Positions 1-64,000 of a stretch of 64,000 nucleotides of DNA are shown here, piece by piece (the first letter of the stretch is position 1; every line of letters starts with the position of its first letter). Under the pieces are notes generated by a model. The model was not told where the DNA came from, ran no database searches, and was given only the letters and a program-made list of their open reading frames with translations. The translations under genes and the position numbers were made by a program. The DNA is from Paenibacillus yonginensis (lineage in GTDB: Bacteria; Bacillota; Bacilli; Paenibacillales; Paenibacillaceae), in assembly GCF_001685395.1 (NCBI RefSeq), contig NZ_CP014167.1, positions 1,431,501-1,495,500 of the forward strand. Direction: 5' to 3'.

Positions 1-1
1 T

Positions 2-211
2 TATTTCTACCAGAGAGCCCGCGAAAGGGATATCCGTTTGGCGCAGCGCGCCATCAACGGAGAAAGAACGTGGCCGGCTACCAATGCTTTATGGTTTTTC
101 CGTCCGGCGGGGGATTGTCCGCCAACCTGGTATAACCAGCAAAATGTAGGCAGATACAAAGCCCATTGCTTTTTTGCTCCGGAGGCAGGGGAGTGTCCGG
201 CAGTATATTGA
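2..211 (+). CDS. cwlJ: Spore cortex-lytic hydrolase CwlJ, C-terminal part
   Basis: The reading frame is open from the window edge and gives the last 69 residues of a protein. It contains NALWFFRP, CPPTW, a following GRY and HCFFAPEAGECP, the pattern that closes the SleB/CwlJ cell-wall hydrolase domain. CwlJ is a coat-located enzyme that degrades spore cortex peptidoglycan during germination. The next gene is gerQ; in Bacillus the cwlJ-gerQ pair is known and GerQ is needed to place CwlJ in the spore, so the neighbour supports CwlJ over SleB or YkvT. The start and the catalytic glutamate region lie outside the window. CwlJ is usually about 140 residues, so roughly half is visible. Confidence 0.75.
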   Translation, partial: YFYQRARERDIRLAQRAINGERTWPATNALWFFRPAGDCPPTWYNQQNVGRYKAHCFFAPEAGECPAVY

Positions 212-287
212 GCTAGTTCAGGCGATGCGCCAACATGTATGTTTATTCATTCATTATTAACCATCTGATTTAAGGAGGAAAAGTTCA

Positions 288-755
288 ATGTTTAACCCGA
301 ATTACCGCGCTTCTTATCCTTATGGAGGCACTCAGACAGCTATGCCTACTCATATGGGAGGTACACAGGCTCAAACGGCTATGCCAACGCAAACGGGGGG
401 CGGCAGCATACCGCCGTCGCTGAGCGGCAACCAGATGACACAAGGAGGAGCGGTGGTTGTCTCGCCAACGCCTACTTATGAGCAGTCTTATATTGAAAAC
501 ATTTTCCGCATGAATCTCGGCAAAGTCGGTACCTTTTATATGACGTATGAGAACAACAGCCAGTGGAATGCGAAAATTTTCCGGGGTGTGCTGGAAGCGG
601 CGGGACGTGACCATATCATTATCAGCGACCCTAAAACCGGCCAGCGTATCGTGATGCTTATGGTGAATTTTGATTATGCCACCTTTGATCAGCCGCTTAA
701 CTATACTTATCCAGGTGTGATCGGCAATCCGCCTACCGCAACAAGACGGGGCTAA
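288..755 (+). CDS. gerQ: Spore coat protein GerQ
   Basis: A 155-residue protein with a low-complexity N-terminal half rich in Gly, Thr, Gln and Met (residues 1-65) and a conserved C-terminal domain (about 66-145) beginning YIENIFRMNLGK and containing FYMTYENN and HIIISDPKTG. This is the GerQ (YwdL) coat protein, which in Bacillus is crosslinked into the inner coat and is required for CwlJ to be present in the spore. The start ATG follows TAAGGAGG at a good distance. It lies 76 bases behind the cwlJ stop with no terminator between, so the two probably form an operon transcribed in the mother cell; the promoter is outside the window. A terminator follows directly. Confidence 0.9.
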   Translation: MFNPNYRASYPYGGTQTAMPTHMGGTQAQTAMPTQTGGGSIPPSLSGNQMTQGGAVVVSPTPTYEQSYIENIFRMNLGKVGTFYMTYENNSQWNAKIFRGVLEAAGRDHIIISDPKTGQRIVMLMVNFDYATFDQPLNYTYPGVIGNPPTATRRG

Positions 756-768
756 AAGGCGTAAAATG

Positions 769-810
769 ACGAACCTTCTCCACATTTGGGGGAGGTTCTT
801 CCGTTTTTGC
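769..810 (+). terminator. Rho-independent terminator of cwlJ-gerQ
   Basis: GAACCTTCTCC pairs with GGGGGAGGTTC across a short loop and is followed by a T-rich stretch. It lies 15 bases after the gerQ stop. Confidence 0.8.
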
Positions 811-834
811 TGAGTTTCTGTACTATTACGGGGT

Positions 835-862
835 TTGACTGTGTAGTGTATAAATATATAAT
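835..862 (+). promoter_or_regulatory. SigA-type promoter for the HlyC/CorC-type gene
   Basis: TTGACT at 835-840 and a perfect TATAAT at 857-862, separated by 16 bases. It would give a leader of roughly 160 bases before the TTG start at 1030, which contains the hairpins described in the next entry. Confidence 0.7.
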
Positions 863-980
863 GAAGTTAAAGATTTATGAAAAAGTTGACACATCTTTTC
901 TGAAAGGGGGTGGAACCATTGGGAAGTTGCTGCTAAAGTCGATTCCGTTGCTTGCTTATGATCCATATTTTAATCCGCGA

Positions 981-1022
981 AGGAGGTGCTCCTACTCACC
1001 GCCTGCAGATGCGGGAGTAGGA
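981..1022 (+). promoter_or_regulatory. Structured mRNA leader with two competing hairpins
   Basis: The stretch 990-997 (TCCTACTC) can pair with 1015-1022 (GAGTAGGA). That stem continues inward through CCGC (999-1002) and GCGG (1011-1014) around an 8-base loop, and ends 7 bases before the start codon. The upstream sequence AGGAG (981-985) can instead pair with CTCCT (989-993), which uses part of the same arm. The two folds exclude each other, and the downstream one would tie up the GGAG that best serves as the ribosome site. This layout suggests translational control. I do not recognise it as a named riboswitch. Confidence 0.5.
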
Positions 1023-1029
1023 TTAAGGA

Positions 1030-2350
1030 TTGAGTGACCCTTTACCGAGTCTTTTACATTTGGTATTGATTTTATTATTGGTGATTTTAAACGGTTTTTT
1101 TGTATCGGCGGAATATGCGATCGTCAAGATTCGCGGCGGCCGGATCGATACGCTTGTTGAAGAAGGAAGAAAAAAATGCGGCTGCGGCCAGAAGCATCAT
1201 TAACCATCTGGATGGTTACTTGTCGGCCTGTCAGCTGGGGATTACGCTCGCCTCGCTTGGGCTTGGCTGGGTCGGGCAGCCGGTGGTGGCGTCCTTCCTG
1301 CAGCCTTTGTTTGAAACGTTCGGCTGGAAGCAGGGCTGGACGTACGGAATTTCGTTTGTTATTGCGTTTCTCTTTATTGCCGTCCTGCACATTGTGCTCG
1401 GCGAGCTTGCACCCAAGACAATCGCGGTGCGCAAGGCAGAGGAAGTTACTTTGCTGTCGGCGAAGCCGATGAAAATTTTTTACCGAATCATGTATCCATT
1501 TATTTGGATCGTTAATGGTCTTGCCAATTGGCTTCTGGGCTTGCTTCATATTAAACCCGCCAGCGAGCAGGATTATTTGCATACCGAGGAAGAAATCCGG
1601 ATTATGATGAAGGAAAGCAGCGAAAGCGGTTTGATTGACAGCGCTGAAATGAAGCTGGTGGACAACATTTTTGATTTCGCGGCAACAACGGCGCGGGAGA
1701 TTATGATCCCACGTACGGAAATGATCTGTTTATACGTGAACAATTCGCTGCAGGAAAACATCGATATCGCTGTGGGCGGCATGCGGACGCGTTATCCTCT
1801 GTGTGATACGGACAAAGACCATATTATCGGTTTTATCCATATCAAGGATATGATCCGTTCGGATTGCAGCGATCTCAGGGAGCTGCTTCGTCCCATACTG
1901 GCAGTGCCTGAATCGATTTCCATCAGCGATTTAATGAAACGCATGCAGAAAAGCAAAACGCAAATCGCAATCCTGATAGATGAATATGGCGGAACATCGG
2001 GACTGGTTACGCTGGAAGACATCATGGAGCAAATCGTAGGCGAAATTCAGGATGAGTTTGACGAGGAACGTCCGGGTATTGAGCAAATCGAAGAAGACGT
2101 TTATTCGGTTGACGGTCTGATGCTGATTGATTCAATCAACGACCGGTTCAATCTGGAGATGGATTCAGAGGACTATGATACGATTGGCGGCTGGCTGTAT
2201 GCACGCATCGAGGTTCTCCCGCCGAAGGTAGGGCAGAGCGCTGAATTTGGCGGCTACCTGTTTACGGTTGAGGAGACGGACAACAAGAGAATTTCGCGCG
2301 TCAGACTGCTCAAACAGCAGTTTATTCCGCTTGAGGAAGCGGGCGCTTGA
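1030..2350 (+). pseudogene. HlyC/CorC-type (DUF21-CBS) membrane protein, frameshifted
   Basis: The gene begins at TTG 1030 and encodes a hydrophobic helix followed by NGFFVSAEYAIVKIRGGRID, the usual start of the DUF21 domain. After about 47 codons the frame runs into an A7 run at 1170-1176 and is lost. The rest of the protein (INHLDGYLSACQLGITLASLGLGW onward) continues in the next frame to 2350. Removing one A restores an ORF of about 440 residues, normal for the family: DUF21 membrane region, two CBS domains (TAREIMIPR; KTQIAILIDEYGG) and a CorC_HlyC C-terminal domain. Relatives are linked to magnesium or other divalent cation efflux and are often annotated 'hemolysin'. A true mutation and a homopolymer sequencing error cannot be separated here. 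An ATG at 1100 gives an ORF whose first residues are out of frame with the family. Confidence 0.85.
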
Positions 2351-2395
2351 TGAAATAGAAGCAGGCAGGTTGAATAGCAGTTAAGAAAGAGAAGG

Positions 2396-2428
2396 TGAAA
2401 GGGCGCGGCGGCTGGCCGCGCTTTTTCA
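2396..2428 (+). terminator. Rho-independent terminator
   Basis: A GC-rich stem (GCGCGGC against GCCGCGC, GGCT loop region) followed by TTTTT. It ends the HlyC/CorC-type gene and precedes the promoter area of the next gene. Confidence 0.8.
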
Positions 2429-2503
2429 TGCCTTTTGGCCTATATGTAGAGATTTCTATGAGGACTTTAGTATAATAAAGGGAATTGAGAGGAGTGTGAA
2501 GCT

Positions 2504-3418
2504 GTGAACGAAGTGCTGAATGTAGATCTGCAGTTTAAACTGAAATTTGAATTTATAAGCAGCTTACATAGCTATATTTGCCGGAAATCCCACCGGAAAA
2601 TCGACCTCACTCCCCATTGGGCCGAGGAGATCAAGCGGCGGATTACGCCTGAGTTCGCCGCCATGCTGGACGAGATGGAGATCAATGCCGATTGGAAGCT
2701 TGCTTATCTGCTGATCGTCATGTCCAAGCATGCCGAAACTCCGGAGGAAGTGATCGCCTGGCTGGAAGGGATGACGCCCGGCAACCTGTATGAATGGTTT
2801 GCTCCCTATGTGGGCCAGTTCCCGGAGCATATGGGGAACTTTCAATCCCAAATGATTAAGGTATTTACCGAATGGAATCGTCAATATTTTGAATCATGTA
2901 GTCCGGCCGTCCATGAAGCCTTAAAGCAGCATCTGGCGGATCGGACGGCCGAAAAAAAGAAAATGAACAAAGCAGAGTTTATCGACGATACCACGGGTGG
3001 TTTTGTATTTGATTCGACAGGAGGGGCGGATACACTGCTGCTGGTCCCCCAATATCATTTTCAGCCTGTCAATCTGATCTACCATTTTGGCTCTGTCCTG
3101 TTCTGTCATTATTCTTCCCGCATTGACCTCAGTGACGAGGATTTTATGTCGATGCATGATTATCGGGTCCTCCGCAGCCTTGCAGAGAAGAGCCGTTTGA
3201 AGATTCTCCGTTATCTGCAGGACGGTCCCAAGCCGTTTATTGAAATTGTCCGCGAATTGAAATTATCCAAAGGCATTACGCATGATCATATATCCAAGCT
3301 GCGAAGCGCCGGGTTGATTTACGCTCATTTTCAGGGCGAGAACTTGACCGGCTACAGTACCCGAATGAAGGGGCTTGAGCAGATGCAGGATAAACTGGTG
3401 AACTTTATCACCCATTAA
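2504..3418 (+). CDS. Winged-helix (ArsR-like) transcriptional regulator
   Basis: A 304-residue protein with GTG start behind GAGAGGAG. Residues 1-210 form an alpha-rich region without a motif I can name. The C-terminal part (about 220-300) is a winged helix-turn-helix: LAEKSRLKILRYLQDG, FIEIVRELKLSKGITHDHISKLRSAGLIYA, close to ArsR-type DNA-binding domains. Such proteins with a long N-terminal domain and an ArsR-like C-terminus occur in Paenibacillus and Bacillus as putative ligand-responsive repressors; the ligand is unknown. A -10 like TATAAT stands at 2471-2476 with no convincing -35. The gene stands alone between two terminators. Confidence 0.7.
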   Translation: MNEVLNVDLQFKLKFEFISSLHSYICRKSHRKIDLTPHWAEEIKRRITPEFAAMLDEMEINADWKLAYLLIVMSKHAETPEEVIAWLEGMTPGNLYEWFAPYVGQFPEHMGNFQSQMIKVFTEWNRQYFESCSPAVHEALKQHLADRTAEKKKMNKAEFIDDTTGGFVFDSTGGADTLLLVPQYHFQPVNLIYHFGSVLFCHYSSRIDLSDEDFMSMHDYRVLRSLAEKSRLKILRYLQDGPKPFIEIVRELKLSKGITHDHISKLRSAGLIYAHFQGENLTGYSTRMKGLEQMQDKLVNFITH

Positions 3419-3436
3419 TTTTTGGCCTGTTGTTTT

Positions 3437-3470
3437 AGTCCGTTCCTTCCATGAAGGAGCGGACTTTTTA
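3437..3470 (+). terminator. Rho-independent terminator
   Basis: A 13-base-pair stem (3437-3449 with 3453-3465, one G-T pair) with a 3-base loop, followed by TTTTTA. Confidence 0.85.
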
Positions 3471-3565
3471 GGTTGATGAGCTGCTGATTTTGCAGTGGGC
3501 CTTACGTAGACTGGCATTATCTGCTTGCTGATTCTGTGGAAGAAGAAAAGCGTAAAAGTTCTCTC

Positions 3566-3594
3566 TTTACAGAACCGTACGACTTACTTATAAT
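3566..3594 (+). promoter_or_regulatory. SigA-type promoter of the oligopeptide transporter operon
   Basis: TTTACA at 3566-3571 and TATAAT at 3589-3594 with an ideal 17-base spacer. The leader to the first gene is about 110 bases. The rest of the 3471-3708 intergenic stretch shows nothing else I can name. Confidence 0.75.
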
Positions 3595-3708
3595 AGGGTT
3601 CAGCAAGCCAAAAGCACACTGAATTAATCGGAATTCTATTTATATACTACATAGAGAACTTCTCTGTGCTGTAGGCCTAGATAAATTGAATACGAGGGGT
3701 AGAGAGAT

Positions 3709-5448
3709 ATGAGAAAAAGTACGATTTTGTTAGCTTCCTTACTGCTTGCCGGTTCACTCCTGCTGTCGGCATGCTCTAGCAATAACAATGCTTCCAGTAC
3801 TGCAAATTCCGGTTCCAACACAGCTGCAAGCAATAGCGGAAGCAATTCGTCTTCCAACACGGCTGGCGTTCAGGATGACTTGTCCATTCAAGCCAGCGAT
3901 ATGTCCAAACTGCCGCAGCTTGCCCAGAACCGCACCGATACGATTATTGTAGGACTTACGGATCCAAGCGGATCGTTTACGCCTTATTTCCAGCAAAGCG
4001 GTTATGACGGCAACGTTTCTTCCTTGCTTTATACCCCGCTGGTTACCCAGGACGAAAAAGGCTTGCCTAAAGCCGGTCTTGCTGAAAAATGGGAGGTATC
4101 CGAAGATCAGTTGACTTACACCTACCACCTTCGCAAGGATCTGAAATTCAGCGACGGTTCGCCGCTTACGGCTGACGATGTAGCTTTTACCTGGACCATC
4201 CTGAACGATCCTTCTTATGACGGGGACTCGCTGATTCCTTCGATCGGCATCAAAGGAGCAGCCGATTACAAAGCTGGGAAGGCAACAACAATCTCCGGGA
4301 TCAAGGTGATGGATCCGCAGACTATTTCGGTTATGCTTGAGAAGCCAAATGCCACTGCACTGGAGCTGCTGGGTTCGGATGTGCTGTCCAAAGCCTATTA
4401 CGGCAAGGATTACAAATTCGGCAACCTGAATTATATGAAAGACCTGTCTACGAAACCGCTCGGCACAGGCCCTTATAAATTGGAGAAATTTATTCCGGGT
4501 CAAGAGGTGCGGATGGCGGCCAACGAAAATTATTTTGCGGGCAAACCTAAAACCGAACACTTCATTTATAAGACATCCGATGGGGACACCTGGCAGTACC
4601 TTGAAACCGGCGAAGTGGATTATGCTTCCTTCAGCGCTACCCAGGAGAATATCGACAAGCTGAAAAGCATGGGTTTTGTCAATCTGGCAACTTATACACC
4701 AAGCAACTACGGTTATCTTCAGGTCAACCTGGAGCATTCGCAAATGAGTGATAAGAAAGTCCGTCAGGCGATCGCTTACGGTCTTGACCGTCAAAGTATT
4801 TATGTGGACGCCAACCAGGGGGCAGGCTCTGTAGCTAACATTCCGGCGGCCGCTATTTCCTGGTCTTACACGGAAGACGGCATCAACCCTTACAAATACG
4901 ATCCTGACAAAGCCAACCAGCTGCTGGATGAAGCCGGCTGGACAGTAGGCTCTGACGGTATCCGCGAGAAAGACGGCAAGAAGCTGACGGTGCATTTCCT
5001 TGGCTTCAAGAACGCGCAGAATGATATCTTCATTTCGCTGGCAACCGAGAATTTTAAAGCGATCGGCATTGACTTCCAGCCGGAAGTTTTCGCTGACTTT
5101 AACGCGATGGTAGCTAAAGTAGAAGGCGGGGATTACGATCTGGCTGCATTCTCGACTTCGCTGCTGAACGATCCTTCCGACGGCGTCGCCCAATTTGTGG
5201 ACGGCGAGCTGAAGGGGTATGACAACCCGCAGGTGAAAGAGCTTTATAACAAAGCTTTGGCGACCAGCGATATTGAGGAACGCAAGACGATTTACGCCGA
5301 ACTGTATAAACTGTTGAACGACGAGCTTCCGGTTATTTTCACGAACTATAAGAAACAGGTTTACGCTTACAACGGACGTATCGAGAACTTCAAGATGGAT
5401 CCGGTCCTTGGACTTTCTCCTAACGTAAACAATTGGACTCTGAAATAA
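3709..5448 (+). CDS. Oligopeptide/dipeptide ABC transporter substrate-binding lipoprotein
   Basis: A 579-residue family 5 extracellular solute-binding protein. Residues 1-21 are a lipoprotein signal peptide ending LLLSAC, so Cys22 should carry lipid and anchor the protein outside the membrane. A Ser/Asn/Ala-rich linker follows (to about 55). The family signature is seen in TYTYHLRKDLKFSDGSPLTADDVAFTW (about 137-163, central part shown by FSDGSPLTADDV) and in KKVRQAIAYGLDRQ (about 348-361). It binds peptides for the two permeases and two ATPases encoded downstream. A strong promoter lies upstream and a hairpin lies between this gene and the permease gene, consistent with the binding protein being made in excess. 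Peptide specificity cannot be read from sequence; DppE, OppA and AppA types are all possible. Confidence 0.9.
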   Translation: MRKSTILLASLLLAGSLLLSACSSNNNASSTANSGSNTAASNSGSNSSSNTAGVQDDLSIQASDMSKLPQLAQNRTDTIIVGLTDPSGSFTPYFQQSGYDGNVSSLLYTPLVTQDEKGLPKAGLAEKWEVSEDQLTYTYHLRKDLKFSDGSPLTADDVAFTWTILNDPSYDGDSLIPSIGIKGAADYKAGKATTISGIKVMDPQTISVMLEKPNATALELLGSDVLSKAYYGKDYKFGNLNYMKDLSTKPLGTGPYKLEKFIPGQEVRMAANENYFAGKPKTEHFIYKTSDGDTWQYLETGEVDYASFSATQENIDKLKSMGFVNLATYTPSNYGYLQVNLEHSQMSDKKVRQAIAYGLDRQSIYVDANQGAGSVANIPAAAISWSYTEDGINPYKYDPDKANQLLDEAGWTVGSDGIREKDGKKLTVHFLGFKNAQNDIFISLATENFKAIGIDFQPEVFADFNAMVAKVEGGDYDLAAFSTSLLNDPSDGVAQFVDGELKGYDNPQVKELYNKALATSDIEERKTIYAELYKLLNDELPVIFTNYKKQVYAYNGRIENFKMDPVLGLSPNVNNWTLK

Positions 5449-5460
5449 TCAATATGCGGA

Positions 5461-5493
5461 CATCCCCTGCGCCTGCTTCTGGTGTGGGGGATG
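5461..5493 (+). terminator. Intercistronic hairpin, possible partial terminator
   Basis: CATCCCC (5461-5467) pairs with GGGGATG (5487-5493), with a short inner GCC/GGT helix. No T-run follows, so it more likely protects the 3' end of the binding-protein mRNA or reduces read-through than stops transcription. Confidence 0.5.
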
Positions 5494-5514
5494 CCTTATC
5501 ATAAGGAGCCGATC

Positions 5515-6468
5515 ATGAGTAGTTATCTTACGAAACGTATTACGTATATGATATTGATTTTGCTTGCGGCCTCGCTGCTCATCTTTTGCCTTTATGCTTT
5601 TACGCCCGGTGATTTCATCAGCGGCAACATGAAGCTCAGTCCTGAACGCAAAGCAGAGCTTAGAGAAATTTACGGTCTGAACAAACCGGTGCTGGAGCGG
5701 TACTTGATCTGGATGAAAAACGCCTTCCACGGCGATTTTGGATATTCCCTGGCTCAGCAAAGACCCGTGCTTACCTTGTTTAACGATTACATCTGGAATT
5801 CGTTCCTGCTTGCAGTCGTGTCAACCTTCTTCACCTGGTTTATTGCGGTTGTTATCGGGGTGGTCGCTGCTTACAAGCTGTATTCCTGGTTTGATTCCCT
5901 GATCATGGTGCTGATCTTCGCTTGTATGTCCTTGCCATCGTTCTTTATCGGGCTGCTGCTGATCAAGATGCTTGCGGTAGACCTGAAATGGCTGCCGCCG
6001 GGCGGCATGATCACGACAGGCAGCAATGCGACCGGGATGGCTTATGTCTCGGAGGTCATTCATCATATGACGCTTCCGGTTATCGTTATGACGCTTCTGG
6101 GGCTGGGTTCTCTGACCCGTTACTTCCGAAGCAATATGATTGATGTTATTCAGCAGGATTACATCCGGACAGCGCGGGCCAAAGGGCTGAAAGAACGCAA
6201 GGTGCTGTTCGTGCATGCCCTGCGCAATGCGCTGCTCCCGGCCATTACGCTGATCGGTTTCGAGCTTCCGGGACTGTTCGGGGGATCCCTGATCATTGAA
6301 AAAATCTTCAACTGGCCCGGAATCGGCCAATTGTACATGTCGTCTTTCTCCACCCGCGATTATCCGCTGCTGATGGGATTTACGATGCTGATCGCGATTT
6401 TGACGGTGATCGGAACCCTGTTGTCGGATCTGTTGTACAAAATAGCCGACCCGCGCGTGAAATTATAA
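5515..6468 (+). CDS. Peptide ABC transporter permease (DppB/OppB type)
   Basis: A 317-residue inner membrane protein. Residues 1-30 include the first membrane helix (YMILILLAASLLIFCLYAF), followed by the usual external segment LSPERKAELREIYGLNKPV that marks DppB/OppB proteins, then the transmembrane permease domain. The cytoplasmic EAA loop is visible as IRTARAKGLKERKVLFVHAL (about 218-237), where the ATPase docks. The start ATG at 5515 was chosen because AAGGAG stands 8 bases ahead; an ATG 11 codons upstream has no ribosome site and falls in the intercistronic hairpin. It pairs with the next gene to form the peptide channel. Confidence 0.92.
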   Translation: MSSYLTKRITYMILILLAASLLIFCLYAFTPGDFISGNMKLSPERKAELREIYGLNKPVLERYLIWMKNAFHGDFGYSLAQQRPVLTLFNDYIWNSFLLAVVSTFFTWFIAVVIGVVAAYKLYSWFDSLIMVLIFACMSLPSFFIGLLLIKMLAVDLKWLPPGGMITTGSNATGMAYVSEVIHHMTLPVIVMTLLGLGSLTRYFRSNMIDVIQQDYIRTARAKGLKERKVLFVHALRNALLPAITLIGFELPGLFGGSLIIEKIFNWPGIGQLYMSSFSTRDYPLLMGFTMLIAILTVIGTLLSDLLYKIADPRVKL

Positions 6469-6482
6469 GGAGGTAGTCATAC

Positions 6483-7406
6483 ATGTCATCGGTTAGCGGC
6501 AAATTGGCCGCCGGAGGAACCCAGGCGCCTCCGGTCAAAACCTCGTTATGGAAACAATCGTTCAAACAGCTTCGGAAAAATAAACTGGCCGTAGCCGGCT
6601 TAGTTATTGTTGTTATTATGTTTCTTGCCTGCTTTGTAGGGCCTTTATTTTCCCCGTATACCGATAATCAGATTAATTTGCGAATCATGGGGAAAGGGCC
6701 TAATGCGCAGCACTGGCTAGGAACGGATAAGCTTGGCCGGGACGTGCTGCTGCGGGTGCTTATGGCCGGTAGAATCTCGCTTACCGTCGGATTTGCCGCG
6801 ATGGTGCTGTCTGTATTTATCGGTACTCTTCTCGGAACGCTCGCCGGCTTCTACCGCGGAGTGGCCGACCAAGTTATCATGCGGATTGCTGATCTGCTGC
6901 TCACGATTCCAAGTCTTCCGCTCTTGCTTATTGCGGGCTCCATGCTGTCGAGCTGGAACGTGCCGACGGATTACCGGATGTACGTCGTGATGCTGATGCT
7001 GAGCGTGGTCGGCTGGCCGGGACTGGCCCGCATGATCCGCGGCCAGCTGCTCAGTCTTCGCGAAAGGGAATATATGCAGGCAACAGTAGTGCTTGGACTG
7101 CGGGACCGCCGCAAATTGTTTAAGCATCTGCTGCCGAACCTGGCTCCGCTCATCATTGTTATCGCTACTTTGAATATCGGCAGCTCGATTCTGCTGGAAT
7201 CGGTGCTGAGTTATTTTGGTGTCGGCGTTACGGCGCCTACGCCTACTTGGGGGAATATGATTCAGGACAGCAACAACCTGATCGATTTCCAAATGAGACC
7301 TTGGCTTTGGGTACCGCCGGGTTTGTGTATTTTTGCAACGGTTATCGCCATTAATTTGTTTGGCGACGGCCTGCGGGATGTTCTCGATCCCAACCACAAA
7401 AGGTAG
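6483..7406 (+). CDS. Peptide ABC transporter permease (DppC/OppC type)
   Basis: A 307-residue membrane protein. The N-terminus has the DppC/OppC pattern: WKQSFKQLRKNKLAVAGLVIV followed by a long first helix, an external segment with SPYT and HWLGTDKLGRDVL (about 75-87), then the permease domain with the EAA loop EYMQATVVLGLRDRRKLFKH. It starts at ATG 6483, 14 bases after the previous stop, behind AAGGAGG, so it is translated from the same mRNA. It forms the heterodimeric channel with the DppB-type protein. Confidence 0.92.
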   Translation: MSSVSGKLAAGGTQAPPVKTSLWKQSFKQLRKNKLAVAGLVIVVIMFLACFVGPLFSPYTDNQINLRIMGKGPNAQHWLGTDKLGRDVLLRVLMAGRISLTVGFAAMVLSVFIGTLLGTLAGFYRGVADQVIMRIADLLLTIPSLPLLLIAGSMLSSWNVPTDYRMYVVMLMLSVVGWPGLARMIRGQLLSLREREYMQATVVLGLRDRRKLFKHLLPNLAPLIIVIATLNIGSSILLESVLSYFGVGVTAPTPTWGNMIQDSNNLIDFQMRPWLWVPPGLCIFATVIAINLFGDGLRDVLDPNHKR

Positions 7407-7420
7407 GTGGCAAGTTCGTC

Positions 7421-8410
7421 ATGAATAAAACTTTGCTGGATATAGAGCATTTGAGCACACACTTTTTCACAGATGGGGGCACGGTCAAGGCGGTTGACGA
7501 TGTCAGCTTCCAGGTTCGCAAAGGCGAAATCGTCTGCATCGTCGGCGAGTCCGGCAGCGGCAAAAGCATTACCGCCATGTCCGTAATGGGCCTCATCAAG
7601 GAGCCGGCCGGACGTGTCGTCAGCGGTCAGATCAAGCTGGAAGATCAGAACCTGCTCACCTTAACCAAGAACGAGAAACGCGTCATTCGCGGCAAAGAAA
7701 TTGCGATGATCTTTCAAGAGCCGATGTCGTCGCTGAATCCGGTTCTGACAATCGGTCAGCAGATTATGGAGCCGCTGCGCGAGCATTTGAAGATGGGGAA
7801 AAAGGAAGCCCGCGAGCGCGCCATTGAATTAATCAAAGAAGTAGGCATTTCGCGTGCCGAGCAAATTGTGGACGCCTATCCGCATGAGCTGAGCGGCGGC
7901 ATGCTGCAGCGGGTGATGATTGCGATTGCGATTTCCTGTCATCCAAAGCTGCTGATTGCAGACGAACCGACGACCGCGCTTGACGTTACGATCCAAGCAC
8001 AGATTCTGGAAATGATGCGCAAGCTGCGCGAAGAGTCCGATATGTCCATTTTGCTGATCACACACGATTTGGGTGTTGTGGCGGAAATGGCCGATTACGT
8101 CGTAGTTATGTATGCCGGTCAGGTGGTGGAGCAGGGGGAAGTGGTGGAGCTGTTCGAGAATCCGAAGCACCCTTACACACAAGGCTTGCTGAAATCGAAG
8201 CCGGTTCTGAATCAGCGCCAGGATGAGCTTTATTCTATTCCCGGACAGGTTCCGAATCCGCTCGAATTGAGTGAATCCTGCTATTTCCATGACCGCTGTG
8301 AGCACTGCATGGATATTTGCCGGGTGCGGCAGCCGCGCCTGAAAGAGATTGGCAACGAGCAGAAAGTGGCCTGCTGGCTATATGAAGAGGAGGCCGTCAC
8401 TCATGTCTGA
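7421..8410 (+). CDS. Peptide ABC transporter ATPase (DppD/OppD type)
   Basis: A 329-residue cytoplasmic ATPase. Walker A is GESGSGKS (residues 42-49), the Q-loop lies in [12 protein letters not shown], the signature is LSGGM with [11 protein letters not shown] as Walker B, and the H-loop is THDLG. The C-terminal oligopeptide-transporter extension carries the cysteine cluster [15 protein letters not shown] (about 287-301), typical of DppD/OppD and proposed to hold an iron-sulfur centre in some members. It overlaps the following gene by 8 bases, which implies translational coupling and equal production of the two ATPases. Confidence 0.93.
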
Positions 8411-9368
8411 ACCCTTACTCGAAATCAAACATCTGAAGAAATATTTTCCGATCAAGCAAGGGCTGCTGAACAGGACGGTTGCCAATGTTAAAGCGGTGGA
8501 TGACATCAGCTTGTCCATCGGCCGGGGGGAAACGTTCGGCCTGGTAGGCGAGTCCGGCAGCGGCAAAAGCACCGTCGGCAAAAGCATCGTACGGCTGACC
8601 GAGAAGACAAGCGGCGATATTTTGTTTAAAGGACAGGACATTTACGGCCTGTCCGGCGAAAATTTGCGGAAGATCAGACCGCAGATGCAGCTGATTTTCC
8701 AAGATCCGTACAGTTCCTTGAATCCCCGCGTACGTGTCGGCGATGCCATCGGGGAGGCCCTGCTGGATCATGGGCTTGCTCCTAAGAACGAAGTCCGGGA
8801 CCGGGTGAAGGAAGTGCTGGGACTGTGCGGGCTTTCATCCTATCATATCGACCGGTTCCCGCATGAGTTCTCCGGCGGGCAGCGTCAGCGGATCGGCATC
8901 GCCCGGGCTTTAATTCTGAATCCGGATCTGATTATCGCAGATGAGCCGGTGTCGGCACTGGATGTATCCATTCAGGCCCAGATCATCAACCTGTTCCGAA
9001 AGCTTCAGGACGACCGCGGCTTGACTTATTTGTTTATTTCCCATGATCTCAGCGTAGTCGAACATCTTTGCACCCGCATCGGGGTGATGTATCTTGGCAC
9101 GATGATGGAAACGGGCTCGCGGGATGAGTTGTTCAAGAACCCGCTGCACCCTTACACCAAAGCGCTTCTCTCGGCGGTACCGGTTCCGATTCCGAAGCTG
9201 AAGCGAGAGCGGATCGTACTGAAGGGGGATATTCCAAGCCCTGTTAATCCGCCTTCCGGCTGCAAGTTCCATACCCGTTGTCCATTTGCCGTCGAGCGCT
9301 GCAAATCCGAGGTTCCGGAATTCCGGAATATGGGCAGTGACCATTTTGTAGCTTGTCATTTGGTCTAA
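8403..9368 (+). CDS. Peptide ABC transporter ATPase (DppF/OppF type)
   Basis: A 321-residue ATPase with Walker A GESGSGKS (about 48-55), Q-loop LIFQDPYSSLNPR, signature FSGGQRQR, Walker B LIIADEPVSALD and H-loop SHDLS. The C-terminus holds the shorter cysteine set CKFHTRCPFAVERC seen in DppF/OppF. The start ATG at 8403 lies inside the previous gene's end and follows AAGAGGAGG; an in-frame ATG 18 codons earlier lacks a ribosome site and adds residues unlike the family. It is the last gene of the operon, followed by a strong terminator. Confidence 0.93.
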   Translation: MSEPLLEIKHLKKYFPIKQGLLNRTVANVKAVDDISLSIGRGETFGLVGESGSGKSTVGKSIVRLTEKTSGDILFKGQDIYGLSGENLRKIRPQMQLIFQDPYSSLNPRVRVGDAIGEALLDHGLAPKNEVRDRVKEVLGLCGLSSYHIDRFPHEFSGGQRQRIGIARALILNPDLIIADEPVSALDVSIQAQIINLFRKLQDDRGLTYLFISHDLSVVEHLCTRIGVMYLGTMMETGSRDELFKNPLHPYTKALLSAVPVPIPKLKRERIVLKGDIPSPVNPPSGCKFHTRCPFAVERCKSEVPEFRNMGSDHFVACHLV

Positions 9369-9429
9369 TCGGCTAACGATAATGAAAAGGTTGATTTGAA
9401 ATAAATAAAATTCAAATAGATGATGAAGC

Positions 9430-9468
9430 AATAAACGCGCCCCTTTCTGGGCGCGTTTATTTTGCAGT
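9430..9468 (+). terminator. Bidirectional terminator after the peptide transporter operon
   Basis: A perfect 13-base-pair stem (9430-9442 with 9449-9461) with a 6-base loop. T-rich sequence stands on the plus side, and the matching A-rich flank makes it usable for the convergent gene on the minus strand. Confidence 0.9.
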
Positions 9469-9508
9469 TGTGCATTTACGGAGCTATAGAATCTATTCGG
9501 CCAAGCTG

Positions 9509-10096
9509 CTAATCCTCATCCGGGGTAGTATCCGAAGCCATATCCTCATAGCTGTCCACGTTTCGTTTGGCGGACATGGCAGGCGAATCGGAATTGCCAT
9601 AGCTCTCCACGGTTTTCCAGGCGCTGGCGTCATCGAACCGTCCGGCATTTTGCTGGCGGTGTTCACCGGCTCCGGTGGGCGGCAAAGTCATGACTTCTTC
9701 TTCGATAGGCCGAGTGTCGGGAACCTGCTGCTGCGGCGAATTTTCAACCGAATAGGTCGTGTAAGGCAGGGCTTCCAGACGCTCGTACGGAATCGGTTCC
9801 CCGGTCGTTACATCGATGCCGTATTCGCCGGTTTCCATTCGCTGCAGCGCTTCATTGACCTGATCCAGCTGCTGCTGGAGGTTCTCGTCCACTGCCAGAT
9901 CACGGCTTCGCTCAAAGGTTTCTGTTCCTTCATCCGCCGGATGGTTATCAGCCGTACTTAAATCGCCTGTTGACATTCTGAGCGATTCATCGAGCCCAGG
10001 CCCTCCATCTTCTTTGAAATGATTCTCCAAATCCTCTTTCATTTCTAGCAATATATGCTTCAGCTTATCCAGCTGGGATGGGGTTAAGTGCTTCAT
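9509..10096 (-). CDS. yteA: YteA-family DksA/TraR-like protein
   Basis: A 195-residue protein. The N-terminal part (MKHLTPSQLDKLKHILLEMK) is a helix-rich region, followed by STADNHPADEGTETFERSRD and the DksA/TraR-like segment GEYGIDVTTGEPIPYERLEALP (about 98-119, central part YGIDVTTGEPIPYERLEALP). The four zinc cysteines of DksA are absent, but the same is true of YteA proteins, so this is a family trait. An SPxxxxE-poor acidic tail follows. The function is unknown; DksA relatives bind RNA polymerase, and YteA is often linked to sporulation-stage expression. The start was moved nine codons inward to an ATG that follows GGAGGAGG at 6-8 bases. Confidence 0.8.
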   Translation of the reverse strand: MKHLTPSQLDKLKHILLEMKEDLENHFKEDGGPGLDESLRMSTGDLSTADNHPADEGTETFERSRDLAVDENLQQQLDQVNEALQRMETGEYGIDVTTGEPIPYERLEALPYTTYSVENSPQQQVPDTRPIEEEVMTLPPTGAGEHRQQNAGRFDDASAWKTVESYGNSDSPAMSAKRNVDSYEDMASDTTPDED

Positions 10097-10150
10097 GTCG
10101 GTTCCTCCTCCGAATAAGGTCATCTGTTATTTACCCGGAACAAGGGGAGG

Positions 10151-10179
10151 GTGACGCAAATCCTCATTTCAGCTACAAT
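10151..10179 (+). promoter_or_regulatory. Probable SigA promoter of the MFS gene
   Basis: GTGACG at 10151-10156 and TACAAT at 10174-10179 with a 17-base spacer. It stands 57 bases before the MFS start codon. Confidence 0.5.
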
Positions 10180-10235
10180 GAGGGGAGCGGTTTTGTTTGC
10201 GTTTTCAAACATTTGCAGAAGAGGGAGATTTTCAG

Positions 10236-11474
10236 ATGAAAAGGTTGATCTGGATCAGCGGATGGTCTTATTTGCTGATCGGCCTGGCCCATGTCATTAT
10301 CGGCTCGATTATGCCGGTGCTGCTGGAGCATTATGACCAGGATTACAGTGCGGGAGGAACGTTGATCTTCGCCCAGTTTGCCGGGTTCCTGGTGGGAGTG
10401 CTGATCTCTCCTTGGCTGATTTCAAAGCTGGGGAAGAGGACGGGACTGCTAGTGGCTTTGAGCGTTCTGGGCGCAGCTGAGCTGCTGTATACGCTGCTTC
10501 CGTCTTGGAAGCTAATGTATGTCATCGGGGCGTTTGCAGGGTTTGGTTTCGGAATGATCGAAGCGGTGATCGGCACGCTGATGATTGCTGCGGCTAAAGA
10601 GAAGGCGGCTATGGCCATGAGCCGGATTGAGGTGGCTTTTGGCGTTGGTGCCCTGCTGATGCCGTTATTATCGGGCTGGCTAATCCGCTCGGGAGCCTGG
10701 CGTTATGGTTTTCTCGTGATTTCGTTATTTGCGGCCGTCATGCTGATCACCTGGATGCGAACCCGATTTGGTGAATTGGATCAGGTGATGAAGGAACGTC
10801 CAGTCCGCTTCGCCGGAGACACAGAGCAACTGAGCCAGCATCTGCCCAAGCCCAAGCCGGAGAGGTGGACCCGGCATTATACGAGGGCCCACGGTATGCT
10901 GCTGGCTGTGTTTATTTTATTTTTCTTTATTTATGTTGGAATCGAAATGGGATTTGTTAACTTTCTGCCGTCGATGCTGGTTGAACGAAGCGGTGCTGCG
11001 GAAGCGACGGCGGCTTACGGCGTAACGGTATTCTGGCTGGCTATGTCGGTCGGAAGAATGTATGCCGGAGTATTGGCTCAGAAGATTGGTTTTGCGAAGT
11101 ACATCATTTTCGGACTTTTTTTCTCTTTGCTGTTTCTGAGTTTGTTTAATCTGGTGGATCATTTTCTAATGTTTCTGCTGGCTGTCCTGTTCGTCGGGCT
11201 GTTTCTGTCGGGGGTGTTCTCGATCGCCTTGGTTTATGCTACAACTTTGCTGCCGGGCAGTGAAGAGACCACCCCAAGCCTGCTGATTGCGGCGGGCGGC
11301 ATAGGCGGAGCCGTGCTGCCGCTTCTGCTTGGCCGCAGCATGGACCACCTTGGAGCGGCGCCAACAGGCTGGCTCCTGGCTGGTGTATTGGCGCTGCTGC
11401 TGGCGCTCGGCTTGATCATTGCCGGTGCCGAGAGGGTCCGGCGCCATCAACAAAGCCTTGAAGCGGCTCGATAA
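10236..11474 (+). CDS. MFS family transporter
   Basis: A 412-residue membrane protein with about 12 hydrophobic helices in two groups, split near residue 190-220 by a charged loop (RFAGDTEQLSQHLPKPKPERW). The loop between helices 2 and 3 has WLISKLGKRTGLL, the MFS GxLxDrxGrr-type motif. The glycine- and alanine-rich membrane helices and overall order resemble the fucose-permease-like group of MFS proteins. Substrate and direction cannot be read from sequence. The start ATG at 10236 follows GAGGGAGA; a more upstream ATG at 10197 has no ribosome site. It stands alone between its own promoter and a strong terminator. Confidence 0.85.
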   Translation: MKRLIWISGWSYLLIGLAHVIIGSIMPVLLEHYDQDYSAGGTLIFAQFAGFLVGVLISPWLISKLGKRTGLLVALSVLGAAELLYTLLPSWKLMYVIGAFAGFGFGMIEAVIGTLMIAAAKEKAAMAMSRIEVAFGVGALLMPLLSGWLIRSGAWRYGFLVISLFAAVMLITWMRTRFGELDQVMKERPVRFAGDTEQLSQHLPKPKPERWTRHYTRAHGMLLAVFILFFFIYVGIEMGFVNFLPSMLVERSGAAEATAAYGVTVFWLAMSVGRMYAGVLAQKIGFAKYIIFGLFFSLLFLSLFNLVDHFLMFLLAVLFVGLFLSGVFSIALVYATTLLPGSEETTPSLLIAAGGIGGAVLPLLLGRSMDHLGAAPTGWLLAGVLALLLALGLIIAGAERVRRHQQSLEAAR

Positions 11475-11513
11475 CCGATCAGATAGAAGGCTGAACCATA
11501 AACGGAACAACAA

Positions 11514-11556
11514 AACAAGTGGACCTCTTCGCAAGAAGAGGTCCGCTTGTTTATTT
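11514..11556 (+). terminator. Bidirectional terminator between MFS and aminopeptidase genes
   Basis: A 17-base-pair stem (11514-11530 with 11535-11551, one G-T pair) with a GCAA tetraloop, flanked by A-rich and T-rich sequence on opposite sides. It serves two convergent genes. Confidence 0.9.
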
Positions 11557-11582
11557 GCGAGCAGGGCAGGGAATATGAACGA

Positions 11583-12815
11583 TTAAATCGCCCAGCTGCC
11601 TTGCTTGAAGATTTGAATTTCTGTGCCGTCTTCAGTGACGCCGAAAATATCCATTTCACCGGAGCCGACCATAAAGTCCACATGGGTAATGCTGGTGTTC
11701 AAGCCGCTTTGCTCCAGCTGCTCCTGGGTCATTTCCTTGCCGCCTTTCAGGTTAAAGGCATAAGCGCTGCCGATGGCCAAGTGGTTGGAAGCATTTTCGT
11801 CAAACAAAGTGTTATAGAACAGAATGTTGGATTCGGAAATCGGAGAATTGTGAGGCACAAGCGCCACTTCGCCGAGATAATGTGCGCCTTCATCCAGGGA
11901 AACGAGCTGCTTAAGCACCTCTTCGCCTTGTTTGGCGGATACGTCCGTAATCCGTCCATTCTCGAAGGTAATCGTAAATTCGTCAATGATGTTGCCGCTG
12001 TAGCTGAGCGGCTTTGTGCTGGACACTTTACCGTTAACACCGGTTTTGAGCGGTGCTGTAAAGACCTCTTCCGTGGGCAGGTTAGCCAGGAAGGTGTGGC
12101 CGTTCTGATTGATGCTGTCAGCCGCAACCCATAGATGCCCTTCCGGCAGTTCAATGGTCAAATCGGTCCCTGGCGCTATGTAGTGCAGCTTTTTGAATTT
12201 CTTCTCGTTTAAGTAATCGGATTTCTCATTGAGCGTCCGGATATGGTTGTCCCAAGCTTCGAAGGTATCTTCGCGATCAATGCGGGTGGTATGGAAAATC
12301 GCATCCCACAATTTATCGATCTGCTCGGATTCCGGTACGTCCGGGAACACCTTGGCGGCCCATGCTTTAGAAGGAACCGCTACGATGGACCAGCTGAACT
12401 TGTCAGCCTGCTGATACTGGCGGTATTTGCTCATCGCTTTGCCGGTTACTTTCTGCAGGTTGGTAATCCGTTCATGACTAACGCCTTTAAGCAGGTCCGG
12501 ATCGGAAGAAATGACATGCAGAACGGCTGCGCCATTCTCTACGAGTTCCAGCATTTCTCCCGCGTACCACTTAGGCTCATCCAGGAAGGATTCATCAGCG
12601 GCCATATCGTATCTCAGGCGGGTAACGGTGTCGTCGTTCCAGTTGACTTTCACGAGGCGCGCGCCTCTTTCATAAGCTTTCTTGACGATCAGGCGGACCA
12701 GCTCCGCGGAGTCAATCGCAGCATTTACGACTAGCGTTTGGCCAGGCTGAACGTTAACGCCAACCTTTACGGCGAGTTCGGCGTATTTCTCTAATTTCTG
12801 CAAAAAATCTGACAT
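11583..12815 (-). CDS. M29 family aminopeptidase (PepS/AmpS type)
   Basis: A 410-residue cytoplasmic metallopeptidase. The N-terminal domain starts LEKYAELAVKVGVNVQPGQ, a family hallmark. The metal-binding C-terminal half shows LPTEEVFTAP (about 248-257), GEVALVPHNSPI (about 317-328), FYNTLFDENASNHLAIGSAY (H and Y ligands, about 334-353) and HVDFMVGS with the His-x-Asp pair (about 379-386). These are the residues that hold two metal ions in M29 enzymes. It removes N-terminal residues from peptides, probably those brought in by transporters such as the one upstream. Length is normal. The start follows GGAGGAC. It has its own promoter just behind the padR stop. Confidence 0.92.
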   Translation of the reverse strand: MSDFLQKLEKYAELAVKVGVNVQPGQTLVVNAAIDSAELVRLIVKKAYERGARLVKVNWNDDTVTRLRYDMAADESFLDEPKWYAGEMLELVENGAAVLHVISSDPDLLKGVSHERITNLQKVTGKAMSKYRQYQQADKFSWSIVAVPSKAWAAKVFPDVPESEQIDKLWDAIFHTTRIDREDTFEAWDNHIRTLNEKSDYLNEKKFKKLHYIAPGTDLTIELPEGHLWVAADSINQNGHTFLANLPTEEVFTAPLKTGVNGKVSSTKPLSYSGNIIDEFTITFENGRITDVSAKQGEEVLKQLVSLDEGAHYLGEVALVPHNSPISESNILFYNTLFDENASNHLAIGSAYAFNLKGGKEMTQEQLEQSGLNTSITHVDFMVGSGEMDIFGVTEDGTEIQIFKQGSWAI

Positions 12816-12853
12816 GTCGTTTGTCCTCCATTCACCAAATAACTACCCTTCCT

Positions 12854-12882
12854 ATTGTACAGGAAATGTATATAGATTCCAA
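12854..12882 (-). promoter_or_regulatory. SigA-type promoter of the aminopeptidase gene
   Basis: Read on the minus strand: TTGGAA (12882-12877), a 17-base spacer and TACAAT (12859-12854). It begins 2 bases after the end of padR, so the aminopeptidase can be expressed apart from that gene. Confidence 0.65.
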
Positions 12883-12884
12883 AA

Positions 12885-13433
12885 TTAATTCGTATCGGCC
12901 GGGTCCAGAAGGCTGAGCACCCAATTGCACCACTTGATTTCTTCCTCTTCCATTTTGAGCTTGCGATTATGAACAATATAACGCCCAAACTGAAGCTCTC
13001 CGAATTCGGGGACTCTACCGCCGGACTCTTCAATAATACTTGCGATTTTGGCCTTACGGGTTTCACTGGTTGTTTGGTAGTAAGCGATTCGATCATGAAA
13101 CAGGCGTTTAGCTGTTGAAAGCTCGGATAAGGAAAGAGCGTAAGCCTTAATCAGAAATTCATCCCGCGCAACAGGCAGAGCCGGAGATTTGGACGTCCAG
13201 TTCTTCAAAGTTTGCCGTCCTGAATCGGTAATATGGTAGATTTTTTTGTTGGGTTTTCCGGTTTGTTCCACGTTTTCAGATGTCAACAAAGCCTGTTCTT
13301 CAAGTTTAGCCAGAAGCGGGTAAATTTGACTATGCTTGGCCTGCCAGAACACTTCCATCATTTTGGCGAGTTCATAACCTGAGCAGGGCTTTCTAACCAA
13401 CATGGCGAGCAGAGCATAACTAAGACCATTCAT
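12885..13433 (-). CDS. PadR family transcriptional regulator with C-terminal VirA-type domain
   Basis: A 182-residue protein. The winged helix starts at residue 1 (LSYALLAMLVRKPCSGYELAK) and includes HSQIYPLLAKLEEQALL (about 34-50), the PadR recognition helix region. The C-terminal half is the alpha-helical Vir_act_alpha_C type dimerisation domain (AKRLFHDRIAYYQ). PadR proteins repress genes until a small molecule or drug binds. Targets are not obvious: downstream is an aminopeptidase with its own promoter, and the divergent neighbour is a hybrid sensor kinase. The ribosome site is GGGAG. Confidence 0.85.
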   Translation of the reverse strand: MNGLSYALLAMLVRKPCSGYELAKMMEVFWQAKHSQIYPLLAKLEEQALLTSENVEQTGKPNKKIYHITDSGRQTLKNWTSKSPALPVARDEFLIKAYALSLSELSTAKRLFHDRIAYYQTTSETRKAKIASIIEESGGRVPEFGELQFGRYIVHNRKLKMEEEEIKWCNWVLSLLDPADTN

Positions 13434-13595
13434 GAAAGAAAAACTCCCTTTCTTTTAGTAAAAACAAATGCCTGCTTGTACAAAAAATGATAGTATAAAG
13501 CGAGACATATCTTAAAATTACCACACAAATCTCCTTTTATGTGAGATAAATAAGCTTTTTCAATAAAAATTCATTTCAGAGAGGTTGTCCCGGGT

Positions 13596-16364
13596 TTGCG
13601 ACAGAAAGTATGGAATATTCGCGGCAAAATACTACTCGGTTTCATCTTGATCATTGTTTTCCTCGGCGTCCTCCTGCTGGCGGTTGCCTCAAGGCTGGAC
13701 GATCTGCAGACAGAGACGGCTTATATCAGCAATCATGATATAGAGGTGCAGAATGAGACCCACATTATCGAGAAGCTGGTGCTGGATATGGAAACGGCCC
13801 AGAGAGGTTATATTCTTACCGGCGTTGAATCCTATCTTGAGCCATATAATAATGCTCATACTTCCTGGAAGGAAGCCTCGGGAAAGTTAAGCGAGCTGAT
13901 TGTGGGCGATTCCCGTCAAAGCGAGCGCCTGGCCAAAATTGATCAGTCCATCTCTACCTGGATTGAAACGGCAGGAGACGTATCTATCGAATATAAACGA
14001 AGCTACAACCAGGCTGAACTGGACAAGTTCTTCAAGAACGATCCAGGCAAACCGATCATCGATCAGATTCGCCAGGACTTCGAGGATTTTCGCACCTATG
14101 AAAGAAATGCGACCCAGCAGCGTGTAGAAACGCTTGAGACGGGGAACCGGAAGCTGATCGGCTATATTTTCCTGCTTTGGCTGGCAGTAACGGCAATTGC
14201 GCTTATTACGGCGATTACGATCTCTAGTAATATTGTTAAGATTATTACACAGGTTACGCGGGCGATCCGCCAGATCAGTACCGGCGGCAATTTGTCAAGC
14301 CGGATCAAGGTTCGAACCAAAGATGAAATTCAGGCTCTGGCCCAGACCACCAATGAGCTGTTAAGCAGGATAGAGCAGGAGAACTGGCAGAAAGAGCAAT
14401 TGAAGGAGATGGCATTAAGTCTGCAAAATAAATCGTCCGCCGAGGAACTCGGCCAAGTGCTTCTGCAGAAGCTGGCAGAACTGCTCGGGCTGCCGGCCGC
14501 GGCTTTGTATCTCACATCAAAAGACGAAAGTCGTCTTGTCCGGACAGCTTCTTATAATCTTACGAAGGAACAGACGTCCGAGTTTCAATTTGGTGAGGGT
14601 CTTGTCGGACAATGTGCATTAAGCAGAAGCCGGGTTCAGGTCGATCATGTTCCTTCGGATATTCTTAACATCCAATCGGGGTTTGGGACGGTGGTGCCCG
14701 TGCATCTGGCTGCTGTGCCGGTCACGTTTGAAGATCAGATCATAGCTGTGCTGGAGTATGGAACGATGGAGGAGCTGACAGCGGACCAACAGCAATTTCT
14801 AAGCGAACTGCTGAACACGGTCGGGGCCTCCATTCATGCTACAACTACCCGGCTTGAGCTTGATTATCTGTACAAGGAATCCCAGGCTGTCAACGAAGAG
14901 CTTCAGGTGCAGACAGAAGAGCTGCAGTCCCAGGCGGAAGAGCTTCAGACCCAAACCGAAGAATTAACGATGCAGGCCGAAGAACTGCAGAATTTGAACG
15001 AGCGTTTGGAATCGCAGAAGACAGTGGCGGAGTATTCGGCCAGAGAGCTTGAGAAGTTTGCCAAAGAACTGGAGACCAGCTCCAATTTCAAATCGGAATT
15101 TCTGGCCAATATGTCGCATGAGCTTCGAACACCACTGAACAGCATGCTGATCTTGTCCCAGATCCTAGCCGAGAATCAAGGCGGCAATCTTTCGAAGGGG
15201 GAGCAAAATTATGCTTCAGTCATTCATTCCTCCGGGCAGGATCTGCTCTTGTTGATTAACGATATTTTGGATCTGTCCAAGGTGGAAGCCGGGCAGATGG
15301 ACCTGGAGATGCTGGATGTTTCAGTCAAGGAAATAGCCGAATCGATGCAGGTGCAGTTTGAGAACACGGCCAAGCAGAAGAACCTGGCCTTCTCTGTCCA
15401 TTTGGCTGAGAATGTACCGGAATTCGTCCACACCGATTCCTTGCGGGTTCAGCAAATACTAAAGAACCTGTTGTCCAATGCTTTTAAATTTACGGATGAA
15501 GGAGAGGTTTCGTTCACTATTGAACGGAGGGACGGCACGCACGTTCCGCAAATTGCGCCTCCTGTAGATCTGCTCGCTTTTGTTGTTCGCGACACGGGAA
15601 TCGGGATTCCGGAGGATAAGCAAGAGTCCATCTTTGAAGCTTTCCGTCAGGCGGAAGGCAGCACCTCCCGGCGTTATGGCGGGACAGGCTTAGGCCTGTC
15701 TATTTCCCTGCAGCTGGCCAAGCTGCTCGGCGGCGCTCTCCTTCTCGAAAGCCAGCCCGGCATCGGCAGCACGTTTACTTTCTATTTGCCGCTGAACGAA
15801 GAAGGGGCAGACGACCTGATCAAGCGGAGCCAGGCCAGCTTGTCCAAGCCTTATGAATCCTTGCAGGAGGCGCAGGCGGCCGCTGCTGTTGAGGAGAACG
15901 GCGAATCGGCATCCGAGCTGCACCCGGATGCTGTGCAAACCGAACTTTTCAAGAATAAAACCGTGCTCATTGTAGATGACGATATCCGAAACGTATATGC
16001 GCTGACCAGCTTTCTGGAGAAGCTGCAGATGAAGGTCCTTATTGCCCAGAACGGTTACGAAAGCCTGGACCTTGTATCCGGGGAGCAGGTGGACCTGGTG
16101 CTTATGGATATTATGATGCCGGAGATGGATGGGTATCAGGCGATCCGGGAAATCCGGTCGACCCTGGGCTTCACGGAGCTGCCGATTATTGCTTTGACGG
16201 CGAAAGCAATGAAAGAAGACCGCGAGAAATGTCTGGCTGCCGGGGCTTCCGATTATGTAAGCAAACCGCTTGATATTCATTACGTATTAGGTATTATGCA
16301 GTTCTGGTTGGAGAAAAATAATTCGCAGACAAACGATGAAACGAAGGAGTTGGAGAACAAATGA
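13596..16364 (+). CDS. Hybrid histidine kinase: CHASE3-HAMP-GAF-HisKA-HATPase-REC
   Basis: A 922-residue membrane sensor. Order: first helix (about 10-30), CHASE3 sensor domain outside the membrane (contains MDMETAQRGYILTGVESYL, core TAQRGYILTG), second helix (about 186-208), HAMP (about 209-262), GAF (about 275-420), a coiled coil of repeated EELQxQ units (about 425-490), HisKA with His508 in ANMSHELRTPLNS, an ATPase domain (NLLSNAFKFTDEG; DTGIGIPEDK; GGTGLGLS) and a receiver domain with Asp838 in LVLMDIMMPEMDGY. The build matches a class that feeds phosphorelays. The start is TTG with AGAGAGG about 12 bases ahead, weaker than usual. The stop overlaps the next start codon (ATGA), so the small following protein is translationally coupled. 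Confidence 0.9.
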   Translation: MRQKVWNIRGKILLGFILIIVFLGVLLLAVASRLDDLQTETAYISNHDIEVQNETHIIEKLVLDMETAQRGYILTGVESYLEPYNNAHTSWKEASGKLSELIVGDSRQSERLAKIDQSISTWIETAGDVSIEYKRSYNQAELDKFFKNDPGKPIIDQIRQDFEDFRTYERNATQQRVETLETGNRKLIGYIFLLWLAVTAIALITAITISSNIVKIITQVTRAIRQISTGGNLSSRIKVRTKDEIQALAQTTNELLSRIEQENWQKEQLKEMALSLQNKSSAEELGQVLLQKLAELLGLPAAALYLTSKDESRLVRTASYNLTKEQTSEFQFGEGLVGQCALSRSRVQVDHVPSDILNIQSGFGTVVPVHLAAVPVTFEDQIIAVLEYGTMEELTADQQQFLSELLNTVGASIHATTTRLELDYLYKESQAVNEELQVQTEELQSQAEELQTQTEELTMQAEELQNLNERLESQKTVAEYSARELEKFAKELETSSNFKSEFLANMSHELRTPLNSMLILSQILAENQGGNLSKGEQNYASVIHSSGQDLLLLINDILDLSKVEAGQMDLEMLDVSVKEIAESMQVQFENTAKQKNLAFSVHLAENVPEFVHTDSLRVQQILKNLLSNAFKFTDEGEVSFTIERRDGTHVPQIAPPVDLLAFVVRDTGIGIPEDKQESIFEAFRQAEGSTSRRYGGTGLGLSISLQLAKLLGGALLLESQPGIGSTFTFYLPLNEEGADDLIKRSQASLSKPYESLQEAQAAAAVEENGESASELHPDAVQTELFKNKTVLIVDDDIRNVYALTSFLEKLQMKVLIAQNGYESLDLVSGEQVDLVLMDIMMPEMDGYQAIREIRSTLGFTELPIIALTAKAMKEDREKCLAAGASDYVSKPLDIHYVLGIMQFWLEKNNSQTNDETKELENK

Positions 16365-16630
16365 ACATAATGATTAAGGAAGCTGAAATGAACAAAGATT
16401 CGGAAGGGGTGTTCCTGGGTAAAACCGTATTTGAAGTTGAAGGCCACACCCAGCCCTATGAAATAACGTTCCATAGCAAAAAAGGGACCGACTGGGATTA
16501 TAGTCTTCACTTCCATGCAGAGCCCGGAGAGGAAGAGAAGCTCCTTGCGGTTGATGCGTTTATTGAAGAAAGCGATGAGGCTTTCGACAACCTGCTGGAT
16601 GCCGCCCTGGATTCCAATCCCGAGCTGTAA
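16361..16630 (+). CDS. Small acidic protein coupled to the hybrid kinase, unknown function
   Basis: An 89-residue acidic protein. No signal peptide, membrane helix or named domain is seen. The middle part (VFEVEGHTQPYEITFHSKK, shown by EGHTQPYEITF) looks beta-rich and the C-terminus (FIEESDEAFDNLLDAALD) helical and acidic. The start overlaps the kinase stop as ATGA and has its own AAGGAG, which argues it is a real gene made together with the kinase. A role as partner or regulator of the kinase is inference from this coupling. Confidence 0.6.
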   Translation: MNIMIKEAEMNKDSEGVFLGKTVFEVEGHTQPYEITFHSKKGTDWDYSLHFHAEPGEEEKLLAVDAFIEESDEAFDNLLDAALDSNPEL

Positions 16631-16676
16631 CCGGCAGTGTTGCCTGGGCCTTGTTTGAGGACTGGGAGGAACAGGC

Positions 16677-17759
16677 ATGCCGCAGAATACTTTTTTTAAA
16701 GCGTCGCTTGGCATCATTATGGTGCTTACGATGATTTATCTGTTACATAAAGTCAGCTTTATATTTAATCCGATTGTTACATTCGTTTCCATCATGATCG
16801 TGCCGGTGAGCGTCTCCGTCTTTCTGTATTATTTGCTGCGCCCGATTGTACATCTGCTGGACAAACGCAAGGTCCACCGGGTGGCTTCGGTTCTGGTCAT
16901 TTATTTGGCGATCGGCCTTCTGCTGACCCTTTTTTTTCTGGTTATTTGGCCGCCGCTTCGCAATCAGATCCAGGAGTTCATTAACAACGTGCCGGCTTTG
17001 ATCAACGGGCTTACCATCCAGATGAACGAAATTCAGAAGAGCAAATATTTTTCGATGTTCGACAGCGATAATGCTCAGTTTACCAGCAAGGTAACGGAGT
17101 ACCTCAACGAGCTGCTCCAGACGATCAGCGGGTATCTGTCTCATTTCATTTCGTTCCTGAGCGGTTTCTTTATCGTTGTAGGTACCGTTCCTATCGTTCT
17201 GTATTACATGCTGAAAGAGGATGGAAAAATATCTCCCACCCTGGTGCGGATCATTCCGTCTAGATACCGCAAAGATGCCAAACATGTGACAGAGGAAATT
17301 GATAACGCGCTAAGCGGATTTATTGCCGGGCGAATTATCAGCTCTTTTCTGCTTGGGGTGTTAAGCTTCATCGGCTATATCATCATCGGGCTGCCTTATC
17401 CGCTGCTGCTGGCCATCATTTGTGCGATTTTCAACTTCATTCCTTATTTTGGCCCGCTGCTGGGGGCAATTCCCTGCGTAATCGTTGCTTTTACCGAATC
17501 GCCAAGCATGGTGCTTTGGGTGATTGTCGTTGTGTTTGTGGCCCAGCAAATCGAAGGGAATCTGATTGCCCCTTATGTATACGGCAGAACGATCAACATC
17601 CACCCGCTGACCACGGTAGTGCTGATCCTGATCGCCGGCGAGGTCGGCGGCATTCTGGGCATGCTGCTGGCCATTCCGCTTTACATGATTGTCAAAGTGA
17701 CTATTGTAAGAATCTATCGGATATTTCTGGCGGACAAAGTTGAAGAGTTTGTCGATTAA
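16677..17759 (+). CDS. AI-2E family (UPF0118/PerM) membrane protein
   Basis: A 360-residue membrane protein with helices near residues 10-50 and 65-90, a soluble segment (about 95-155) and four or more helices after 155. The C-terminal pattern IIGLPYPLLLAIICAIFNFIPYFGPLLGAIP and QQIEGNLIAPYVYG (about 291-304, Q-x-x-x-x-N-x-x-x-P) is diagnostic of the AI-2E family. Some members export autoinducer-2, others act as Na+/H+ antiporters, so the substrate here is not known. The start follows GGGAGG. It lies 46 bases after the small protein and may share the kinase transcript. Confidence 0.88.
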   Translation: MPQNTFFKASLGIIMVLTMIYLLHKVSFIFNPIVTFVSIMIVPVSVSVFLYYLLRPIVHLLDKRKVHRVASVLVIYLAIGLLLTLFFLVIWPPLRNQIQEFINNVPALINGLTIQMNEIQKSKYFSMFDSDNAQFTSKVTEYLNELLQTISGYLSHFISFLSGFFIVVGTVPIVLYYMLKEDGKISPTLVRIIPSRYRKDAKHVTEEIDNALSGFIAGRIISSFLLGVLSFIGYIIIGLPYPLLLAIICAIFNFIPYFGPLLGAIPCVIVAFTESPSMVLWVIVVVFVAQQIEGNLIAPYVYGRTINIHPLTTVVLILIAGEVGGILGMLLAIPLYMIVKVTIVRIYRIFLADKVEEFVD

Positions 17760-17860
17760 TGCCGCCTTTGCGCGGAAGTGACAGATGTCATATCGGTATC
17801 TTCCGGGGATAAGGGATGATGGAGTTATTCAAGTTCTCTATACTCCCGGGAGGCGATAAC

Positions 17861-18328
17861 ATGTCCATGACTGCGAAAGGCGGCAAGTTTGTTTATGCTT
17901 GGAGCCTGATCGCCGAAGACGGCTCCCTTCATCTGCCTGAGCAGGCCTTGCAGGAATACGGTATTGTTCCAGGCCCGGTCCTCCTCATGTCCGGACGAAA
18001 CACTTCAAGCGGCTTCAACGTCATGTGTAAAGAACTGATTCCCAACTCGCCGCTGGCAGCTGTGTTTGCTAGTCTTCCTCAACTGCAGGACTTTTCTATT
18101 CAAGAGGGGGGCATCATCCCATTCAAAGGACGTTTGTTCTGCTGGGCATCTCTTCGGAGCGACAACTGTATGACCCTGCCGCTTCCAACCTTGAAACAAT
18201 GGGGACTTAGGCCAGGGGACAAGCTGCTGTGTCTGCGCGGAAGCCACCTGTCTTTCTCTTGCCTTGCTAAAGGGCCGTATGTGGACAGGGCTGAATCTTC
18301 TTATGGAATTAAAGTTTATAGGGTTTGA
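17861..18328 (+). CDS. Twin AbrB-like domain protein
   Basis: A 155-residue protein with two similar halves. Each has a strand-turn pattern ending in LPxxxLxxxGLxPGDxLLxxxG: DGSLHLPEQALQEYGIVPGP (about residues 26-45) and CMTLPLPTLKQWGLRPGDK (about 107-125). This is the swapped-hairpin AbrB/SpoVT pattern, normally one copy per chain. A DNA-binding or toxin-antidote regulatory role is possible but not shown. The start at 17861 was chosen because GGGAGG stands 7 bases ahead; ATGs at 17816 and 17819 have no properly spaced site. Confidence 0.6.
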   Translation: MSMTAKGGKFVYAWSLIAEDGSLHLPEQALQEYGIVPGPVLLMSGRNTSSGFNVMCKELIPNSPLAAVFASLPQLQDFSIQEGGIIPFKGRLFCWASLRSDNCMTLPLPTLKQWGLRPGDKLLCLRGSHLSFSCLAKGPYVDRAESSYGIKVYRV

Positions 18329-18330
18329 AC

Positions 18331-18366
18331 AAAAGCCGGTCTTTTCAAGATCGGCTTTTTTATTTT
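18331..18366 (+). terminator. Rho-independent terminator
   Basis: AAGCCGGTCTT pairs with AAGATCGGCTT (one G-T pair) over a 3-base loop, followed by TTTTTTATTTTT. It lies 3 bases after the stop of the AbrB-like gene. Confidence 0.88.
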
Positions 18367-18410
18367 TAGGCTTCAGCCTGTTGAGCGCGTGAAACGCGCG
18401 AAATATAAAA

Positions 18411-18429
18411 CCACCCGCTATGCGGGTGG
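18411..18429 (+). repeat. Left-end hairpin of the IS200-like element
   Basis: Perfect 8-base-pair stem CCACCCGC/GCGGGTGG with a 3-base TAT loop. Such hairpins are recognised on single-stranded DNA by the TnpA dimer. Confidence 0.75.
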
Positions 18430-18450
18430 AGGGATCTAGGGTTACACCAA

Positions 18451-18506
18451 TAAGACCATCCCGATAAAATTGAGATGTTCAGGCTCAATTCGAAAGGATG
18501 GTCTTA
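18451..18506 (+). promoter_or_regulatory. Translation-blocking hairpin in the tnpA leader
   Basis: TAAGACCATCC (18451-18461) pairs perfectly with GGATGGTCTTA (18496-18506), with an inner AATTGAG/CTCAATT helix. The tnpA ribosome site (AAGGATGG) lies in the right arm, immediately before the ATG at 18508. A leader hairpin that hides the ribosome site is known for IS200 and keeps transposase levels low. Confidence 0.7.
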
Positions 18507-18507
18507 A

Positions 18508-18981
18508 ATGGCAAATAAAAACTTTAGTTTAGCGCACACAAAGTGGATGTGTAAGTATCACATTGTGTTCACCCCGAAGTATAGACGTAAAGAGATCTAC
18601 AATCAAGTGAGACGAGATCTAATTGAAATCATGAAGCGTCTATGTAAATACAAGGGAGTCGAGATATTAGAAGGACATATGATGCCGGATCATGTGCACA
18701 TGCTGGTGGCGATTCCACCGAAAATATCTGTGTCTTCCTTTATGGGCTATTTAAAAGGGAAAAGCGCACTCATGATCTTTGAGAAGCATGCCAATTTGAA
18801 GTATAAGTATGGGAATCGTAAATTCTGGGCGGAAGGCTACTACGTAAGTACAGTGGGGCTAAATGAAGCCACCGTCGCCAAATACATTCGAGAGCAAGAG
18901 GCACATGACCAGGCAGTGGATAAGCTGAGTGTAAAAGAGTATGAAGATCCATTCAGCAGCAACAAGAGCAAGAAAAAGTAA
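18508..18981 (+). CDS. tnpA: IS200/IS605-family transposase TnpA
   Basis: A 157-residue single-tyrosine (Y1) HUH transposase. The start of the domain, CKYHIVFTPKYRRKEIY, is followed by the metal-binding HUH motif in MMPDHVHMLVAIPP (about 52-65) and the catalytic tyrosine in ATVAKYIREQ (about 125-134). Length and motifs are those of intact active TnpA proteins. It cuts and rejoins single-stranded element ends at their hairpins. A Lys/Ser-rich tail closes the protein. Confidence 0.93.
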   Translation: MANKNFSLAHTKWMCKYHIVFTPKYRRKEIYNQVRRDLIEIMKRLCKYKGVEILEGHMMPDHVHMLVAIPPKISVSSFMGYLKGKSALMIFEKHANLKYKYGNRKFWAEGYYVSTVGLNEATVAKYIREQEAHDQAVDKLSVKEYEDPFSSNKSKKK

Positions 18982-19094
18982 AACCAGTTTAACTGGTAAG
19001 TGAAAGAGACAAATAACACTGAGCCTGAACGCTTTGTGGTCAGGCTAGCGTCTTTAGGCGCAGTTTGGCAACAAGGGGTTATACCCCTAGTGCA

Positions 19095-19117
19095 AACCAC
19101 CCGTTGGACGGGTGGTT
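19095..19117 (+). repeat. Right-end hairpin of the IS200-like element
   Basis: Perfect 9-base-pair stem AACCACCCG/CGGGTGGTT with a TTGGA loop. Between tnpA and this hairpin, a further AGCCTGA/TCAGGCT stem is present (19022-19046). Confidence 0.75.
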
Positions 19118-19188
19118 CTGATTTGCAGCAAAATGGGTAATCAAACGGTGAACCCACTTGCATTTACACGAAGCGACAGGAGGAACTT

Positions 19189-19410
19189 ATGAAGGCTGCA
19201 ACCTACCAAGGCAAGACGAAGCTGGAAGTGAAGGAAGTAAGAGCTCCCATTATTCATTTGATTCCTGAACTTTATCTTCAGATCAAACACGGAGTGATCG
19301 ATCCGACGGACATCATTACGCACCGCCTTGGATTGGAACAGGCGAAACACGGCTATAGCGTCTTTGACAATAAGGAAGAGGACTGCATCAAGGTGATTTT
19401 AAAGCCTTAA
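19189..19410 (+). pseudogene. Zinc alcohol dehydrogenase with internal deletion
   Basis: A 73-codon ORF with good ribosome site (AGGAGG). Its first 17 residues (MKAATYQGKTKLEVKEV) match the N-terminus of zinc-dependent, formaldehyde-dehydrogenase-like alcohol dehydrogenases, and the rest (HLIPELYLQIKHG, then DPTDIITHRLGLEQAKHGY and DCIKVILKP) matches their C-terminal end. The 300 or so residues between, with the catalytic zinc site and the Rossmann fold, are missing and the join is in frame near codons 17-20. It cannot be an active enzyme. The IS200-like element ends about 70 bases upstream; whether it took part in the loss is unknown. Confidence 0.8.
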
Positions 19411-19454
19411 CCGGTAACGGTAATCCGGCTATTAAAGAACGGGCAGAATGCCAG

Positions 19455-19485
19455 GCCGTCTGAACGTGGTTCGGACGGCTTTTTC
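19455..19485 (+). terminator. Rho-independent terminator of the dehydrogenase remnant
   Basis: GCCGTCTGAAC pairs with GTTCGGACGGC (one G-T pair) over a GTG loop, then TTTTTCT. Confidence 0.85.
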
Positions 19486-19645
19486 TATCCCTTATTCCGC
19501 ATTTGAATCAATGGAGGACTTATGTCAGAAATCTGCTGCAGGCCATTCCGGCACAGCAATCCCTCTTTGCGACATATATCAAAAATGTCGTTTTTGGGTT
19601 ATGATTGTATCCGTATCACTAAAACATCATCATGGCTGGAGCGGG

Positions 19646-20293
19646 ATGTATATGGAGAATTACCCCGAGAATTTTATCGACTGGCTGATTCAAACCATGC
19701 AGCTGGAGGGATACTCTATTTTGCTCGTGACGATCCCTCTGGCCCTTATTCAGTCCTTTATCGGTCTGTATCCGTTCGCTGCCTTGATCATGCTGAACAT
19801 TTCGGCTATCGGTCTGGCAGAAGGGCTGCTTGTCAGCTGGTTAATGGGGACTTTGGGTACGATAGTGGTCTATGTCGTCTGCGAGAAGTTTCTCTCCGAT
19901 TGGGTGCAGCGCAAATGGCTCAAAAAAATGAAGCGTTATGAAAAATGGCAGAAATATACGGAGCGTTATGGGATCTGGACGATTATCCTGCTTCGTACCC
20001 TGCCGATTATGCCAAATAACCTGATTTGTTTAATGGCATCTCTATCATCTTTAAGCTTCCGGAAATACTGCTGGTCTTCGGTGTGGGGCATGCTGTCTTA
20101 TATCGGACTGATCGGGGTGCTTGGAGCTGCGGTGCTGATGCCCGAAGTGAATGTCGGATTGATAACCGGACTGTACGGCGGATTTTGCCTGCTGCTGGTG
20201 CTTATCTTTGTGTGCCAGGAAGTATTCAGGGCCCGGCAGAGCGGGAGGCGCAGAGCCGAGCAGGATGCTCCGCCTACCAATCACTTGATGTAA
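19646..20293 (+). CDS. TVP38/TMEM64 (DedA-like SNARE-associated) membrane protein
   Basis: A 215-residue membrane protein with about five helices. The pattern between helices, LLRTLPIMPNNLICLMASLSSLSFRKY (core LPIMPNNLICLMASLSSLSF), and the Gly-rich first half (SWLMGTLGTIVVY) fit the TVP38/DedA superfamily, members of which act in lipid flipping and membrane homeostasis. The start is ATG 19646 or 19652, both served by GGAGCGGG; upstream ATGs in the same frame lie in the preceding terminator. An overlapping ORF from 19522 has a good ribosome site, but its sequence is unlike a protein and is taken as chance. Confidence 0.7.
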   Translation: MYMENYPENFIDWLIQTMQLEGYSILLVTIPLALIQSFIGLYPFAALIMLNISAIGLAEGLLVSWLMGTLGTIVVYVVCEKFLSDWVQRKWLKKMKRYEKWQKYTERYGIWTIILLRTLPIMPNNLICLMASLSSLSFRKYCWSSVWGMLSYIGLIGVLGAAVLMPEVNVGLITGLYGGFCLLLVLIFVCQEVFRARQSGRRRAEQDAPPTNHLM

Positions 20294-20338
20294 GGGCCCA
20301 TAACACGAATTTATTTATTCAGAAAGCGGGGGGTTCTT

Positions 20339-21247
20339 ATGAGAAAAAATCAGCTTGGAACATCGGATTTGTTCGTCTCGGAAATCGGATTTGGCTGCAT
20401 GACCATCGGAACCGAGGAGCAGGCAGGCATCAGACTTATTCATGAAGCACTGGATCGCGGCATTAATCTGCTGGATACAGCGGATCTGTACGACGGCGGG
20501 CGAAATGAAGAAATAGTCGGCTTGGCTTTGAAAGGACGCCGTCAGGACGTCATTCTGGCTACCAAGGTTGGCAACCGGCGTATTCCAGGCCAGGAGGGCT
20601 GGGTATGGGACGCTTCCAAGGATTATATTCTATCGGCTGTCAAAGAAAGCCTTCGCCGGCTGCATACCGATTATATTGACCTGTATCAGCTGCATGGAGG
20701 CACGCTGGAGGATCCTATCGATGATACGATAGAGGCTTTCGAGCAGTTAAAGAAAGAAGGAATCATTCGCCACTATGGCATTTCTTCGATCCGGCCAAAC
20801 GTCATAAAGGAATACGTTTCCCGTTCTTCCATCGTCAGCGTCATGAACCAATACAGCATTTTGGACCGGCGCGCCGAGGAGGAGGTTCTTCCGCTGCTCG
20901 AGAAGAACGGTATCAGCGTGATCGCCCGCGGTCCGGTAGCAAGCGGCAACTTGGCGGATGGAGGCGAGCGGAAAGCGGCCAAAGGTTATTTGGACTACAG
21001 CGAGTCCGAGCTGCTCGAGATTCGCCGCAGACTAACGCGGGTGGCGGCCGGTAGCTGTACGCTTAGCCAGCTGGCGATTCGCTATAGCCTGGCTGCACCC
21101 GCCGTAGCTTCGGCTATTGCCGGGGCAAGTTCTCTCAAGCAGCTGGATGAGAATGTAAGCGCCGCGGCTATCCCTCCACTGAGCGATGAGGGGCTCGGGC
21201 AAATTCGGCAGATCAGCCGTGCGAATCGTTATACACAGCATCGGTAA
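20339..21247 (+). CDS. Aldo/keto reductase
   Basis: A 302-residue NADPH-dependent oxidoreductase. It begins LGTSDLFVSEIGFGCMTIG and has the catalytic set: Asp and Tyr in LLDTADLYDGG (about 43-53), Lys in ILATKVGN (about 77-84) and His in LYQLHGGTLEDP. NADPH-binding residues are seen near the end (AIAGASSLKQLDENVSA). The usual substrates are aldehydes and ketones; the natural one here is unknown. A run of G before the ATG gives the ribosome site. It stands 45 bases behind the TVP38 gene and ends in its own terminator. Confidence 0.92.
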   Translation: MRKNQLGTSDLFVSEIGFGCMTIGTEEQAGIRLIHEALDRGINLLDTADLYDGGRNEEIVGLALKGRRQDVILATKVGNRRIPGQEGWVWDASKDYILSAVKESLRRLHTDYIDLYQLHGGTLEDPIDDTIEAFEQLKKEGIIRHYGISSIRPNVIKEYVSRSSIVSVMNQYSILDRRAEEEVLPLLEKNGISVIARGPVASGNLADGGERKAAKGYLDYSESELLEIRRRLTRVAAGSCTLSQLAIRYSLAAPAVASAIAGASSLKQLDENVSAAAIPPLSDEGLGQIRQISRANRYTQHR

Positions 21248-21287
21248 TGGATTTATATCGCAAATGAATTTAATATAAACTCTATTC

Positions 21288-21317
21288 AAAACCGGCCCCC
21301 CTGGGACCGGTTTTTTT
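21288..21317 (+). terminator. Rho-independent terminator of the aldo/keto reductase gene
   Basis: AAACCGG pairs with CCGGTTT, with an inner CCC/GGG pairing, followed by seven T. The T-run runs into the Pho box of the next gene. Confidence 0.85.
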
Positions 21318-21367
21318 ACACAATTTAACACAATTCATACACTCTATTAATCTAGCGGTTGTATGCT
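21315..21367 (+). promoter_or_regulatory. Pho box and promoter of the alkaline phosphatase gene
   Basis: Three direct copies of a TTAACA-like hexamer at 10-base intervals: TTTACA (21315-21320), TTAACA (21325-21330) and TTCATA (21334-21339). PhoP of Bacillus binds such repeats. A weak -10 (TATGCT, 21362-21367) follows at the spacing expected for a PhoP-activated promoter without a good -35. This predicts induction by phosphate starvation. Confidence 0.6.
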
Positions 21368-21410
21368 ACTTTTTGGAAATGTTATTTCACCTTAATTAGG
21401 AGGGCATACA

Positions 21411-22679
21411 ATGAAGCTAGCAAAAAGCACCATGAAGAAAACCGCGGTGGTTGCAGCCGCGACGGTAATGGTGGTAACAGGTTTCGTGATCCCGAAAGCA
21501 TCCGAGTATGTTCAAGCCGACACCCCGAAGACGAAAAACGTCATTTTATTCGTTGGCGACGGTATGGGCACGGCTCAACGCAACGCGATTCGTCTGGCAA
21601 CGGTTGGCCTGACAGGCAAGCTGGCTATGGACGATATGCCTTACAGCGGTCTCATTCATACCAGCTCAACGGTTCCGGTTACGGATTCCGCAGCTGCGGC
21701 TACGGCCTATGCAAGCGGAGTTAAAACCTATAATGGGGCTATCGGTATGGATGAACATAAACAATCGGTGAAAGCGATCATGGAATATGCCAAAGATGCC
21801 GGCTTATCTACAGGCGTAGTGACAACCAGCCAGGTAACGGACGCAACGGGCGCCGCCTTTGGTTCTCATGTAGAGAACCGTTCGGCACAAAGCGATATTG
21901 CAGAGCAGTATTTGAATGACAGCAAGCTTGATGTTATTCTTGGCGGCGGTGAAGACTACTGGTTCCCGGCAGGAGAACAGGGAGCTTTCCCGGATGAGCC
22001 TGCTGAAGATCCGTCCGAGAAAAGCAAGGGAACCAAAGGCAATCTGGTCGAAAAGGCCAAACAGCTCGGTTATTCCTATGTCACCAGCAAATCCGAGCTG
22101 GAGCAGGCAACCAGCGGCAAGCTGCTTGGATTGTTTGCGAATGAAGAAATGTTCCAGCAGAATGAAGAAGGCAAAGGCGCTCTCTACAATCCTGTGGTGC
22201 CGCTGGCTGATATGACCAAGAAAGCAATCGATACGCTTGCGAACAATGACAAAGGTTTCTTCCTGATGGTGGAAGAGGAGGCAACTGATGAAATGGCTCA
22301 TCATAACAATGCTGAGCTGACCATTAAAGCAGGCCAGGAGCTGGACAAAGCGGTTCAGGTAGCCAAGGACTTTGCGAAACAAAATCCGGATACGCTGGTG
22401 CTTGTTCTGGCTGACCATGAAACCGGTGGATTCTCGATTGAGCCTGTAGAAGATACTGAGGACGAATCCGGCGACGGCATTTCTAAGGAAGACGGCCCAT
22501 TTGCCATTAAGGGCTCCGCCCAGCAGTTTATGGTGGACTGGACCACTTCCGGGCATACGGCGGTAGACGTGCCAGTTACGGCTATGGGGAAAAACTCGGT
22601 TCTCTTCTCCGGCATGTTCGAGAATACCGAGGTTTACAACAAGCTGATGCTGGTTATGGGACTTGGGAACAACAAATAA
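21411..22679 (+). CDS. Secreted alkaline phosphatase
   Basis: A 422-residue phosphatase. Residues 1-36 form a signal peptide with hydrophobic core AVVAAATVMVVTGFV and likely cleavage after VQA. Metal ligand Asp50 lies in FVGDGMG; the nucleophile Ser93 lies in PVTDSAAAATA; further metal ligands are in EEEATDEMAHHN, LADHETGG and SGHTAVDVPV. It removes phosphate from organic esters outside the cell. Length (about 420-460 in Bacillus PhoA/PhoB) and active-site residues are complete. The Pho box upstream fits phosphate control. The ribosome site is TAGGAGGG. Confidence 0.93.
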   Translation: MKLAKSTMKKTAVVAAATVMVVTGFVIPKASEYVQADTPKTKNVILFVGDGMGTAQRNAIRLATVGLTGKLAMDDMPYSGLIHTSSTVPVTDSAAAATAYASGVKTYNGAIGMDEHKQSVKAIMEYAKDAGLSTGVVTTSQVTDATGAAFGSHVENRSAQSDIAEQYLNDSKLDVILGGGEDYWFPAGEQGAFPDEPAEDPSEKSKGTKGNLVEKAKQLGYSYVTSKSELEQATSGKLLGLFANEEMFQQNEEGKGALYNPVVPLADMTKKAIDTLANNDKGFFLMVEEEATDEMAHHNNAELTIKAGQELDKAVQVAKDFAKQNPDTLVLVLADHETGGFSIEPVEDTEDESGDGISKEDGPFAIKGSAQQFMVDWTTSGHTAVDVPVTAMGKNSVLFSGMFENTEVYNKLMLVMGLGNNK

Positions 22680-22698
22680 AATTCGAATTGTAAATGGG

Positions 22699-22729
22699 AG
22701 GCCTATCCGGTTGCGGATGGGCCTTTTTC
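22699..22729 (+). terminator. Rho-independent terminator
   Basis: AGGCCTATCC pairs with GGATGGGCCT (one G-T pair), then TTTTT. Confidence 0.85.
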
Positions 22730-22809
22730 GATGCCTCCGACCATAGATAAGGGAACGGGCTCACCGGCCAGCATGGCTTGGAATACTCCTATAGTTGAGG
22801 TGATGAGTC

Positions 22810-23904
22810 GTGATCCAGATCAGTTTATGTATGATTGTCAGAAATGAGGAGGATACCATTGGCCGCTGCCTGTCCTCTGTGTACGATTTGGTAGAGGAAA
22901 TCAATATCGTGGACACCGGTTCCACCGATCGGACCAAAGAAATCGTAAGCCGGTACACGGATCGGATTTATGACTTCGTATGGATCCAGGATTTTGCAGC
23001 TGCCCGGAATTACGCCTTCAGCCAAGCAACCAAACCTTATATTTTATGGCTAGATGCGGATGACGTGCTGCAAGAGGCCGATCGCAAGAAATTTGCCGAG
23101 TTAAAACAAACGCTGGACCCTTCCATAGATTCCGTGACGATGAAATATGACCTTGCCTTCGATGAATACGGGAACGTGATTTCAAGCTTGCGCCGCAACC
23201 GCCTTGTAAAGAGAGCGAACGGATTTAAATGGATCGGCCCTGTACATGAGTATTTAGAGGTAGGGGGCCATATTTATGATAGTGATATATCCGTAACGCA
23301 CAGCAGTCTCCATCACGACAGCGACCGCAACCTGAACATTTACGAAGCACGGGAACAGGCGGGGGAGGATTTTTCTCCGAGGGATTTATATTATTTCGCG
23401 AATGAGCTGTTGGATCATAAAAAATACGAGAAGGCTATTGCATATTATCATCGTTTCTTGGCCACTGGTCTTGGCTGGGTGGAGGACAATATCGCAGCCT
23501 GCGGGAAGCTTGCGGATGCTTATACGCATTTGGGCCATAAGGACAAGGCGCTCGAATCTACGCTTCGAACGCTGCAATACGGCAGTCCAAGGCCTGAAGC
23601 CTGCTGCCGGCTCGGATATTATTTCCTGAATGAACAGGATTACCGCTCCGCCGTCTTCTGGTATGAGCTTGCCACTCAAATCAGACTGCCCGCCGGCCAT
23701 TTAGGACTTGCTCATGCCGCCTGCTCAACCTGGCTTCCTCATCTTCAGCTTTGTGTATGTTATGACCGTCTGGGGGAACATAAGCTGGCTTACAGGCATA
23801 ACGAGCAGGCACTGGCCTACAGACCGACCGATAAGAGGATGCTGCAGAACAAAAGTTATTTTGAAACGATATTAGGCATTTCCGGAGGTCAGGAGCAGGA
23901 GTAA
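22810..23904 (+). CDS. Glycosyltransferase family 2 with TPR-like C-terminus
   Basis: A 364-residue protein. The GT2 fold starts at once: ISLCMIVRNEEDTIGRCLSS, then VDTGSTDRTKEI (nucleotide-sugar site), FAAARNYAFSQA and WLDADDVL (metal-binding D-x-D region, about 78-85). From about residue 190 to the end the chain is made of tetratricopeptide-like helix pairs (LDHKKYEKAIAYYHRFLATG; AYTHLGHKDKALESTLRTL, central part HLGHKDKALE). GT2-TPR proteins glycosylate peptides or surface proteins in Bacilli. The next gene is a Thr-rich collagen-like surface protein, a plausible target. GTG start behind GAGGTGATG. Confidence 0.88.
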   Translation: MIQISLCMIVRNEEDTIGRCLSSVYDLVEEINIVDTGSTDRTKEIVSRYTDRIYDFVWIQDFAAARNYAFSQATKPYILWLDADDVLQEADRKKFAELKQTLDPSIDSVTMKYDLAFDEYGNVISSLRRNRLVKRANGFKWIGPVHEYLEVGGHIYDSDISVTHSSLHHDSDRNLNIYEAREQAGEDFSPRDLYYFANELLDHKKYEKAIAYYHRFLATGLGWVEDNIAACGKLADAYTHLGHKDKALESTLRTLQYGSPRPEACCRLGYYFLNEQDYRSAVFWYELATQIRLPAGHLGLAHAACSTWLPHLQLCVCYDRLGEHKLAYRHNEQALAYRPTDKRMLQNKSYFETILGISGGQEQE

Positions 23905-23962
23905 GGCTGTAGGAAAAAAGCCAAATTTAATAGGCATTGCCCGTAGGGCATCCATATTCATT

Positions 23963-24012
23963 GCGCAAAGCAAGGGGATCCGGAAGGAGCTGGTGTTTGC
24001 GCTTCTTTTTTT
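23963..24012 (+). terminator. Possible terminator after the glycosyltransferase gene
   Basis: GCGCAAA (23963-23969) pairs with TTTGCGC (23996-24002) over a long loop, followed by TTCTTTTTTT. The long loop makes it less certain. Confidence 0.5.
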
Positions 24013-24140
24013 AAATTCTTGTCCTGGAAAATAGGCGGCAACAGCTTTTCAGCTGCCCAAGCTATTTGCCTGGCTATGAATATATTAATTACACAACAAG
24101 ACTGAGATCAGAGGGGGGTATTGCTTTAATTTGACGTTAG

Positions 24141-25631
<1,491 letters not shown>

Positions 25632-25709
25632 GGCGTCAGAAGATGGCACTCCGGTCTCGTTCTTAAAACAAAATAACAAATGGCCAGGGCGCTGTTGTTT
25701 CAATTCATT

Positions 25710-25747
25710 AAGGATTCTCGTAAATGCAGAGTCCTTTACTTTTTTTA
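25710..25747 (+). terminator. Rho-independent terminator after the collagen-like gene
   Basis: AAGGATTCT pairs with AGAGTCCTT (one G-T pair) and is followed by TACTTTTTTT. It also lies at the 3' end of the convergent AraC gene. Confidence 0.7.
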
Positions 25748-26608
25748 TCGCAGTGCTTGGGGATTCTTGCGATATTCGCTTGGAGTCATGCCGTAAAAAG
25801 AACTGAAATGTCTGGAAAAAGGGTGAATAGAGCCGTAGCCCAGCTTCTCGGCAATCAAGGTCACGCTCATTTCACTTTCAAGCAGCAGGTTGGCCGCTTT
25901 CTTCATCAGCAGATTGTGCTGGTAAGCTTTCGGGGTGAAACCGGTTTCGCGCAGAAACAATTCATGAAAATAAGTCCGCTTTAACCCGCAGCTTCTGGAC
26001 CACTCGGCAATGGAGTCCCGCCGCTCGGGCGAGGCATGAAGCTGCTGCAGAAACCGGACAATCCGGTAATCGGTCGGCTGACGGGTTTGAAGCACGTTAA
26101 ACCAGGCCAGCAGCCAGCCGTAAAAATAACTGTTCACCGTCTCATGCCGGTATAATTCCAGTTCATCAAAGAATCGGACCACCTGAATAAAGCCGTCATA
26201 GAGATGCGGAAAGGCACGCAGGGAATAAACCTTCGGCAGAAGGGCGAGCTCTTCGCAGCTTTCCTCCGGTGCTGTCTCATCCAAATGGAACGGCTGCGGC
26301 GCATAAATAATGGTCCGGCTATAAGGAGCACGACCGGGACGCTCCCACAGATCGCAATACAGATTATAAGAGGATAAGGGGCGTTCGGGGGAAATATGGA
26401 AAGCATGAGGCTGTCCCGGACGCAGAAAGATAAACGTGCCCCGTTCGATCGGATAGCGGATACCGTCAATCTCTATTTCTCCCGGCCCATCCGTGAACAA
26501 ATGAAATGCATACACGCTGCAGACCCTTAACTTCTCGTTGCTGCTGCCATCGTATAAATATTTCATAGCATCGCCTACAAAGGGACGAACATCGGATAAA
26601 CGCTTCAT
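25745..26608 (-). CDS. AraC family transcriptional regulator
   Basis: A 287-residue cytoplasmic regulator. Residues 10-110 form an AraC_binding cupin (LFTDGPGEIEIDGIRYPIERG, then FLRPGQPHAFHIS) that should bind a sugar. The C-terminal 100 residues are the double helix-turn-helix: SIAEWSRSCGLKRTYFHELF and EMSVTLIAEKLGYGSIHPFSRHF, ending with GMTPSEYRKN. It diverges from the GH95 gene across 235 bases, the typical setting for an activator of that gene. Ribosome site AAGGAGC. Confidence 0.9.
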   Translation of the reverse strand: MKRLSDVRPFVGDAMKYLYDGSSNEKLRVCSVYAFHLFTDGPGEIEIDGIRYPIERGTFIFLRPGQPHAFHISPERPLSSYNLYCDLWERPGRAPYSRTIIYAPQPFHLDETAPEESCEELALLPKVYSLRAFPHLYDGFIQVVRFFDELELYRHETVNSYFYGWLLAWFNVLQTRQPTDYRIVRFLQQLHASPERRDSIAEWSRSCGLKRTYFHELFLRETGFTPKAYQHNLLMKKAANLLLESEMSVTLIAEKLGYGSIHPFSRHFSSFYGMTPSEYRKNPQALR

Positions 26609-26843
26609 GTTTTAAGCTCCTTCATGATCAGCGGAATGATTTTGAATTGCCGGACAATTTGTCAAATCATTGAATCATCCGGCAAAGACAATATTCTGCT
26701 TAAAATGATACGATAAATGCACCGTTAATGAAAAGAGGCGGGGGTGCAGAGCGGATCATTCCGCAAGTCTTGCCATTTATGAATGCGTTTTCTTGTTGAC
26801 TGGAAATATAATACTCATTTTGAATAGAAAGAAGGAATTTCCC

Positions 26844-29249
26844 ATGAATAAGGACAAACTTTGGTACCTGTCGCCGGCGAAAGGGTGGGGGCAAGGCCTG
26901 CCGGTGGGCAATGGCAGAATGGGAGCAGTTGTGTTGGCGGAGGCTCTGAAAGAAGTGTGGGTCATGACTGAGGTTACCTATTGGTCCGGACAGCCGGAAG
27001 AGGTGCGGGCAGCTGGCGGCGGCAAAGAGGCGCTGGAAGAGATGAGAAGCCATTTCTTTGCCGGAGACTATGCGGGAGGGGATCAGCTGGCGAAACGTTA
27101 TTTGCAGCCCGATAAACAAAACTTCGGGACAAACCTGAGCTTGTGCGACTTGATCATGGAATTCCAGCCAGCCTTGTCAACTGGACAGCTGAATGCAAAC
27201 GGAGCGGAGCAGGAGCTTGTTGTATACCGGGAGCTGGACCTCGGCGAAGCCGTTGTGCGAACCGAAGTACAGAAAGCGGATGGAGGGAGCGGGGAGGATT
27301 CCGTTTTGTTCACACGGGAGGTTATAGCTACTCACGCCGAAGACTTGGTGGCCGGCAGGGTGCGAAGCGCGATGCGGGGAGGTCTCCATTTTACACTCCG
27401 TCTGGAAGGCCGAACCTCTGAATTCAAAGTAGGAAGCGAGCATCAGGATGCGGGGGGAATCCGGTTTCAGGGCCGGGCTGTAGAAACGATACATAGCGAC
27501 GGAAGCTGCGGAGTCAGCAGCGCAGGGGCCGTCAAGGTGCAGACCTTGGGCGGCACAGTCAGCAGCCATGACGGAATTATTCAAGTCACAGGCGCGGACG
27601 AGGCGGTTATTTATGTTGCGGTAAACACGGACTACAAACAAAAGGACGGCAGCTGGAGCACCCGGGCGGCTGAACAAGTGAAAGGTGCCTCGGCGAAAGG
27701 TTTCGATCGGCTTAAAGCTGAACATCTGGCCGATTATAAGCCGCTGTATGAACGGGTGCAGCTCGATTTGGGAACCGCGGAAGCGGCGAAGCTGCCGCTG
27801 GACGCGAGAATCCGCCGCTTTAAAGAAGGGAAGCTGGATGACCCGGCGCTCGTAGAGCTGTTTTTCCAATATGGACGTTATTTGACGATTGCCGGAGCGA
27901 GAGAGGATTCTCCGCTGCCGCTGAATCTGCAGGGCATTTGGAACGACGGGGAAGCCAACCGGATGGCATGGAGCTGTGACTACCACCTCGACATTAATAC
28001 CCAAATGAACTATTATCCAACGGAGATTGCGAACCTTGGCGAAAGCCATGTGCCGCTTATGAATTATGTGGAGGAGCTGGCCAAGGCCGGACGGACGACG
28101 GCGCGGGACTGGTACGGCGCGGACGGCTGGGTCGCCCATGTCTTCTCCAATGCCTGGGGATTTACGCTGCCCGGCTGGCAGACCGGCTGGGGGCTGAACG
28201 TAACGGGGGGCTTGTGGATTGCCACACATTTGATGGAGCATTATGAATATTCACTGGACGAACGTTTCCTGTGGGAGCAGGCTTATCCGGTATTAAAGGA
28301 AGCGGCGGCCTTTTTCCTCGATTATATGACCGAACATCCAAAGCATGGCTGGCTGGTGACAGGGCCGTCGAATTCGCCGGAGAACAGCTTCTATACTTCG
28401 AAGCCAGAGGAAGGCGGGCAGCAGCTGTCCATGGGGCCGACTATGGATATGGTGCTGGTCAGGGATCTGCTGCAGTTCTGCCTGAAGGCTGCCCGCCAGA
28501 TACAGTTGGATGAAGAGCTGCAGGAGCGGTGGTCAGCGGCGCTTGCCAAACTGCCTCCTCTTCAGATCGGCAAGCAGGGACAGCTGCAGGAGTGGCTCGA
28601 GGATTATGAAGAAGCCCAGCCGGAGCACCGGCACCTATCGCATCTGACAGCTCTTTATCCGGGGAATCAAATTCACCCGGAGCGGACCCGAGAATTGGCT
28701 GATGCGGCGAAGGTGACCCTGGAGAAGCGTATGGGGCAAAGTAATCTGGAAGACGTGGAGTTCACGGCAGCTTTGTTTGCGATTTATTTCGCAAGGCTGC
28801 AGGACGGGGACAGGGCTTTGAAGCATGTCTCCCATTTGATCGGCGAACTTTGCCTGGATAACCTGCTGACGTTCTCCAAAGCAGGAATTGCCGGCGCCGA
28901 GACGAATATTTTTGTGATAGACGGCAATTATGGCGGAACCGCTGCGGTTGCCGAAATGCTGATGCACAGCCTTTCTGACGAAATTGAGCTGCTTCCGGCT
29001 CTGCCGCGAGTATGGGGGGAAGGACGTGTAATCGGCCTGAGAGCCAAAGGCGGCTTTGAAGTCGACCTCGAGTGGAGCGGGGGAGTGCTTCAGCGGGCTG
29101 ACGTTCACGGCTGCTCTGCCGCCGGGTCCACCTGGATCCGCTACAAGGATCAACGCGTTTATCTGGAATTGGCGCAAGGCGAAACGGTTCAATTGAACGG
29201 AGAACTTCAAATCCTGCAAACCTCGGGAGGTTTGGGAACGATACGCTGA
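26844..29249 (+). CDS. GH95 family alpha-L-fucosidase/alpha-L-galactosidase
   Basis: An 801-residue protein with the GH95 plan: N-terminal beta-sandwich starting PAKGWGQGLPVGNGRMGAVVL, a linker, an (alpha/alpha)6 barrel (about 310-690) and a C-terminal beta domain. The candidate acid Glu513 lies in GPSNSPENSF, and Asp693 in DGNYGG. The pair that corresponds to the two catalytic Asn of the bifidobacterial enzyme reads Asp383-Ile-Asn385 in DINTQMNYYP, so the first Asn is Asp here. No signal peptide is seen, so it should act inside the cell on oligosaccharides imported by the nearby ABC system. Substrates in this family include fucosyl-lactose, fucosylated xyloglucan and L-galactosides. TATAAT at 26807-26812 is a likely -10. 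The start 26844 follows AAGGAA. Confidence 0.88.
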   Translation: MNKDKLWYLSPAKGWGQGLPVGNGRMGAVVLAEALKEVWVMTEVTYWSGQPEEVRAAGGGKEALEEMRSHFFAGDYAGGDQLAKRYLQPDKQNFGTNLSLCDLIMEFQPALSTGQLNANGAEQELVVYRELDLGEAVVRTEVQKADGGSGEDSVLFTREVIATHAEDLVAGRVRSAMRGGLHFTLRLEGRTSEFKVGSEHQDAGGIRFQGRAVETIHSDGSCGVSSAGAVKVQTLGGTVSSHDGIIQVTGADEAVIYVAVNTDYKQKDGSWSTRAAEQVKGASAKGFDRLKAEHLADYKPLYERVQLDLGTAEAAKLPLDARIRRFKEGKLDDPALVELFFQYGRYLTIAGAREDSPLPLNLQGIWNDGEANRMAWSCDYHLDINTQMNYYPTEIANLGESHVPLMNYVEELAKAGRTTARDWYGADGWVAHVFSNAWGFTLPGWQTGWGLNVTGGLWIATHLMEHYEYSLDERFLWEQAYPVLKEAAAFFLDYMTEHPKHGWLVTGPSNSPENSFYTSKPEEGGQQLSMGPTMDMVLVRDLLQFCLKAARQIQLDEELQERWSAALAKLPPLQIGKQGQLQEWLEDYEEAQPEHRHLSHLTALYPGNQIHPERTRELADAAKVTLEKRMGQSNLEDVEFTAALFAIYFARLQDGDRALKHVSHLIGELCLDNLLTFSKAGIAGAETNIFVIDGNYGGTAAVAEMLMHSLSDEIELLPALPRVWGEGRVIGLRAKGGFEVDLEWSGGVLQRADVHGCSAAGSTWIRYKDQRVYLELAQGETVQLNGELQILQTSGGLGTIR

Positions 29250-29313
29250 CACCGGAATGAGACCTTGCCCCGCACAAACGCCTGCTGCACTGAAGGACAA
29301 CTGCTGTGCTGAA

Positions 29314-29348
29314 GACAACTGCTGAGCCTTAATCGGCAGTTGTTTTTC
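29314..29348 (+). terminator. Rho-independent terminator of the GH95 gene
   Basis: CAACTGC (29316-29322) pairs with GCAGTTG (29336-29342), followed by TTTTTCC. Confidence 0.7.
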
Positions 29349-29402
29349 CTGCCTTTGGGAAGCGGGTGCGGGGATCAGGAGACACCTAAGGGGGAGAGGT
29401 TT

Positions 29403-31802
29403 TTGCGTTTCTTGTCTAATCCAATTCTGCGAACTTCGGGAAAGCTGCTCCAAAAGTCAAAGCCTATGCTCGAAAGAACCAGGCAGGTACTGCGCCAGTC
29501 TCATTTATTTCGCCGATTCCTTATCTCCTATTTGATCATTCTGATCATTCCCAGCTTTGCCGGCTATTTGTCTTACAGAACGTCTATTTCGCTTACGGAA
29601 TCCATGTCTATTGAGAACAGCGTGACGGAACTGAACAAAAGCAAGGAAATGCTCGAAAGACGGATGGCGGAGGTAGAGGGGTTTACCCGGCAGTTGGCCC
29701 TGAATCAGGATTTGAATGCGCTGTTGAATGAGAAACCGGCTGTCAGCGGAGAAATGAACGTATTTGGCATTTGGCAATTGCTCAAGCAGGTTACCCCGTT
29801 TAGCCAAACCAATGATTTTCTGCAAAATTATTATATCTACCTCAGCAACTACAATGTGATTCTTGCTAAAGGTTCGACCTACAGACCGGAGTCGTATTAC
29901 CAATCCAGCCATTATGAAAATATGTCGTTAACCGAGTGGGAGGACCAGGTTCTGCATGGAACCCACCGCAGCGAAATTACACCGCTTAACACTCTGGTCA
30001 CGGAAGACAAGCAAATCTCGGCGATTTCCTATATGCAATCGCTGCCGCTGGACAGCTTCAGCGGCTCTTCCCCGGCAGCGATCGTCGTAACGATTGATGA
30101 ACAGAATATCCAGAATCTGCTGTCAGGCTGGATCGAAAGATATGGAGGATGGACCTCCATTACGGATAAACAAGGGCAGCCGCTCAGTCTGCAGGGAATT
30201 TCGACAGATAAAATGAAAGCGATATCATCGGAGCTGGAATCAGACAAAGGGGGGATAAGCCGCTTTGTAGACGATGATTTGGTCATCACCATCCCTTCAA
30301 AAGTAACTGGCTGGGTTTACAGAGCAGGTATTCCCAAAGAAATTCTGATGCAGAACGCGAATCACATCAAACATATTTCCTGGATGTTTACGGGGGCAGC
30401 GCTGCTGGTCGGCCTGCTGGTCGGTTTATTCCTGTCTTACCGGCACACTGCCCCTTTAAACCGGCTGCTCGCCATGTTTAAGGAGCAGGTGCTAAAGGAG
30501 GATCAGCCTCCGAAGAAACGCAATGAATTCGACTTCCTGCATGGCAACATTTCACAGATTCTGGTGGCGAACAGGCAGCTGGAGACCGTAGTAGCCCGCC
30601 AGTTCCCGCTTGTCAGGGACGGCTTCCTCAAAAGGCTGATCAACGGGGAATTTGAGACGAAATCGGAAATTTTAGCCGCAGCTATGCAGGCGCAAACCGA
30701 ATTGGAGTCTCACAGCGGTTACGTCGGCATTTTACAGGTGAACGGTTATCCGGATTTGGACAGCGTGGATATTCTGAACGAGCTGTATGCGGCGCGTCTG
30801 CTTGTCAAACAGATGCTCAGCGGGAGCGAGACGGCATCGGGGATGTATCTGACAGATTTGGGCTCCGACCGGATCGTGATGATTGTGCTGAATGGAATGA
30901 ATGGGGAAGAAGCGGACGGGGAGAAACTCCGCCTGCAGCTCGAATCCCTGATCGGCAAGGTGATCGAAACGGGGTACCAGGAATATAAAATGAAGCTGAC
31001 CGCTTCTTTCGGTGCATTTTTCTCTTCGCTGCAGGAGATCAGCCAGTCCTTTGAGCAAGCAAAGCAGACAGCGGAATACGCTGCGGCCGAAGACAGTCCG
31101 GATATTGTCTGGTTCAGCGATTCCAGGCTTGAGAGCGGAAGTTATTATTATCCTCTGGACATGGAACAGCGGCTGATCAGCACTGTGCGTGCAGGGGACC
31201 GTGAAGAAGCGGAGAAGCTGCTTCGTTCGGTTCTGGAGCAGAACCGGGACAACCGGAACCTGCTGCTGGAGATGAGACACCAATTCATTAACGAGATCAA
31301 GGCGACCTTGATCAAATTGCTGGACCAGAAGGTCTTCCTTGAATCAGAACGACAACAGGAGCTCCATCTCAAGATTATGGGCATTCAGGCCGGGATCGAA
31401 TGGGATGGCGCCCAGCGGGAATTTGGCGAGATTATCGCCGGGTTGAGCGAGATCGTAACCAGCAAACAGAATGACAGTCAGCGGCAAATCGTAGAGAAGA
31501 TCAAACAATTTATTTCGCAGCATTATTCGGATGGCGAACTGAATTTGTACCGGATCGCCGAACAGGCGGGGCGGCCCGAAAAATATATTTCCCAGCTCTT
31601 TAAAGAAATCACAGGAACGAACTTATCGGACTATTTGGAGCGGGTAAGGATGGAGGAAGCCGTCAAGCTTCTTCAGGGCAAACAATACACGGTGGACGAA
31701 ATTTCGGAAATGGTCGGTTACAACAGCGCCCATTCGTTCCGCCGGGCTTTCAAGAGAGTGAGGGGCGTTTCGCCCAGCGCTTATCGGCAGCTCGCGCAAT
31801 AG
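29403..31802 (+). CDS. Membrane-bound AraC family regulator (YesS-like)
   Basis: About 799 residues. A first helix (LISYLIILIIPSFAGYLSY, core IILIIPSFAGYL) and a second (WMFTGAALLVGLLVGLFLSY, core GAALLVGLLVGLFLS) enclose an extracellular Cache-like sensor of about 270 residues. A long cytoplasmic middle region follows, and the C-terminus has the AraC double helix-turn-helix (LNLYRIAEQAGRPEKYISQLF; YTVDEISEMVGYNSAHSFRRAF, cores IAEQAGRPEKYIS and EMVGYNSAHSFRRA). Proteins of this class sense a sugar outside and control the ABC transporter genes beside them without a kinase. Start: TTG 29403 behind GGGGGAGAGG; the first ATG in good family agreement (29466) has no ribosome site. Confidence 0.85.
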   Translation: MRFLSNPILRTSGKLLQKSKPMLERTRQVLRQSHLFRRFLISYLIILIIPSFAGYLSYRTSISLTESMSIENSVTELNKSKEMLERRMAEVEGFTRQLALNQDLNALLNEKPAVSGEMNVFGIWQLLKQVTPFSQTNDFLQNYYIYLSNYNVILAKGSTYRPESYYQSSHYENMSLTEWEDQVLHGTHRSEITPLNTLVTEDKQISAISYMQSLPLDSFSGSSPAAIVVTIDEQNIQNLLSGWIERYGGWTSITDKQGQPLSLQGISTDKMKAISSELESDKGGISRFVDDDLVITIPSKVTGWVYRAGIPKEILMQNANHIKHISWMFTGAALLVGLLVGLFLSYRHTAPLNRLLAMFKEQVLKEDQPPKKRNEFDFLHGNISQILVANRQLETVVARQFPLVRDGFLKRLINGEFETKSEILAAAMQAQTELESHSGYVGILQVNGYPDLDSVDILNELYAARLLVKQMLSGSETASGMYLTDLGSDRIVMIVLNGMNGEEADGEKLRLQLESLIGKVIETGYQEYKMKLTASFGAFFSSLQEISQSFEQAKQTAEYAAAEDSPDIVWFSDSRLESGSYYYPLDMEQRLISTVRAGDREEAEKLLRSVLEQNRDNRNLLLEMRHQFINEIKATLIKLLDQKVFLESERQQELHLKIMGIQAGIEWDGAQREFGEIIAGLSEIVTSKQNDSQRQIVEKIKQFISQHYSDGELNLYRIAEQAGRPEKYISQLFKEITGTNLSDYLERVRMEEAVKLLQGKQYTVDEISEMVGYNSAHSFRRAFKRVRGVSPSAYRQLAQ

Positions 31803-31962
31803 TGCGGGCTCTTTTTCTTCTGTCAGAGCTTGCCGTATTCTGTTCAGGCGGGAAATGTACGCTTTGCTGGCTAAATGCCCTGTTCCATTCGGGGGAAAGG
31901 TACCTTATAAACCGGAATTGTACCTACCCCGTTTGCACGCTGCAGTCCTACAATGAACCCTA

Positions 31963-31978
31963 TAGAAAGCGCTGTCAT
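31963..31978 (+). promoter_or_regulatory. Putative CcpA binding site (cre) before the LplB operon
   Basis: TAGAAAGCGCTGTCAT matches the cre pattern WTGNAANCGNWWNCAW with two mismatches. It lies 35 bases before the permease start, just after a TACAAT that may be a -10, where CcpA would block transcription when preferred sugars are present. Confidence 0.45.
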
Positions 31979-32012
31979 TTGGCGCAGATCATCATCTGAA
32001 GGGGGGATTTGT

Positions 32013-32918
32013 TTGAATGTCGCACGAAAAAGTTTTGCCAAGCATTGGCAGCTGTATCTCATCCTGATTCCGCCGATTCTGTTCTTTATCATCTTTAAGT
32101 ATTATCCGATGGCAAACGCAGTGCTTGCTTTCAAAGACTACAATGTGACAAAGGGCATTTGGGGCAGCCCATGGATCGGTTTTAAGAATTTCAGATTGTT
32201 TTTTGACAATCCGATCTTCTGGACGCTCGTTAAAAATACCTTATTGATCAGTCTTTATCAGCTGCTGGTCGGGTTCCCAATCCCGATTCTGCTGGCGCTT
32301 GCCCTGAATGAAGTAAGGCATGCCAAGTTCAAGAAGCTGGTGCAAATGGTGACCTTTGCGCCTTATTTCATCTCGACGGTGGTCATGGTTTCGATGATCA
32401 TGCTGTTCCTTGCGCCGCGGCTTGGTTTCGTCAATCTGGCTTTGAATGCGCTGGGGATGGACTCGATCAACTTCCTTGGGGAACCGGGAATGTTCCGCTC
32501 CATTTATGTATGGTCGGATCTCTGGCAGTCTGCCGGTTATGCGTCAGTCGTATATTTGGCAGCGCTCGCAGGGATTGATCCGGTGCTTTATGAAGCGGCC
32601 AAGGTGGATGGGGCTTCCCGTCTGCAAAAGATCATTCACGTTGATTTGCCGGGCATATTGCCTACTGTAACGATTCTGCTCATTCTGAATGTGGGCAATA
32701 TTATGGCGCTTGGCTTCGAGAAAATTTATTTGCTGCAAAATCCGCTTAATACATCGAGTTCAGAGATCATTGCCACCTATGTGTACAAAATGGGCCTTTT
32801 GAACGCCAACTACAGCTTTGCAACGGCGGTTGGCTTGTTCAACTCGGTGATTAATCTGGTTCTGCTCGTTCTGGTCAACGGTCTGGCCAAACGGATTTCG
32901 AGCAACAGCATCTGGTAG
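32013..32918 (+). CDS. Sugar ABC transporter permease, LplB type
   Basis: A 301-residue membrane protein. The first helix (QLYLILIPPILFFIIFKYYPM, core YLILIPPILFFI) and the following MANAVLAFKDYNVTKGIWGSPWIGFKNF segment (core FKDYNVTKGIWGSPW) are typical LplB. The EAA loop is YEAAKVDGASRLQKIIHVDLPGI (core EAAKVDGASRLQKI). It starts at TTG behind AAGGGGGGA; an ATG 20 codons upstream falls in the promoter and cre area. It forms the channel with the next gene. No ATPase is encoded nearby; a shared ATPase (MsmX type) is usual for such systems. Confidence 0.9.
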   Translation: MNVARKSFAKHWQLYLILIPPILFFIIFKYYPMANAVLAFKDYNVTKGIWGSPWIGFKNFRLFFDNPIFWTLVKNTLLISLYQLLVGFPIPILLALALNEVRHAKFKKLVQMVTFAPYFISTVVMVSMIMLFLAPRLGFVNLALNALGMDSINFLGEPGMFRSIYVWSDLWQSAGYASVVYLAALAGIDPVLYEAAKVDGASRLQKIIHVDLPGILPTVTILLILNVGNIMALGFEKIYLLQNPLNTSSSEIIATYVYKMGLLNANYSFATAVGLFNSVINLVLLVLVNGLAKRISSNSIW

Positions 32919-32934
32919 AAAGGAGAGACTAGCC

Positions 32935-33864
32935 ATGGCATCCCCGTTTTCGGCCACCACGGCACCCGGCAGTTCAAGAGCTTACCGCATTAAAAATTCG
33001 GCCGGCGACCGGGTATTTATGGCCATCATTTATACAGCGCTCAGTCTCATCCTGATTGCCGTGCTGTATCCGCTTATTTATATTCTCAGCAGCTCGATCA
33101 GCAGCCCGGATGCGGTCTCCTCCGGTAAAGTCTGGCTTTGGCCGGTGGATATTTCCTTTGAGGGATATACGACCTTATTTTCGACGCCGCTGATCCTGAC
33201 CGGTTATGCCAACTCTTTGTTTTATACGGCTGCGGGCACCTTGATCAGCGTCACCTTGACGATTATGATCGCTTATCCGCTGTCCCGGCGAAGCTTGTAC
33301 GGGCGCAGCGTGATCATGGTTTTTGTCACCTTTACGATGCTGTTTGGGGGAGGTTTGATTCCCACCTATCTCGTCGTAAAGCAGCTTGGAATGGTGGATA
33401 CCCGCTGGGCGCTGCTCATTCCGAATGCGATCTGGGTGTGGCAGGTCATCATTGCCCGTTCTTTCTTCCAATCCTCGATTCCCGACGAATTGGTAGAAGC
33501 CAGCGAGCTTGACGGCTGCAGCGATCTGCGGTTTATCTGGAGCGTCGTGCTTCCGCTGTCCAAGCCGATCATCGCGGTGCTTGTGCTGATGTATGCGGTC
33601 GGCCAGTGGAACGCTTATTTCGATGCGCTGATTTATTTGAAATCGGACCATCTATTCCCGCTTCAGCTGATTCTGCGCAGCATTATCATTCTGAATAACG
33701 GGGCAGGAGCCATGGATGTCGCGGAGATGGTAGAGAAGCAGCATCTGTCTGATCTGCTGAAATATTCGCTGATTGTAGTAGCCACTCTGCCTGTGCTCTG
33801 CATCTATCCGTTTGTTCAGAAGCATTTTGTGCAGGGCATGCTGGTAGGTTCTGTGAAAGGCTGA
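32935..33864 (+). CDS. Carbohydrate ABC transporter permease, LplC/YtcP type
   Basis: A 309-residue membrane protein of the LplC group: first helix LSLILIAVLYPLIYILSSSIS, then SYPLSRRSLYG-like motif (AYPLSRRSLYGR), MLFGGGLIPTYLVVKQLGM, and the EAA loop LVEASELDGCSDLRFIWSVVLP (core EASELDGCSDLRFI). It starts at ATG 32935, 17 bases after the previous stop, behind AAAGGAGAG. Confidence 0.9.
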   Translation: MASPFSATTAPGSSRAYRIKNSAGDRVFMAIIYTALSLILIAVLYPLIYILSSSISSPDAVSSGKVWLWPVDISFEGYTTLFSTPLILTGYANSLFYTAAGTLISVTLTIMIAYPLSRRSLYGRSVIMVFVTFTMLFGGGLIPTYLVVKQLGMVDTRWALLIPNAIWVWQVIIARSFFQSSIPDELVEASELDGCSDLRFIWSVVLPLSKPIIAVLVLMYAVGQWNAYFDALIYLKSDHLFPLQLILRSIIILNNGAGAMDVAEMVEKQHLSDLLKYSLIVVATLPVLCIYPFVQKHFVQGMLVGSVKG

Positions 33865-33900
33865 AGCCTGTTGAAATTGATAATAAAGGAGAGGTCAGCT

Positions 33901-35556
33901 TTGAGAAAAAGAATGATCAGTTTATGGAGCTTGATCGTTGTATTCAGCGTCCTGCTTAGCGCCTGCGGAGGCGGCAATAACAGCGCGTCCTCCGGCTCCG
34001 GCAATGCTGCTAGCGGCAGTGCAGACAGCGGAAAGCCGGTTACCGTCAGCTTGTTTGCCCAGCAGGAATCCGGCATTGATTTGAAGACCAACTCATATAG
34101 CAAATTCCTGGAGAAGCAATTCAATGTTAAATTTGACTGGCAGGTCATCCCTACCGACGGCGCACAGGAGAAACGCCAGATCTCCCTGGCGAGCGGGGAT
34201 TATCCGGATGCGTATTTCCTGACCGAATACATCGATCAGTTCACGCCGGCGGACCTCTTGAAATACGGCAAGCAAGGCGTGCTGGTCCCGCTGAATGACC
34301 TGATTGACCAATATGCTCCGCATATCAAGGCAGCTATGGAAGAAAACCCTTCGCTGCGCAGCTACATTACCGCGCCCGACGGCAATATTTACGGTTTGGT
34401 TGCCTATGCGGAGTGCTTCCACTGCTCATATCCAAACAAAATGTGGATCAATACGAAATGGCTTTACAAGCTGAATCTGGATATGCCGAAGACAACCGAT
34501 GATTTCAAGAAGGTTTTGGAAGCGTTTAAAACACAAGATCCGAACGGCAACGGCAAAGCCGACGAGGTGCCTTTGAGCGGATCTACGGAAACGTTTGGCG
34601 TGCATGTCGTTCCGTTCCTGATGAACGGCTTCATTTATGACGACGACAATAACTATTTGCAGCTTAAGGACGGCAAAGTCGATTCGGTGGCCAACAAGCC
34701 GGAATGGAAGGAAGGCCTTGCCTACATCAAATCCCTATACGATGAAGGTTTGATCGATCCGGGAGCCTTTACGCAAAATGCCGACGCGTTCCGCAAGATC
34801 GGCGACAACGCCAGCGCGGAAATTCTGGGTGCGGGAGCCGGCATGCATCCGGCTATCTTCGTCAACACAAATACCAAAGATTATAATCCGGTTCCACCGT
34901 TGACCGGGCCGCATGCGAGCTATGCTACTCATAATGACGGCGGCATTGTTCCTGGAGCCAAATTCGTCATCACCAACAAAGCCAGCAAAGAAGCCCAGAT
35001 TGCTCTGATTAAAATTGCGGATTACATGTATACGCCGGAAGGCCAGACGATTGCCAACTCGGGCCAGGAGGGCGAAGGCTGGAGAAAACCTAAAGAAGGC
35101 GAACAAGCGCTTGGAGATGGCGTTACGCCTGAGTTCGCCTCCATCAACTACCCATCCGGAGAAGGTCCGACCAACTATGGCTGGGGCGGCATGTCGCATA
35201 TGTATATGCCAAAAAGCTACCGAGACAGCTTTGTAGCCGACCAGGACATCTATTCGCCGGACGGATATGAACGCAGATTGTACGAAGCAACGCTGCTGTA
35301 TGAAGGCAAAGAACCGGAAGAGCTGTTCCCGTTCTGGTCGCTTTGGGTAGACCCAACCGAAACGGATGAAATGAGCATGCTGCAGACGAATATCAAAAAC
35401 TACATTGATCAAAATACGCTCCAATTCATCACCGGCAGCAAAGACCTGAACAAAGACTGGGACGGCTACGTAAGCGGCCTTGATAAACTCCAGCTGAGCC
35501 GTTATCTGGAGATTCTGCAGAAAGCTTACGACGCCAGCCAATCAGCCGCCAAATAA
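33901..35556 (+). CDS. Sugar ABC transporter substrate-binding lipoprotein
   Basis: A 551-residue family 1 extracellular solute-binding lipoprotein (LplA/LipO type). The signal peptide ends VLLSAC (Cys at about residue 22), followed by a Gly/Ser/Asn/Ala linker. Body motifs: QVIPTDGAQEKRQISLASGDYPD and AKFVITNKASKEAQIALIKIADYMYTPEGQ (core NKASKEAQIALIKIADYMY). The TTG start at 33901 follows AAAGGAGAGG; the upstream ATG (33871) is within 7 bases of the previous stop and has no site. It captures the oligosaccharide for the two permeases and closes the transporter part of the operon. Confidence 0.9.
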   Translation: MRKRMISLWSLIVVFSVLLSACGGGNNSASSGSGNAASGSADSGKPVTVSLFAQQESGIDLKTNSYSKFLEKQFNVKFDWQVIPTDGAQEKRQISLASGDYPDAYFLTEYIDQFTPADLLKYGKQGVLVPLNDLIDQYAPHIKAAMEENPSLRSYITAPDGNIYGLVAYAECFHCSYPNKMWINTKWLYKLNLDMPKTTDDFKKVLEAFKTQDPNGNGKADEVPLSGSTETFGVHVVPFLMNGFIYDDDNNYLQLKDGKVDSVANKPEWKEGLAYIKSLYDEGLIDPGAFTQNADAFRKIGDNASAEILGAGAGMHPAIFVNTNTKDYNPVPPLTGPHASYATHNDGGIVPGAKFVITNKASKEAQIALIKIADYMYTPEGQTIANSGQEGEGWRKPKEGEQALGDGVTPEFASINYPSGEGPTNYGWGGMSHMYMPKSYRDSFVADQDIYSPDGYERRLYEATLLYEGKEPEELFPFWSLWVDPTETDEMSMLQTNIKNYIDQNTLQFITGSKDLNKDWDGYVSGLDKLQLSRYLEILQKAYDASQSAAK

Positions 35557-35602
35557 GATGAAATTGTGCAAGGAGCTCAACATCCATTCAGAAAGATCCT
35601 TT

Positions 35603-35646
35603 CCCCTTTGTCGCCGCTTACGGCGGCAGAGGGGTTTGGTTTTTGG
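35603..35646 (+). terminator. Rho-independent terminator after the binding-protein gene
   Basis: A 14-base-pair stem (35603-35616 with 35621-35634, two G-T pairs), 4-base loop, then TTTGGTTTTT. It may let some transcripts through to the SGNH hydrolase gene, for which no separate promoter was found. Confidence 0.8.
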
Positions 35647-35657
35647 GGGAGGCAGTC

Positions 35658-36932
35658 ATGGAGAAACACCGTCTGAATCATACGGCAGAGCCGGCAGCGT
35701 TTCAGGTACAGTACGGAGGCGCGGATGGAATCAAAGGATGCGAACAAGAAGAAACCGGATTTCGGTTTCGTGGAGGGCTTGTCCATACGAGGAATAGAAT
35801 CAAGCTGAGCTGCCCCGTCCGGATCGCCTTTCTGGGCGGTTCAATTACGGAAGGGGCAGGAGCCTCCGAAGCGGAAAGGTCCAGCTGGCGGGCTTTGACC
35901 GGCTTTTATTTAAGTGAACGGCTGGGCAGTGAGCAGGTGAGCTGCGTAAATGCGGGTGTCGGCGGCACCTCTTCGGTATTTGGCGCCCATCGGCTGTGTG
36001 AGCATGTTCTCAGCCAGGGGCCGATTGACCTTTTGTTCGTGGAATTTAGTGTCAACGATGGCAGCGATCAGCTGGATCGGGCGGAGGTCATCCGGGGAAT
36101 GGAGGGAATTGTTCGTCAGATGAAGCGGCTGTCGCCGCAGACGGATATTTGTTTCGTATACACCGCCTCGGAGAGAAACTTAAGTGCCGAGAGGCCTGAA
36201 TACATCGCTATTCATGAACAGGTAGCCGAACATTACCAGCTGCCCAGCGTAAATTTGGCGTACAGAGTCTATCAATGGCTTCAAGCCGAAGCGGCCGAGT
36301 GGACCGACCTGGCGCCGGATGGTTACCATCCGAACGACAAAGGGCACGCGCTTTATGCCCGGTATATGAAAGAATTTCTTGAAAAAGCATTATCGGTAGC
36401 GTTATCCGCAAACTTATCAATCGGGCCGGTTGTTTTATCGCACAGCCAGGTTGTTGACAAATCTCTGCCGAAACCGATGGACCCCGCAAGTTATGAATTT
36501 GCAGCCATGGCGCTGCTTTCAGGACTTGAGGAAGAAGAACAAGGTGGAATCAGGCTGATTAGCCAGAGGGGCTTTAACCGGGTAAAACTCGAAGCCGATG
36601 CCCCTTTGATGAACTGGAGATATGACACAGAACATCTGGATGCAGAGCTGAAGGGAGCAGAGCTTGTTTTCCATACCTGGGGGAAGAGCGCCGGTGTTTC
36701 GCTGCTTTGCGGACCGGATTCGGGTATTTTTGAATATTCGGTTAACGGAGCGGAGTTTGTACAGGTTAATCCGTTTGACGAATGGTGCCTGGTGGCTTAC
36801 CGCCCGGTCCATTTTTTATTCCCCTTAGAGGCGGAGCGCGGACCGGTTCACGTCATCCTGCGCAGCACCGGACTAAAAGACGAGCGCAGCTCCGGGTGCA
36901 GGGTAAAAGTTTTACGGTTGTTATCGAATTAA
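35658..36932 (+). CDS. SGNH/GDSL-family hydrolase
   Basis: A 424-residue protein. The catalytic serine is in FLGGSITEGAGA (block I), the Gly in VNAGVGGTSS (block II), the Asn in EFSVNDGSDQ (block III) and the Asp-x-x-His pair in APDGYHPNDKGHALYARYM (block V, core DGYHPNDKGH). The last 150 residues form a beta-rich domain of unknown type. Such enzymes often remove acetyl groups from carbohydrates. No signal peptide is seen, so it should act in the cytoplasm, like the GH95 enzyme. Start ATG 35658 behind GGGGGAGG. Confidence 0.85.
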   Translation: MEKHRLNHTAEPAAFQVQYGGADGIKGCEQEETGFRFRGGLVHTRNRIKLSCPVRIAFLGGSITEGAGASEAERSSWRALTGFYLSERLGSEQVSCVNAGVGGTSSVFGAHRLCEHVLSQGPIDLLFVEFSVNDGSDQLDRAEVIRGMEGIVRQMKRLSPQTDICFVYTASERNLSAERPEYIAIHEQVAEHYQLPSVNLAYRVYQWLQAEAAEWTDLAPDGYHPNDKGHALYARYMKEFLEKALSVALSANLSIGPVVLSHSQVVDKSLPKPMDPASYEFAAMALLSGLEEEEQGGIRLISQRGFNRVKLEADAPLMNWRYDTEHLDAELKGAELVFHTWGKSAGVSLLCGPDSGIFEYSVNGAEFVQVNPFDEWCLVAYRPVHFLFPLEAERGPVHVILRSTGLKDERSSGCRVKVLRLLSN

Positions 36933-36976
36933 GGAGGCGTACAACAAGCAGTAAGACGTCCACTATTTCACTTCAA

Positions 36977-37020
36977 CGGAAGGCAGCCGGATGTGCTCGG
37001 CTGCCTTCCGGGCGTTTATT
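36977..37020 (+). terminator. Rho-independent terminator of the GH95/SGNH locus
   Basis: A perfect 13-base-pair stem (36977-36989 with 36998-37010), followed by GGCGTTTATT. The T-tract is modest. Confidence 0.75.
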
Positions 37021-37105
37021 AGGGATAGTTAATGAGGCATTCCGAATATGGGCTCCCTTCATTCTTGACAGCCTCACTATTCTGCGTTACTATGTAGTGG
37101 TAATA

Positions 37106-37120
37106 AGTAATACTGAATAC
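37106..37120 (+). promoter_or_regulatory. Putative PadR operator before padR-DUF1048
   Basis: AGTAATACTGAATAC lies 45 bases before the padR start. A close copy, differing at two of fifteen bases, stands before the ABC exporter genes (37949-37963). Confidence 0.5.
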
Positions 37121-37164
37121 AAGCGACACAGAGTACTGAAAAAAGCAAAACATGGAGGATCATT

Positions 37165-37509
37165 TTGGATAATATAACAGAAATGCTGAAAGGGGTACTT
37201 GAGGGATGCGTGCTTGAAATTATCAGCCGGGGCGAAACGTACGGCTATGAAATCACACATCAGCTGCGCGAGCTCGGGTTCTCCGATGTCGTCGAAGGTA
37301 CGGTGTATACGATTACTATGCGGCTTGAGAAAAACAACCTGGTGGACATCGAGAAAAAGCCATCCACGATGGGACCGCCGAGGAAATTTTACACACTTAA
37401 TGCAGCAGGCCAAGAGCAACTGAAGCTTTTTTGGATGAAATGGAACTTCATCTCGAGCAAAATGAATGAACTAAAAGCGAATGAGCTGAAAAGGAGAGAA
37501 GAAATATGA
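37165..37509 (+). CDS. PadR family transcriptional regulator
   Basis: A 114-residue short-type PadR protein, all winged helix: [23 protein letters not shown], then [24 protein letters not shown] and [17 protein letters not shown] (cores [33 protein letters not shown]). TTG start behind GGAGG. It overlaps the DUF1048 gene as ATGA. The usual role is repression of the ABC transporter next to it, released by a drug or other toxic compound. Confidence 0.9.
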
Positions 37510-37847
37510 ATTTGTTTGAAAAAATCATCGGTAGTCTGGATGACAAACGGGAATGGAGGGCGCTGGAGGCGCGGGCGAAAGCTCTCCCCAGCGAATACCG
37601 CAGTGCTTACAAAGCTATCCAAAAATATATGTGGACGGCTGGTGATAGTCCTACTGACTGGAAGGACAGCAGCCGGATTTTCGCCGGCATTCTGGATCTC
37701 TTGGAGGAAGGGGCGGCAGAAGGGAAAAAAGTGACCGACCTTACGGGGGAAGACGTGGCTGCTTTCTGCGATGATCTGGTAAAGGATGAGCAGACCTGGA
37801 AGGATAAATACCGCAAGGAGCTGAACGATACCATTGGCAGGGGATGA
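37506..37847 (+). CDS. DUF1048 family protein
   Basis: A 113-residue, mostly helical protein with [29 protein letters not shown] (core [17 protein letters not shown]), the start of the DUF1048 domain. DUF1048 genes are regularly found between a short PadR gene and an ABC-2 transporter, as here. The function is unknown. Start overlaps the padR stop; ribosome site AAAGGAG. Confidence 0.85.
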
Positions 37848-37881
37848 CCTAAATCGGAACACCAAACTATCCATCAAATCG

Positions 37882-37938
37882 ACTGAATAGCTGATAACGA
37901 CTGAGAAAGAGAATCGCGCTATTCAGTTTTCTTTTTAG
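37882..37938 (+). terminator. Terminator between DUF1048 and the ABC exporter genes
   Basis: ACTGAATAGC (37882-37891) pairs perfectly with GCTATTCAGT (37918-37927), then TTTCTTTTT. The loop is 26 bases long. Confidence 0.65.
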
Positions 37939-37948
37939 CCAGGTAGTC

Positions 37949-37963
37949 AGTAATACAGAATAT
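37949..37963 (+). promoter_or_regulatory. Putative PadR operator before the ABC exporter
   Basis: AGTAATACAGAATAT, matching the site at 37106 in 13 of 15 bases. It lies 60 bases before the ATPase gene and directly behind a terminator, where the promoter must be. Confidence 0.5.
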
Positions 37964-38022
37964 CAGTACAACTAAGTAGCTAGGCGAACCGGTACACTTA
38001 CTTTACTAAGGAGGAAAAAAAG

Positions 38023-38781
38023 ATGAGCCATGCAGCAATTTCTGTACACGGATTAAAAAAGTCCTTTAAGGGTAAGGAAGTTTTAAAAGGGGTGGATTTT
38101 GAGGTGAGGGGCGGAGAAATTTTTGCCCTTCTGGGCTCAAACGGAGCAGGCAAAACAACGACCGTAAATATCCTCTCCACCCTGATGAAGCCGGATAGCG
38201 GGCAAGTGGAGATCTGCGGCTTTAACGTTCAAAATCAACCGGATCAGGTGCGCCAGCGCATCAGCCTGACCGGACAGTTTGCCGCATTGGACGGCATGCA
38301 GACCGGACGGGAAAATCTGATTATGGTCGCCAAGCTCAGGGGAATTTCCCAACCGGCTCAAGTCGCTGACAATCTCCTGACAAAATTCAGTCTGCTGGAT
38401 GCGGCCAACCGCCGTGCGGATAAATATTCCGGCGGCATGAAACGCCGGCTGGACATCGCCATGAGCCTGATCGGGAAACCTGCGGTCATCTTCCTCGATG
38501 AACCGACCACAGGGCTTGATCCTGAAGCTCGACTGGAGGTTTGGCAAACCGTCAAGGAGCTTGCCGGCGGCGGCACGACCATCCTGCTAACCACACAATA
38601 TCTGGAGGAAGCCGAACAAATGGCTGACCGGATCGGCATTCTGCATGAAGGGAAAATCATCACGACCGGTACGCTTGCGGAGCTTAAGCAGATGTTCCCC
38701 CCGGCAAAAGTGGAATATATCGAAAAACAGCCGACACTTGAAGAGATTTTCCTGGCAATTATTAAAAAGGAGGAGAAATAA
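38023..38781 (+). CDS. ABC-2 type exporter ATPase (DrrA-like)
   Basis: A 252-residue ATPase. Walker A is GSNGAGKTT (about 38-46), signature YSGGMKRRLDIAMSL (about 138-152), Walker B VIFLDEPTTGLDPEAR and the H-loop region LLTTQYLEEAEQMADRI. The QYLEEA motif is the DrrA/daunorubicin-resistance hallmark. With the next gene it should pump a drug or toxic metabolite out of the cell. Ribosome site AAGGAGG. Confidence 0.92.
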   Translation: MSHAAISVHGLKKSFKGKEVLKGVDFEVRGGEIFALLGSNGAGKTTTVNILSTLMKPDSGQVEICGFNVQNQPDQVRQRISLTGQFAALDGMQTGRENLIMVAKLRGISQPAQVADNLLTKFSLLDAANRRADKYSGGMKRRLDIAMSLIGKPAVIFLDEPTTGLDPEARLEVWQTVKELAGGGTTILLTTQYLEEAEQMADRIGILHEGKIITTGTLAELKQMFPPAKVEYIEKQPTLEEIFLAIIKKEEK

Positions 38782-39531
38782 ATGAAAAATAAAACCGGGG
38801 TATTACTAGGCTGTCTAATGCGCAATATCCTGAGAAGCCCGGATACGATCCTGACGGTGGCGATTACGCCGGTCATGATGATGCTGCTGTTTGTTTACGT
38901 ATTTGGCGGTGCCATTCAAGCAGGTACGGATAACTATGTGAATTATTTACTGCCAGGAATATTGCTGATCACGATCGCATCCGGCATTGCTTACACTTCC
39001 CTGCGATTGTTTACGGACGTTAAAAGCGGGCTGATGGCCCGTTTCATGACGATGCCCATTAAACGTTCTTCCGTGTTGTGGGCTCATGTGTTAACCTCAC
39101 TCGTCTCCAATGCGCTTACTGTCGTGGTCGTTATTTTGGTCGCGCTTTTGATGGGTTTCCGTTCAAACGCCAACATTCTGGATTGGCTTGCGGTAGCCGG
39201 AATACTCGGGCTGTTTACCATGGCGCTGACTTGGCTCGCGGTTATTCCAGGATTGACCGCAGGGTCGATGGAAGGAGCGACGGCCTATTCGTATCCATTG
39301 ATTTTCCTGCCCTTTATCAGTTCCGCTTTTGTCCCAACCGAAACAATGCCTGCTGTTGTCCGTGTGTTCGCTGAGAACCAGCCTGTGACCTCCATCGTAA
39401 ATTCGATACGTGCCCTTTTGGAAGAAGGGTCTGTTGGTAACGGCATCTGGACTGCGCTGGCCTGGTGCATCGGTATCATGATAATCTCGTATTTTATCGC
39501 CAGTAAAGTATTTAAACGCCAGTTAGGTTAG
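38782..39531 (+). CDS. ABC-2 type exporter permease (DrrB-like)
   Basis: A 249-residue membrane protein with six helices. The N-terminal LMRNILRSPDTILTVAITPVMMMLLFVYVFGG, and the motif ENQPVTSIVNSIRALLEEG (core NQPVTSIVNSIRALL) near residue 200, are typical of DrrB-type permeases. Its ATG follows the ATPase stop directly (no bases between), behind AAGGAGGAG that lies inside the ATPase gene, so the two are coupled. Confidence 0.92.
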   Translation: MKNKTGVLLGCLMRNILRSPDTILTVAITPVMMMLLFVYVFGGAIQAGTDNYVNYLLPGILLITIASGIAYTSLRLFTDVKSGLMARFMTMPIKRSSVLWAHVLTSLVSNALTVVVVILVALLMGFRSNANILDWLAVAGILGLFTMALTWLAVIPGLTAGSMEGATAYSYPLIFLPFISSAFVPTETMPAVVRVFAENQPVTSIVNSIRALLEEGSVGNGIWTALAWCIGIMIISYFIASKVFKRQLG

Positions 39532-39642
39532 GAGTCCTGCGGGAATCGGTTATTAGTTAATAGTTATTTAAAGCTATTTGATCTTTCTCCTGATGCAGTT
39601 ATAGAATTAAAGCTGCCCTGATTTGAGACTTGAGGTGAGGAC

Positions 39643-40145
39643 ATGGAGATTCGCGTGTTAACTGCGGAGGATGCCGAGATTTACCGGGAGATCCGATTGA
39701 GGTCTCTGAAGGAAAATCCGGAGGCTTTCTTAACTACCTATGAAAGGGAACAAAACCTGCCTATTGAAGAGCTGCGGCAAAAAATCAAGGCCACGGAGCA
39801 TCAGTTTACTTTGGGGGCTTTTATGGACGGCGAGCTTGCTGGGATCGTCACTTTTGTAAGGGAGAGCAGAGCTAAAATTACCCATAAAGGCAATGTTTTC
39901 GCTATGTATGTATCCCCTGAATTTAGGAAACAGGCATCGCCAAAGCCCTGGTTCGGCGGTTGATTGAAAAGGCAAAACAGCTTGAGGGACTCGAACAGAT
40001 TAATCTTGCTGTTATCACAGCTAACAAAGGGGCCAAGCGGTTATATGAAGCAGCAGGTTTTATAACTTATGGAACGGAGCAAAATGCCTTAAAGGCTGGT
40101 GGCCGATATTGGGACGAAGACTACATGGTCTTGCGCTTAAACTGA
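39643..40145 (+). pseudogene. GNAT acetyltransferase, frameshifted
   Basis: The first 97 codons encode the start of a GNAT enzyme (YREIRLRSLKENPEAFLTTYE; VFAMYVSPEFRK). At 39933-39934 a G seems to be missing: one more G would restore RKQGIAKALVRRLIEKAKQLEGL (core QGIAKALVRRLIE), the acetyl-CoA binding loop, and continue to AAGFITYGTEQNALKAGGRYWDEDYMVLRLN (core YGTEQNALKAGGRYWDE) at 40145. The repaired protein would have about 167 residues, normal for the family. As written, the first ORF ends at 39963 without the CoA-binding half. Confidence 0.82.
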
Positions 40146-40184
40146 CGGGCGGGGAAATGAGACCATCCAAGTGGAGGGAAAATC

Positions 40185-40649
40185 ATGTTAAAGGTTATTG
40201 TGCCGTATCAAGCCCATTACCATGATAAACTGGTGGGGATTTGGCACCGGGCTGTCGTTCAAACCCACACCTTTCTGACGGAACAGGATATCGAGTTTTA
40301 TCATCAGATGGTCCGGAGTGGCGCATTGGGGCAGGTTGAGATCTGGATCGAGATAGAGGAAGATCAGGAGCCGGTCGGCTTTATCGGTCTTGACGGATCC
40401 AAAATCGAAATGTTATTCGTAGACCCTAAATATCATGGACGAGGAACAGGCCGCCGTTTAATCGAGCATACAAAAGCCTTAAAAGGAGATAATCTCCAAG
40501 TCGACGTGAACGAGCAGAACACTGGGGCATACGTCTTCTATGAACGGCTGGGTTTTATTTGGACCGGCAGGTCAGAGCTGGATGCTTCAGGCCGACCTTT
40601 TCCGCTGCTGCATCTGGAGTTTAAAGGAAGCGGCATAGAAGCGCCTTAG
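40185..40649 (+). CDS. GNAT acetyltransferase (YjaB-like)
   Basis: A 154-residue acetyltransferase. The CoA-binding loop is seen in FVDPKYHGRGTGRRLIEHTK (about 84-103) and the closing part in NEQNTGAYVFYERLGF (about 107-122). The front (YHDKLVGIWHRAVVQTHTFL) resembles YjaB-type proteins, whose substrate is unknown. Intact, unlike its neighbour. Ribosome site GGAGGG. Confidence 0.85.
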   Translation: MLKVIVPYQAHYHDKLVGIWHRAVVQTHTFLTEQDIEFYHQMVRSGALGQVEIWIEIEEDQEPVGFIGLDGSKIEMLFVDPKYHGRGTGRRLIEHTKALKGDNLQVDVNEQNTGAYVFYERLGFIWTGRSELDASGRPFPLLHLEFKGSGIEAP

Positions 40650-40725
40650 CACCTGACAAGGAATGAAGTTTAGGCCGCCAAAATAAACAAAATCGGCACT
40701 TTTAATGAAAGAACCTTCTGCGTTT

Positions 40726-41982
40726 TGAAGTGCACCCCTTAGAATAGACATTGGAAAAACCCCATGGTTATTCCGATGAATTCTAGGGGGTGTATTTTTG
40801 TGGCTATAAAAGGACAAAAGTTTAAGCGTTATCTAGAAGAACTCAAGCTTAAAGCGATTCGACTTCATATTGAAGAGAAGTGGACCTATCGGCAAATCAA
40901 TGAACACTTAGGTATTCAGGATAAAGACCGAATGAAGCGATGGATGCGAAAGTATCGGGAGCAAGGTGAGTTTGGATTATTGGATCAGCGAGGTCGACGT
41001 AAAGCCTATATCGATCAGGATCGGTATGTTCAGAAGCTTGAGCGGGAGAATGAACGGTTAAAAAAGTGCTTGGAAATCTGGATGCGGGAAAAGGAACGCT
41101 TTACCCTTATCGAGCAAGCGGCAAACCGGGGGGAAGTAGCTGAACTCTGCAGCCTCATTGGCGTCTCAAGAAGTGGTTACTACGCTTATTTAAAGCGGAA
41201 AGGCAACGATCGGGATGCGGAAGCGAAACAGCTCATCTCTACGGTTTACAAACGCTACGAAGGAAAATACGGTTACCGGCAACTTCAGTTATTCTTGTGG
41301 CAAGATGAGGGCGTATGGATGAATCACAAGAAGATTCTACGACTCATGCAAGAGCTTGGCATTCAAGCTCAGATTCGCCGGAAACAACGCACAAACGCTG
41401 TTTACCGAGCGGCAGAGCGTGTAGCGGAGAATCTGCTTCAACGAAATTTCACGGCCGAAAGACCCAACCAGAAATGGGTCACGGATATTACCCAATATCG
41501 GGTTGGTGAGCGATGGCTCTACCTTTCGGCCATCAAAGACTTATTCAATAATGAAATAATCGCCTACCAACTTAGCGAACGGAATGACAACGAGTTGGTT
41601 CTCCGAACCTTCGCCAAAGCGTTTGCTAAGCAAAAAGACGTGACCGGGTTGGTCGTTCACAGCGACCAAGGTTTCCAGTACACGTCTCATGCTTACCACA
41701 ACATGCTGCCAAAGGTTGGCGCCCGAATCAGCATGTCTCGCCGAGGCAATTGTCTAGACAACGCCTCCATGGAGAGCTTCTTCTCGCATCTCAAAACGGA
41801 AGGGCTCTATCCCTATGATATCCGAAATCTGACAGAGGCACAAAGACGAATTGAAAAATATATACGGTTTTATAACCAAAGTCGACCACAACGGAAGCTA
41901 AAAAAACTGACGCCGATCGAGTATCGACGTCAGTTCGCTGCCTAGGTGTTTTTTTGATGTCCACTAAATAGGGGCTTGACCA
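40726..41982 (+). mobile_element. IS3-family insertion sequence, IS150-like group
   Basis: A 1257-base element. Ends begin TG and finish CA, and the terminal regions are imperfect inverted repeats with shared CCCCT, GACAT and A-rich blocks (left 40726-40760, right 41946-41982). A 3-base direct repeat TTT (40723-40725 and 41983-41985) is the likely target duplication. It carries one transposase gene and seems intact and recent. Confidence 0.85.
40800..41945 (+). CDS. IS3-family transposase in a single reading frame
   Basis: A 381-residue protein joining what are usually OrfA and OrfB. Residues 1-60 hold helix-turn-helix units (WTYRQINEHLGIQDKDRMKRWMRKY, core YRQINEHLGIQDKDRMKRW), followed by a leucine-rich coil (VQKLERENERLKKCLEIW), an HTH_21 segment and the integrase core with the DDE triad: Asp in WVTDITQY, Asp in VVHSDQGFQYTS and Glu in NASMESFFSHLKTE. 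At 41060-41066 lies A6G, aligned in frame as A-AAA-AAG at the place where IS3 elements normally shift frame; here the zero frame already gives the full transposase. GTG start behind AGGGGG. Confidence 0.9.
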   Translation: MAIKGQKFKRYLEELKLKAIRLHIEEKWTYRQINEHLGIQDKDRMKRWMRKYREQGEFGLLDQRGRRKAYIDQDRYVQKLERENERLKKCLEIWMREKERFTLIEQAANRGEVAELCSLIGVSRSGYYAYLKRKGNDRDAEAKQLISTVYKRYEGKYGYRQLQLFLWQDEGVWMNHKKILRLMQELGIQAQIRRKQRTNAVYRAAERVAENLLQRNFTAERPNQKWVTDITQYRVGERWLYLSAIKDLFNNEIIAYQLSERNDNELVLRTFAKAFAKQKDVTGLVVHSDQGFQYTSHAYHNMLPKVGARISMSRRGNCLDNASMESFFSHLKTEGLYPYDIRNLTEAQRRIEKYIRFYNQSRPQRKLKKLTPIEYRRQFAA

Positions 41983-42030
41983 TTTCGCGGAAGGTTCTTT
42001 TATTTTTTTTCCAATTTAAAAATGTTTCAA

Positions 42031-42921
42031 TCAGCTCTTAATAGCTCCCATCATCATGCCCTTAACAAAATATTTCTGCACAAACGGATAAACGAGAATG
42101 ATAGGAATCGTAGCAACCATCGTTGTGGCCATCCGGATGCTTTCCGTCGAGACCGGAATTTGTTTCGAGCTCTGGGCCAGCTGCTGGGCGTCCGACATCA
42201 TGCCGGCAGTCTGGTATTGGTTGAGGATCTTGACCAGAACAGCCTGCAGCGTTTTGAGGTTTGGTTTGTAGGTGTACACATAGGAATCATACCAGGAATT
42301 CCAGTGGCCGATGGCCAGAAACAAACCGATGGTGGCGAGCACCGGCACGCACAGCGGCATGACGATCCGGAAGAAGATCTGCAGATCGTTGGCTCCGTCG
42401 ATTTTCGAGGACTCTTCGATCTCCCCCGGAATCTGCTCGATAAAGGTACGAACCAGAATCATCAGGAATACGCCGATCAGCCCCGGGAAAATAAATACCC
42501 AGAACGAATCGATCAGGCCTACAGATTTAATGACCATATAAGTCGGAATCAGGCCGCCGCCAAAATACATCGTAAAGACGAAGAAGAAGGAGAAATACCT
42601 CCAGCCGAGCAAATAACGTTTGCTGAGCGAATAAGCCAGCATGGAGATGCAGAAGATCGACAATGCTGTTCCGATAAGGGTCCGAAGCACGGTCACCTCA
42701 AGCGCGCTCCAGATTTCAGGATTCCGGAAGATCGTCCGGTAGCTTTCAAAAGTCAGCGATCGGGGCCAGAAATATAAATTCCCGCGAAGCGTATCCGTCG
42801 CATCGTTCAGGGAAATGACCAGGATGTTCCAGAACGGGTAGAAGGTGATGATGAAGATACCCGCCAGGAAAATATACAGCGCCGCGTCAAACAAACGCTC
42901 GGCAAAAGTTTTGCTGTTCAT
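42031..42921 (-). CDS. Carbohydrate ABC transporter permease, LplC/YtcP type
   Basis: A 296-residue membrane protein. It has FITFYPFWNILVISLNDATDTLRGNLYFWPRSLTFESY (core PFWNILVISLNDATD) at the front, AYSLSKRYLLGWRYF and MYFGGGLIPTYMVIKSVGL in the middle, and the EAA loop EIEESSKIDGANDLQIFFRIVMPL (core ESSKIDGANDLQIF). Second gene of a two-gene minus-strand operon, 23 bases after the LplB-type gene. It probably works with the lipoprotein at 47.6 kb, as no other free binding protein lies near. Confidence 0.9.
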   Translation of the reverse strand: MNSKTFAERLFDAALYIFLAGIFIITFYPFWNILVISLNDATDTLRGNLYFWPRSLTFESYRTIFRNPEIWSALEVTVLRTLIGTALSIFCISMLAYSLSKRYLLGWRYFSFFFVFTMYFGGGLIPTYMVIKSVGLIDSFWVFIFPGLIGVFLMILVRTFIEQIPGEIEESSKIDGANDLQIFFRIVMPLCVPVLATIGLFLAIGHWNSWYDSYVYTYKPNLKTLQAVLVKILNQYQTAGMMSDAQQLAQSSKQIPVSTESIRMATTMVATIPIILVYPFVQKYFVKGMMMGAIKS

Positions 42922-42944
42922 ATGAAGTCCCTCCGGTGTAAGGT

Positions 42945-43925
42945 TTAGAATAGGGAGTGCCCGTTCACTCTTTTGGCAATAAAATTGACGATCACCACAA
43001 TGATGAAAGCGACTACGGAACTGAACATGCCTACTGCGGAAGCGTAGGAGAACATGCCGTTCTGGATCCCGTAGCGGAAGGAGTAGGTCGACAATACGTC
43101 CGAATAATCCATGGTCAGGTCATTGCCAAGCAGGAAATGCTGGTCAAAGCCCGCATTCAGGATGCCGCCGAGCGCCAGGATCAGCAGGATAACAATCGTT
43201 GGTTTCAAGTGCGGCAGCGTAATGTACCGGATTTGTTTAAACCGGTTGGCCCCGTCGACCTTAGCGGCCTCATACAGCTCCGGATTGATCGAAGAGATGG
43301 CGGCCAGATACATAATGGAACTGTAGCCCATGTCTTTCCAGGTATTGCCGAGGGCGACGATCCACCAGAAATATTTGCCGTTCTGCAGGAACAGAATGCT
43401 TTCATCCGTGATGTGCAGAAATTTGAGCAGACCGTTGATGGCCCCGTCCGAGGACAACAGGGTTACGATGATGTTCGCAGCGATAACCCAGGAGATGAAA
43501 TAAGGCAGATAAGAAGCGGTCTGGACGGTTTTCTTAAAGGAGACATTCTTGATTTCGTTGATGGCGATGGCGATCAGGATCGGCATCGGGAACGAGAAGA
43601 GCAGGGTAATGAGGGTGGATGCCAGCGTGTTCCGCATAATGATCAGGAAATCGCCATTGCTGAAGAAATAATCGAACCACTTAAAGCCCACGAACTCACT
43701 ATGAAATAAAGTCTGCCAAAATGCGCCGAGCGTCGGCTGGTAGTTGACGAAGGACATGTACAATCCGACCATCGGCGTATAGGCGAAAATGAGCGCCCAG
43801 ATGATGGCGGGCAGCATCATCAGGAAGAGGAATTTTTGCTGCTTGAATTTCAACCAGGTCTTACGCTGCGGGATCGCAAGAGCCGGTATTTGGGGGTTCT
43901 CTTGCACTTTTGTAAAGGGTTTCAT
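42945..43925 (-). CDS. Sugar ABC transporter permease, LplB type
   Basis: A 326-residue membrane protein, first gene of the minus-strand pair. Front helix KFLFLMMLPAIIWALIFAYTPMVGLYMSF (core MMLPAIIWALIFAYTP) and EAA loop YEAAKVDGANRFKQIRYITLP (core EAAKVDGANRFKQI). The N-terminal 25 residues are a polar, Pro- and Lys-rich cytoplasmic extension. It diverges from the yesN-like gene across 173 bases that carry a plus-strand promoter with a cre site. Confidence 0.9.
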   Translation of the reverse strand: MKPFTKVQENPQIPALAIPQRKTWLKFKQQKFLFLMMLPAIIWALIFAYTPMVGLYMSFVNYQPTLGAFWQTLFHSEFVGFKWFDYFFSNGDFLIIMRNTLASTLITLLFSFPMPILIAIAINEIKNVSFKKTVQTASYLPYFISWVIAANIIVTLLSSDGAINGLLKFLHITDESILFLQNGKYFWWIVALGNTWKDMGYSSIMYLAAISSINPELYEAAKVDGANRFKQIRYITLPHLKPTIVILLILALGGILNAGFDQHFLLGNDLTMDYSDVLSTYSFRYGIQNGMFSYASAVGMFSSVVAFIIVVIVNFIAKRVNGHSLF

Positions 43926-44040
43926 TTTGCTGCACCTCGCAATCTCAAGTTACTTAAAATTATAGGACCGGCCAAAAAGCAGTGTCGATATGACAATCTA
44001 ACGAATGATACTTGAAAATAACTTTCATGCGTAAGAACGA

Positions 44041-44069
44041 TTAAAGCTCTTTCATGTAAGCGCTATAAT
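44041..44069 (+). promoter_or_regulatory. Promoter of the yesN-yesM genes with overlapping cre site
   Basis: TTAAAG (44041-44046) and a perfect TATAAT (44064-44069), 17 bases apart. ATGTAAGCGCTATAAT (44054-44069) matches the CcpA cre pattern with one mismatch and covers the -10, so CcpA would block RNA polymerase directly. It may also affect the divergent permease pair. Confidence 0.65.
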
Positions 44070-44098
44070 AAGTAGCAACAAGTGGAGGAGGGACAGCT

Positions 44099-45667
44099 AT
44101 GTACAGCATACTTTTGGTGGATGATGAAACGATTGAGCTTGAGATGCTGCGAGATTATATAAGATGGGAAGAGATGGGGATCTATGTCGCCGGAACAGCT
44201 GTTAACGGCAAGGACGCTTTGGAGAAGATCGAAGTCATCCAGCCCGATATCGTCTTGACCGATGTGCAGATGCCCCTCATGAACGGGATTGAACTGGCCA
44301 AACGGGTTCGTGAACGGTACGATTGGATGCAGCTTGTTTTTCTGACCGGTCATGATGAATTTGCTTATGTCAAATCAGCGCTAAATGTAGGCGCTATTGG
44401 TTACTTGCTGAAACCGCTTGATCTGACGGAAATTGTCGCGGTTATGGAGAGGGTGAAGCAGAATTGCGAGGAGGTTGCGCTCAAGAACCGCTCGATCCAG
44501 GTTGCCAAAGCGAATGTCTTCAAAGAGCTGCTATTTGAACGCAATCCGGAAAGGATCGAGAATCTGAAGTCGAGCTTCTGCAAGCTGGCGCGCAGGCAGG
44601 AAGCGGGAGTGTACAGCCTGCTGCTGTGCGATATCCATCCTGGTGCTGCGGAGGACGGGGCGATCCTTGAGGATGAGGCCAACCTCTTCCGCTCTTTGGC
44701 AGAACGGTTTCTGGCTGCCGAGAAGCTGACGGGCATGACCGTTTCGATCCGTGACTGTGAAATAGGAGTCTTCCTTGAGCGTTCCGCGAAAGCGGGAAGT
44801 GTTCTGGAGGCAGAGCAGGGGAGTATGTTCCGAATTGCCCGGCTATGGTCGGCTTTTCTCCAGGAGAAGGCGGGGTTCCCAGTTACGATCGCCGTGAATG
44901 AGCAGATTGCGGAGCTCACCGATTTGGCGCATTTATATGAACGGAGCAAATCGGTCCTGGCCGATCAATTTTATGTGGGAGAAGGCACAGTGATTTCCGG
45001 TTCGGAGAACCGTACGGCGCTTCATGACGAATTAATGCCGCCTTTCCCGGCTGACCGCTGGCTGGAAGCCGTCAATCAGCTCGACAGGGAGACGGTGAGA
45101 GAGCTTGTCCATGAATATATGAGCGGGTTGATCCGGCTTCGTGCGGGCCGCAAGGCCGTATGCGATTGGGCGATCCAGCTGATTGGCCGGCTGGAGGAAG
45201 AGATTCTGCATCAATCGGCCGGCGGGTATGAGAGGGGCGAGCTGTATTATTCCGTTTATAATGTCCGGACGATCCAGCAGATTGAAGTTATGGTGCTGAA
45301 AGCGGCCGGCGAGACAATGGAGCGGCTTGGGGAGCGGTTTATGGACAAAAACGCCAAGCTGGTTCATCAGGTCTGCACCTTGATTGATCAGACCTATCAT
45401 GAGCCTATTACCATTAACAGCTTATCCGATCAGGTCTATCTGTCTCCCAACTATTTAAGATCTATCTTTAAAGAGAAGACCGGAATGACCATCCATGACT
45501 ATTTGACCAAAATCAGGCTCGACAAAGCCAAGCAGCTGCTGGCGGACGGCTCTCTGAAGGTTCAGGACATCGCCCGGAAGGTCGGTTATGAAAGCACCTC
45601 GTATTTTATTTCCTTATTTCTAAAAAACCAGGGAGTTACGCCGAATGAATACCGAAAGAACCTATAA
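44099..45667 (+). CDS. YesN-family response regulator with AraC DNA-binding domain
   Basis: A 522-residue regulator. The receiver domain (1-120) starts SILLVDDETIELEML, has phosphorylation site Asp55 in VLTDVQMPLMNGIE and the conserved Lys in YLLKPLD (about 101-107). A long middle region without a named fold follows, and the last 100 residues are AraC-type (ITINSLSDQVYLSPNYLRSIF; VQDIARKVGYESTSYFISLF, cores SDQVYLSPNYLRSIF and IARKVGYESTSYF). It should activate the sugar transporter and GH36 genes when phosphorylated by the kinase that follows. Ribosome site GGAGGAGG. Confidence 0.93.
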   Translation: MYSILLVDDETIELEMLRDYIRWEEMGIYVAGTAVNGKDALEKIEVIQPDIVLTDVQMPLMNGIELAKRVRERYDWMQLVFLTGHDEFAYVKSALNVGAIGYLLKPLDLTEIVAVMERVKQNCEEVALKNRSIQVAKANVFKELLFERNPERIENLKSSFCKLARRQEAGVYSLLLCDIHPGAAEDGAILEDEANLFRSLAERFLAAEKLTGMTVSIRDCEIGVFLERSAKAGSVLEAEQGSMFRIARLWSAFLQEKAGFPVTIAVNEQIAELTDLAHLYERSKSVLADQFYVGEGTVISGSENRTALHDELMPPFPADRWLEAVNQLDRETVRELVHEYMSGLIRLRAGRKAVCDWAIQLIGRLEEEILHQSAGGYERGELYYSVYNVRTIQQIEVMVLKAAGETMERLGERFMDKNAKLVHQVCTLIDQTYHEPITINSLSDQVYLSPNYLRSIFKEKTGMTIHDYLTKIRLDKAKQLLADGSLKVQDIARKVGYESTSYFISLFLKNQGVTPNEYRKNL

Positions 45668-47471
45668 GCATGGGAAAGCTGAGCCAGTGAAGGTGAAGGG
45701 GCATCCGGGCCTGAACCGGCGGCGTTTCTCGCTGCTGCAGAAAGGGGCGTTCGCGAATCTGCCCCTGCGAAACAAGTTTTTCTTTATCTTTCTGATTGTG
45801 CTTATTCTGCCGTTCTCGATGCTGATCTTCTATTCTTATTCTTCTACGAGAGATACGATTACGGAGCAGACCTATACCAGCCTGAACAGCACGCTTGAAC
45901 AGATTGATACCAACGTCGAGAACCGGCTGGACTATTACAAGCAGCTGTCCACCAGTTTGTATATGGACGCGCAGCTCCGCAACTATCTGTCTTCGAATTA
46001 CGAGCAAGCCTATTACTATTTGGACGCATTTGAATACATCAACCGCCTGCTGCCGTCGCTTATGATCCTGAATTCGAATCTGCAGGGCATTACGATTTAT
46101 ACCAACAACAAAACACTTTATACGGACGAGCAGTTTGTCAAATATATGGAAGAACTTCCGGACCCGCTCCGCCAAAGAGCGCTGGATGCTGCGGGAGGCA
46201 CGGTTTATGCGCATTCCAGCGACTATAAAGCGGAAGATGCGCATATCACGCTGGCGAGATCGCTTAGTTACTTCAGTTTGAAGCATCCGTATGGCATCTT
46301 GACCATGGACATTAACAGCAGCGAGCTCTACTCGCTGATTGAGAAGGAGAACAACAATAAAAGCGTCTACATCATCGACGAAACCGGCGGGCTGATCAGC
46401 ACCGGTGATCGAACCGTAACCTCAAGAAAGTTATTTGACGTTTATCCGATCAAAGACCAGCTGGCGGACAAAAATGGGGAATTTGACGCCGTTATTAACG
46501 GGCAGAAGCAATTTTTTACTTATAAGACACTCAGCAACGGCTGGAAAATTGTGATCACGATTCCTTACAATGAATTGCTTTCGAACACCAACAAGGCGAC
46601 CGCCCACATTATCTGGATTTCGGCCATTGCTGTTGCTGCCGCGACGCTGCTGATCTTCGTTACAAGCAAGGTCATCACCAAACGGATCGAAATCCTGTTG
46701 TCCCAAATCCGCAAGGTCGAACGGGGGGATTTCAGGTTGTCCATCAAACCGATGGGCCATGATGAAATCGGCCAACTGTCCTTCGCGTTTAACAAGATGG
46801 CGGTGCAAATCCAGTCCCTGATTCATGACGTCTACGAGAAGGAGCTGGCCATGAAGGAATCGGAGCTGAACACGCTCCAGGCGCAGATCAATCCTCATTT
46901 TCTCTATAATACGTTATCTTCCATCTCCTCTTTGGCCGTCAAAGAAGGCGCGATGCCGGTCTACCAAATGGTTAACTACCTGGCCAAGTATTACCGGGTA
47001 TCCCTGAATAAAGGCAAGCGGATTATTCTGATTGAACAGGAAATCAACCTGATCCGGAATTATGTGGCGATTCAGGCTATCCGGTTCCCCTACAAGCTGC
47101 ACATGCACTATGACCTCGATGAATCCTTGTTCGGCAGAACGACCATCAAGCTGATCCTGCAGCCTTTTATCGAAAATTGCATCAATCATGCTATTTGGGA
47201 TGAGAGCGGGATTAACATCATTGTGAAACTTCAACTGGATGACGGGGACATTCTGCTGAAGGTAATCGACGACGGGATCGGAATGACGGCCGAGCAGCTG
47301 GAAAGGGCTTTGAGCAAAACGGATAATTTGTCGGGGTACGGAATCAAGAATGTAGACGACCGAATCAAGCTGGCCTACGGGGACCGCTACGGCGTGCATA
47401 TGTTCAGCAGACCCGGAATTGGAACTTCCGTGACCATCCGGATTCCTTTCGCCCCGGCGACAGACCGGTAA
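45645..47471 (+). CDS. YesM-family sensor histidine kinase
   Basis: A 608-residue membrane kinase. First helix about residues 45-65, extracellular Cache-like sensor (about 66-315), second helix (about 320-342), HAMP (about 343-400), His_kinase domain with His418 in QAQINPHFLYNTLSS, and ATPase domain with LQPFIENCINHAI and VIDDGIGMTAEQL. It overlaps the regulator gene by 23 bases, so the pair is translationally coupled. YesM kinases sense sugars outside the cell and control neighbouring polysaccharide-use genes. Confidence 0.92.
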   Translation: MNTERTYKHGKAEPVKVKGHPGLNRRRFSLLQKGAFANLPLRNKFFFIFLIVLILPFSMLIFYSYSSTRDTITEQTYTSLNSTLEQIDTNVENRLDYYKQLSTSLYMDAQLRNYLSSNYEQAYYYLDAFEYINRLLPSLMILNSNLQGITIYTNNKTLYTDEQFVKYMEELPDPLRQRALDAAGGTVYAHSSDYKAEDAHITLARSLSYFSLKHPYGILTMDINSSELYSLIEKENNNKSVYIIDETGGLISTGDRTVTSRKLFDVYPIKDQLADKNGEFDAVINGQKQFFTYKTLSNGWKIVITIPYNELLSNTNKATAHIIWISAIAVAAATLLIFVTSKVITKRIEILLSQIRKVERGDFRLSIKPMGHDEIGQLSFAFNKMAVQIQSLIHDVYEKELAMKESELNTLQAQINPHFLYNTLSSISSLAVKEGAMPVYQMVNYLAKYYRVSLNKGKRIILIEQEINLIRNYVAIQAIRFPYKLHMHYDLDESLFGRTTIKLILQPFIENCINHAIWDESGINIIVKLQLDDGDILLKVIDDGIGMTAEQLERALSKTDNLSGYGIKNVDDRIKLAYGDRYGVHMFSRPGIGTSVTIRIPFAPATDR

Positions 47472-47608
47472 TCATCACCCCTTCAGGATGAAAGACGTTT
47501 TCCATTATGGATTGTAAGATTGCGGTATGGATTATTGTTTGCGGCATTTTTACAATGGACTTGTATTCACAGCCATAGCATTCACATTCGGAAGGAAGGG
47601 ATTTTAAG

Positions 47609-49222
47609 ATGAAAAAGGTATTGGCAATCGCAGCCGCAGCTTCACTCTTGGCAGCGCTTACCGCTTGTGGAAGCGACAAGGGTGCCTCCTCCGGCAATGC
47701 AGGCGCTAACGCAGACACAGACACGGCGCCTATTACGCTGACCTGGTTTGACAAAAATACGGGGGATGCGTTCAACAACCCTGTGGCGAAAGCGATTACA
47801 GAAAAGACCGGGGTTACGATTGAAGTCCAGCAGCCAACCGGCAACCCGGCTGAGAAGCTGAACCTGATGCTGGCAAGCAACGATCTGCCGGATGTAGTTA
47901 TGCTGGATCGTGGAAGCGATATCATGAACAAATATATTTCTTCCGGTGCAATCATTCCGCTGAACGATTTGATCGATAAGTATGGGCCGCATATTAAAGA
48001 AATGTACGGCGACACACTGAAGAAGACGCGGAGCGACGACGGAAAGAACTATTATTTTGCCAACTGGTATGGACTGGAGCAATATCCGGTGTTCGGGTTC
48101 ATGATGCGCATGGATCTTATGAAAGAGTTGGGCGTAGGCGATAAGGTGAATAATGGCGAGCCTTTCACTGCTCAGGAATTTGAGGATCTGCTCCTTAAAT
48201 TCAAAGAGAAATATCCAACGATTGACGGCAAAGAAAGCATTCCGATGACGCTGAACGGCGAAAATATCGGCAGCGTGACCGGTACGTTCAAAGGTATGTT
48301 CGGCATCATGCCTTACTACGAAGAGAACGGCGAGCTGAAGAAGGATATTCGGGACCCAAAATATCTGGACATGGTGAAATACTTAAATTCGCTCTACCAA
48401 AAAGGGCTGCTGGACAAAGAATGGGCAACCTTGAAAACCAAGCAGTATGAGCAGAAGCTGTCCACAGGCAATGTCTTTGCGACTGCCGAAGCGCTCTGGA
48501 ATGTCGGCAATGCCAATACGGCGCTGAGAGCTTCAGTGACCGATCCGGCCAAGCAGGACGAACACCAATTCTATCAATACAAGGTGCTTGCTCCCGGCAT
48601 CGGTCCGGATCAAACGACTTATGGTCCTAAGAGCTCCCTCGGCTGGGACGGCGTTGCGATTACCAAAACCAACAAAGATCCGGTCAGAACGATCAAGCTG
48701 CTTGATTACCTGGCCAGCGAAGAAGGTCAATATTTGCTGATGTGGGGGATTGAAGGCAAGGATTGGGATATGAAGGACGGCAAACACGTGCCGCGCCAAG
48801 AGACGCTGGATGCCTTCAAGAAAAATTGGGACGAAGCGTCCCGTACGACCGGTATCCGCAAATGGACCTGGATGATCAAAAACGGACCGGGCTCCGATGG
48901 CACGCCTTATGACCTGATCGGACGTTATTCCTCGGATCCGGTAACCGATCTGGCGATCAAGAACCTGGCAGATACTTCTTTCGATACAGCGCCTTATGAC
49001 AGCCTGGGACCTGACGGAGGTACACCGGAAGCAATCATGGAGACCAAAGTCAACGATACAATCAATAAATATTTCTTGAAGATGGCGCTGGCTCCTTCTA
49101 CAGATCAAGTAACGGATCTGTATAACCAAATGATCAAAGAAGTGGATGCAGCCGGTCTGCCGAAGCTGGAGAAGATCTATAATGAAAACTACAAGAAACG
49201 TCAAGAGCTGTGGAACAGCTAA
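47609..49222 (+). CDS. Sugar ABC transporter substrate-binding lipoprotein (LipO/LplA type)
   Basis: A 537-residue family 1 solute-binding lipoprotein. Signal peptide ends LLAALTAC (Cys20), followed by a Gly/Ala/Asn/Asp linker. Body: GVTIEVQQPTGNPAEKLNLMLASNDLPDVVML (core NPAEKLNLMLASNDLPDV) and GWDGVAITKTNKDPVRTIKLLDYLASEEGQ (core DPVRTIKLLDYLASEEG). It most likely serves the permease pair at 42.0-43.9 kb. It stands 137 bases after the kinase gene and ends in a terminator. Ribosome site GAAGGAAGGG. Confidence 0.92.
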   Translation: MKKVLAIAAAASLLAALTACGSDKGASSGNAGANADTDTAPITLTWFDKNTGDAFNNPVAKAITEKTGVTIEVQQPTGNPAEKLNLMLASNDLPDVVMLDRGSDIMNKYISSGAIIPLNDLIDKYGPHIKEMYGDTLKKTRSDDGKNYYFANWYGLEQYPVFGFMMRMDLMKELGVGDKVNNGEPFTAQEFEDLLLKFKEKYPTIDGKESIPMTLNGENIGSVTGTFKGMFGIMPYYEENGELKKDIRDPKYLDMVKYLNSLYQKGLLDKEWATLKTKQYEQKLSTGNVFATAEALWNVGNANTALRASVTDPAKQDEHQFYQYKVLAPGIGPDQTTYGPKSSLGWDGVAITKTNKDPVRTIKLLDYLASEEGQYLLMWGIEGKDWDMKDGKHVPRQETLDAFKKNWDEASRTTGIRKWTWMIKNGPGSDGTPYDLIGRYSSDPVTDLAIKNLADTSFDTAPYDSLGPDGGTPEAIMETKVNDTINKYFLKMALAPSTDQVTDLYNQMIKEVDAAGLPKLEKIYNENYKKRQELWNS

Positions 49223-49302
49223 GAGGCCAAACATCTAGAAATTCTATGCAGCTAAATGGCTGAGCAACTAAACAGATACCTTTGAGCAGGCATAGAGCAG
49301 GG

Positions 49303-49343
49303 AAGGGAGAAGAAGACGTCTGTCTTTGCTCTCCCTTTTTTTC
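49303..49343 (+). terminator. Rho-independent terminator after the binding-protein gene
   Basis: AAGGGAGA and AGAC pair with GTCT and TCTCCCTT around a short loop, followed by TTTTTTT. Confidence 0.8.
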
Positions 49344-49350
49344 GCGCAGC

Positions 49351-49380
49351 GGCTAATTAACGATGGGCTAATTAACGATG
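49351..49380 (+). repeat. Two tandem copies of a 15-base unit before the GH36 gene
   Basis: GGCTAATTAACGATG occurs twice without change (49351-49365, 49366-49380), between the terminator and the GH36 start. The unit contains the palindrome TTAA flanked by A/T. Its role is unknown; it might be a doubled regulator site. Confidence 0.7.
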
Positions 49381-49395
49381 GAAGGATGATTACGA

Positions 49396-51507
49396 TTGGC
49401 TATTCAGTTTGATGAACGGCTTCGTATTTTTGCTATGGATACGGTGCAAAGCTCTTACCTCTTTGGAATTAACGATAAAGGCAAACTCCAGCATTTGTAT
49501 TGGGGGCCGCAGGTTTCCATTCAAGACGCAGCTCCGCTGCTTCGTTCCTCCTCGCACAGTTCCTTTGATGCGGAGCTGGACCGGGAAGCGGAAGAATACA
49601 GCTTCTGGGGTGGGGTCAGCTATACAGAGCCTTCCCTGAAGGTGCGCATGCCTGACGGAGTCCGGGATTTGGACATGGATTATGCAGGGCATACGGTCTT
49701 GAGAGAGGACGGCAAGGAGACGTTGGTTCTAACCTTGAAGGACAAGGTTTATCCGCTGGAGACGGTTCTTGTATACCAGGTTATACCGGAACACGATCTG
49801 ATCGAAAGGTATGCCGTTATTAGAAATACCGGGCCGCAGGAGACGATCCTGGAAAATATGCAATCCGCAGCCTGGAGCCTGCCTTATTTGCCGGAGACGC
49901 GGATGACTCATGTAACGGGTAAATGGTCAGGGGAATTCCAGCTTCGCCGCACCTTCCTGACCGAAGGCAAAAAGGTGATTGAGTCCCGCAGAGGTTTTAC
50001 GGACAGCCATGCCAACCCCTGGTTTGCCATTGATGATGGCCAAGCAACGGAAGATGCCGGCCAGGTTTGGTTTGGCGCTCTCGCCTGGAGCGGCAACTGG
50101 AAGATCACGGCGGAGAAGACGGCTTTCAACCATGTCCGTGTCACTGGCGGCATCAATGATTTCGATAACGAATGGGTGCTGGGAGGAGGAGAGTCGTTTC
50201 AGACGCCTGTGTTTGTCGGCGGCTATAGCATGAGCGGGTTTGGCGGCATGAGCCGGCAGCTTCACCGGTATCAATATGACTACGTCCTCCCTCGCAGCGA
50301 GACAAGGAAGGTGCTCTACAATTCCTGGGAAGCGACTTATTTCGACGTGAACGCCAAAGATCAGATGGCCCTTGCCGAGCGGGCGGCCAAATCCGGAGTG
50401 GAGCTGTTTGTCGTCGATGACGGCTGGTTTGGAGCCCGGAACCATGACCGTGCCGGTCTCGGGGACTGGTACGTGAACAAAGAGAAGTTCCCAAATGGCC
50501 TCCAAGAGCTGATTGACCGGGTTCATGAGCTTGGCATGGAGTTTGGCCTTTGGGTCGAGCCGGAATCCGTCAATCCGGACAGCGATCTGTACCGCGCCCA
50601 TCCGGATTGGGTGTACCATTTTGAAACCCGCGAGCGGACCGAGCTACGCAATCAGCTGCTCCTGAACATTTCCAAACCGGAAGTGAAGGCTTATATTTTG
50701 CAATTCATGACCGAGCTGCTGGAGCAGCACGAGATTAAGTTCATCAAGTGGGACATGAACCGGACCATCTCCGAACCCGGCATGAAGGACCATCCTCTGA
50801 ACCGGCAAAAGGAAATCTGGGTCCGCCATGCGCTCACCCTTTACGAGATCTGGGACGAGCTGCGCCGCAGATTCCCGCAGGTCGAATTTGAAACCTGTGC
50901 CGGCGGCGGCTCACGTATTGATCTGGGCATTTTTCGTTATGCCGACCAATCCTGGCCGAGCGATAATACCGATCCGTTCGACCGCCTGAGCATCCAGAAA
51001 GGGTTCTCTTACACCTATGCCCCCCGTATGATGACCTGCTGGGTGACGGAATCGCCGACCGGCATGAACAAACGCCAGGTGTCGCTCAAATACCGTTTTC
51101 ACAGCGCTATGACGGGCACGCTCGGCATCGGCTCCAATCTGAATGAATGGAGCGATGAGCAGATTGCCGAAACCGCCTCCTATGTGGAGCAGTACAAACA
51201 AATCCGCCATCTCGTGCAGTTTGGCGATCAATACCGTTTGTCTTCCCTGGAAGACAAAGGCGTGACCGCCATCCAATATGCGGGCGGAGACGGCAGCGAC
51301 CATGTCTTGTTTGCCTTCCTGCATTCGCAGAGGCTGGGGGAACCGCTGCCAAGGCTGAAATTAAAAAGTCTTAAGCCGGAGAAGACCTATGCCATCGAAG
51401 GGTTAACCGGTCTCTGGAGCGGCCGCGCACTGATGAACATCGGCATTGAACTGCCGCTTCGCGGCGACTTCGACAGCTTGATGTACCGGATTCGCGAGAG
51501 CGTTTAA
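49396..51507 (+). CDS. GH36 alpha-galactosidase
   Basis: A 703-residue enzyme. N-terminal beta-supersandwich (about 1-320), a (beta/alpha)8 barrel and a C-terminal beta domain. Active-site motifs: VVDDGWFGARN, WVEPESVNPDSDLYR, KWDMNRT with the likely nucleophile Asp453, CAGGGSRIDLG and SWPSDNTDPFDR with the likely acid/base Asp523. It releases alpha-linked galactose, as in raffinose, melibiose or galactomannan side chains. No signal peptide, so it works on imported sugars, probably those carried by the ABC system beside it. TTG start behind GAAGGAT. Length is near the 720-730 residues usual for the family. Confidence 0.93.
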   Translation: MAIQFDERLRIFAMDTVQSSYLFGINDKGKLQHLYWGPQVSIQDAAPLLRSSSHSSFDAELDREAEEYSFWGGVSYTEPSLKVRMPDGVRDLDMDYAGHTVLREDGKETLVLTLKDKVYPLETVLVYQVIPEHDLIERYAVIRNTGPQETILENMQSAAWSLPYLPETRMTHVTGKWSGEFQLRRTFLTEGKKVIESRRGFTDSHANPWFAIDDGQATEDAGQVWFGALAWSGNWKITAEKTAFNHVRVTGGINDFDNEWVLGGGESFQTPVFVGGYSMSGFGGMSRQLHRYQYDYVLPRSETRKVLYNSWEATYFDVNAKDQMALAERAAKSGVELFVVDDGWFGARNHDRAGLGDWYVNKEKFPNGLQELIDRVHELGMEFGLWVEPESVNPDSDLYRAHPDWVYHFETRERTELRNQLLLNISKPEVKAYILQFMTELLEQHEIKFIKWDMNRTISEPGMKDHPLNRQKEIWVRHALTLYEIWDELRRRFPQVEFETCAGGGSRIDLGIFRYADQSWPSDNTDPFDRLSIQKGFSYTYAPRMMTCWVTESPTGMNKRQVSLKYRFHSAMTGTLGIGSNLNEWSDEQIAETASYVEQYKQIRHLVQFGDQYRLSSLEDKGVTAIQYAGGDGSDHVLFAFLHSQRLGEPLPRLKLKSLKPEKTYAIEGLTGLWSGRALMNIGIELPLRGDFDSLMYRIRESV

Positions 51508-51551
51508 CCGGATTGAATATTGAATAACGAATATTGAATAGTAAAATGGAG

Positions 51552-51607
51552 AAAACCTCCGACTACCCTTTCCGGGTTTCCCGGTATTCGGTCGGAGGTT
51601 TTCCCAT
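51552..51607 (+). terminator. Bidirectional terminator inside the end of the convergent araC-type gene
   Basis: AAAACCTCCGAC (51552-51563) pairs perfectly with GTCGGAGGTTTT (51591-51602). The right arm and loop belong to the last codons of the minus-strand AraC gene, and the left arm covers its stop codon. Confidence 0.75.
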
Positions 51608-52459
51608 GATTTTTTTGAACAATCTGGAGAAGTAATAAGGGTCCTGAAAGCCCAGCCTGTGGCTGATTTCTTTAATGCTCTGGTCAGTCAAGTCCAGCAT
51701 TTGGCAGGCGCGCTGGATCTTAAGCCTTAAATAATAATCGACCGGCGAATAGCCGGTGGCCTGCTTGAAGCGGTGTGTCAGATGAGGCACCGACAGATTG
51801 GCCTGCGACGCCAGTTCGGCCAAGGTTAATCGGCCTTCCAGATGTTCGGACATATAGCGGATCGTTCCGTCCATATTCCCTTTATTTCCGGGCTGCCGAT
51901 TGGAATCGGCGGACAGCAGCTGCGGAAGTCTCAGCATAACCGCAAGATAAGCAGCGAGCTGGGACACATAAATCATGTGATTCAGCGAATACCCTTTCTG
52001 CAGAATCTCATATCCTTCTTCAAATAACCGCACGACATTGGCATTCTGCTGGGCGCCTAATAAAAGGGGTTCGGGCTGTTTATCGAAGTCTTCAAAGAAA
52101 ACCGCGGCCTGTTCGCCTTTCATATGCCACCAGTAGATGCTCCAGGGATGGTCTTCGGAAGAGGCGTACCGATGCCCGGCGCCTGCAGGAATGACGGCGG
52201 CAAACCCTTTGCGCAGCCACTGCTTTCTCCCCTCCTGAAGCTGAATCCATCCTTCGCCTCCCGCACAATAAATGAGAATGTAAGCCCCGATTCCGTCCGG
52301 CCGTTCCCGGTAATGGTATTTGGCTTCCGGGAAATAACCGGTATCCGTTACATATAGAGGAGCAACAAGCGGATGCTTAGAGATCTTATTCAGTATATCG
52401 TCCGGCAATACAATCAGCTTCTGTGACGTAAATCCGTCTATTTTTCTTATCGTATCCAT
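51563..52459 (-). CDS. AraC family transcriptional regulator
   Basis: A 298-residue regulator with an N-terminal cupin (YHYRERPDGIGAYILIYCAGGEGWIQL, core DGIGAYILIYCAGGEG; VIPAGAGHRYASS) and C-terminal double helix-turn-helix (LTLAELASQANLSVPHLTHRF; SIKEISHRLGFQDPYYFSRLF, core ISHRLGFQDPYYFSRLF), ending KPPTEYRETRKG. It diverges from the DUF5107-TPR gene. No clear ribosome site precedes the ATG; a palindrome covers the start codon instead. A sugar is the likely ligand. Confidence 0.88.
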   Translation of the reverse strand: MDTIRKIDGFTSQKLIVLPDDILNKISKHPLVAPLYVTDTGYFPEAKYHYRERPDGIGAYILIYCAGGEGWIQLQEGRKQWLRKGFAAVIPAGAGHRYASSEDHPWSIYWWHMKGEQAAVFFEDFDKQPEPLLLGAQQNANVVRLFEEGYEILQKGYSLNHMIYVSQLAAYLAVMLRLPQLLSADSNRQPGNKGNMDGTIRYMSEHLEGRLTLAELASQANLSVPHLTHRFKQATGYSPVDYYLRLKIQRACQMLDLTDQSIKEISHRLGFQDPYYFSRLFKKIMGKPPTEYRETRKG

Positions 52460-52471
52460 AGTTCAACTATG
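52457..52471 (-). promoter_or_regulatory. Palindrome over the start codon of the AraC gene
   Basis: CATAGTTCAACTATG is a 7-base-pair perfect inverted repeat with a single central base; its last ATG (minus strand) side holds the start codon. It could be an autoregulatory binding site or an mRNA hairpin that hinders initiation. Confidence 0.45.
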
Positions 52472-52586
52472 ATCTATTCGGGGGGTGATGTCAACGGGCA
52501 ACAGGTCCGAAATCATCAAATAATCCATCAAGACCATGAGATTGTCAATGGAACACGGAAGCGGGGGCGAGGTAACATAGCCTTAT

Positions 52587-52602
52587 AAGAAAGCGATTTC
52601 TT
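52587..52602 (+). promoter_or_regulatory. Putative cre site before the DUF5107-TPR gene
   Basis: AAGAAAGCGATTTCTT matches the CcpA cre pattern with two mismatches and is nearly palindromic. It overlaps a TATAAG (-10 like, 52584-52589), so CcpA would act as a repressor here. Confidence 0.5.
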
Positions 52603-52625
52603 GACAGAAAGGATGAATATGAACC

Positions 52626-55600
52626 ATGTCCAGCATCTCTTTGCAACCCGCCGTCAAGGTTTGGGAGGAAGACGTTGAAATTCCGACTTATGAAACCGGC
52701 CGCCCGGATAAAAATCCGATGTTCCTTGAGAAACGGGTGTATCAGGGCAGCTCAGGCCGCGTGTATCCGCATCCGGTCATCGACAAGATTGAAGACGAGA
52801 AAGTGATGAAGTCCTACCGGATCGTATTCCTGGAGAATGAATTCGTACAGATTCAAATCATGCCGCAAATCGGCGGCCGGATCTACCGGGCTCTCGATAA
52901 AACCAATAATTATGACTTTGTCTATTACAATCAGGTCATTAAACCGGCGCTGGTCGGATTGGCCGGACCGTGGATCTCTGGCGGGATCGAATTCAACTGG
53001 CCACAGCATCACCGGCCAAACACGTTTGGCCCGGTAGAATACCGGACCGAGGAGAATCAGGACGGCAGCAAAACCGTCTGGGTCGGTGAAACGGACAAGA
53101 TGTACGGCACCAAAGTGACCACCGGCTTTACGCTGTACCCCGGCAAGGCTTATCTGGAAATTCATGCCCAGCTGTACAACCGGACAGCAGAGCCGCAGAC
53201 GTTCCTGTGGTGGGCCAATCCGGCGGTAGCCGTCAATGATCATACCCAATCCGTATTTCCGCCGGATGTCCATGCCGTATTCGACCATGGCAAACGCGAC
53301 GTCTCCAAATTCCCGATCGCTACGGGCACCTATTACAAGATGGATTATTCCGCCGGCGTCGACATTTCCAAATACAGCAACATCCCGGTGCCGACCTCCT
53401 ACATGGCTTATCATTCCGATTTCAACTTTGTCGGCGGTTATGATCATGGCGTTCAGGCCGGGATTCTCCATTTTGCCAACAAACACGTATCTCCGGGCAA
53501 AAAGCAGTGGACCTGGGGCAACGGTGAGTTCGGCCAGGCGTGGGACCGGAACTTGACGGATGAAGACGGTCCTTACATCGAGCTGATGACCGGGGTTTAT
53601 ACGGACAACCAGCCCGATTTTACCTGGCTGCATCCTTACGAAGAGAAAAGCTTCAAACAATATTTTATGCCCTACAAGCAGATTGGGATGGTAAAGAACG
53701 CCTCCCTGGAAGCTGCGGTAAACCTCGAAGTCCATGAGGGAAAAGCGATGGTGCAGGCGTATGCGACCTCCTTGTTTGAGCAGGCGCGGGTCGTTGTGCA
53801 AGGGCGTCTGAAGACCTATGTGGATCAAAGCTTGACCTTGTCTCCAACTCAAACGTATAAAGCCGAATTGGAGCTTGCGTACGGCGAGCTGGAAGAAGAT
53901 CTGAAAGTAACGGTTTACGAGCAGGGCGGCCGCGAGCTGGTTGCCTTCCAGCCTCTGCCGAAGTCGATTGAGCCGCTGCCTGAACCGGCGAAAGCGATCG
54001 GAGAACCGGAAGAGCTGGCGAATACGGAAGCCTTGTATTTGGCCGGACAACATCTGGAGCAATACCGTCATGCGACTTATGAGCCGGAGCCTTATTATCT
54101 GGAGGGACTGAAACGGGATCCGGGCGATATCCGGCTGAACAACGCTTATGGATTGCTGCTGCTCCGCCGCGGGCTGTTCGCGGAGAGCGAAATGTATTTC
54201 CGCAAAGCGGCGGAGACGCTCACGCGGCATAACGCGCGGCCTTATGACAGCGAACCGTTCTTTAACCTGGGCAAAAGCCTTAAATGGCAGGGGCGGCCTG
54301 GCGAAGCCTTCAGCGCCTTTTATAAATCGGTCTGGTCCGCGGTTTGGCAAGCGGCCGGTTATTTCCACCTGGCCCAGATAGCCGCCGAGCAGGGAAATCA
54401 CATTGAAGCGCTCGAGCTGATCGACCGTTCGCTGAATATGCAGTACCGCAGCTTCAAAGCGCGGCATCTGAAGACGCTGCTGCTTCGCAAGCTCGGTCAA
54501 GCACAGCAAGCCGAGCAGCTGGTGCTTGAGACGATAGAGATGGACCCGATTGAGTTCGGTTCTCGTTACGAACGTGTTCGTATAGCCGCGGAGCGGGGAG
54601 ATTCGGCTGCGGAAACGGCTGCGCTCAGCGCCCTGCTGGGACTGCTGCGTGACGATCCTGCTAACTTCATCCATCTGGCCCAGGATTACGCGGATGCCGG
54701 TCAATACGAAGAAGCTTTGCGTGTGCTGGGTTTGTATCCGGGGCTGGAGAAAGGAAATCCGGGTTCGCCGCTGCTTCTGTACTACCTGGCTTTCTACAGC
54801 GAAAAGGCAGGGAAGGCTTCAGAGAGCGAAAGGTATTATAAGCTGGCCGCACAAGCCGACCCGGCGTATTGCTTCCCGAATACGCTGCATGATTACGTGC
54901 TGCTGCGCCATGTTACCCTGCATTCGCCTGAGGATGCGCATGCCTGCTACTATTTGGGCAATTTGCTGTATGACAAGAAGCGGCATGAGGAGGCCGCCCG
55001 CTGCTGGGAGGCGTCCATCAAGCTGAATGACCGCTTTGCTACTCCGCACCGCAATCTGGCGCTGGCTTATTATAATAAACAGCATCGGCCGGAGCAGGCT
55101 TTGAATGTGCTGACCCGGGCGTTTGAATTAAACCCGGCGGATGCCCGCGTGCTGTATGAACTCGATCAGCTGCATAAGAAATTGGGCAGTCTGCCGGACA
55201 AACGGCTGGAGCTTCTGGAGCAGCACAGGGAGCTGGTGATGCAGCGCGACGACTTATATCTGGAGTACATCACGCTTCATAATACCTTGGGGCATTATGA
55301 CCAGGCCCTCGAGCTGATTCTGCAGCGGCATTTCCATCCTTGGGAAGGTGGAGAAGGCAAGGTGCCGGCCCAATACGTGTTCGCCCGGGTCGAACGGGCC
55401 AAGCGGCTGCTCCGGGAGCAGAAGGCGGATCAGGCCATCAGCGAACTGCTTGCTGCCAAACAATATCCGCTAAATATCAATGAAGGCAAGCTGGAAGGCG
55501 CACAGGAAAATAACATCGACTATTATCTGGGCTGCGCTTATGAGCAGCTAGGCCAGCAGGACCTGGCGGCTGCAAGCTTCGAAGCGGCATCCGTAGGGCT

Positions 55601-55979
55601 GGAAGAACCGTCGAGCGCTATGTTCTATAATGACCAGCCGCCGCACATGATTTTCTATCAGGGGCTTGGACAGCGGAAGCTCGCCCATGAAGCCGCTGCG
55701 CGCAGCCGGTTTAATAAGCTGGTGGATTACGGCGAACAGCATTTGTTCGACGATCCGAAAATCGACTATTTTGCTGTATCCCTGCCGGATTTTCTGGTTT
55801 TTGACGAGGATTTGAAACGAAAAAACATCATCCACTGCCATTACATGATGGGGCTCGGTTATTTGGGCCTCGGACGTCAGGCAGACGCCAAACGCCAATT
55901 CGAAACGGCGCTTGAGCTGGAGCCTCATCATCAAGGAGCCGCGGTGCATCTGGCGCTGGTTCTGGACAACGAAAGGTAG
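52626..55979 (+). CDS. DUF5107 and tetratricopeptide repeat protein
   Basis: A 1117-residue protein. Residues 30-370 are a DUF5107 domain, a beta-sandwich related to galactose-mutarotase-like folds: NEFVQIQIMPQIGGRIYRAL, GGIEFNWPQHHRPNTFGPVEY (core GIEFNWPQHHRP), WWANPAVAVNDHTQSVFPPD and GYDHGVQAGILHFANKHVSPGKKQWTWG (core NKHVSPGKKQWTWG). From about residue 490 to the end there are roughly 12-14 TPR-like helix pairs (DIRLNNAYGLLLLRRGLFAESEMYFRKA, core YGLLLLRRGLFAESEMYFR; LMGLGYLGLGRQADAKRQFETAL-like end). There is no signal peptide. Similar fusions exist in Paenibacillus glycan loci but no activity is known to me; a carbohydrate-binding or isomerising role is inference. It is followed after 14 bases by an aldose-epimerase-like gene. 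ATG chosen with AAAGGA 13 bases ahead; the spacing is long. Confidence 0.82.
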   Translation: MSSISLQPAVKVWEEDVEIPTYETGRPDKNPMFLEKRVYQGSSGRVYPHPVIDKIEDEKVMKSYRIVFLENEFVQIQIMPQIGGRIYRALDKTNNYDFVYYNQVIKPALVGLAGPWISGGIEFNWPQHHRPNTFGPVEYRTEENQDGSKTVWVGETDKMYGTKVTTGFTLYPGKAYLEIHAQLYNRTAEPQTFLWWANPAVAVNDHTQSVFPPDVHAVFDHGKRDVSKFPIATGTYYKMDYSAGVDISKYSNIPVPTSYMAYHSDFNFVGGYDHGVQAGILHFANKHVSPGKKQWTWGNGEFGQAWDRNLTDEDGPYIELMTGVYTDNQPDFTWLHPYEEKSFKQYFMPYKQIGMVKNASLEAAVNLEVHEGKAMVQAYATSLFEQARVVVQGRLKTYVDQSLTLSPTQTYKAELELAYGELEEDLKVTVYEQGGRELVAFQPLPKSIEPLPEPAKAIGEPEELANTEALYLAGQHLEQYRHATYEPEPYYLEGLKRDPGDIRLNNAYGLLLLRRGLFAESEMYFRKAAETLTRHNARPYDSEPFFNLGKSLKWQGRPGEAFSAFYKSVWSAVWQAAGYFHLAQIAAEQGNHIEALELIDRSLNMQYRSFKARHLKTLLLRKLGQAQQAEQLVLETIEMDPIEFGSRYERVRIAAERGDSAAETAALSALLGLLRDDPANFIHLAQDYADAGQYEEALRVLGLYPGLEKGNPGSPLLLYYLAFYSEKAGKASESERYYKLAAQADPAYCFPNTLHDYVLLRHVTLHSPEDAHACYYLGNLLYDKKRHEEAARCWEASIKLNDRFATPHRNLALAYYNKQHRPEQALNVLTRAFELNPADARVLYELDQLHKKLGSLPDKRLELLEQHRELVMQRDDLYLEYITLHNTLGHYDQALELILQRHFHPWEGGEGKVPAQYVFARVERAKRLLREQKADQAISELLAAKQYPLNINEGKLEGAQENNIDYYLGCAYEQLGQQDLAAASFEAASVGLEEPSSAMFYNDQPPHMIFYQGLGQRKLAHEAAARSRFNKLVDYGEQHLFDDPKIDYFAVSLPDFLVFDEDLKRKNIIHCHYMMGLGYLGLGRQADAKRQFETALELEPHHQGAAVHLALVLDNER

Positions 55980-55993
55980 GGAGGTGAGAGCAG

Positions 55994-56947
55994 GTGAATC
56001 ATCAGCCCCCCGTCTGGAGCAGAAAGCGCGTGAAAGACCTGGAGATATGGACAGGGGAGACCGCCGCCATGCGGATCTCCCTGATTCCCTCCATCGGCAG
56101 CAAAATGATTTCCCTTTATAACCTGGAGACAGGACGCGAATGGCTTACGCAATCCGAGGATTATAACGCTCCTGGATATGGCCGTCCTTTCACCGAAAGC
56201 AGTGGAAGCGGCTGGGACGAGATGTTTCCGACCATCACCCCCTGCCGTTACCCTGGAGCGCCATGGCCGGAGGTGGAGCTGCCCGATCATGGGGAGGTTT
56301 GGTCCATTCCCTGGCAGGCGAAGGTTGATGCGGAAGGGCAGCGGCTGCACTGTGAAATCCGGGGTGTCCGGCTTCCGTATCTGCTGAGCAAAACGTATGT
56401 TTTCCCTGCCCCTGACCGGCTCCGGATCGGTTATGCGGTGAAGAACTTAAGCCCTGCCCCGATGGTTTTTCTATGGGCGGCCCATCCGCTGTTCCGCATA
56501 GAAGAGGGCATGGAAATCCGGGTACCGCAAGGTTTGAATGAGATCGTGGTCTCCTATACGGCGGACAACAGGCTTGGCCGGACCGGTGAGGTGAGAGGCT
56601 GGCCGCAGCCTTTGGCGGATCGCCCGGACATCCGGCTTGACCGGACAGGAACCCCTGAGCAGGGAACGGCTGAAAAATATTATTTCGCCGGCCCTTTGCC
56701 GAGCGGGAGGGCGGGAATCTATGATCCCGCGAAAGGGGACGGTTTGGAGCTGGTTTTTCCGGTAGACAAGGTACCTTATTTGTCGGTTTGGGCCAATGAT
56801 GGGGGATTTGAGGGCCAATACCATCTCGCACTGGAGCCCGCGACCGGATTTCTGGACGATCTGAGTTATGCCCGGAAGCACGGGCAGGCTGCAGAGGTCG
56901 GACCGGACCGTGTATACGAATGGTTTCTGGAAGTAAGCTGGATTTAA
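55994..56947 (+). CDS. Aldose 1-epimerase-like (galactose mutarotase superfamily) protein
   Basis: A 317-residue protein. The fold is shown by MRISLIPSIGSKMISLYNLETGREWL, SGSGWDEMFPTITPCRYPG (core GWDEMFPTITPCRY), HGEVWSIPWQAKVD and VFLWAAHPLFRIEEG. The mutarotase catalytic His is likely in the DHGEVW or AAHPLF segments. It may interconvert sugar anomers released by the GH36 enzyme, or be a binding relative. GTG start behind GGGAGGTGAG; co-transcribed with the DUF5107-TPR gene. Confidence 0.75.
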   Translation: MNHQPPVWSRKRVKDLEIWTGETAAMRISLIPSIGSKMISLYNLETGREWLTQSEDYNAPGYGRPFTESSGSGWDEMFPTITPCRYPGAPWPEVELPDHGEVWSIPWQAKVDAEGQRLHCEIRGVRLPYLLSKTYVFPAPDRLRIGYAVKNLSPAPMVFLWAAHPLFRIEEGMEIRVPQGLNEIVVSYTADNRLGRTGEVRGWPQPLADRPDIRLDRTGTPEQGTAEKYYFAGPLPSGRAGIYDPAKGDGLELVFPVDKVPYLSVWANDGGFEGQYHLALEPATGFLDDLSYARKHGQAAEVGPDRVYEWFLEVSWI

Positions 56948-57065
56948 AACGGGAGCGGCTAGCGTAAGGAAGCTCGTGCAGCCAATTTTTTAACAAATGA
57001 TATAATGACGGAAGAATAGAGGGGGAGATGAACAGGAAGATGAACCTGAGTGAGGAAAAGGAAAG

Positions 57066-57443
57066 ATGAGCCGTATTCCTGCAGATCATTTGACCATAAA
57101 ACGCATCTATGAGCCTTATGAAGCTGCGGATGGCTGCCGAATATTGGTAGACCGGCTGTGGCCGCGGGGCATTGCCAAAGAACAAGCCATGATCCAGGAA
57201 TGGATGAAAGACGTGGCGCCAAGTCCCGGATTGCGGAAGTGGTTTGGTCATGAACCGGAGCGTTTTGAGGAATTCAGGGACCGTTACATGCTGGAGCTGG
57301 AACAGGAGGCTGTTCCGAGAGCAGCGGCAGCGAAAATCCGTGATTTGGCGGCCCTGCAGAAGGTGACCTTGATTTATGCCGCCAAAGACCCCGTGCACAA
57401 TCATGCCCTTGTTCTGCGCGACTGGTTAAACAGTCTGGAGTAA
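57066..57443 (+). CDS. DUF488 family protein
   Basis: A 125-residue protein, complete DUF488: IKRIYEPYEAADGCRILVDRLWPRGI (core DGCRILVDRLWPRG), WMKDVAPSPGLRKWFGHEPERFEEFRDRY (core VAPSPGLRKWFGHEPERFEEF) and LIYAAKDPVHNHALVL. The function of the family is unknown. The ribosome site is AAAGGAAAG. Stands alone just before the IS1182-type element. Confidence 0.88.
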   Translation: MSRIPADHLTIKRIYEPYEAADGCRILVDRLWPRGIAKEQAMIQEWMKDVAPSPGLRKWFGHEPERFEEFRDRYMLELEQEAVPRAAAAKIRDLAALQKVTLIYAAKDPVHNHALVLRDWLNSLE

Positions 57444-57511
57444 GGCTTGGGCATGAATACCTCCGCGGGTGAATCTATTCCCTGCTGTTTCTCAATTTGA
57501 GCGATTGGCTG

Positions 57512-59280
57512 GGGCTGTCCCAAAAGTAAACTTTAGAACACCCTCAGCAATAAAATAAGATGGTATTCGTAAAAAACCAAGGAGCTAAGCGGTCTATTCT
57601 CGCTTAGCTCCTTGGTTCTTGGCGTCCACGGCAGCTTTTTTGAGTAAATTGTGGGCAAGGGAAAGCCACCCGACCTCCAAGCTTACTTTTGGTAAGCCTC
57701 GAAGCAGGAACCTTTTAAACCCCCGATTGTTCTTTATATCGCCAAACACAGGCTCCGGCTCGATCATGCGCCTTACGGCCAGGGCATAACCTTCTTCACT
57801 GCGAAGCTTCTGCCTTGCCTGGTTTTTTAGCCGCAAATACTTCATGCTCACTTTGATCTCCCGATCGCCTTTGGCTTTTGTACACTGCGGCTTTAGTGGA
57901 CAGTCCTCACAGCCAGCACTTCGGTAATGTCGGTATTCGATCTCATACCCACTTTCTGTTTTCTCCTTACTTCCTCTTCGGAAATGGAGCGTTTGTCCAG
58001 CCGCGCATGTCCATGTATCTTGTTCGCTGTTATAGGTCCAGTTGTCCATCTTGCTGATGTCCTTTTTCCATGCCTTGCTTTTTTCGCGGTGATACGTGCT
58101 GTACTTCACAATGGCTTCGACTTCATTCTGCTCCAAATAGTCATAATTTTCTTCACCGCCATAGCCCGCATCGGCGATGATGGTGCTTGGCAACTTCCCC
58201 AACTGCGATTTTATTTTTTCAAGATGCGGGATGAGGCAACGGGTATCGGTCGGACGCTGGTGCAAACTGTAACCGACAATGAATTGGTTTTCAGTACCGA
58301 TCTGTACGTTGTAACCCGGCTTGAGCTGGCCATTTCGCATATGGTCTTCTTTCATTCGCATAAATGTAGCGTCATGGTCCGTTTTGCTGTAGCTGTTTCT
58401 AGTCCCTAAAATCGCCTGTTGGGTTTCATACTTTTGAAGACGCGGAAGTAAGTCCTTGCGGAGCGTACGCACCGCCTTCTTGAGCGGCTTGTCCTTTGGT
58501 TTCTCCTGCAGACGCTCCTCCAATTGTTTGACGGCTTGCTCCAGCTTTTCACTGGTGATGGCAGAGGACTCGCCCAGTTCGAGAAGATCCTGGCCGCCGT
58601 GCGTTCCTTCTTCTTGCTTCTCGGCTTCCTCAATGGCGGCAAACAAGGCTTGGACTTTCTCCTGGAGCTTGGCTTTATACTTCACCACGGCCTTTCCCCA
58701 AACAAATGTATATCGATTGGCATTCGCTTCGATCTTCGTGCCGTCCACAAAGTAATGCTCCAGCTGCACGTAGTTCTCCTCGGCCAGAAACTGAAGAACG
58801 GCGGTAAACACCGTCTCCAGTACACTTTTCATTCGTTCTGATCGAAACTGGTTGATGGTGCGGAAATCCGGTCTTTGTCTACCCGCGATCCACATGAACA
58901 TGATATTTTCGCGGACAGCTTTGGCGATTTGGCGAGAGGAGTAGATGCGCTGTGTGTATGCGTAAATAATGACTTTGGTGAGCATTTTAGGATGGTAGCT
59001 GTCTCGTCCGCCTCCAGGGTAGGCCGCGTCGAAGATGGAATCGTCGAGACGATTGACGGCGGCGTTGACCACGCGAACGAGGTGATTTGCGGGAATGTCC
59101 TCTTCTAAATCCATTGGTAAACAGAGTTGATCCATGGTATATTGAATGTACAAAGAAACCTCTCCTTTAGGGTAATGGTTGGAGGTACTTCCATTTTACC
59201 AAAGAGTGGTTTCTTTTTGTTTGACGAAATGTAAAAGAGGGTCGTCCCTTAGTCATCTATGATGACTTTTGGGACACCCT
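57512..59280 (-). mobile_element. IS1182-family insertion sequence
   Basis: About 1.77 kb with one transposase gene on the minus strand. Ends are inverted repeats: GGGCTGTCCCAAAAGT (57512-57527) on the left and ACTTTTGGGACACCC (59265-59279) on the right. A further AGTCATC/GATGACT palindrome lies inside the right end (59251-59267). Target duplication could not be fixed by eye. Confidence 0.85.
57594..59153 (-). CDS. IS1182-family transposase
   Basis: A 519-residue DDE transposase. N-terminal DUF772-type region (LCLPMDLEEDIPANHLVRVV; YSSRQIAKAVRENIMFMWIAG), a first Asp in HYFVDGTKIEANANRYTFVW (core VDGTKIEANANRY), a second in TIIADAGYGGEENYDYL (core IIADAGYGGEENY), a zinc-like cysteine set CEDCPLKPQC and the last Glu region in MIEPEPVFGDIKNNRGFKRF (core EPVFGDIKNNRGF). 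Length and all motifs are complete, so it may be active. Ribosome site AAGGAGAGG. Confidence 0.93.
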   Translation of the reverse strand: MYIQYTMDQLCLPMDLEEDIPANHLVRVVNAAVNRLDDSIFDAAYPGGGRDSYHPKMLTKVIIYAYTQRIYSSRQIAKAVRENIMFMWIAGRQRPDFRTINQFRSERMKSVLETVFTAVLQFLAEENYVQLEHYFVDGTKIEANANRYTFVWGKAVVKYKAKLQEKVQALFAAIEEAEKQEEGTHGGQDLLELGESSAITSEKLEQAVKQLEERLQEKPKDKPLKKAVRTLRKDLLPRLQKYETQQAILGTRNSYSKTDHDATFMRMKEDHMRNGQLKPGYNVQIGTENQFIVGYSLHQRPTDTRCLIPHLEKIKSQLGKLPSTIIADAGYGGEENYDYLEQNEVEAIVKYSTYHREKSKAWKKDISKMDNWTYNSEQDTWTCAAGQTLHFRRGSKEKTESGYEIEYRHYRSAGCEDCPLKPQCTKAKGDREIKVSMKYLRLKNQARQKLRSEEGYALAVRRMIEPEPVFGDIKNNRGFKRFLLRGLPKVSLEVGWLSLAHNLLKKAAVDAKNQGAKRE

Positions 59281-59379
59281 CATTTTTTTGGTTACGGCGA
59301 ACCCATTCATATTCAATTCATAATAGCACGTTAATGTATGGATCATGACTCGTAACCTTATTTTGAGGAGATGGTTGGT

Positions 59380-59626
59380 GTGGCAACAAAAGAACAACAA
59401 CGTATTACAATCATCGGTGGAGGTCCAGGCAGGTTAATGCTGGCGCTTGTTCTTCAGAAAAAGGGGATCCGTTCCACCATTTATGAACGTGAAATTAGCG
59501 GACCAGAACGCCAAACGAGGCGGTTCACTGGACATTCATGAAGATTCCGGACAGCTAGCGCTTCGAGAAATAGGACTACTTGAACCCTTTCAGGCAATAG
59601 CTAGATATTCAGGTGAGGAAATTTAA
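59380..59626 (+). pseudogene. TetX-like FAD-dependent monooxygenase, truncated and frameshifted
   Basis: GTG start behind GAGGAG. The frame encodes RITIIGGGPGRLMLALVLQKKGI, the dinucleotide-binding start of a flavoprotein monooxygenase, then shifts. With one base less near 59505 the frame continues ISDQNAKRGGSLDIHEDSGQ and LALREIGLLEPFQAIARY, as in TetX-type proteins, and stops at 59626. The remaining three quarters of the gene are absent. The fragment starts 100 bases from the IS1182 element. Confidence 0.75.
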
Positions 59627-59645
59627 TTTTTGGCAGTAAAGAAAG

Positions 59646-59682
59646 AACCAGCTGCCAGAATGAAGCGGCAACTGGTTGTTTA
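59646..59682 (+). terminator. Probable terminator after the monooxygenase remnant
   Basis: AACCAGCTGCC pairs with GGCAACTGGTT (one mismatch), followed by GTTTAG. The T-tract is weak. Confidence 0.5.
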
Positions 59683-59869
59683 GTCTAAAAAGTGTCTGAA
59701 CTCTGTCTTACAAGCAGGGGAAGCTCCCATAAGTAGCTTTATTAGACTCAGAGTTAACTGCTCATTTGAGTTATCGGAATATGACTTTCTAAAAGTAGAT
59801 GAGTTAATTTCATGCTTAAGGAAAGTTTATTATTCTAAAAAACGATCTTTATTGAACAACTCATCAGAT

Positions 59870-60709
59870 CTATTTTGTTACAAAATAATTAACAAAAATA
59901 TATCTTAATGGTTCTCCTTGAACAATGTTTAAGGACTCCCAATTAATTTCGTCTGTATAGTTTCCTTTTGAAGGAATATTAGATGTATTTACGCCAGTCG
60001 AACCATCTGGAGCTATCATCCCTCTTGTGCCAATAAAAGAAATTTTAGAATTATTTGCAAAAAATATAATATTTCGATTTAGTTGTCCTTCAATGATATT
60101 AGCGGTTGAATCGTTCTTTATGTCTACTGTTATTTTGTTCTTCTCAATATCTTTATTTGTTAAAAAGGAAAAGTTGTAAGGAATGATTTTATTTTTGAAA
60201 TCGTCATTGACTCTTTGCATCTCATCTATAACACTAAGTTTTTGGCTACTCATTATTCTAGAATCAGTTAAATGGACAACGTTTGAACTCTTATTGTAAT
60301 CTATTTTGATTTTAAATGCTTCAGAAATAAATCTTGCAGGCACCATAATAGTTGAATTTTTTACTACAGATGTTGTGTCCATTTGTTTTTGTATTCCATT
60401 TACAAATGCGTTTTTTTTATTTAAGACTACAATGACGCTGTCTTTCCCCATAGTTACCGTTGCTTTTTGTTCTTTCGCATTCCAATTAACTGTTGCCCCC
60501 ATTACATCTCCGATTAATCTTAACGGCAGAAGGGTTCTCCCATTAGATGCATAAGGTAATTGCTGGCTAGAATATAAAACGTAAGTATTGTTTAATTGAA
60601 CCTTTAATGAAGGGGAGGTAATTCCGTTGGCGCTTGCAGAATTTTGGAATTCCATAAAAATAAAAGAGATTGAAGCTAAAAAAATGAACATGCCTTTAAT
60701 ATACTTCAT
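59870..60709 (-). CDS. Secreted protein with copper amine oxidase N-terminal (stalk) domain
   Basis: A 279-residue protein. Signal peptide MKYIKGMFIFLASISFIFM, cleavage probably after ASA. Residues 30-130 form the Cu_amine_oxidN1 domain common in Paenibacillus surface proteins: LLPLRLIGDVMGATVNWNAK, ATVTMGKDSVIVVLN, IMVPARFISEAFKIKIDY. The C-terminal 150 residues have no fold I recognise. These domains are thought to be structural modules, not amine oxidases. The gene is AT-rich compared with the first 57 kb. Start moved seven codons inward to the ATG behind GAGG. Confidence 0.75.
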   Translation of the reverse strand: MKYIKGMFIFLASISFIFMEFQNSASANGITSPSLKVQLNNTYVLYSSQQLPYASNGRTLLPLRLIGDVMGATVNWNAKEQKATVTMGKDSVIVVLNKKNAFVNGIQKQMDTTSVVKNSTIMVPARFISEAFKIKIDYNKSSNVVHLTDSRIMSSQKLSVIDEMQRVNDDFKNKIIPYNFSFLTNKDIEKNKITVDIKNDSTANIIEGQLNRNIIFFANNSKISFIGTRGMIAPDGSTGVNTSNIPSKGNYTDEINWESLNIVQGEPLRYIFVNYFVTK

Positions 60710-60802
60710 TTTAAATTCCTCACTTTCCAAAAGATCAAATTTTTTGTTGCAAAATAATTAACTTCAATTAAGACGTTATATCTATATTAAAAGTTTCAAT
60801 AA

Positions 60803-60850
60803 TCAATAAAAGGTCTAGCCTAAGATATCTATTTGTATCTTAGGCTAGAC
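60803..60850 (-). terminator. Strong terminator of the 355-residue secreted protein gene
   Basis: A perfect 15-base-pair stem (60813-60827 with 60836-60850), 8-base loop. On the minus strand it is followed by CTTTTATT. Confidence 0.8.
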
Positions 60851-60874
60851 AATATCGAAAAGGACGATAAAAAG

Positions 60875-61942
60875 TTACGGTGTTAAGGTACCAGCCTTAA
60901 GCTTAATATATTCATTGTTTTGAGAAATATAATTGACTAAAACATTAGAGATTTGATACCCGCAAGCCGAAGCAGTATTAGTTGAATCCATTAAGACTTC
61001 TGTTCCAGATGCTGTACCAACTTTAACATTATACCAATGAACATTATAGAGATACGAACCAGATGTGAGATTTTGAGGTTTTTGTGCGATAGTGGTTAAA
61101 CGCTTAACTTGCATGTTACTTCCAGAAGTATTGAATCCTTTACTACTTGATACTTGGGCAGTCAACGTATATTCTTTAGCTACCCCTGATTTATTAACTC
61201 CATTAACATAGAGTGCTACTGCAGAGCTAGAAACGACATAGAATTTCATGAATACCTCAGACCCCATTTTAAAGTTACCAAAGTTTGCATCATTTGAGGT
61301 ATCGCCTTTAATAAACATTCCCCATGTCTCATTTGTAGTAGAACTTCCAGGAGCGTAATTTAAAGCGAGCCCCATATCTAGTTCCCCTCCTGGGGCTGAT
61401 GCTCCCATATAGATGTATGCTTGTTCAGTATTTGAATTAGAGATATACACTTCGGAAGCAGACTTTGATGGAAGATAAATGTTTGCAGTTATTCTGGATT
61501 TTCCAGTAGTGGAGAGAACTCTTCTAAATGGGCCAGCATTATCGCTGGTACAAACTGAGTTTGGATTTGTATAAGCATATGTAGTTATTGGACTATCCTC
61601 GTTAGCAAATCCATCTGAGGCATTCTCCACGAAGCCCCTTAATTCGTTATTTGGTGTCAGTTTTAACTTTCCATCAGGTCCTATACTATTGGCATTTTCG
61701 GCTTTGAATTCATTAATAAGTTCAACTTTATTCGCAGTAATGGTGCCATCTTCATAAAGGTAAATAACATTTTCACGATCTTCAGGATCAAGTCCTTCCA
61801 TAACATTTTGTAGTGTCGCCCTATCGCGAGAACTAATCTGGGAATCAATCATTATTTTACCGAAGGATGGTTCTGCACTAACAGGTTTAATAGTACTTGC
61901 CAATAACATAACTGAAAATAAAACAGCTATAGTTTTTTTCAC
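60875..61942 (-). CDS. Secreted protein of unknown function
   Basis: A 355-residue protein. Signal peptide MKKTIAVLFSVMLLASTIKPVSA with cleavage before EPS. The mature chain has a helical acidic front (RDRATLQNVMEGLDPEDREN) and then a beta-rich Ser/Thr/Asn-rich body with two Cys (about 131 and 329) that could form a disulfide. It has a vague likeness to YrpD-type secreted Bacillus proteins, from memory only. AT-rich, with own terminator. Ribosome site AGAGAGGGA. Confidence 0.6.
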   Translation of the reverse strand: MKKTIAVLFSVMLLASTIKPVSAEPSFGKIMIDSQISSRDRATLQNVMEGLDPEDRENVIYLYEDGTITANKVELINEFKAENANSIGPDGKLKLTPNNELRGFVENASDGFANEDSPITTYAYTNPNSVCTSDNAGPFRRVLSTTGKSRITANIYLPSKSASEVYISNSNTEQAYIYMGASAPGGELDMGLALNYAPGSSTTNETWGMFIKGDTSNDANFGNFKMGSEVFMKFYVVSSSAVALYVNGVNKSGVAKEYTLTAQVSSSKGFNTSGSNMQVKRLTTIAQKPQNLTSGSYLYNVHWYNVKVGTASGTEVLMDSTNTASACGYQISNVLVNYISQNNEYIKLKAGTLTP

Positions 61943-62471
61943 TTTATCATTCCCTCTCTTAATATATATTTTTCATTAATGTAATATTCCTCCATATATT
62001 ACAAGGGTATATTATCATTAAATAGAAAAAAATACAAAAGTTTATTGGTATGTACACTTTGTATATCTTAAAGTCAGAAAAATAATCTTAGCAACAATTG
62101 ATTGAAATTGTTAAAGTTGCAATTGGAAAGTAGCAACACTCTTTCAAATATAAATCTGATTGCTAGATGGAGATTGTCCTGTATCCGCATAGGAATTATA
62201 TAAACATAGGAGATGTTAATTTAAACAGTAAAAAGAGATGAAACCAGGTCGTATTATTAATTTTTAGTGAGCTAATCCTGTTGCGACTATATAAAAATGG
62301 TTTATTTATTTTCCGAAATTTCATACATGGGTTATTTTTCACCGTTAGCCCCGTTAAAGCTGAACCGTATCACAATATAGAGGCAATTTCTCTGAAGAAA
62401 ACTTGCATAAGTCTGAATTTACAGAATGCGGACGCTTAAGAGTAGGTTAGGGAGTGGTTTGAATGATAGAC
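61943..62471 (+). other. AT-rich stretch without a recognised gene
   Basis: About 530 bases. The right part of the minus-strand promoter for the secreted protein must lie near 61980-62050, where a GTAATAT/ATATTAC inverted repeat (61981-61987 and 61996-62002) could be a regulator site. No coding region or RNA gene could be supported in the rest. Confidence 0.5.
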
Positions 62472-63024
62472 TCATTCTTTTAAATAGGGCGTAATCCCGC
62501 TTGAAAATAGGTTCTCTACTAATTTGAAAAATTCTTCTGATGATAAATCCTGTTGACGCTGGATCCAAAGACGAAACAAAGAAAGGAAGGTTGTCAGGTA
62601 AAATTCGATTAAGTATGGCGTTAAGGAATGGTTTTGCGGAACGTTTAATTCTAATTGACCCAAACTGATTTCTTTTTTTAAGCGTTTTAAAAAAACGGGA
62701 ACTTCCATAATCGCCCAAAAGGGCATTAAGAACCAGGAGATGTTCTCTTTTGTCCAGGCAATAGAGCGTATCTTGCACCGTATGCATCGATAGCTCTTTA
62801 TTCGCCAATTCATTTTTCATGTCATTCAATAAGTCGTTTTCAACAGAGTCCAACAATTCATAAATGTCAGTAAAGTATTGATAAAAGGTGCTGCGGTTAT
62901 ATCCGGACTTCTTCGTAATTTCCTGAACCGAAATTTTCTCAATCGGCTTTTGGCTGTATAACTCACAAAAAACCTCTACAAACTTTTGTTTTGTTTTCTC
63001 CGTGATTTGGGGTTGCTTTTTCAT
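62472..63024 (-). pseudogene. TetR family regulator, frameshifted in an A7 run
   Basis: ATG at 63024 behind AGGAGG. The N-terminal helix-turn-helix is intact: KISVQEITKKSGYNRSTFYQ, YFTDIYELLDSVE. In the C-terminal half, after YGSSRFFK, the frame is lost at a run of seven A (minus strand, near 62675). With six A the chain continues KKEISLGQLELNVPQ and EFYLTTFLSLFRLWIQRQQD to SGITPYLKE and stops at 62472, a normal TetR length of about 184 residues. As written it runs on to 62419 with unrelated residues. It diverges from the ketopantoate-reductase-like gene. Confidence 0.8.
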
Positions 63025-63081
63025 GTTGCCCTCCTGCTGGCGAATAAGAATATCATCCGACAAATCCTAAAATACTGATGG

Positions 63082-63138
63082 TTGATCAAGAAATAATAAA
63101 GCTTTATGATCGCATCATACAACATGTTGTCGGATAAT
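63082..63138 (+). promoter_or_regulatory. Promoter and TetR operator before the ketopantoate-reductase-like gene
   Basis: TTGATC (63082-63087) and TATGAT (63105-63110) with a 17-base spacer. A perfect 12-base palindrome ACAACATGTTGT (63119-63130) lies just downstream of the start point. GTTGTCGGATAAT (63126-63138) and, inverted, ATCATCCGACAAA (63052-63064) near the TetR start form a second symmetric pair. Confidence 0.55.
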
Positions 63139-63169
63139 CAAAAAAAGGTTACTAAGCAGGGGTGTTATA

Positions 63170-64000
63170 ATGTCAGCAAAACAAAATCGAATTTTAATTT
63201 TCGGTGCAGGTGTTATCGGAAGCATGTTCGCCATCAAGTTTATTGAAGCAGGGTTTGACGTTACCCTGTTTGCACATACTAATCGTTTTAAATCCTTAAG
63301 AGAAAACGGCCTGCAATATAAAGAAAAAGGTACAGTTAAATCGATACAAGTGAAGGTCATAGATACGCTCGAAAATGACGATGTATACGATTATATTTTG
63401 GTTACCGTTCGTTATGATCGGTCCGAATCAGCCTTATTAGCGCTAAAAGATAATCAAAGCAAAAATATAGTTACGATGACTAATAATTCGATTGGATTTT
63501 CTTCGTGGCTGGGTATCGTGGGGGATAGACTTTTACCCGCTTTTCCCGGCTTCGGCGGACAGATTAAAGAGGGAGTTTTATATCCTCGATTTCTGCCAAA
63601 GATCATAGCGGCAACGGCATTCGGAGAATTGAACGGCGTAATGACAGAACGCATAGAAAAGCTCGCCAAATTATTTAAAACAGCAAAGCTTCCCTACGTT
63701 ATTAAAAAGGATATGCCAGCGTATCTAATCACACATTCCGTATCAGACATTGCCCTGCTCAGTATTTTGCAATCCGGAAATAATATAATGGGCAACAAAA
63801 CAGCCGGAACCGGAAAGATGGCACGCCAAATAACAGTCACTTTAAAAACGTATCTAAGGGCCATACAACAAGCCGGCGTTTCCATTGATCCGCCTATGCT
63901 TAAAAGGGTGCTTAAATTTGCAAACTTATTATTGGCTCTCTTCTTTATGACATGGCTGCGAACTAAAATGGTCAGGGATATAAGGCTGCCGGATTATGCG
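63170..64000 (+). CDS. Ketopantoate reductase (ApbA/PanE) family protein, 3' end outside the window
   Basis: 277 codons are visible and the frame is open at the window edge. The Rossmann start ILIFGAGVIGSMFAIKFIEAG (core IFGAGVIGSMFA) binds NADP; VTVRYDRSESAL, TNNSIGF and the following FPGFGG fit the ApbA N-terminal domain, and the C-terminal helical domain follows (LTHSVSDIALL-like region; KMARQITVTLKTYLRAI). Many family members divergent from TetR genes are not pantothenate enzymes but general ketone reductases, so the panE symbol is withheld. Start ATG behind AGCAGGGG. Probably controlled by the divergent TetR gene. Confidence 0.82.
   Translation, partial: MSAKQNRILIFGAGVIGSMFAIKFIEAGFDVTLFAHTNRFKSLRENGLQYKEKGTVKSIQVKVIDTLENDDVYDYILVTVRYDRSESALLALKDNQSKNIVTMTNNSIGFSSWLGIVGDRLLPAFPGFGGQIKEGVLYPRFLPKIIAATAFGELNGVMTERIEKLAKLFKTAKLPYVIKKDMPAYLITHSVSDIALLSILQSGNNIMGNKTAGTGKMARQITVTLKTYLRAIQQAGVSIDPPMLKRVLKFANLLLALFFMTWLRTKMVRDIRLPDYA

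Follow-up and report, generated by a model that had tools for sequence, protein, structure and literature searches.

A clade of IS150-type insertion sequences prefers intrinsic terminators as targets

Why does an insertion sequence lie exactly in the loop of a transcription terminator? The question is raised by a window of 64,000 nucleotides of the Paenibacillus yonginensis genome (NZ_CP014167.1, positions 1,431,501 to 1,495,500; all positions below are those of the window, meaning this whole stretch), in which a preliminary description made from the sequence alone had reported an IS3 element in the loop of a terminator at 40708-42010. These coordinates hold for the terminator together with the element, but not for the IS alone, which occupies 40726-41982 on the + strand (1257 bp), starting with TGAAGTGCACCCC (40726) and ending with GGGGCTTGACCA (41982). 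It displays the hallmark of the IS3 family, imperfect inverted repeats of the form 5'-TG...CA-3' and a short target site duplication (TSD), here the 3-bp TTT at 40723-40725 and 41983-41985 (3-5 bp are expected). The transposase gene (40800-41945, + strand) encodes 381 aa from a GTG start, or 393 aa if begun at an upstream ATG, with HTH_28, HTH_21 and rve domains. The protein matches the IS3 model NF033516 (E = 1.7e-104, 350 bits against a cut-off of 160), and its matches to PF00665, PF13333 and PF13276 identify the DDE (rve) transposase of the IS3 family.

IS3-family elements usually have two overlapping ORFs joined by frameshifting, an arrangement that does not strictly define the family. The window IS lacks this layout, since its transposase is a single uninterrupted ORF. 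For many relatives at 61-83% identity to this transposase, the alignment begins only at about residue 97, suggesting a separate first ORF in those relatives. Comparison with IS150 of E. coli (IS3 family), the one reference used, places the window IS in the IS150-type subgroup: IS150 InsK is 45% identical to the window transposase over 266 residues, and IS150 shares with the window clade the TG...CA ends, the TGCACCC motif in the left repeat and a TSD of 3-4 bp. Unlike the window IS, IS150 carries two ORFs with a programmed frameshift. The host genome (one contig, 5.0 Mb) contains one full copy of the IS.

The arms of the split terminator lie directly outside the TTT copies. The left arm (AAAGAACCTTCTGCG, 40708-40722, + strand) includes the left target half-site, an A-tract with a C-run, and the right arm (CGCGGAAGGTTCTTT, 41986-42000) leads into a T-tract, so that the right part of the terminator spans 41986-42010 on the + strand with a T8 run at 42003-42010. 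Together the arms form 15 paired positions, one of which is G-U. When the site is rejoined with a single TTT, which becomes the loop, it folds at -26.4 kcal/mol (z = -6.7, equalled by 0 of 200 shuffles), and its hairpin score is 42.1, compared with a 99th percentile of 21.0 among 5363 control positions. The sequence and this fold confirm that 15-bp stem arms flank the element with TTT as the loop, and that removing the element and one TTT rebuilds a terminator with its T-tract, both as first described. With a stable stem followed by a T-tract, the host site has the structure of an intrinsic terminator and is predicted to act as one. When 40 genus genomes were searched for an unoccupied orthologue of the window site, matches were confined to the neighbouring coding regions, and none covered the intergenic site. 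For two copies in a related genome (G031), the unoccupied orthologous sites in G011 and G032 are both contiguous hairpins, so insertion flanks do join to the predicted hairpin in related genomes, as the preliminary description required; ACAAAAATCCCGTTCTCTCTA-AGAGAGAACGGGATTTCTTT is an example of such a contiguous unoccupied terminator. The insertion flanks of two genus relatives are common to loci of Paenibacillus rubinfantis and P. timonensis. Separately, a short dispersed palindromic repeat (TAACGAAACTACAGATCGTTA; L371-L373) occurs at many places in G031, G011 and G032, and at 39643-40145 of the window a GNAT-type acetyltransferase seems to be broken into two ORFs that lie in different frames (39643-39963 and 39960-40145) and may be a frameshifted pseudogene.

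To place this insertion among those of its relatives, we gathered elements from the genus, from named genomes and from the class (399 genomes), and examined a clade of IS3-family, IS150-type elements with 38-100% transposase identity. Loci with unclear automatic ends (for example L212, L215, L218-L223, L226 and L229) were excluded unless both the ends and the TSD were clear. By eye, almost all copies sit in terminators. A first control, in which 70 nt were folded and any pairing across the site was counted, discriminated poorly (0.79 vs 0.57), and a local hairpin score was used instead. At 45 non-redundant sites with an exact TSD, the best hairpin score near the insertion averages 25.2. The mean for the 5363 control positions, taken from the same flanks, is 9.7 (p = 6e-20), and 30 of the 45 sites exceed the control 99th percentile. 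Sites were scored as passing by a threshold on either the hairpin or the half-site score. By this measure, terminator-like target features are present at 91 of 100 resolved clade sites and missing at nine, compared with 9.3% of random positions (12.9% of AT-rich ones). Other IS3 groups in the same genome, which served as controls, pass at 1 of 12 sites (Fisher p = 3.5e-9 vs the clade). The training sites of the half-site matrix came from the clade itself; of the sites outside that set, 47 of 55 pass. All nine scored copies in Anoxybacillus sediminis pass, as do all nine in the Paenibacillus dokdonensis cluster.

In the transposase tree, 50 of 52 tips within one branch (support 96/94) have at least one passing site, and the control groups fall outside it. 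This terminator-targeting branch includes Longilinea (Chloroflexota); a Bacteroidota site (L153) and sites in Clostridia metagenome bins (L148, L151 and L154) look alike by eye only. A preference of the clade for terminators as targets is thus well supported. The location of the window IS follows from this preference, which it has in common with a large group of relatives in many bacteria, whose insertions are almost always in terminators. As a separate observation, a second, distant IS3-family element in the P. yonginensis genome (L244, G000:C1:942272-943126, 39% identity) likewise seems to interrupt a long palindrome resembling a terminator (AAAAGAGCTGTTTCC...GGGAAACAGCTCTTT).

The insertion sites share a half-site, AAAAAAnCCCC, which is inverted on the other side and stands at a fixed distance from the TSD. 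To the left of the TSD in the 45 sites, A occurs at -14 in 39 and at the remaining positions from -13 to -17 in 31-34, with C at -7 to -10; to the right, G occupies +7 to +10 and T occupies +12 to +18 (35 of 45 at +14). At least one half-site scores over the background 99th percentile in 42 of the 45. Since terminators are palindromic and bounded by A and T tracts, they follow this rule, and its spacing usually lands in the loop. The preliminary description had suggested, as one of two possibilities, that the transposase may prefer extruded or bent hairpin DNA. The preference for terminators is upheld by the clade, but the hairpin loop or extruded DNA as its cue is not supported in that form, since insertions also fall in stem arms or at the hairpin foot. 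That the transposase reads a cruciform or single-stranded loop instead of A/T and C/G half-sites seems to us unlikely, even though a strong hairpin is centred on the TSD at most sites (within 1.5 bp at 25 of 45) and another IS3-family element, IS1397, goes into palindromic units (PMC1525189). A distant subgroup (L198-L202) also combines perfect TSD-centred hairpins with weak half-site scores, which suggests that the exact cue differs between subgroups. Against this reading, insertions within stem arms (L033, L038 and L040) or at the foot of the hairpin (L095, L135, L109 and L115) keep the distance to one half-site: the left one is exactly placed in L033 and L040, and the right one is within 0-2 bp in L135 and L095. 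Moreover, the L213 copy has gone into another copy, at an A5C4 run of that copy's left-end hairpin and with the usual spacing, where the half-sites score 9.7 and 8.6 but the centred hairpin is weak (12.2). Because the half-site spacing stays constant even in stem or foot insertions, the loop would not be the determinant, and recognition of duplex sequence is the simplest reading. We infer that the transposase recognizes the target directly.

Targeting could also be coupled to transcription, through paused or terminating RNA polymerase, terminator RNA or an R-loop, the half-site spacing then reflecting the pause position. The targets are indeed places where transcription ends, and most lie just past a gene. 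We nevertheless regard this as improbable, since the half-sites are symmetric, some sites have the left or the right one alone, and intact copies are not strictly oriented to their neighbour genes; an expected strict orientation to the upstream gene was not found among them (L+R+ 14, L-R- 11). We give still less credence to near-random insertion followed by survival in terminators alone. Terminators are extragenic and their disruption is probably mild, so the earlier suggestion that they are safe harbours retains its value as a plausible evolutionary reason. Selection by itself, however, does not explain spacing that is constant to the base, and other IS3 groups with equal TSD length in the same genome are in terminators at only 1 of 12 sites. 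Finally, a coincidence of one insertion, conceivable for a host genome with a single full copy, was rejected as having a negligible chance of being true, given the hairpin scores at 45 sites and a context common to 91 of 100 related insertions.

An insertion into a terminator splits it, and the IS carries two hairpins of its own. The left-end hairpin (40727-40798, + strand), a putative inward-facing terminator and read-through shield, forms about 33 pairs within the first 75 nt of the IS (-41.6 kcal/mol, z -8.05). The ribosome-binding site of the transposase, AGGGGG (40785-40790), lies within this hairpin, which runs into TATTTTT just before the GTG start. A simple terminator scan, which needs an uninterrupted stem and a loop of 3-8, does not list it, yet it has a stable stem and T5. 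Of 30 non-redundant relatives, 29 have this hairpin, three of its pairs showing double changes, and its conservation could be due in part to transposase binding at the inverted repeat. The right-end hairpin (41904-41936, - strand), followed by a T-run and located in the 3' end of the transposase gene, is the sole terminator-like site that the scan returned for the region. Among 29 relatives it covaries, with 27 cells changed on both sides compared with 8.7 in shuffles, and 96.8% of cells are paired compared with 27-49% when slid. Since both hairpins face inward, each is a putative terminator that could halt transcription arriving from its own side.

The ends also contain a candidate promoter that would be assembled in the circular intermediate of the copy-out/paste-in pathway of the IS3 family. 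A promoter formed at the circle junction is established for other IS3 members. In the window IS, TTGACC in the right end (41976-41981, + strand) would be the -35 element and TAGAAT in the left end (40740-40745, + strand) the -10 element; with a junction of 3 bp, the circle would place 18 bp between them.

In the genus, fragments of the IS come mainly from its first 75 nt, where mean coverage is 34, compared with 0-3 at most interior positions. Of 68 fragments, 35 are contained entirely in nt 1-125, and 14 belong to the last 125 nt. Matches to a covariance model of the left end occur in 34 of 40 genus genomes. Solo left ends (L003, L020, L022, L023, L025-L030, L330-L349 and others) are hairpins of about 75 nt without a transposase, scattered in most genus genomes. 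Most keep the stable hairpin and the T-run, with double changes in 8 of 17 pairs, a count to be read with the fact that the ends behind it were partly picked by a structure-aware model that favours intact hairpins. The upstream gene is co-directional for 34 of 37 solo left ends compared with 38 of 53 intact elements, a weak difference (p = 0.03) based on crude ORF calls. Orthologous solo left ends in close species are too highly conserved all round to discriminate. The orientation and the kept hairpins suggest that solo left ends are reused as terminators of upstream genes. The collection also contains a 244-bp MITE-like derivative (L044, G038:C1:1896719-1896962), which lies in a terminator with the TSD CGA and has both IS ends but no transposase gene.

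IS150 itself may show the same tendency towards terminators. In a rank-spread sample of its insertions (L350-L361; matches at 401-1843, from E. coli genomes and plasmids), 7 of 9 distinct sites are at hok/sok loci, mostly between a AAAGCCCC run and GAGGC, which resembles an arm of the antisense RNA terminator hairpin. IS150 differs from the clade in a longer spacing from the C-run (16-19 nt) and in having at least one site within a gene (rbsR). Group IIC introns also insert at intrinsic terminators, but they are retroelements that reverse splice downstream of the hairpin, with machinery unrelated to that of the window IS. Two other IS3-family elements, IS1397 and ISKpn1, insert specifically into extragenic palindromes (REP/PU), a specificity that experiments cited in PMC1525189 assign to the transposase. 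By this description their targets are repeated REP sequences and not terminators generally, which sets them apart; the window clade does not use REP or palindromic units, its targets being differing terminators that share the A-tract/C-run spacing alone.

ISs with terminators upstream of the transposase, and the exaptation of IS terminators after decay, have been described (Naville and Gautheret 2010, PMC2965389). The likeness of these "mobile attenuators", and of IS10-type protection against read-through, lies in IS-borne 5' terminators (PMC2965389). That study takes insertion as nearly random, whereas in the window clade the target itself is a terminator, and it stresses 3' terminators left upstream of genes, whereas the window clade leaves its left-end hairpin downstream of genes. 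IS1447, a Firmicutes-rich IS3 group once filed under IS150, requires transcriptional slippage between two ORFs, unlike the single ORF of the window IS, and the available text of PMC6211511, the source for this group, reports no terminator targeting. Among open-licence papers we found no IS that targets intrinsic terminators, although an earlier description may exist.

We consider it probable, taken as a whole, that the clade prefers intrinsic terminators through the A-tract and C-run, that its end hairpins terminate transcription inward, and that the left hairpin is reused after decay. The cue would lie in the sequence of the terminator DNA: an A-tract and then a C-run (AAAAAAnCCCC), usually present in inverted form on both sides of the insertion point. 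A staggered cut of 3-4 bp would fall some 12 bp inward from the A/T tracts, a point that in an ordinary terminator lies in or beside the hairpin loop. Insertion would break the host terminator while supplying a terminator-like, inward-facing hairpin near each end. The left hairpin would stop transcription from the left neighbour and hide the ribosome-binding site of the transposase, and the right hairpin would face transcription from the right neighbour. The junction promoter would be active only when the ends meet; as its transcript would start past the left arm of the hairpin, the transposase would be made during transposition and not by read-through. In a decaying IS, the left hairpin would often remain and may terminate the upstream gene. 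More tentatively, and with slightly less than even confidence, we propose that a widespread IS3 branch has adapted to life in intrinsic terminators: it would recognize their sequence signature as its place to insert, replace the broken one with two inward-facing terminators of its own, and leave left-end hairpins that bacteria retain as gene terminators, so that new terminators would have arisen from these elements repeatedly.

Targeting of terminators would let an IS spread with little harm, and terminators of its own would limit the damage further, minimizing the cost of the transposon. For a large IS family, the half-sites amount to a sequence-based rule of target choice that can be tested, and they perhaps explain the repeated presence of IS150 at hok/sok loci. 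A transposase that prefers terminators is a possible tool for placing DNA between genes, and for Paenibacillus genomes the clade may be the origin of many terminators.
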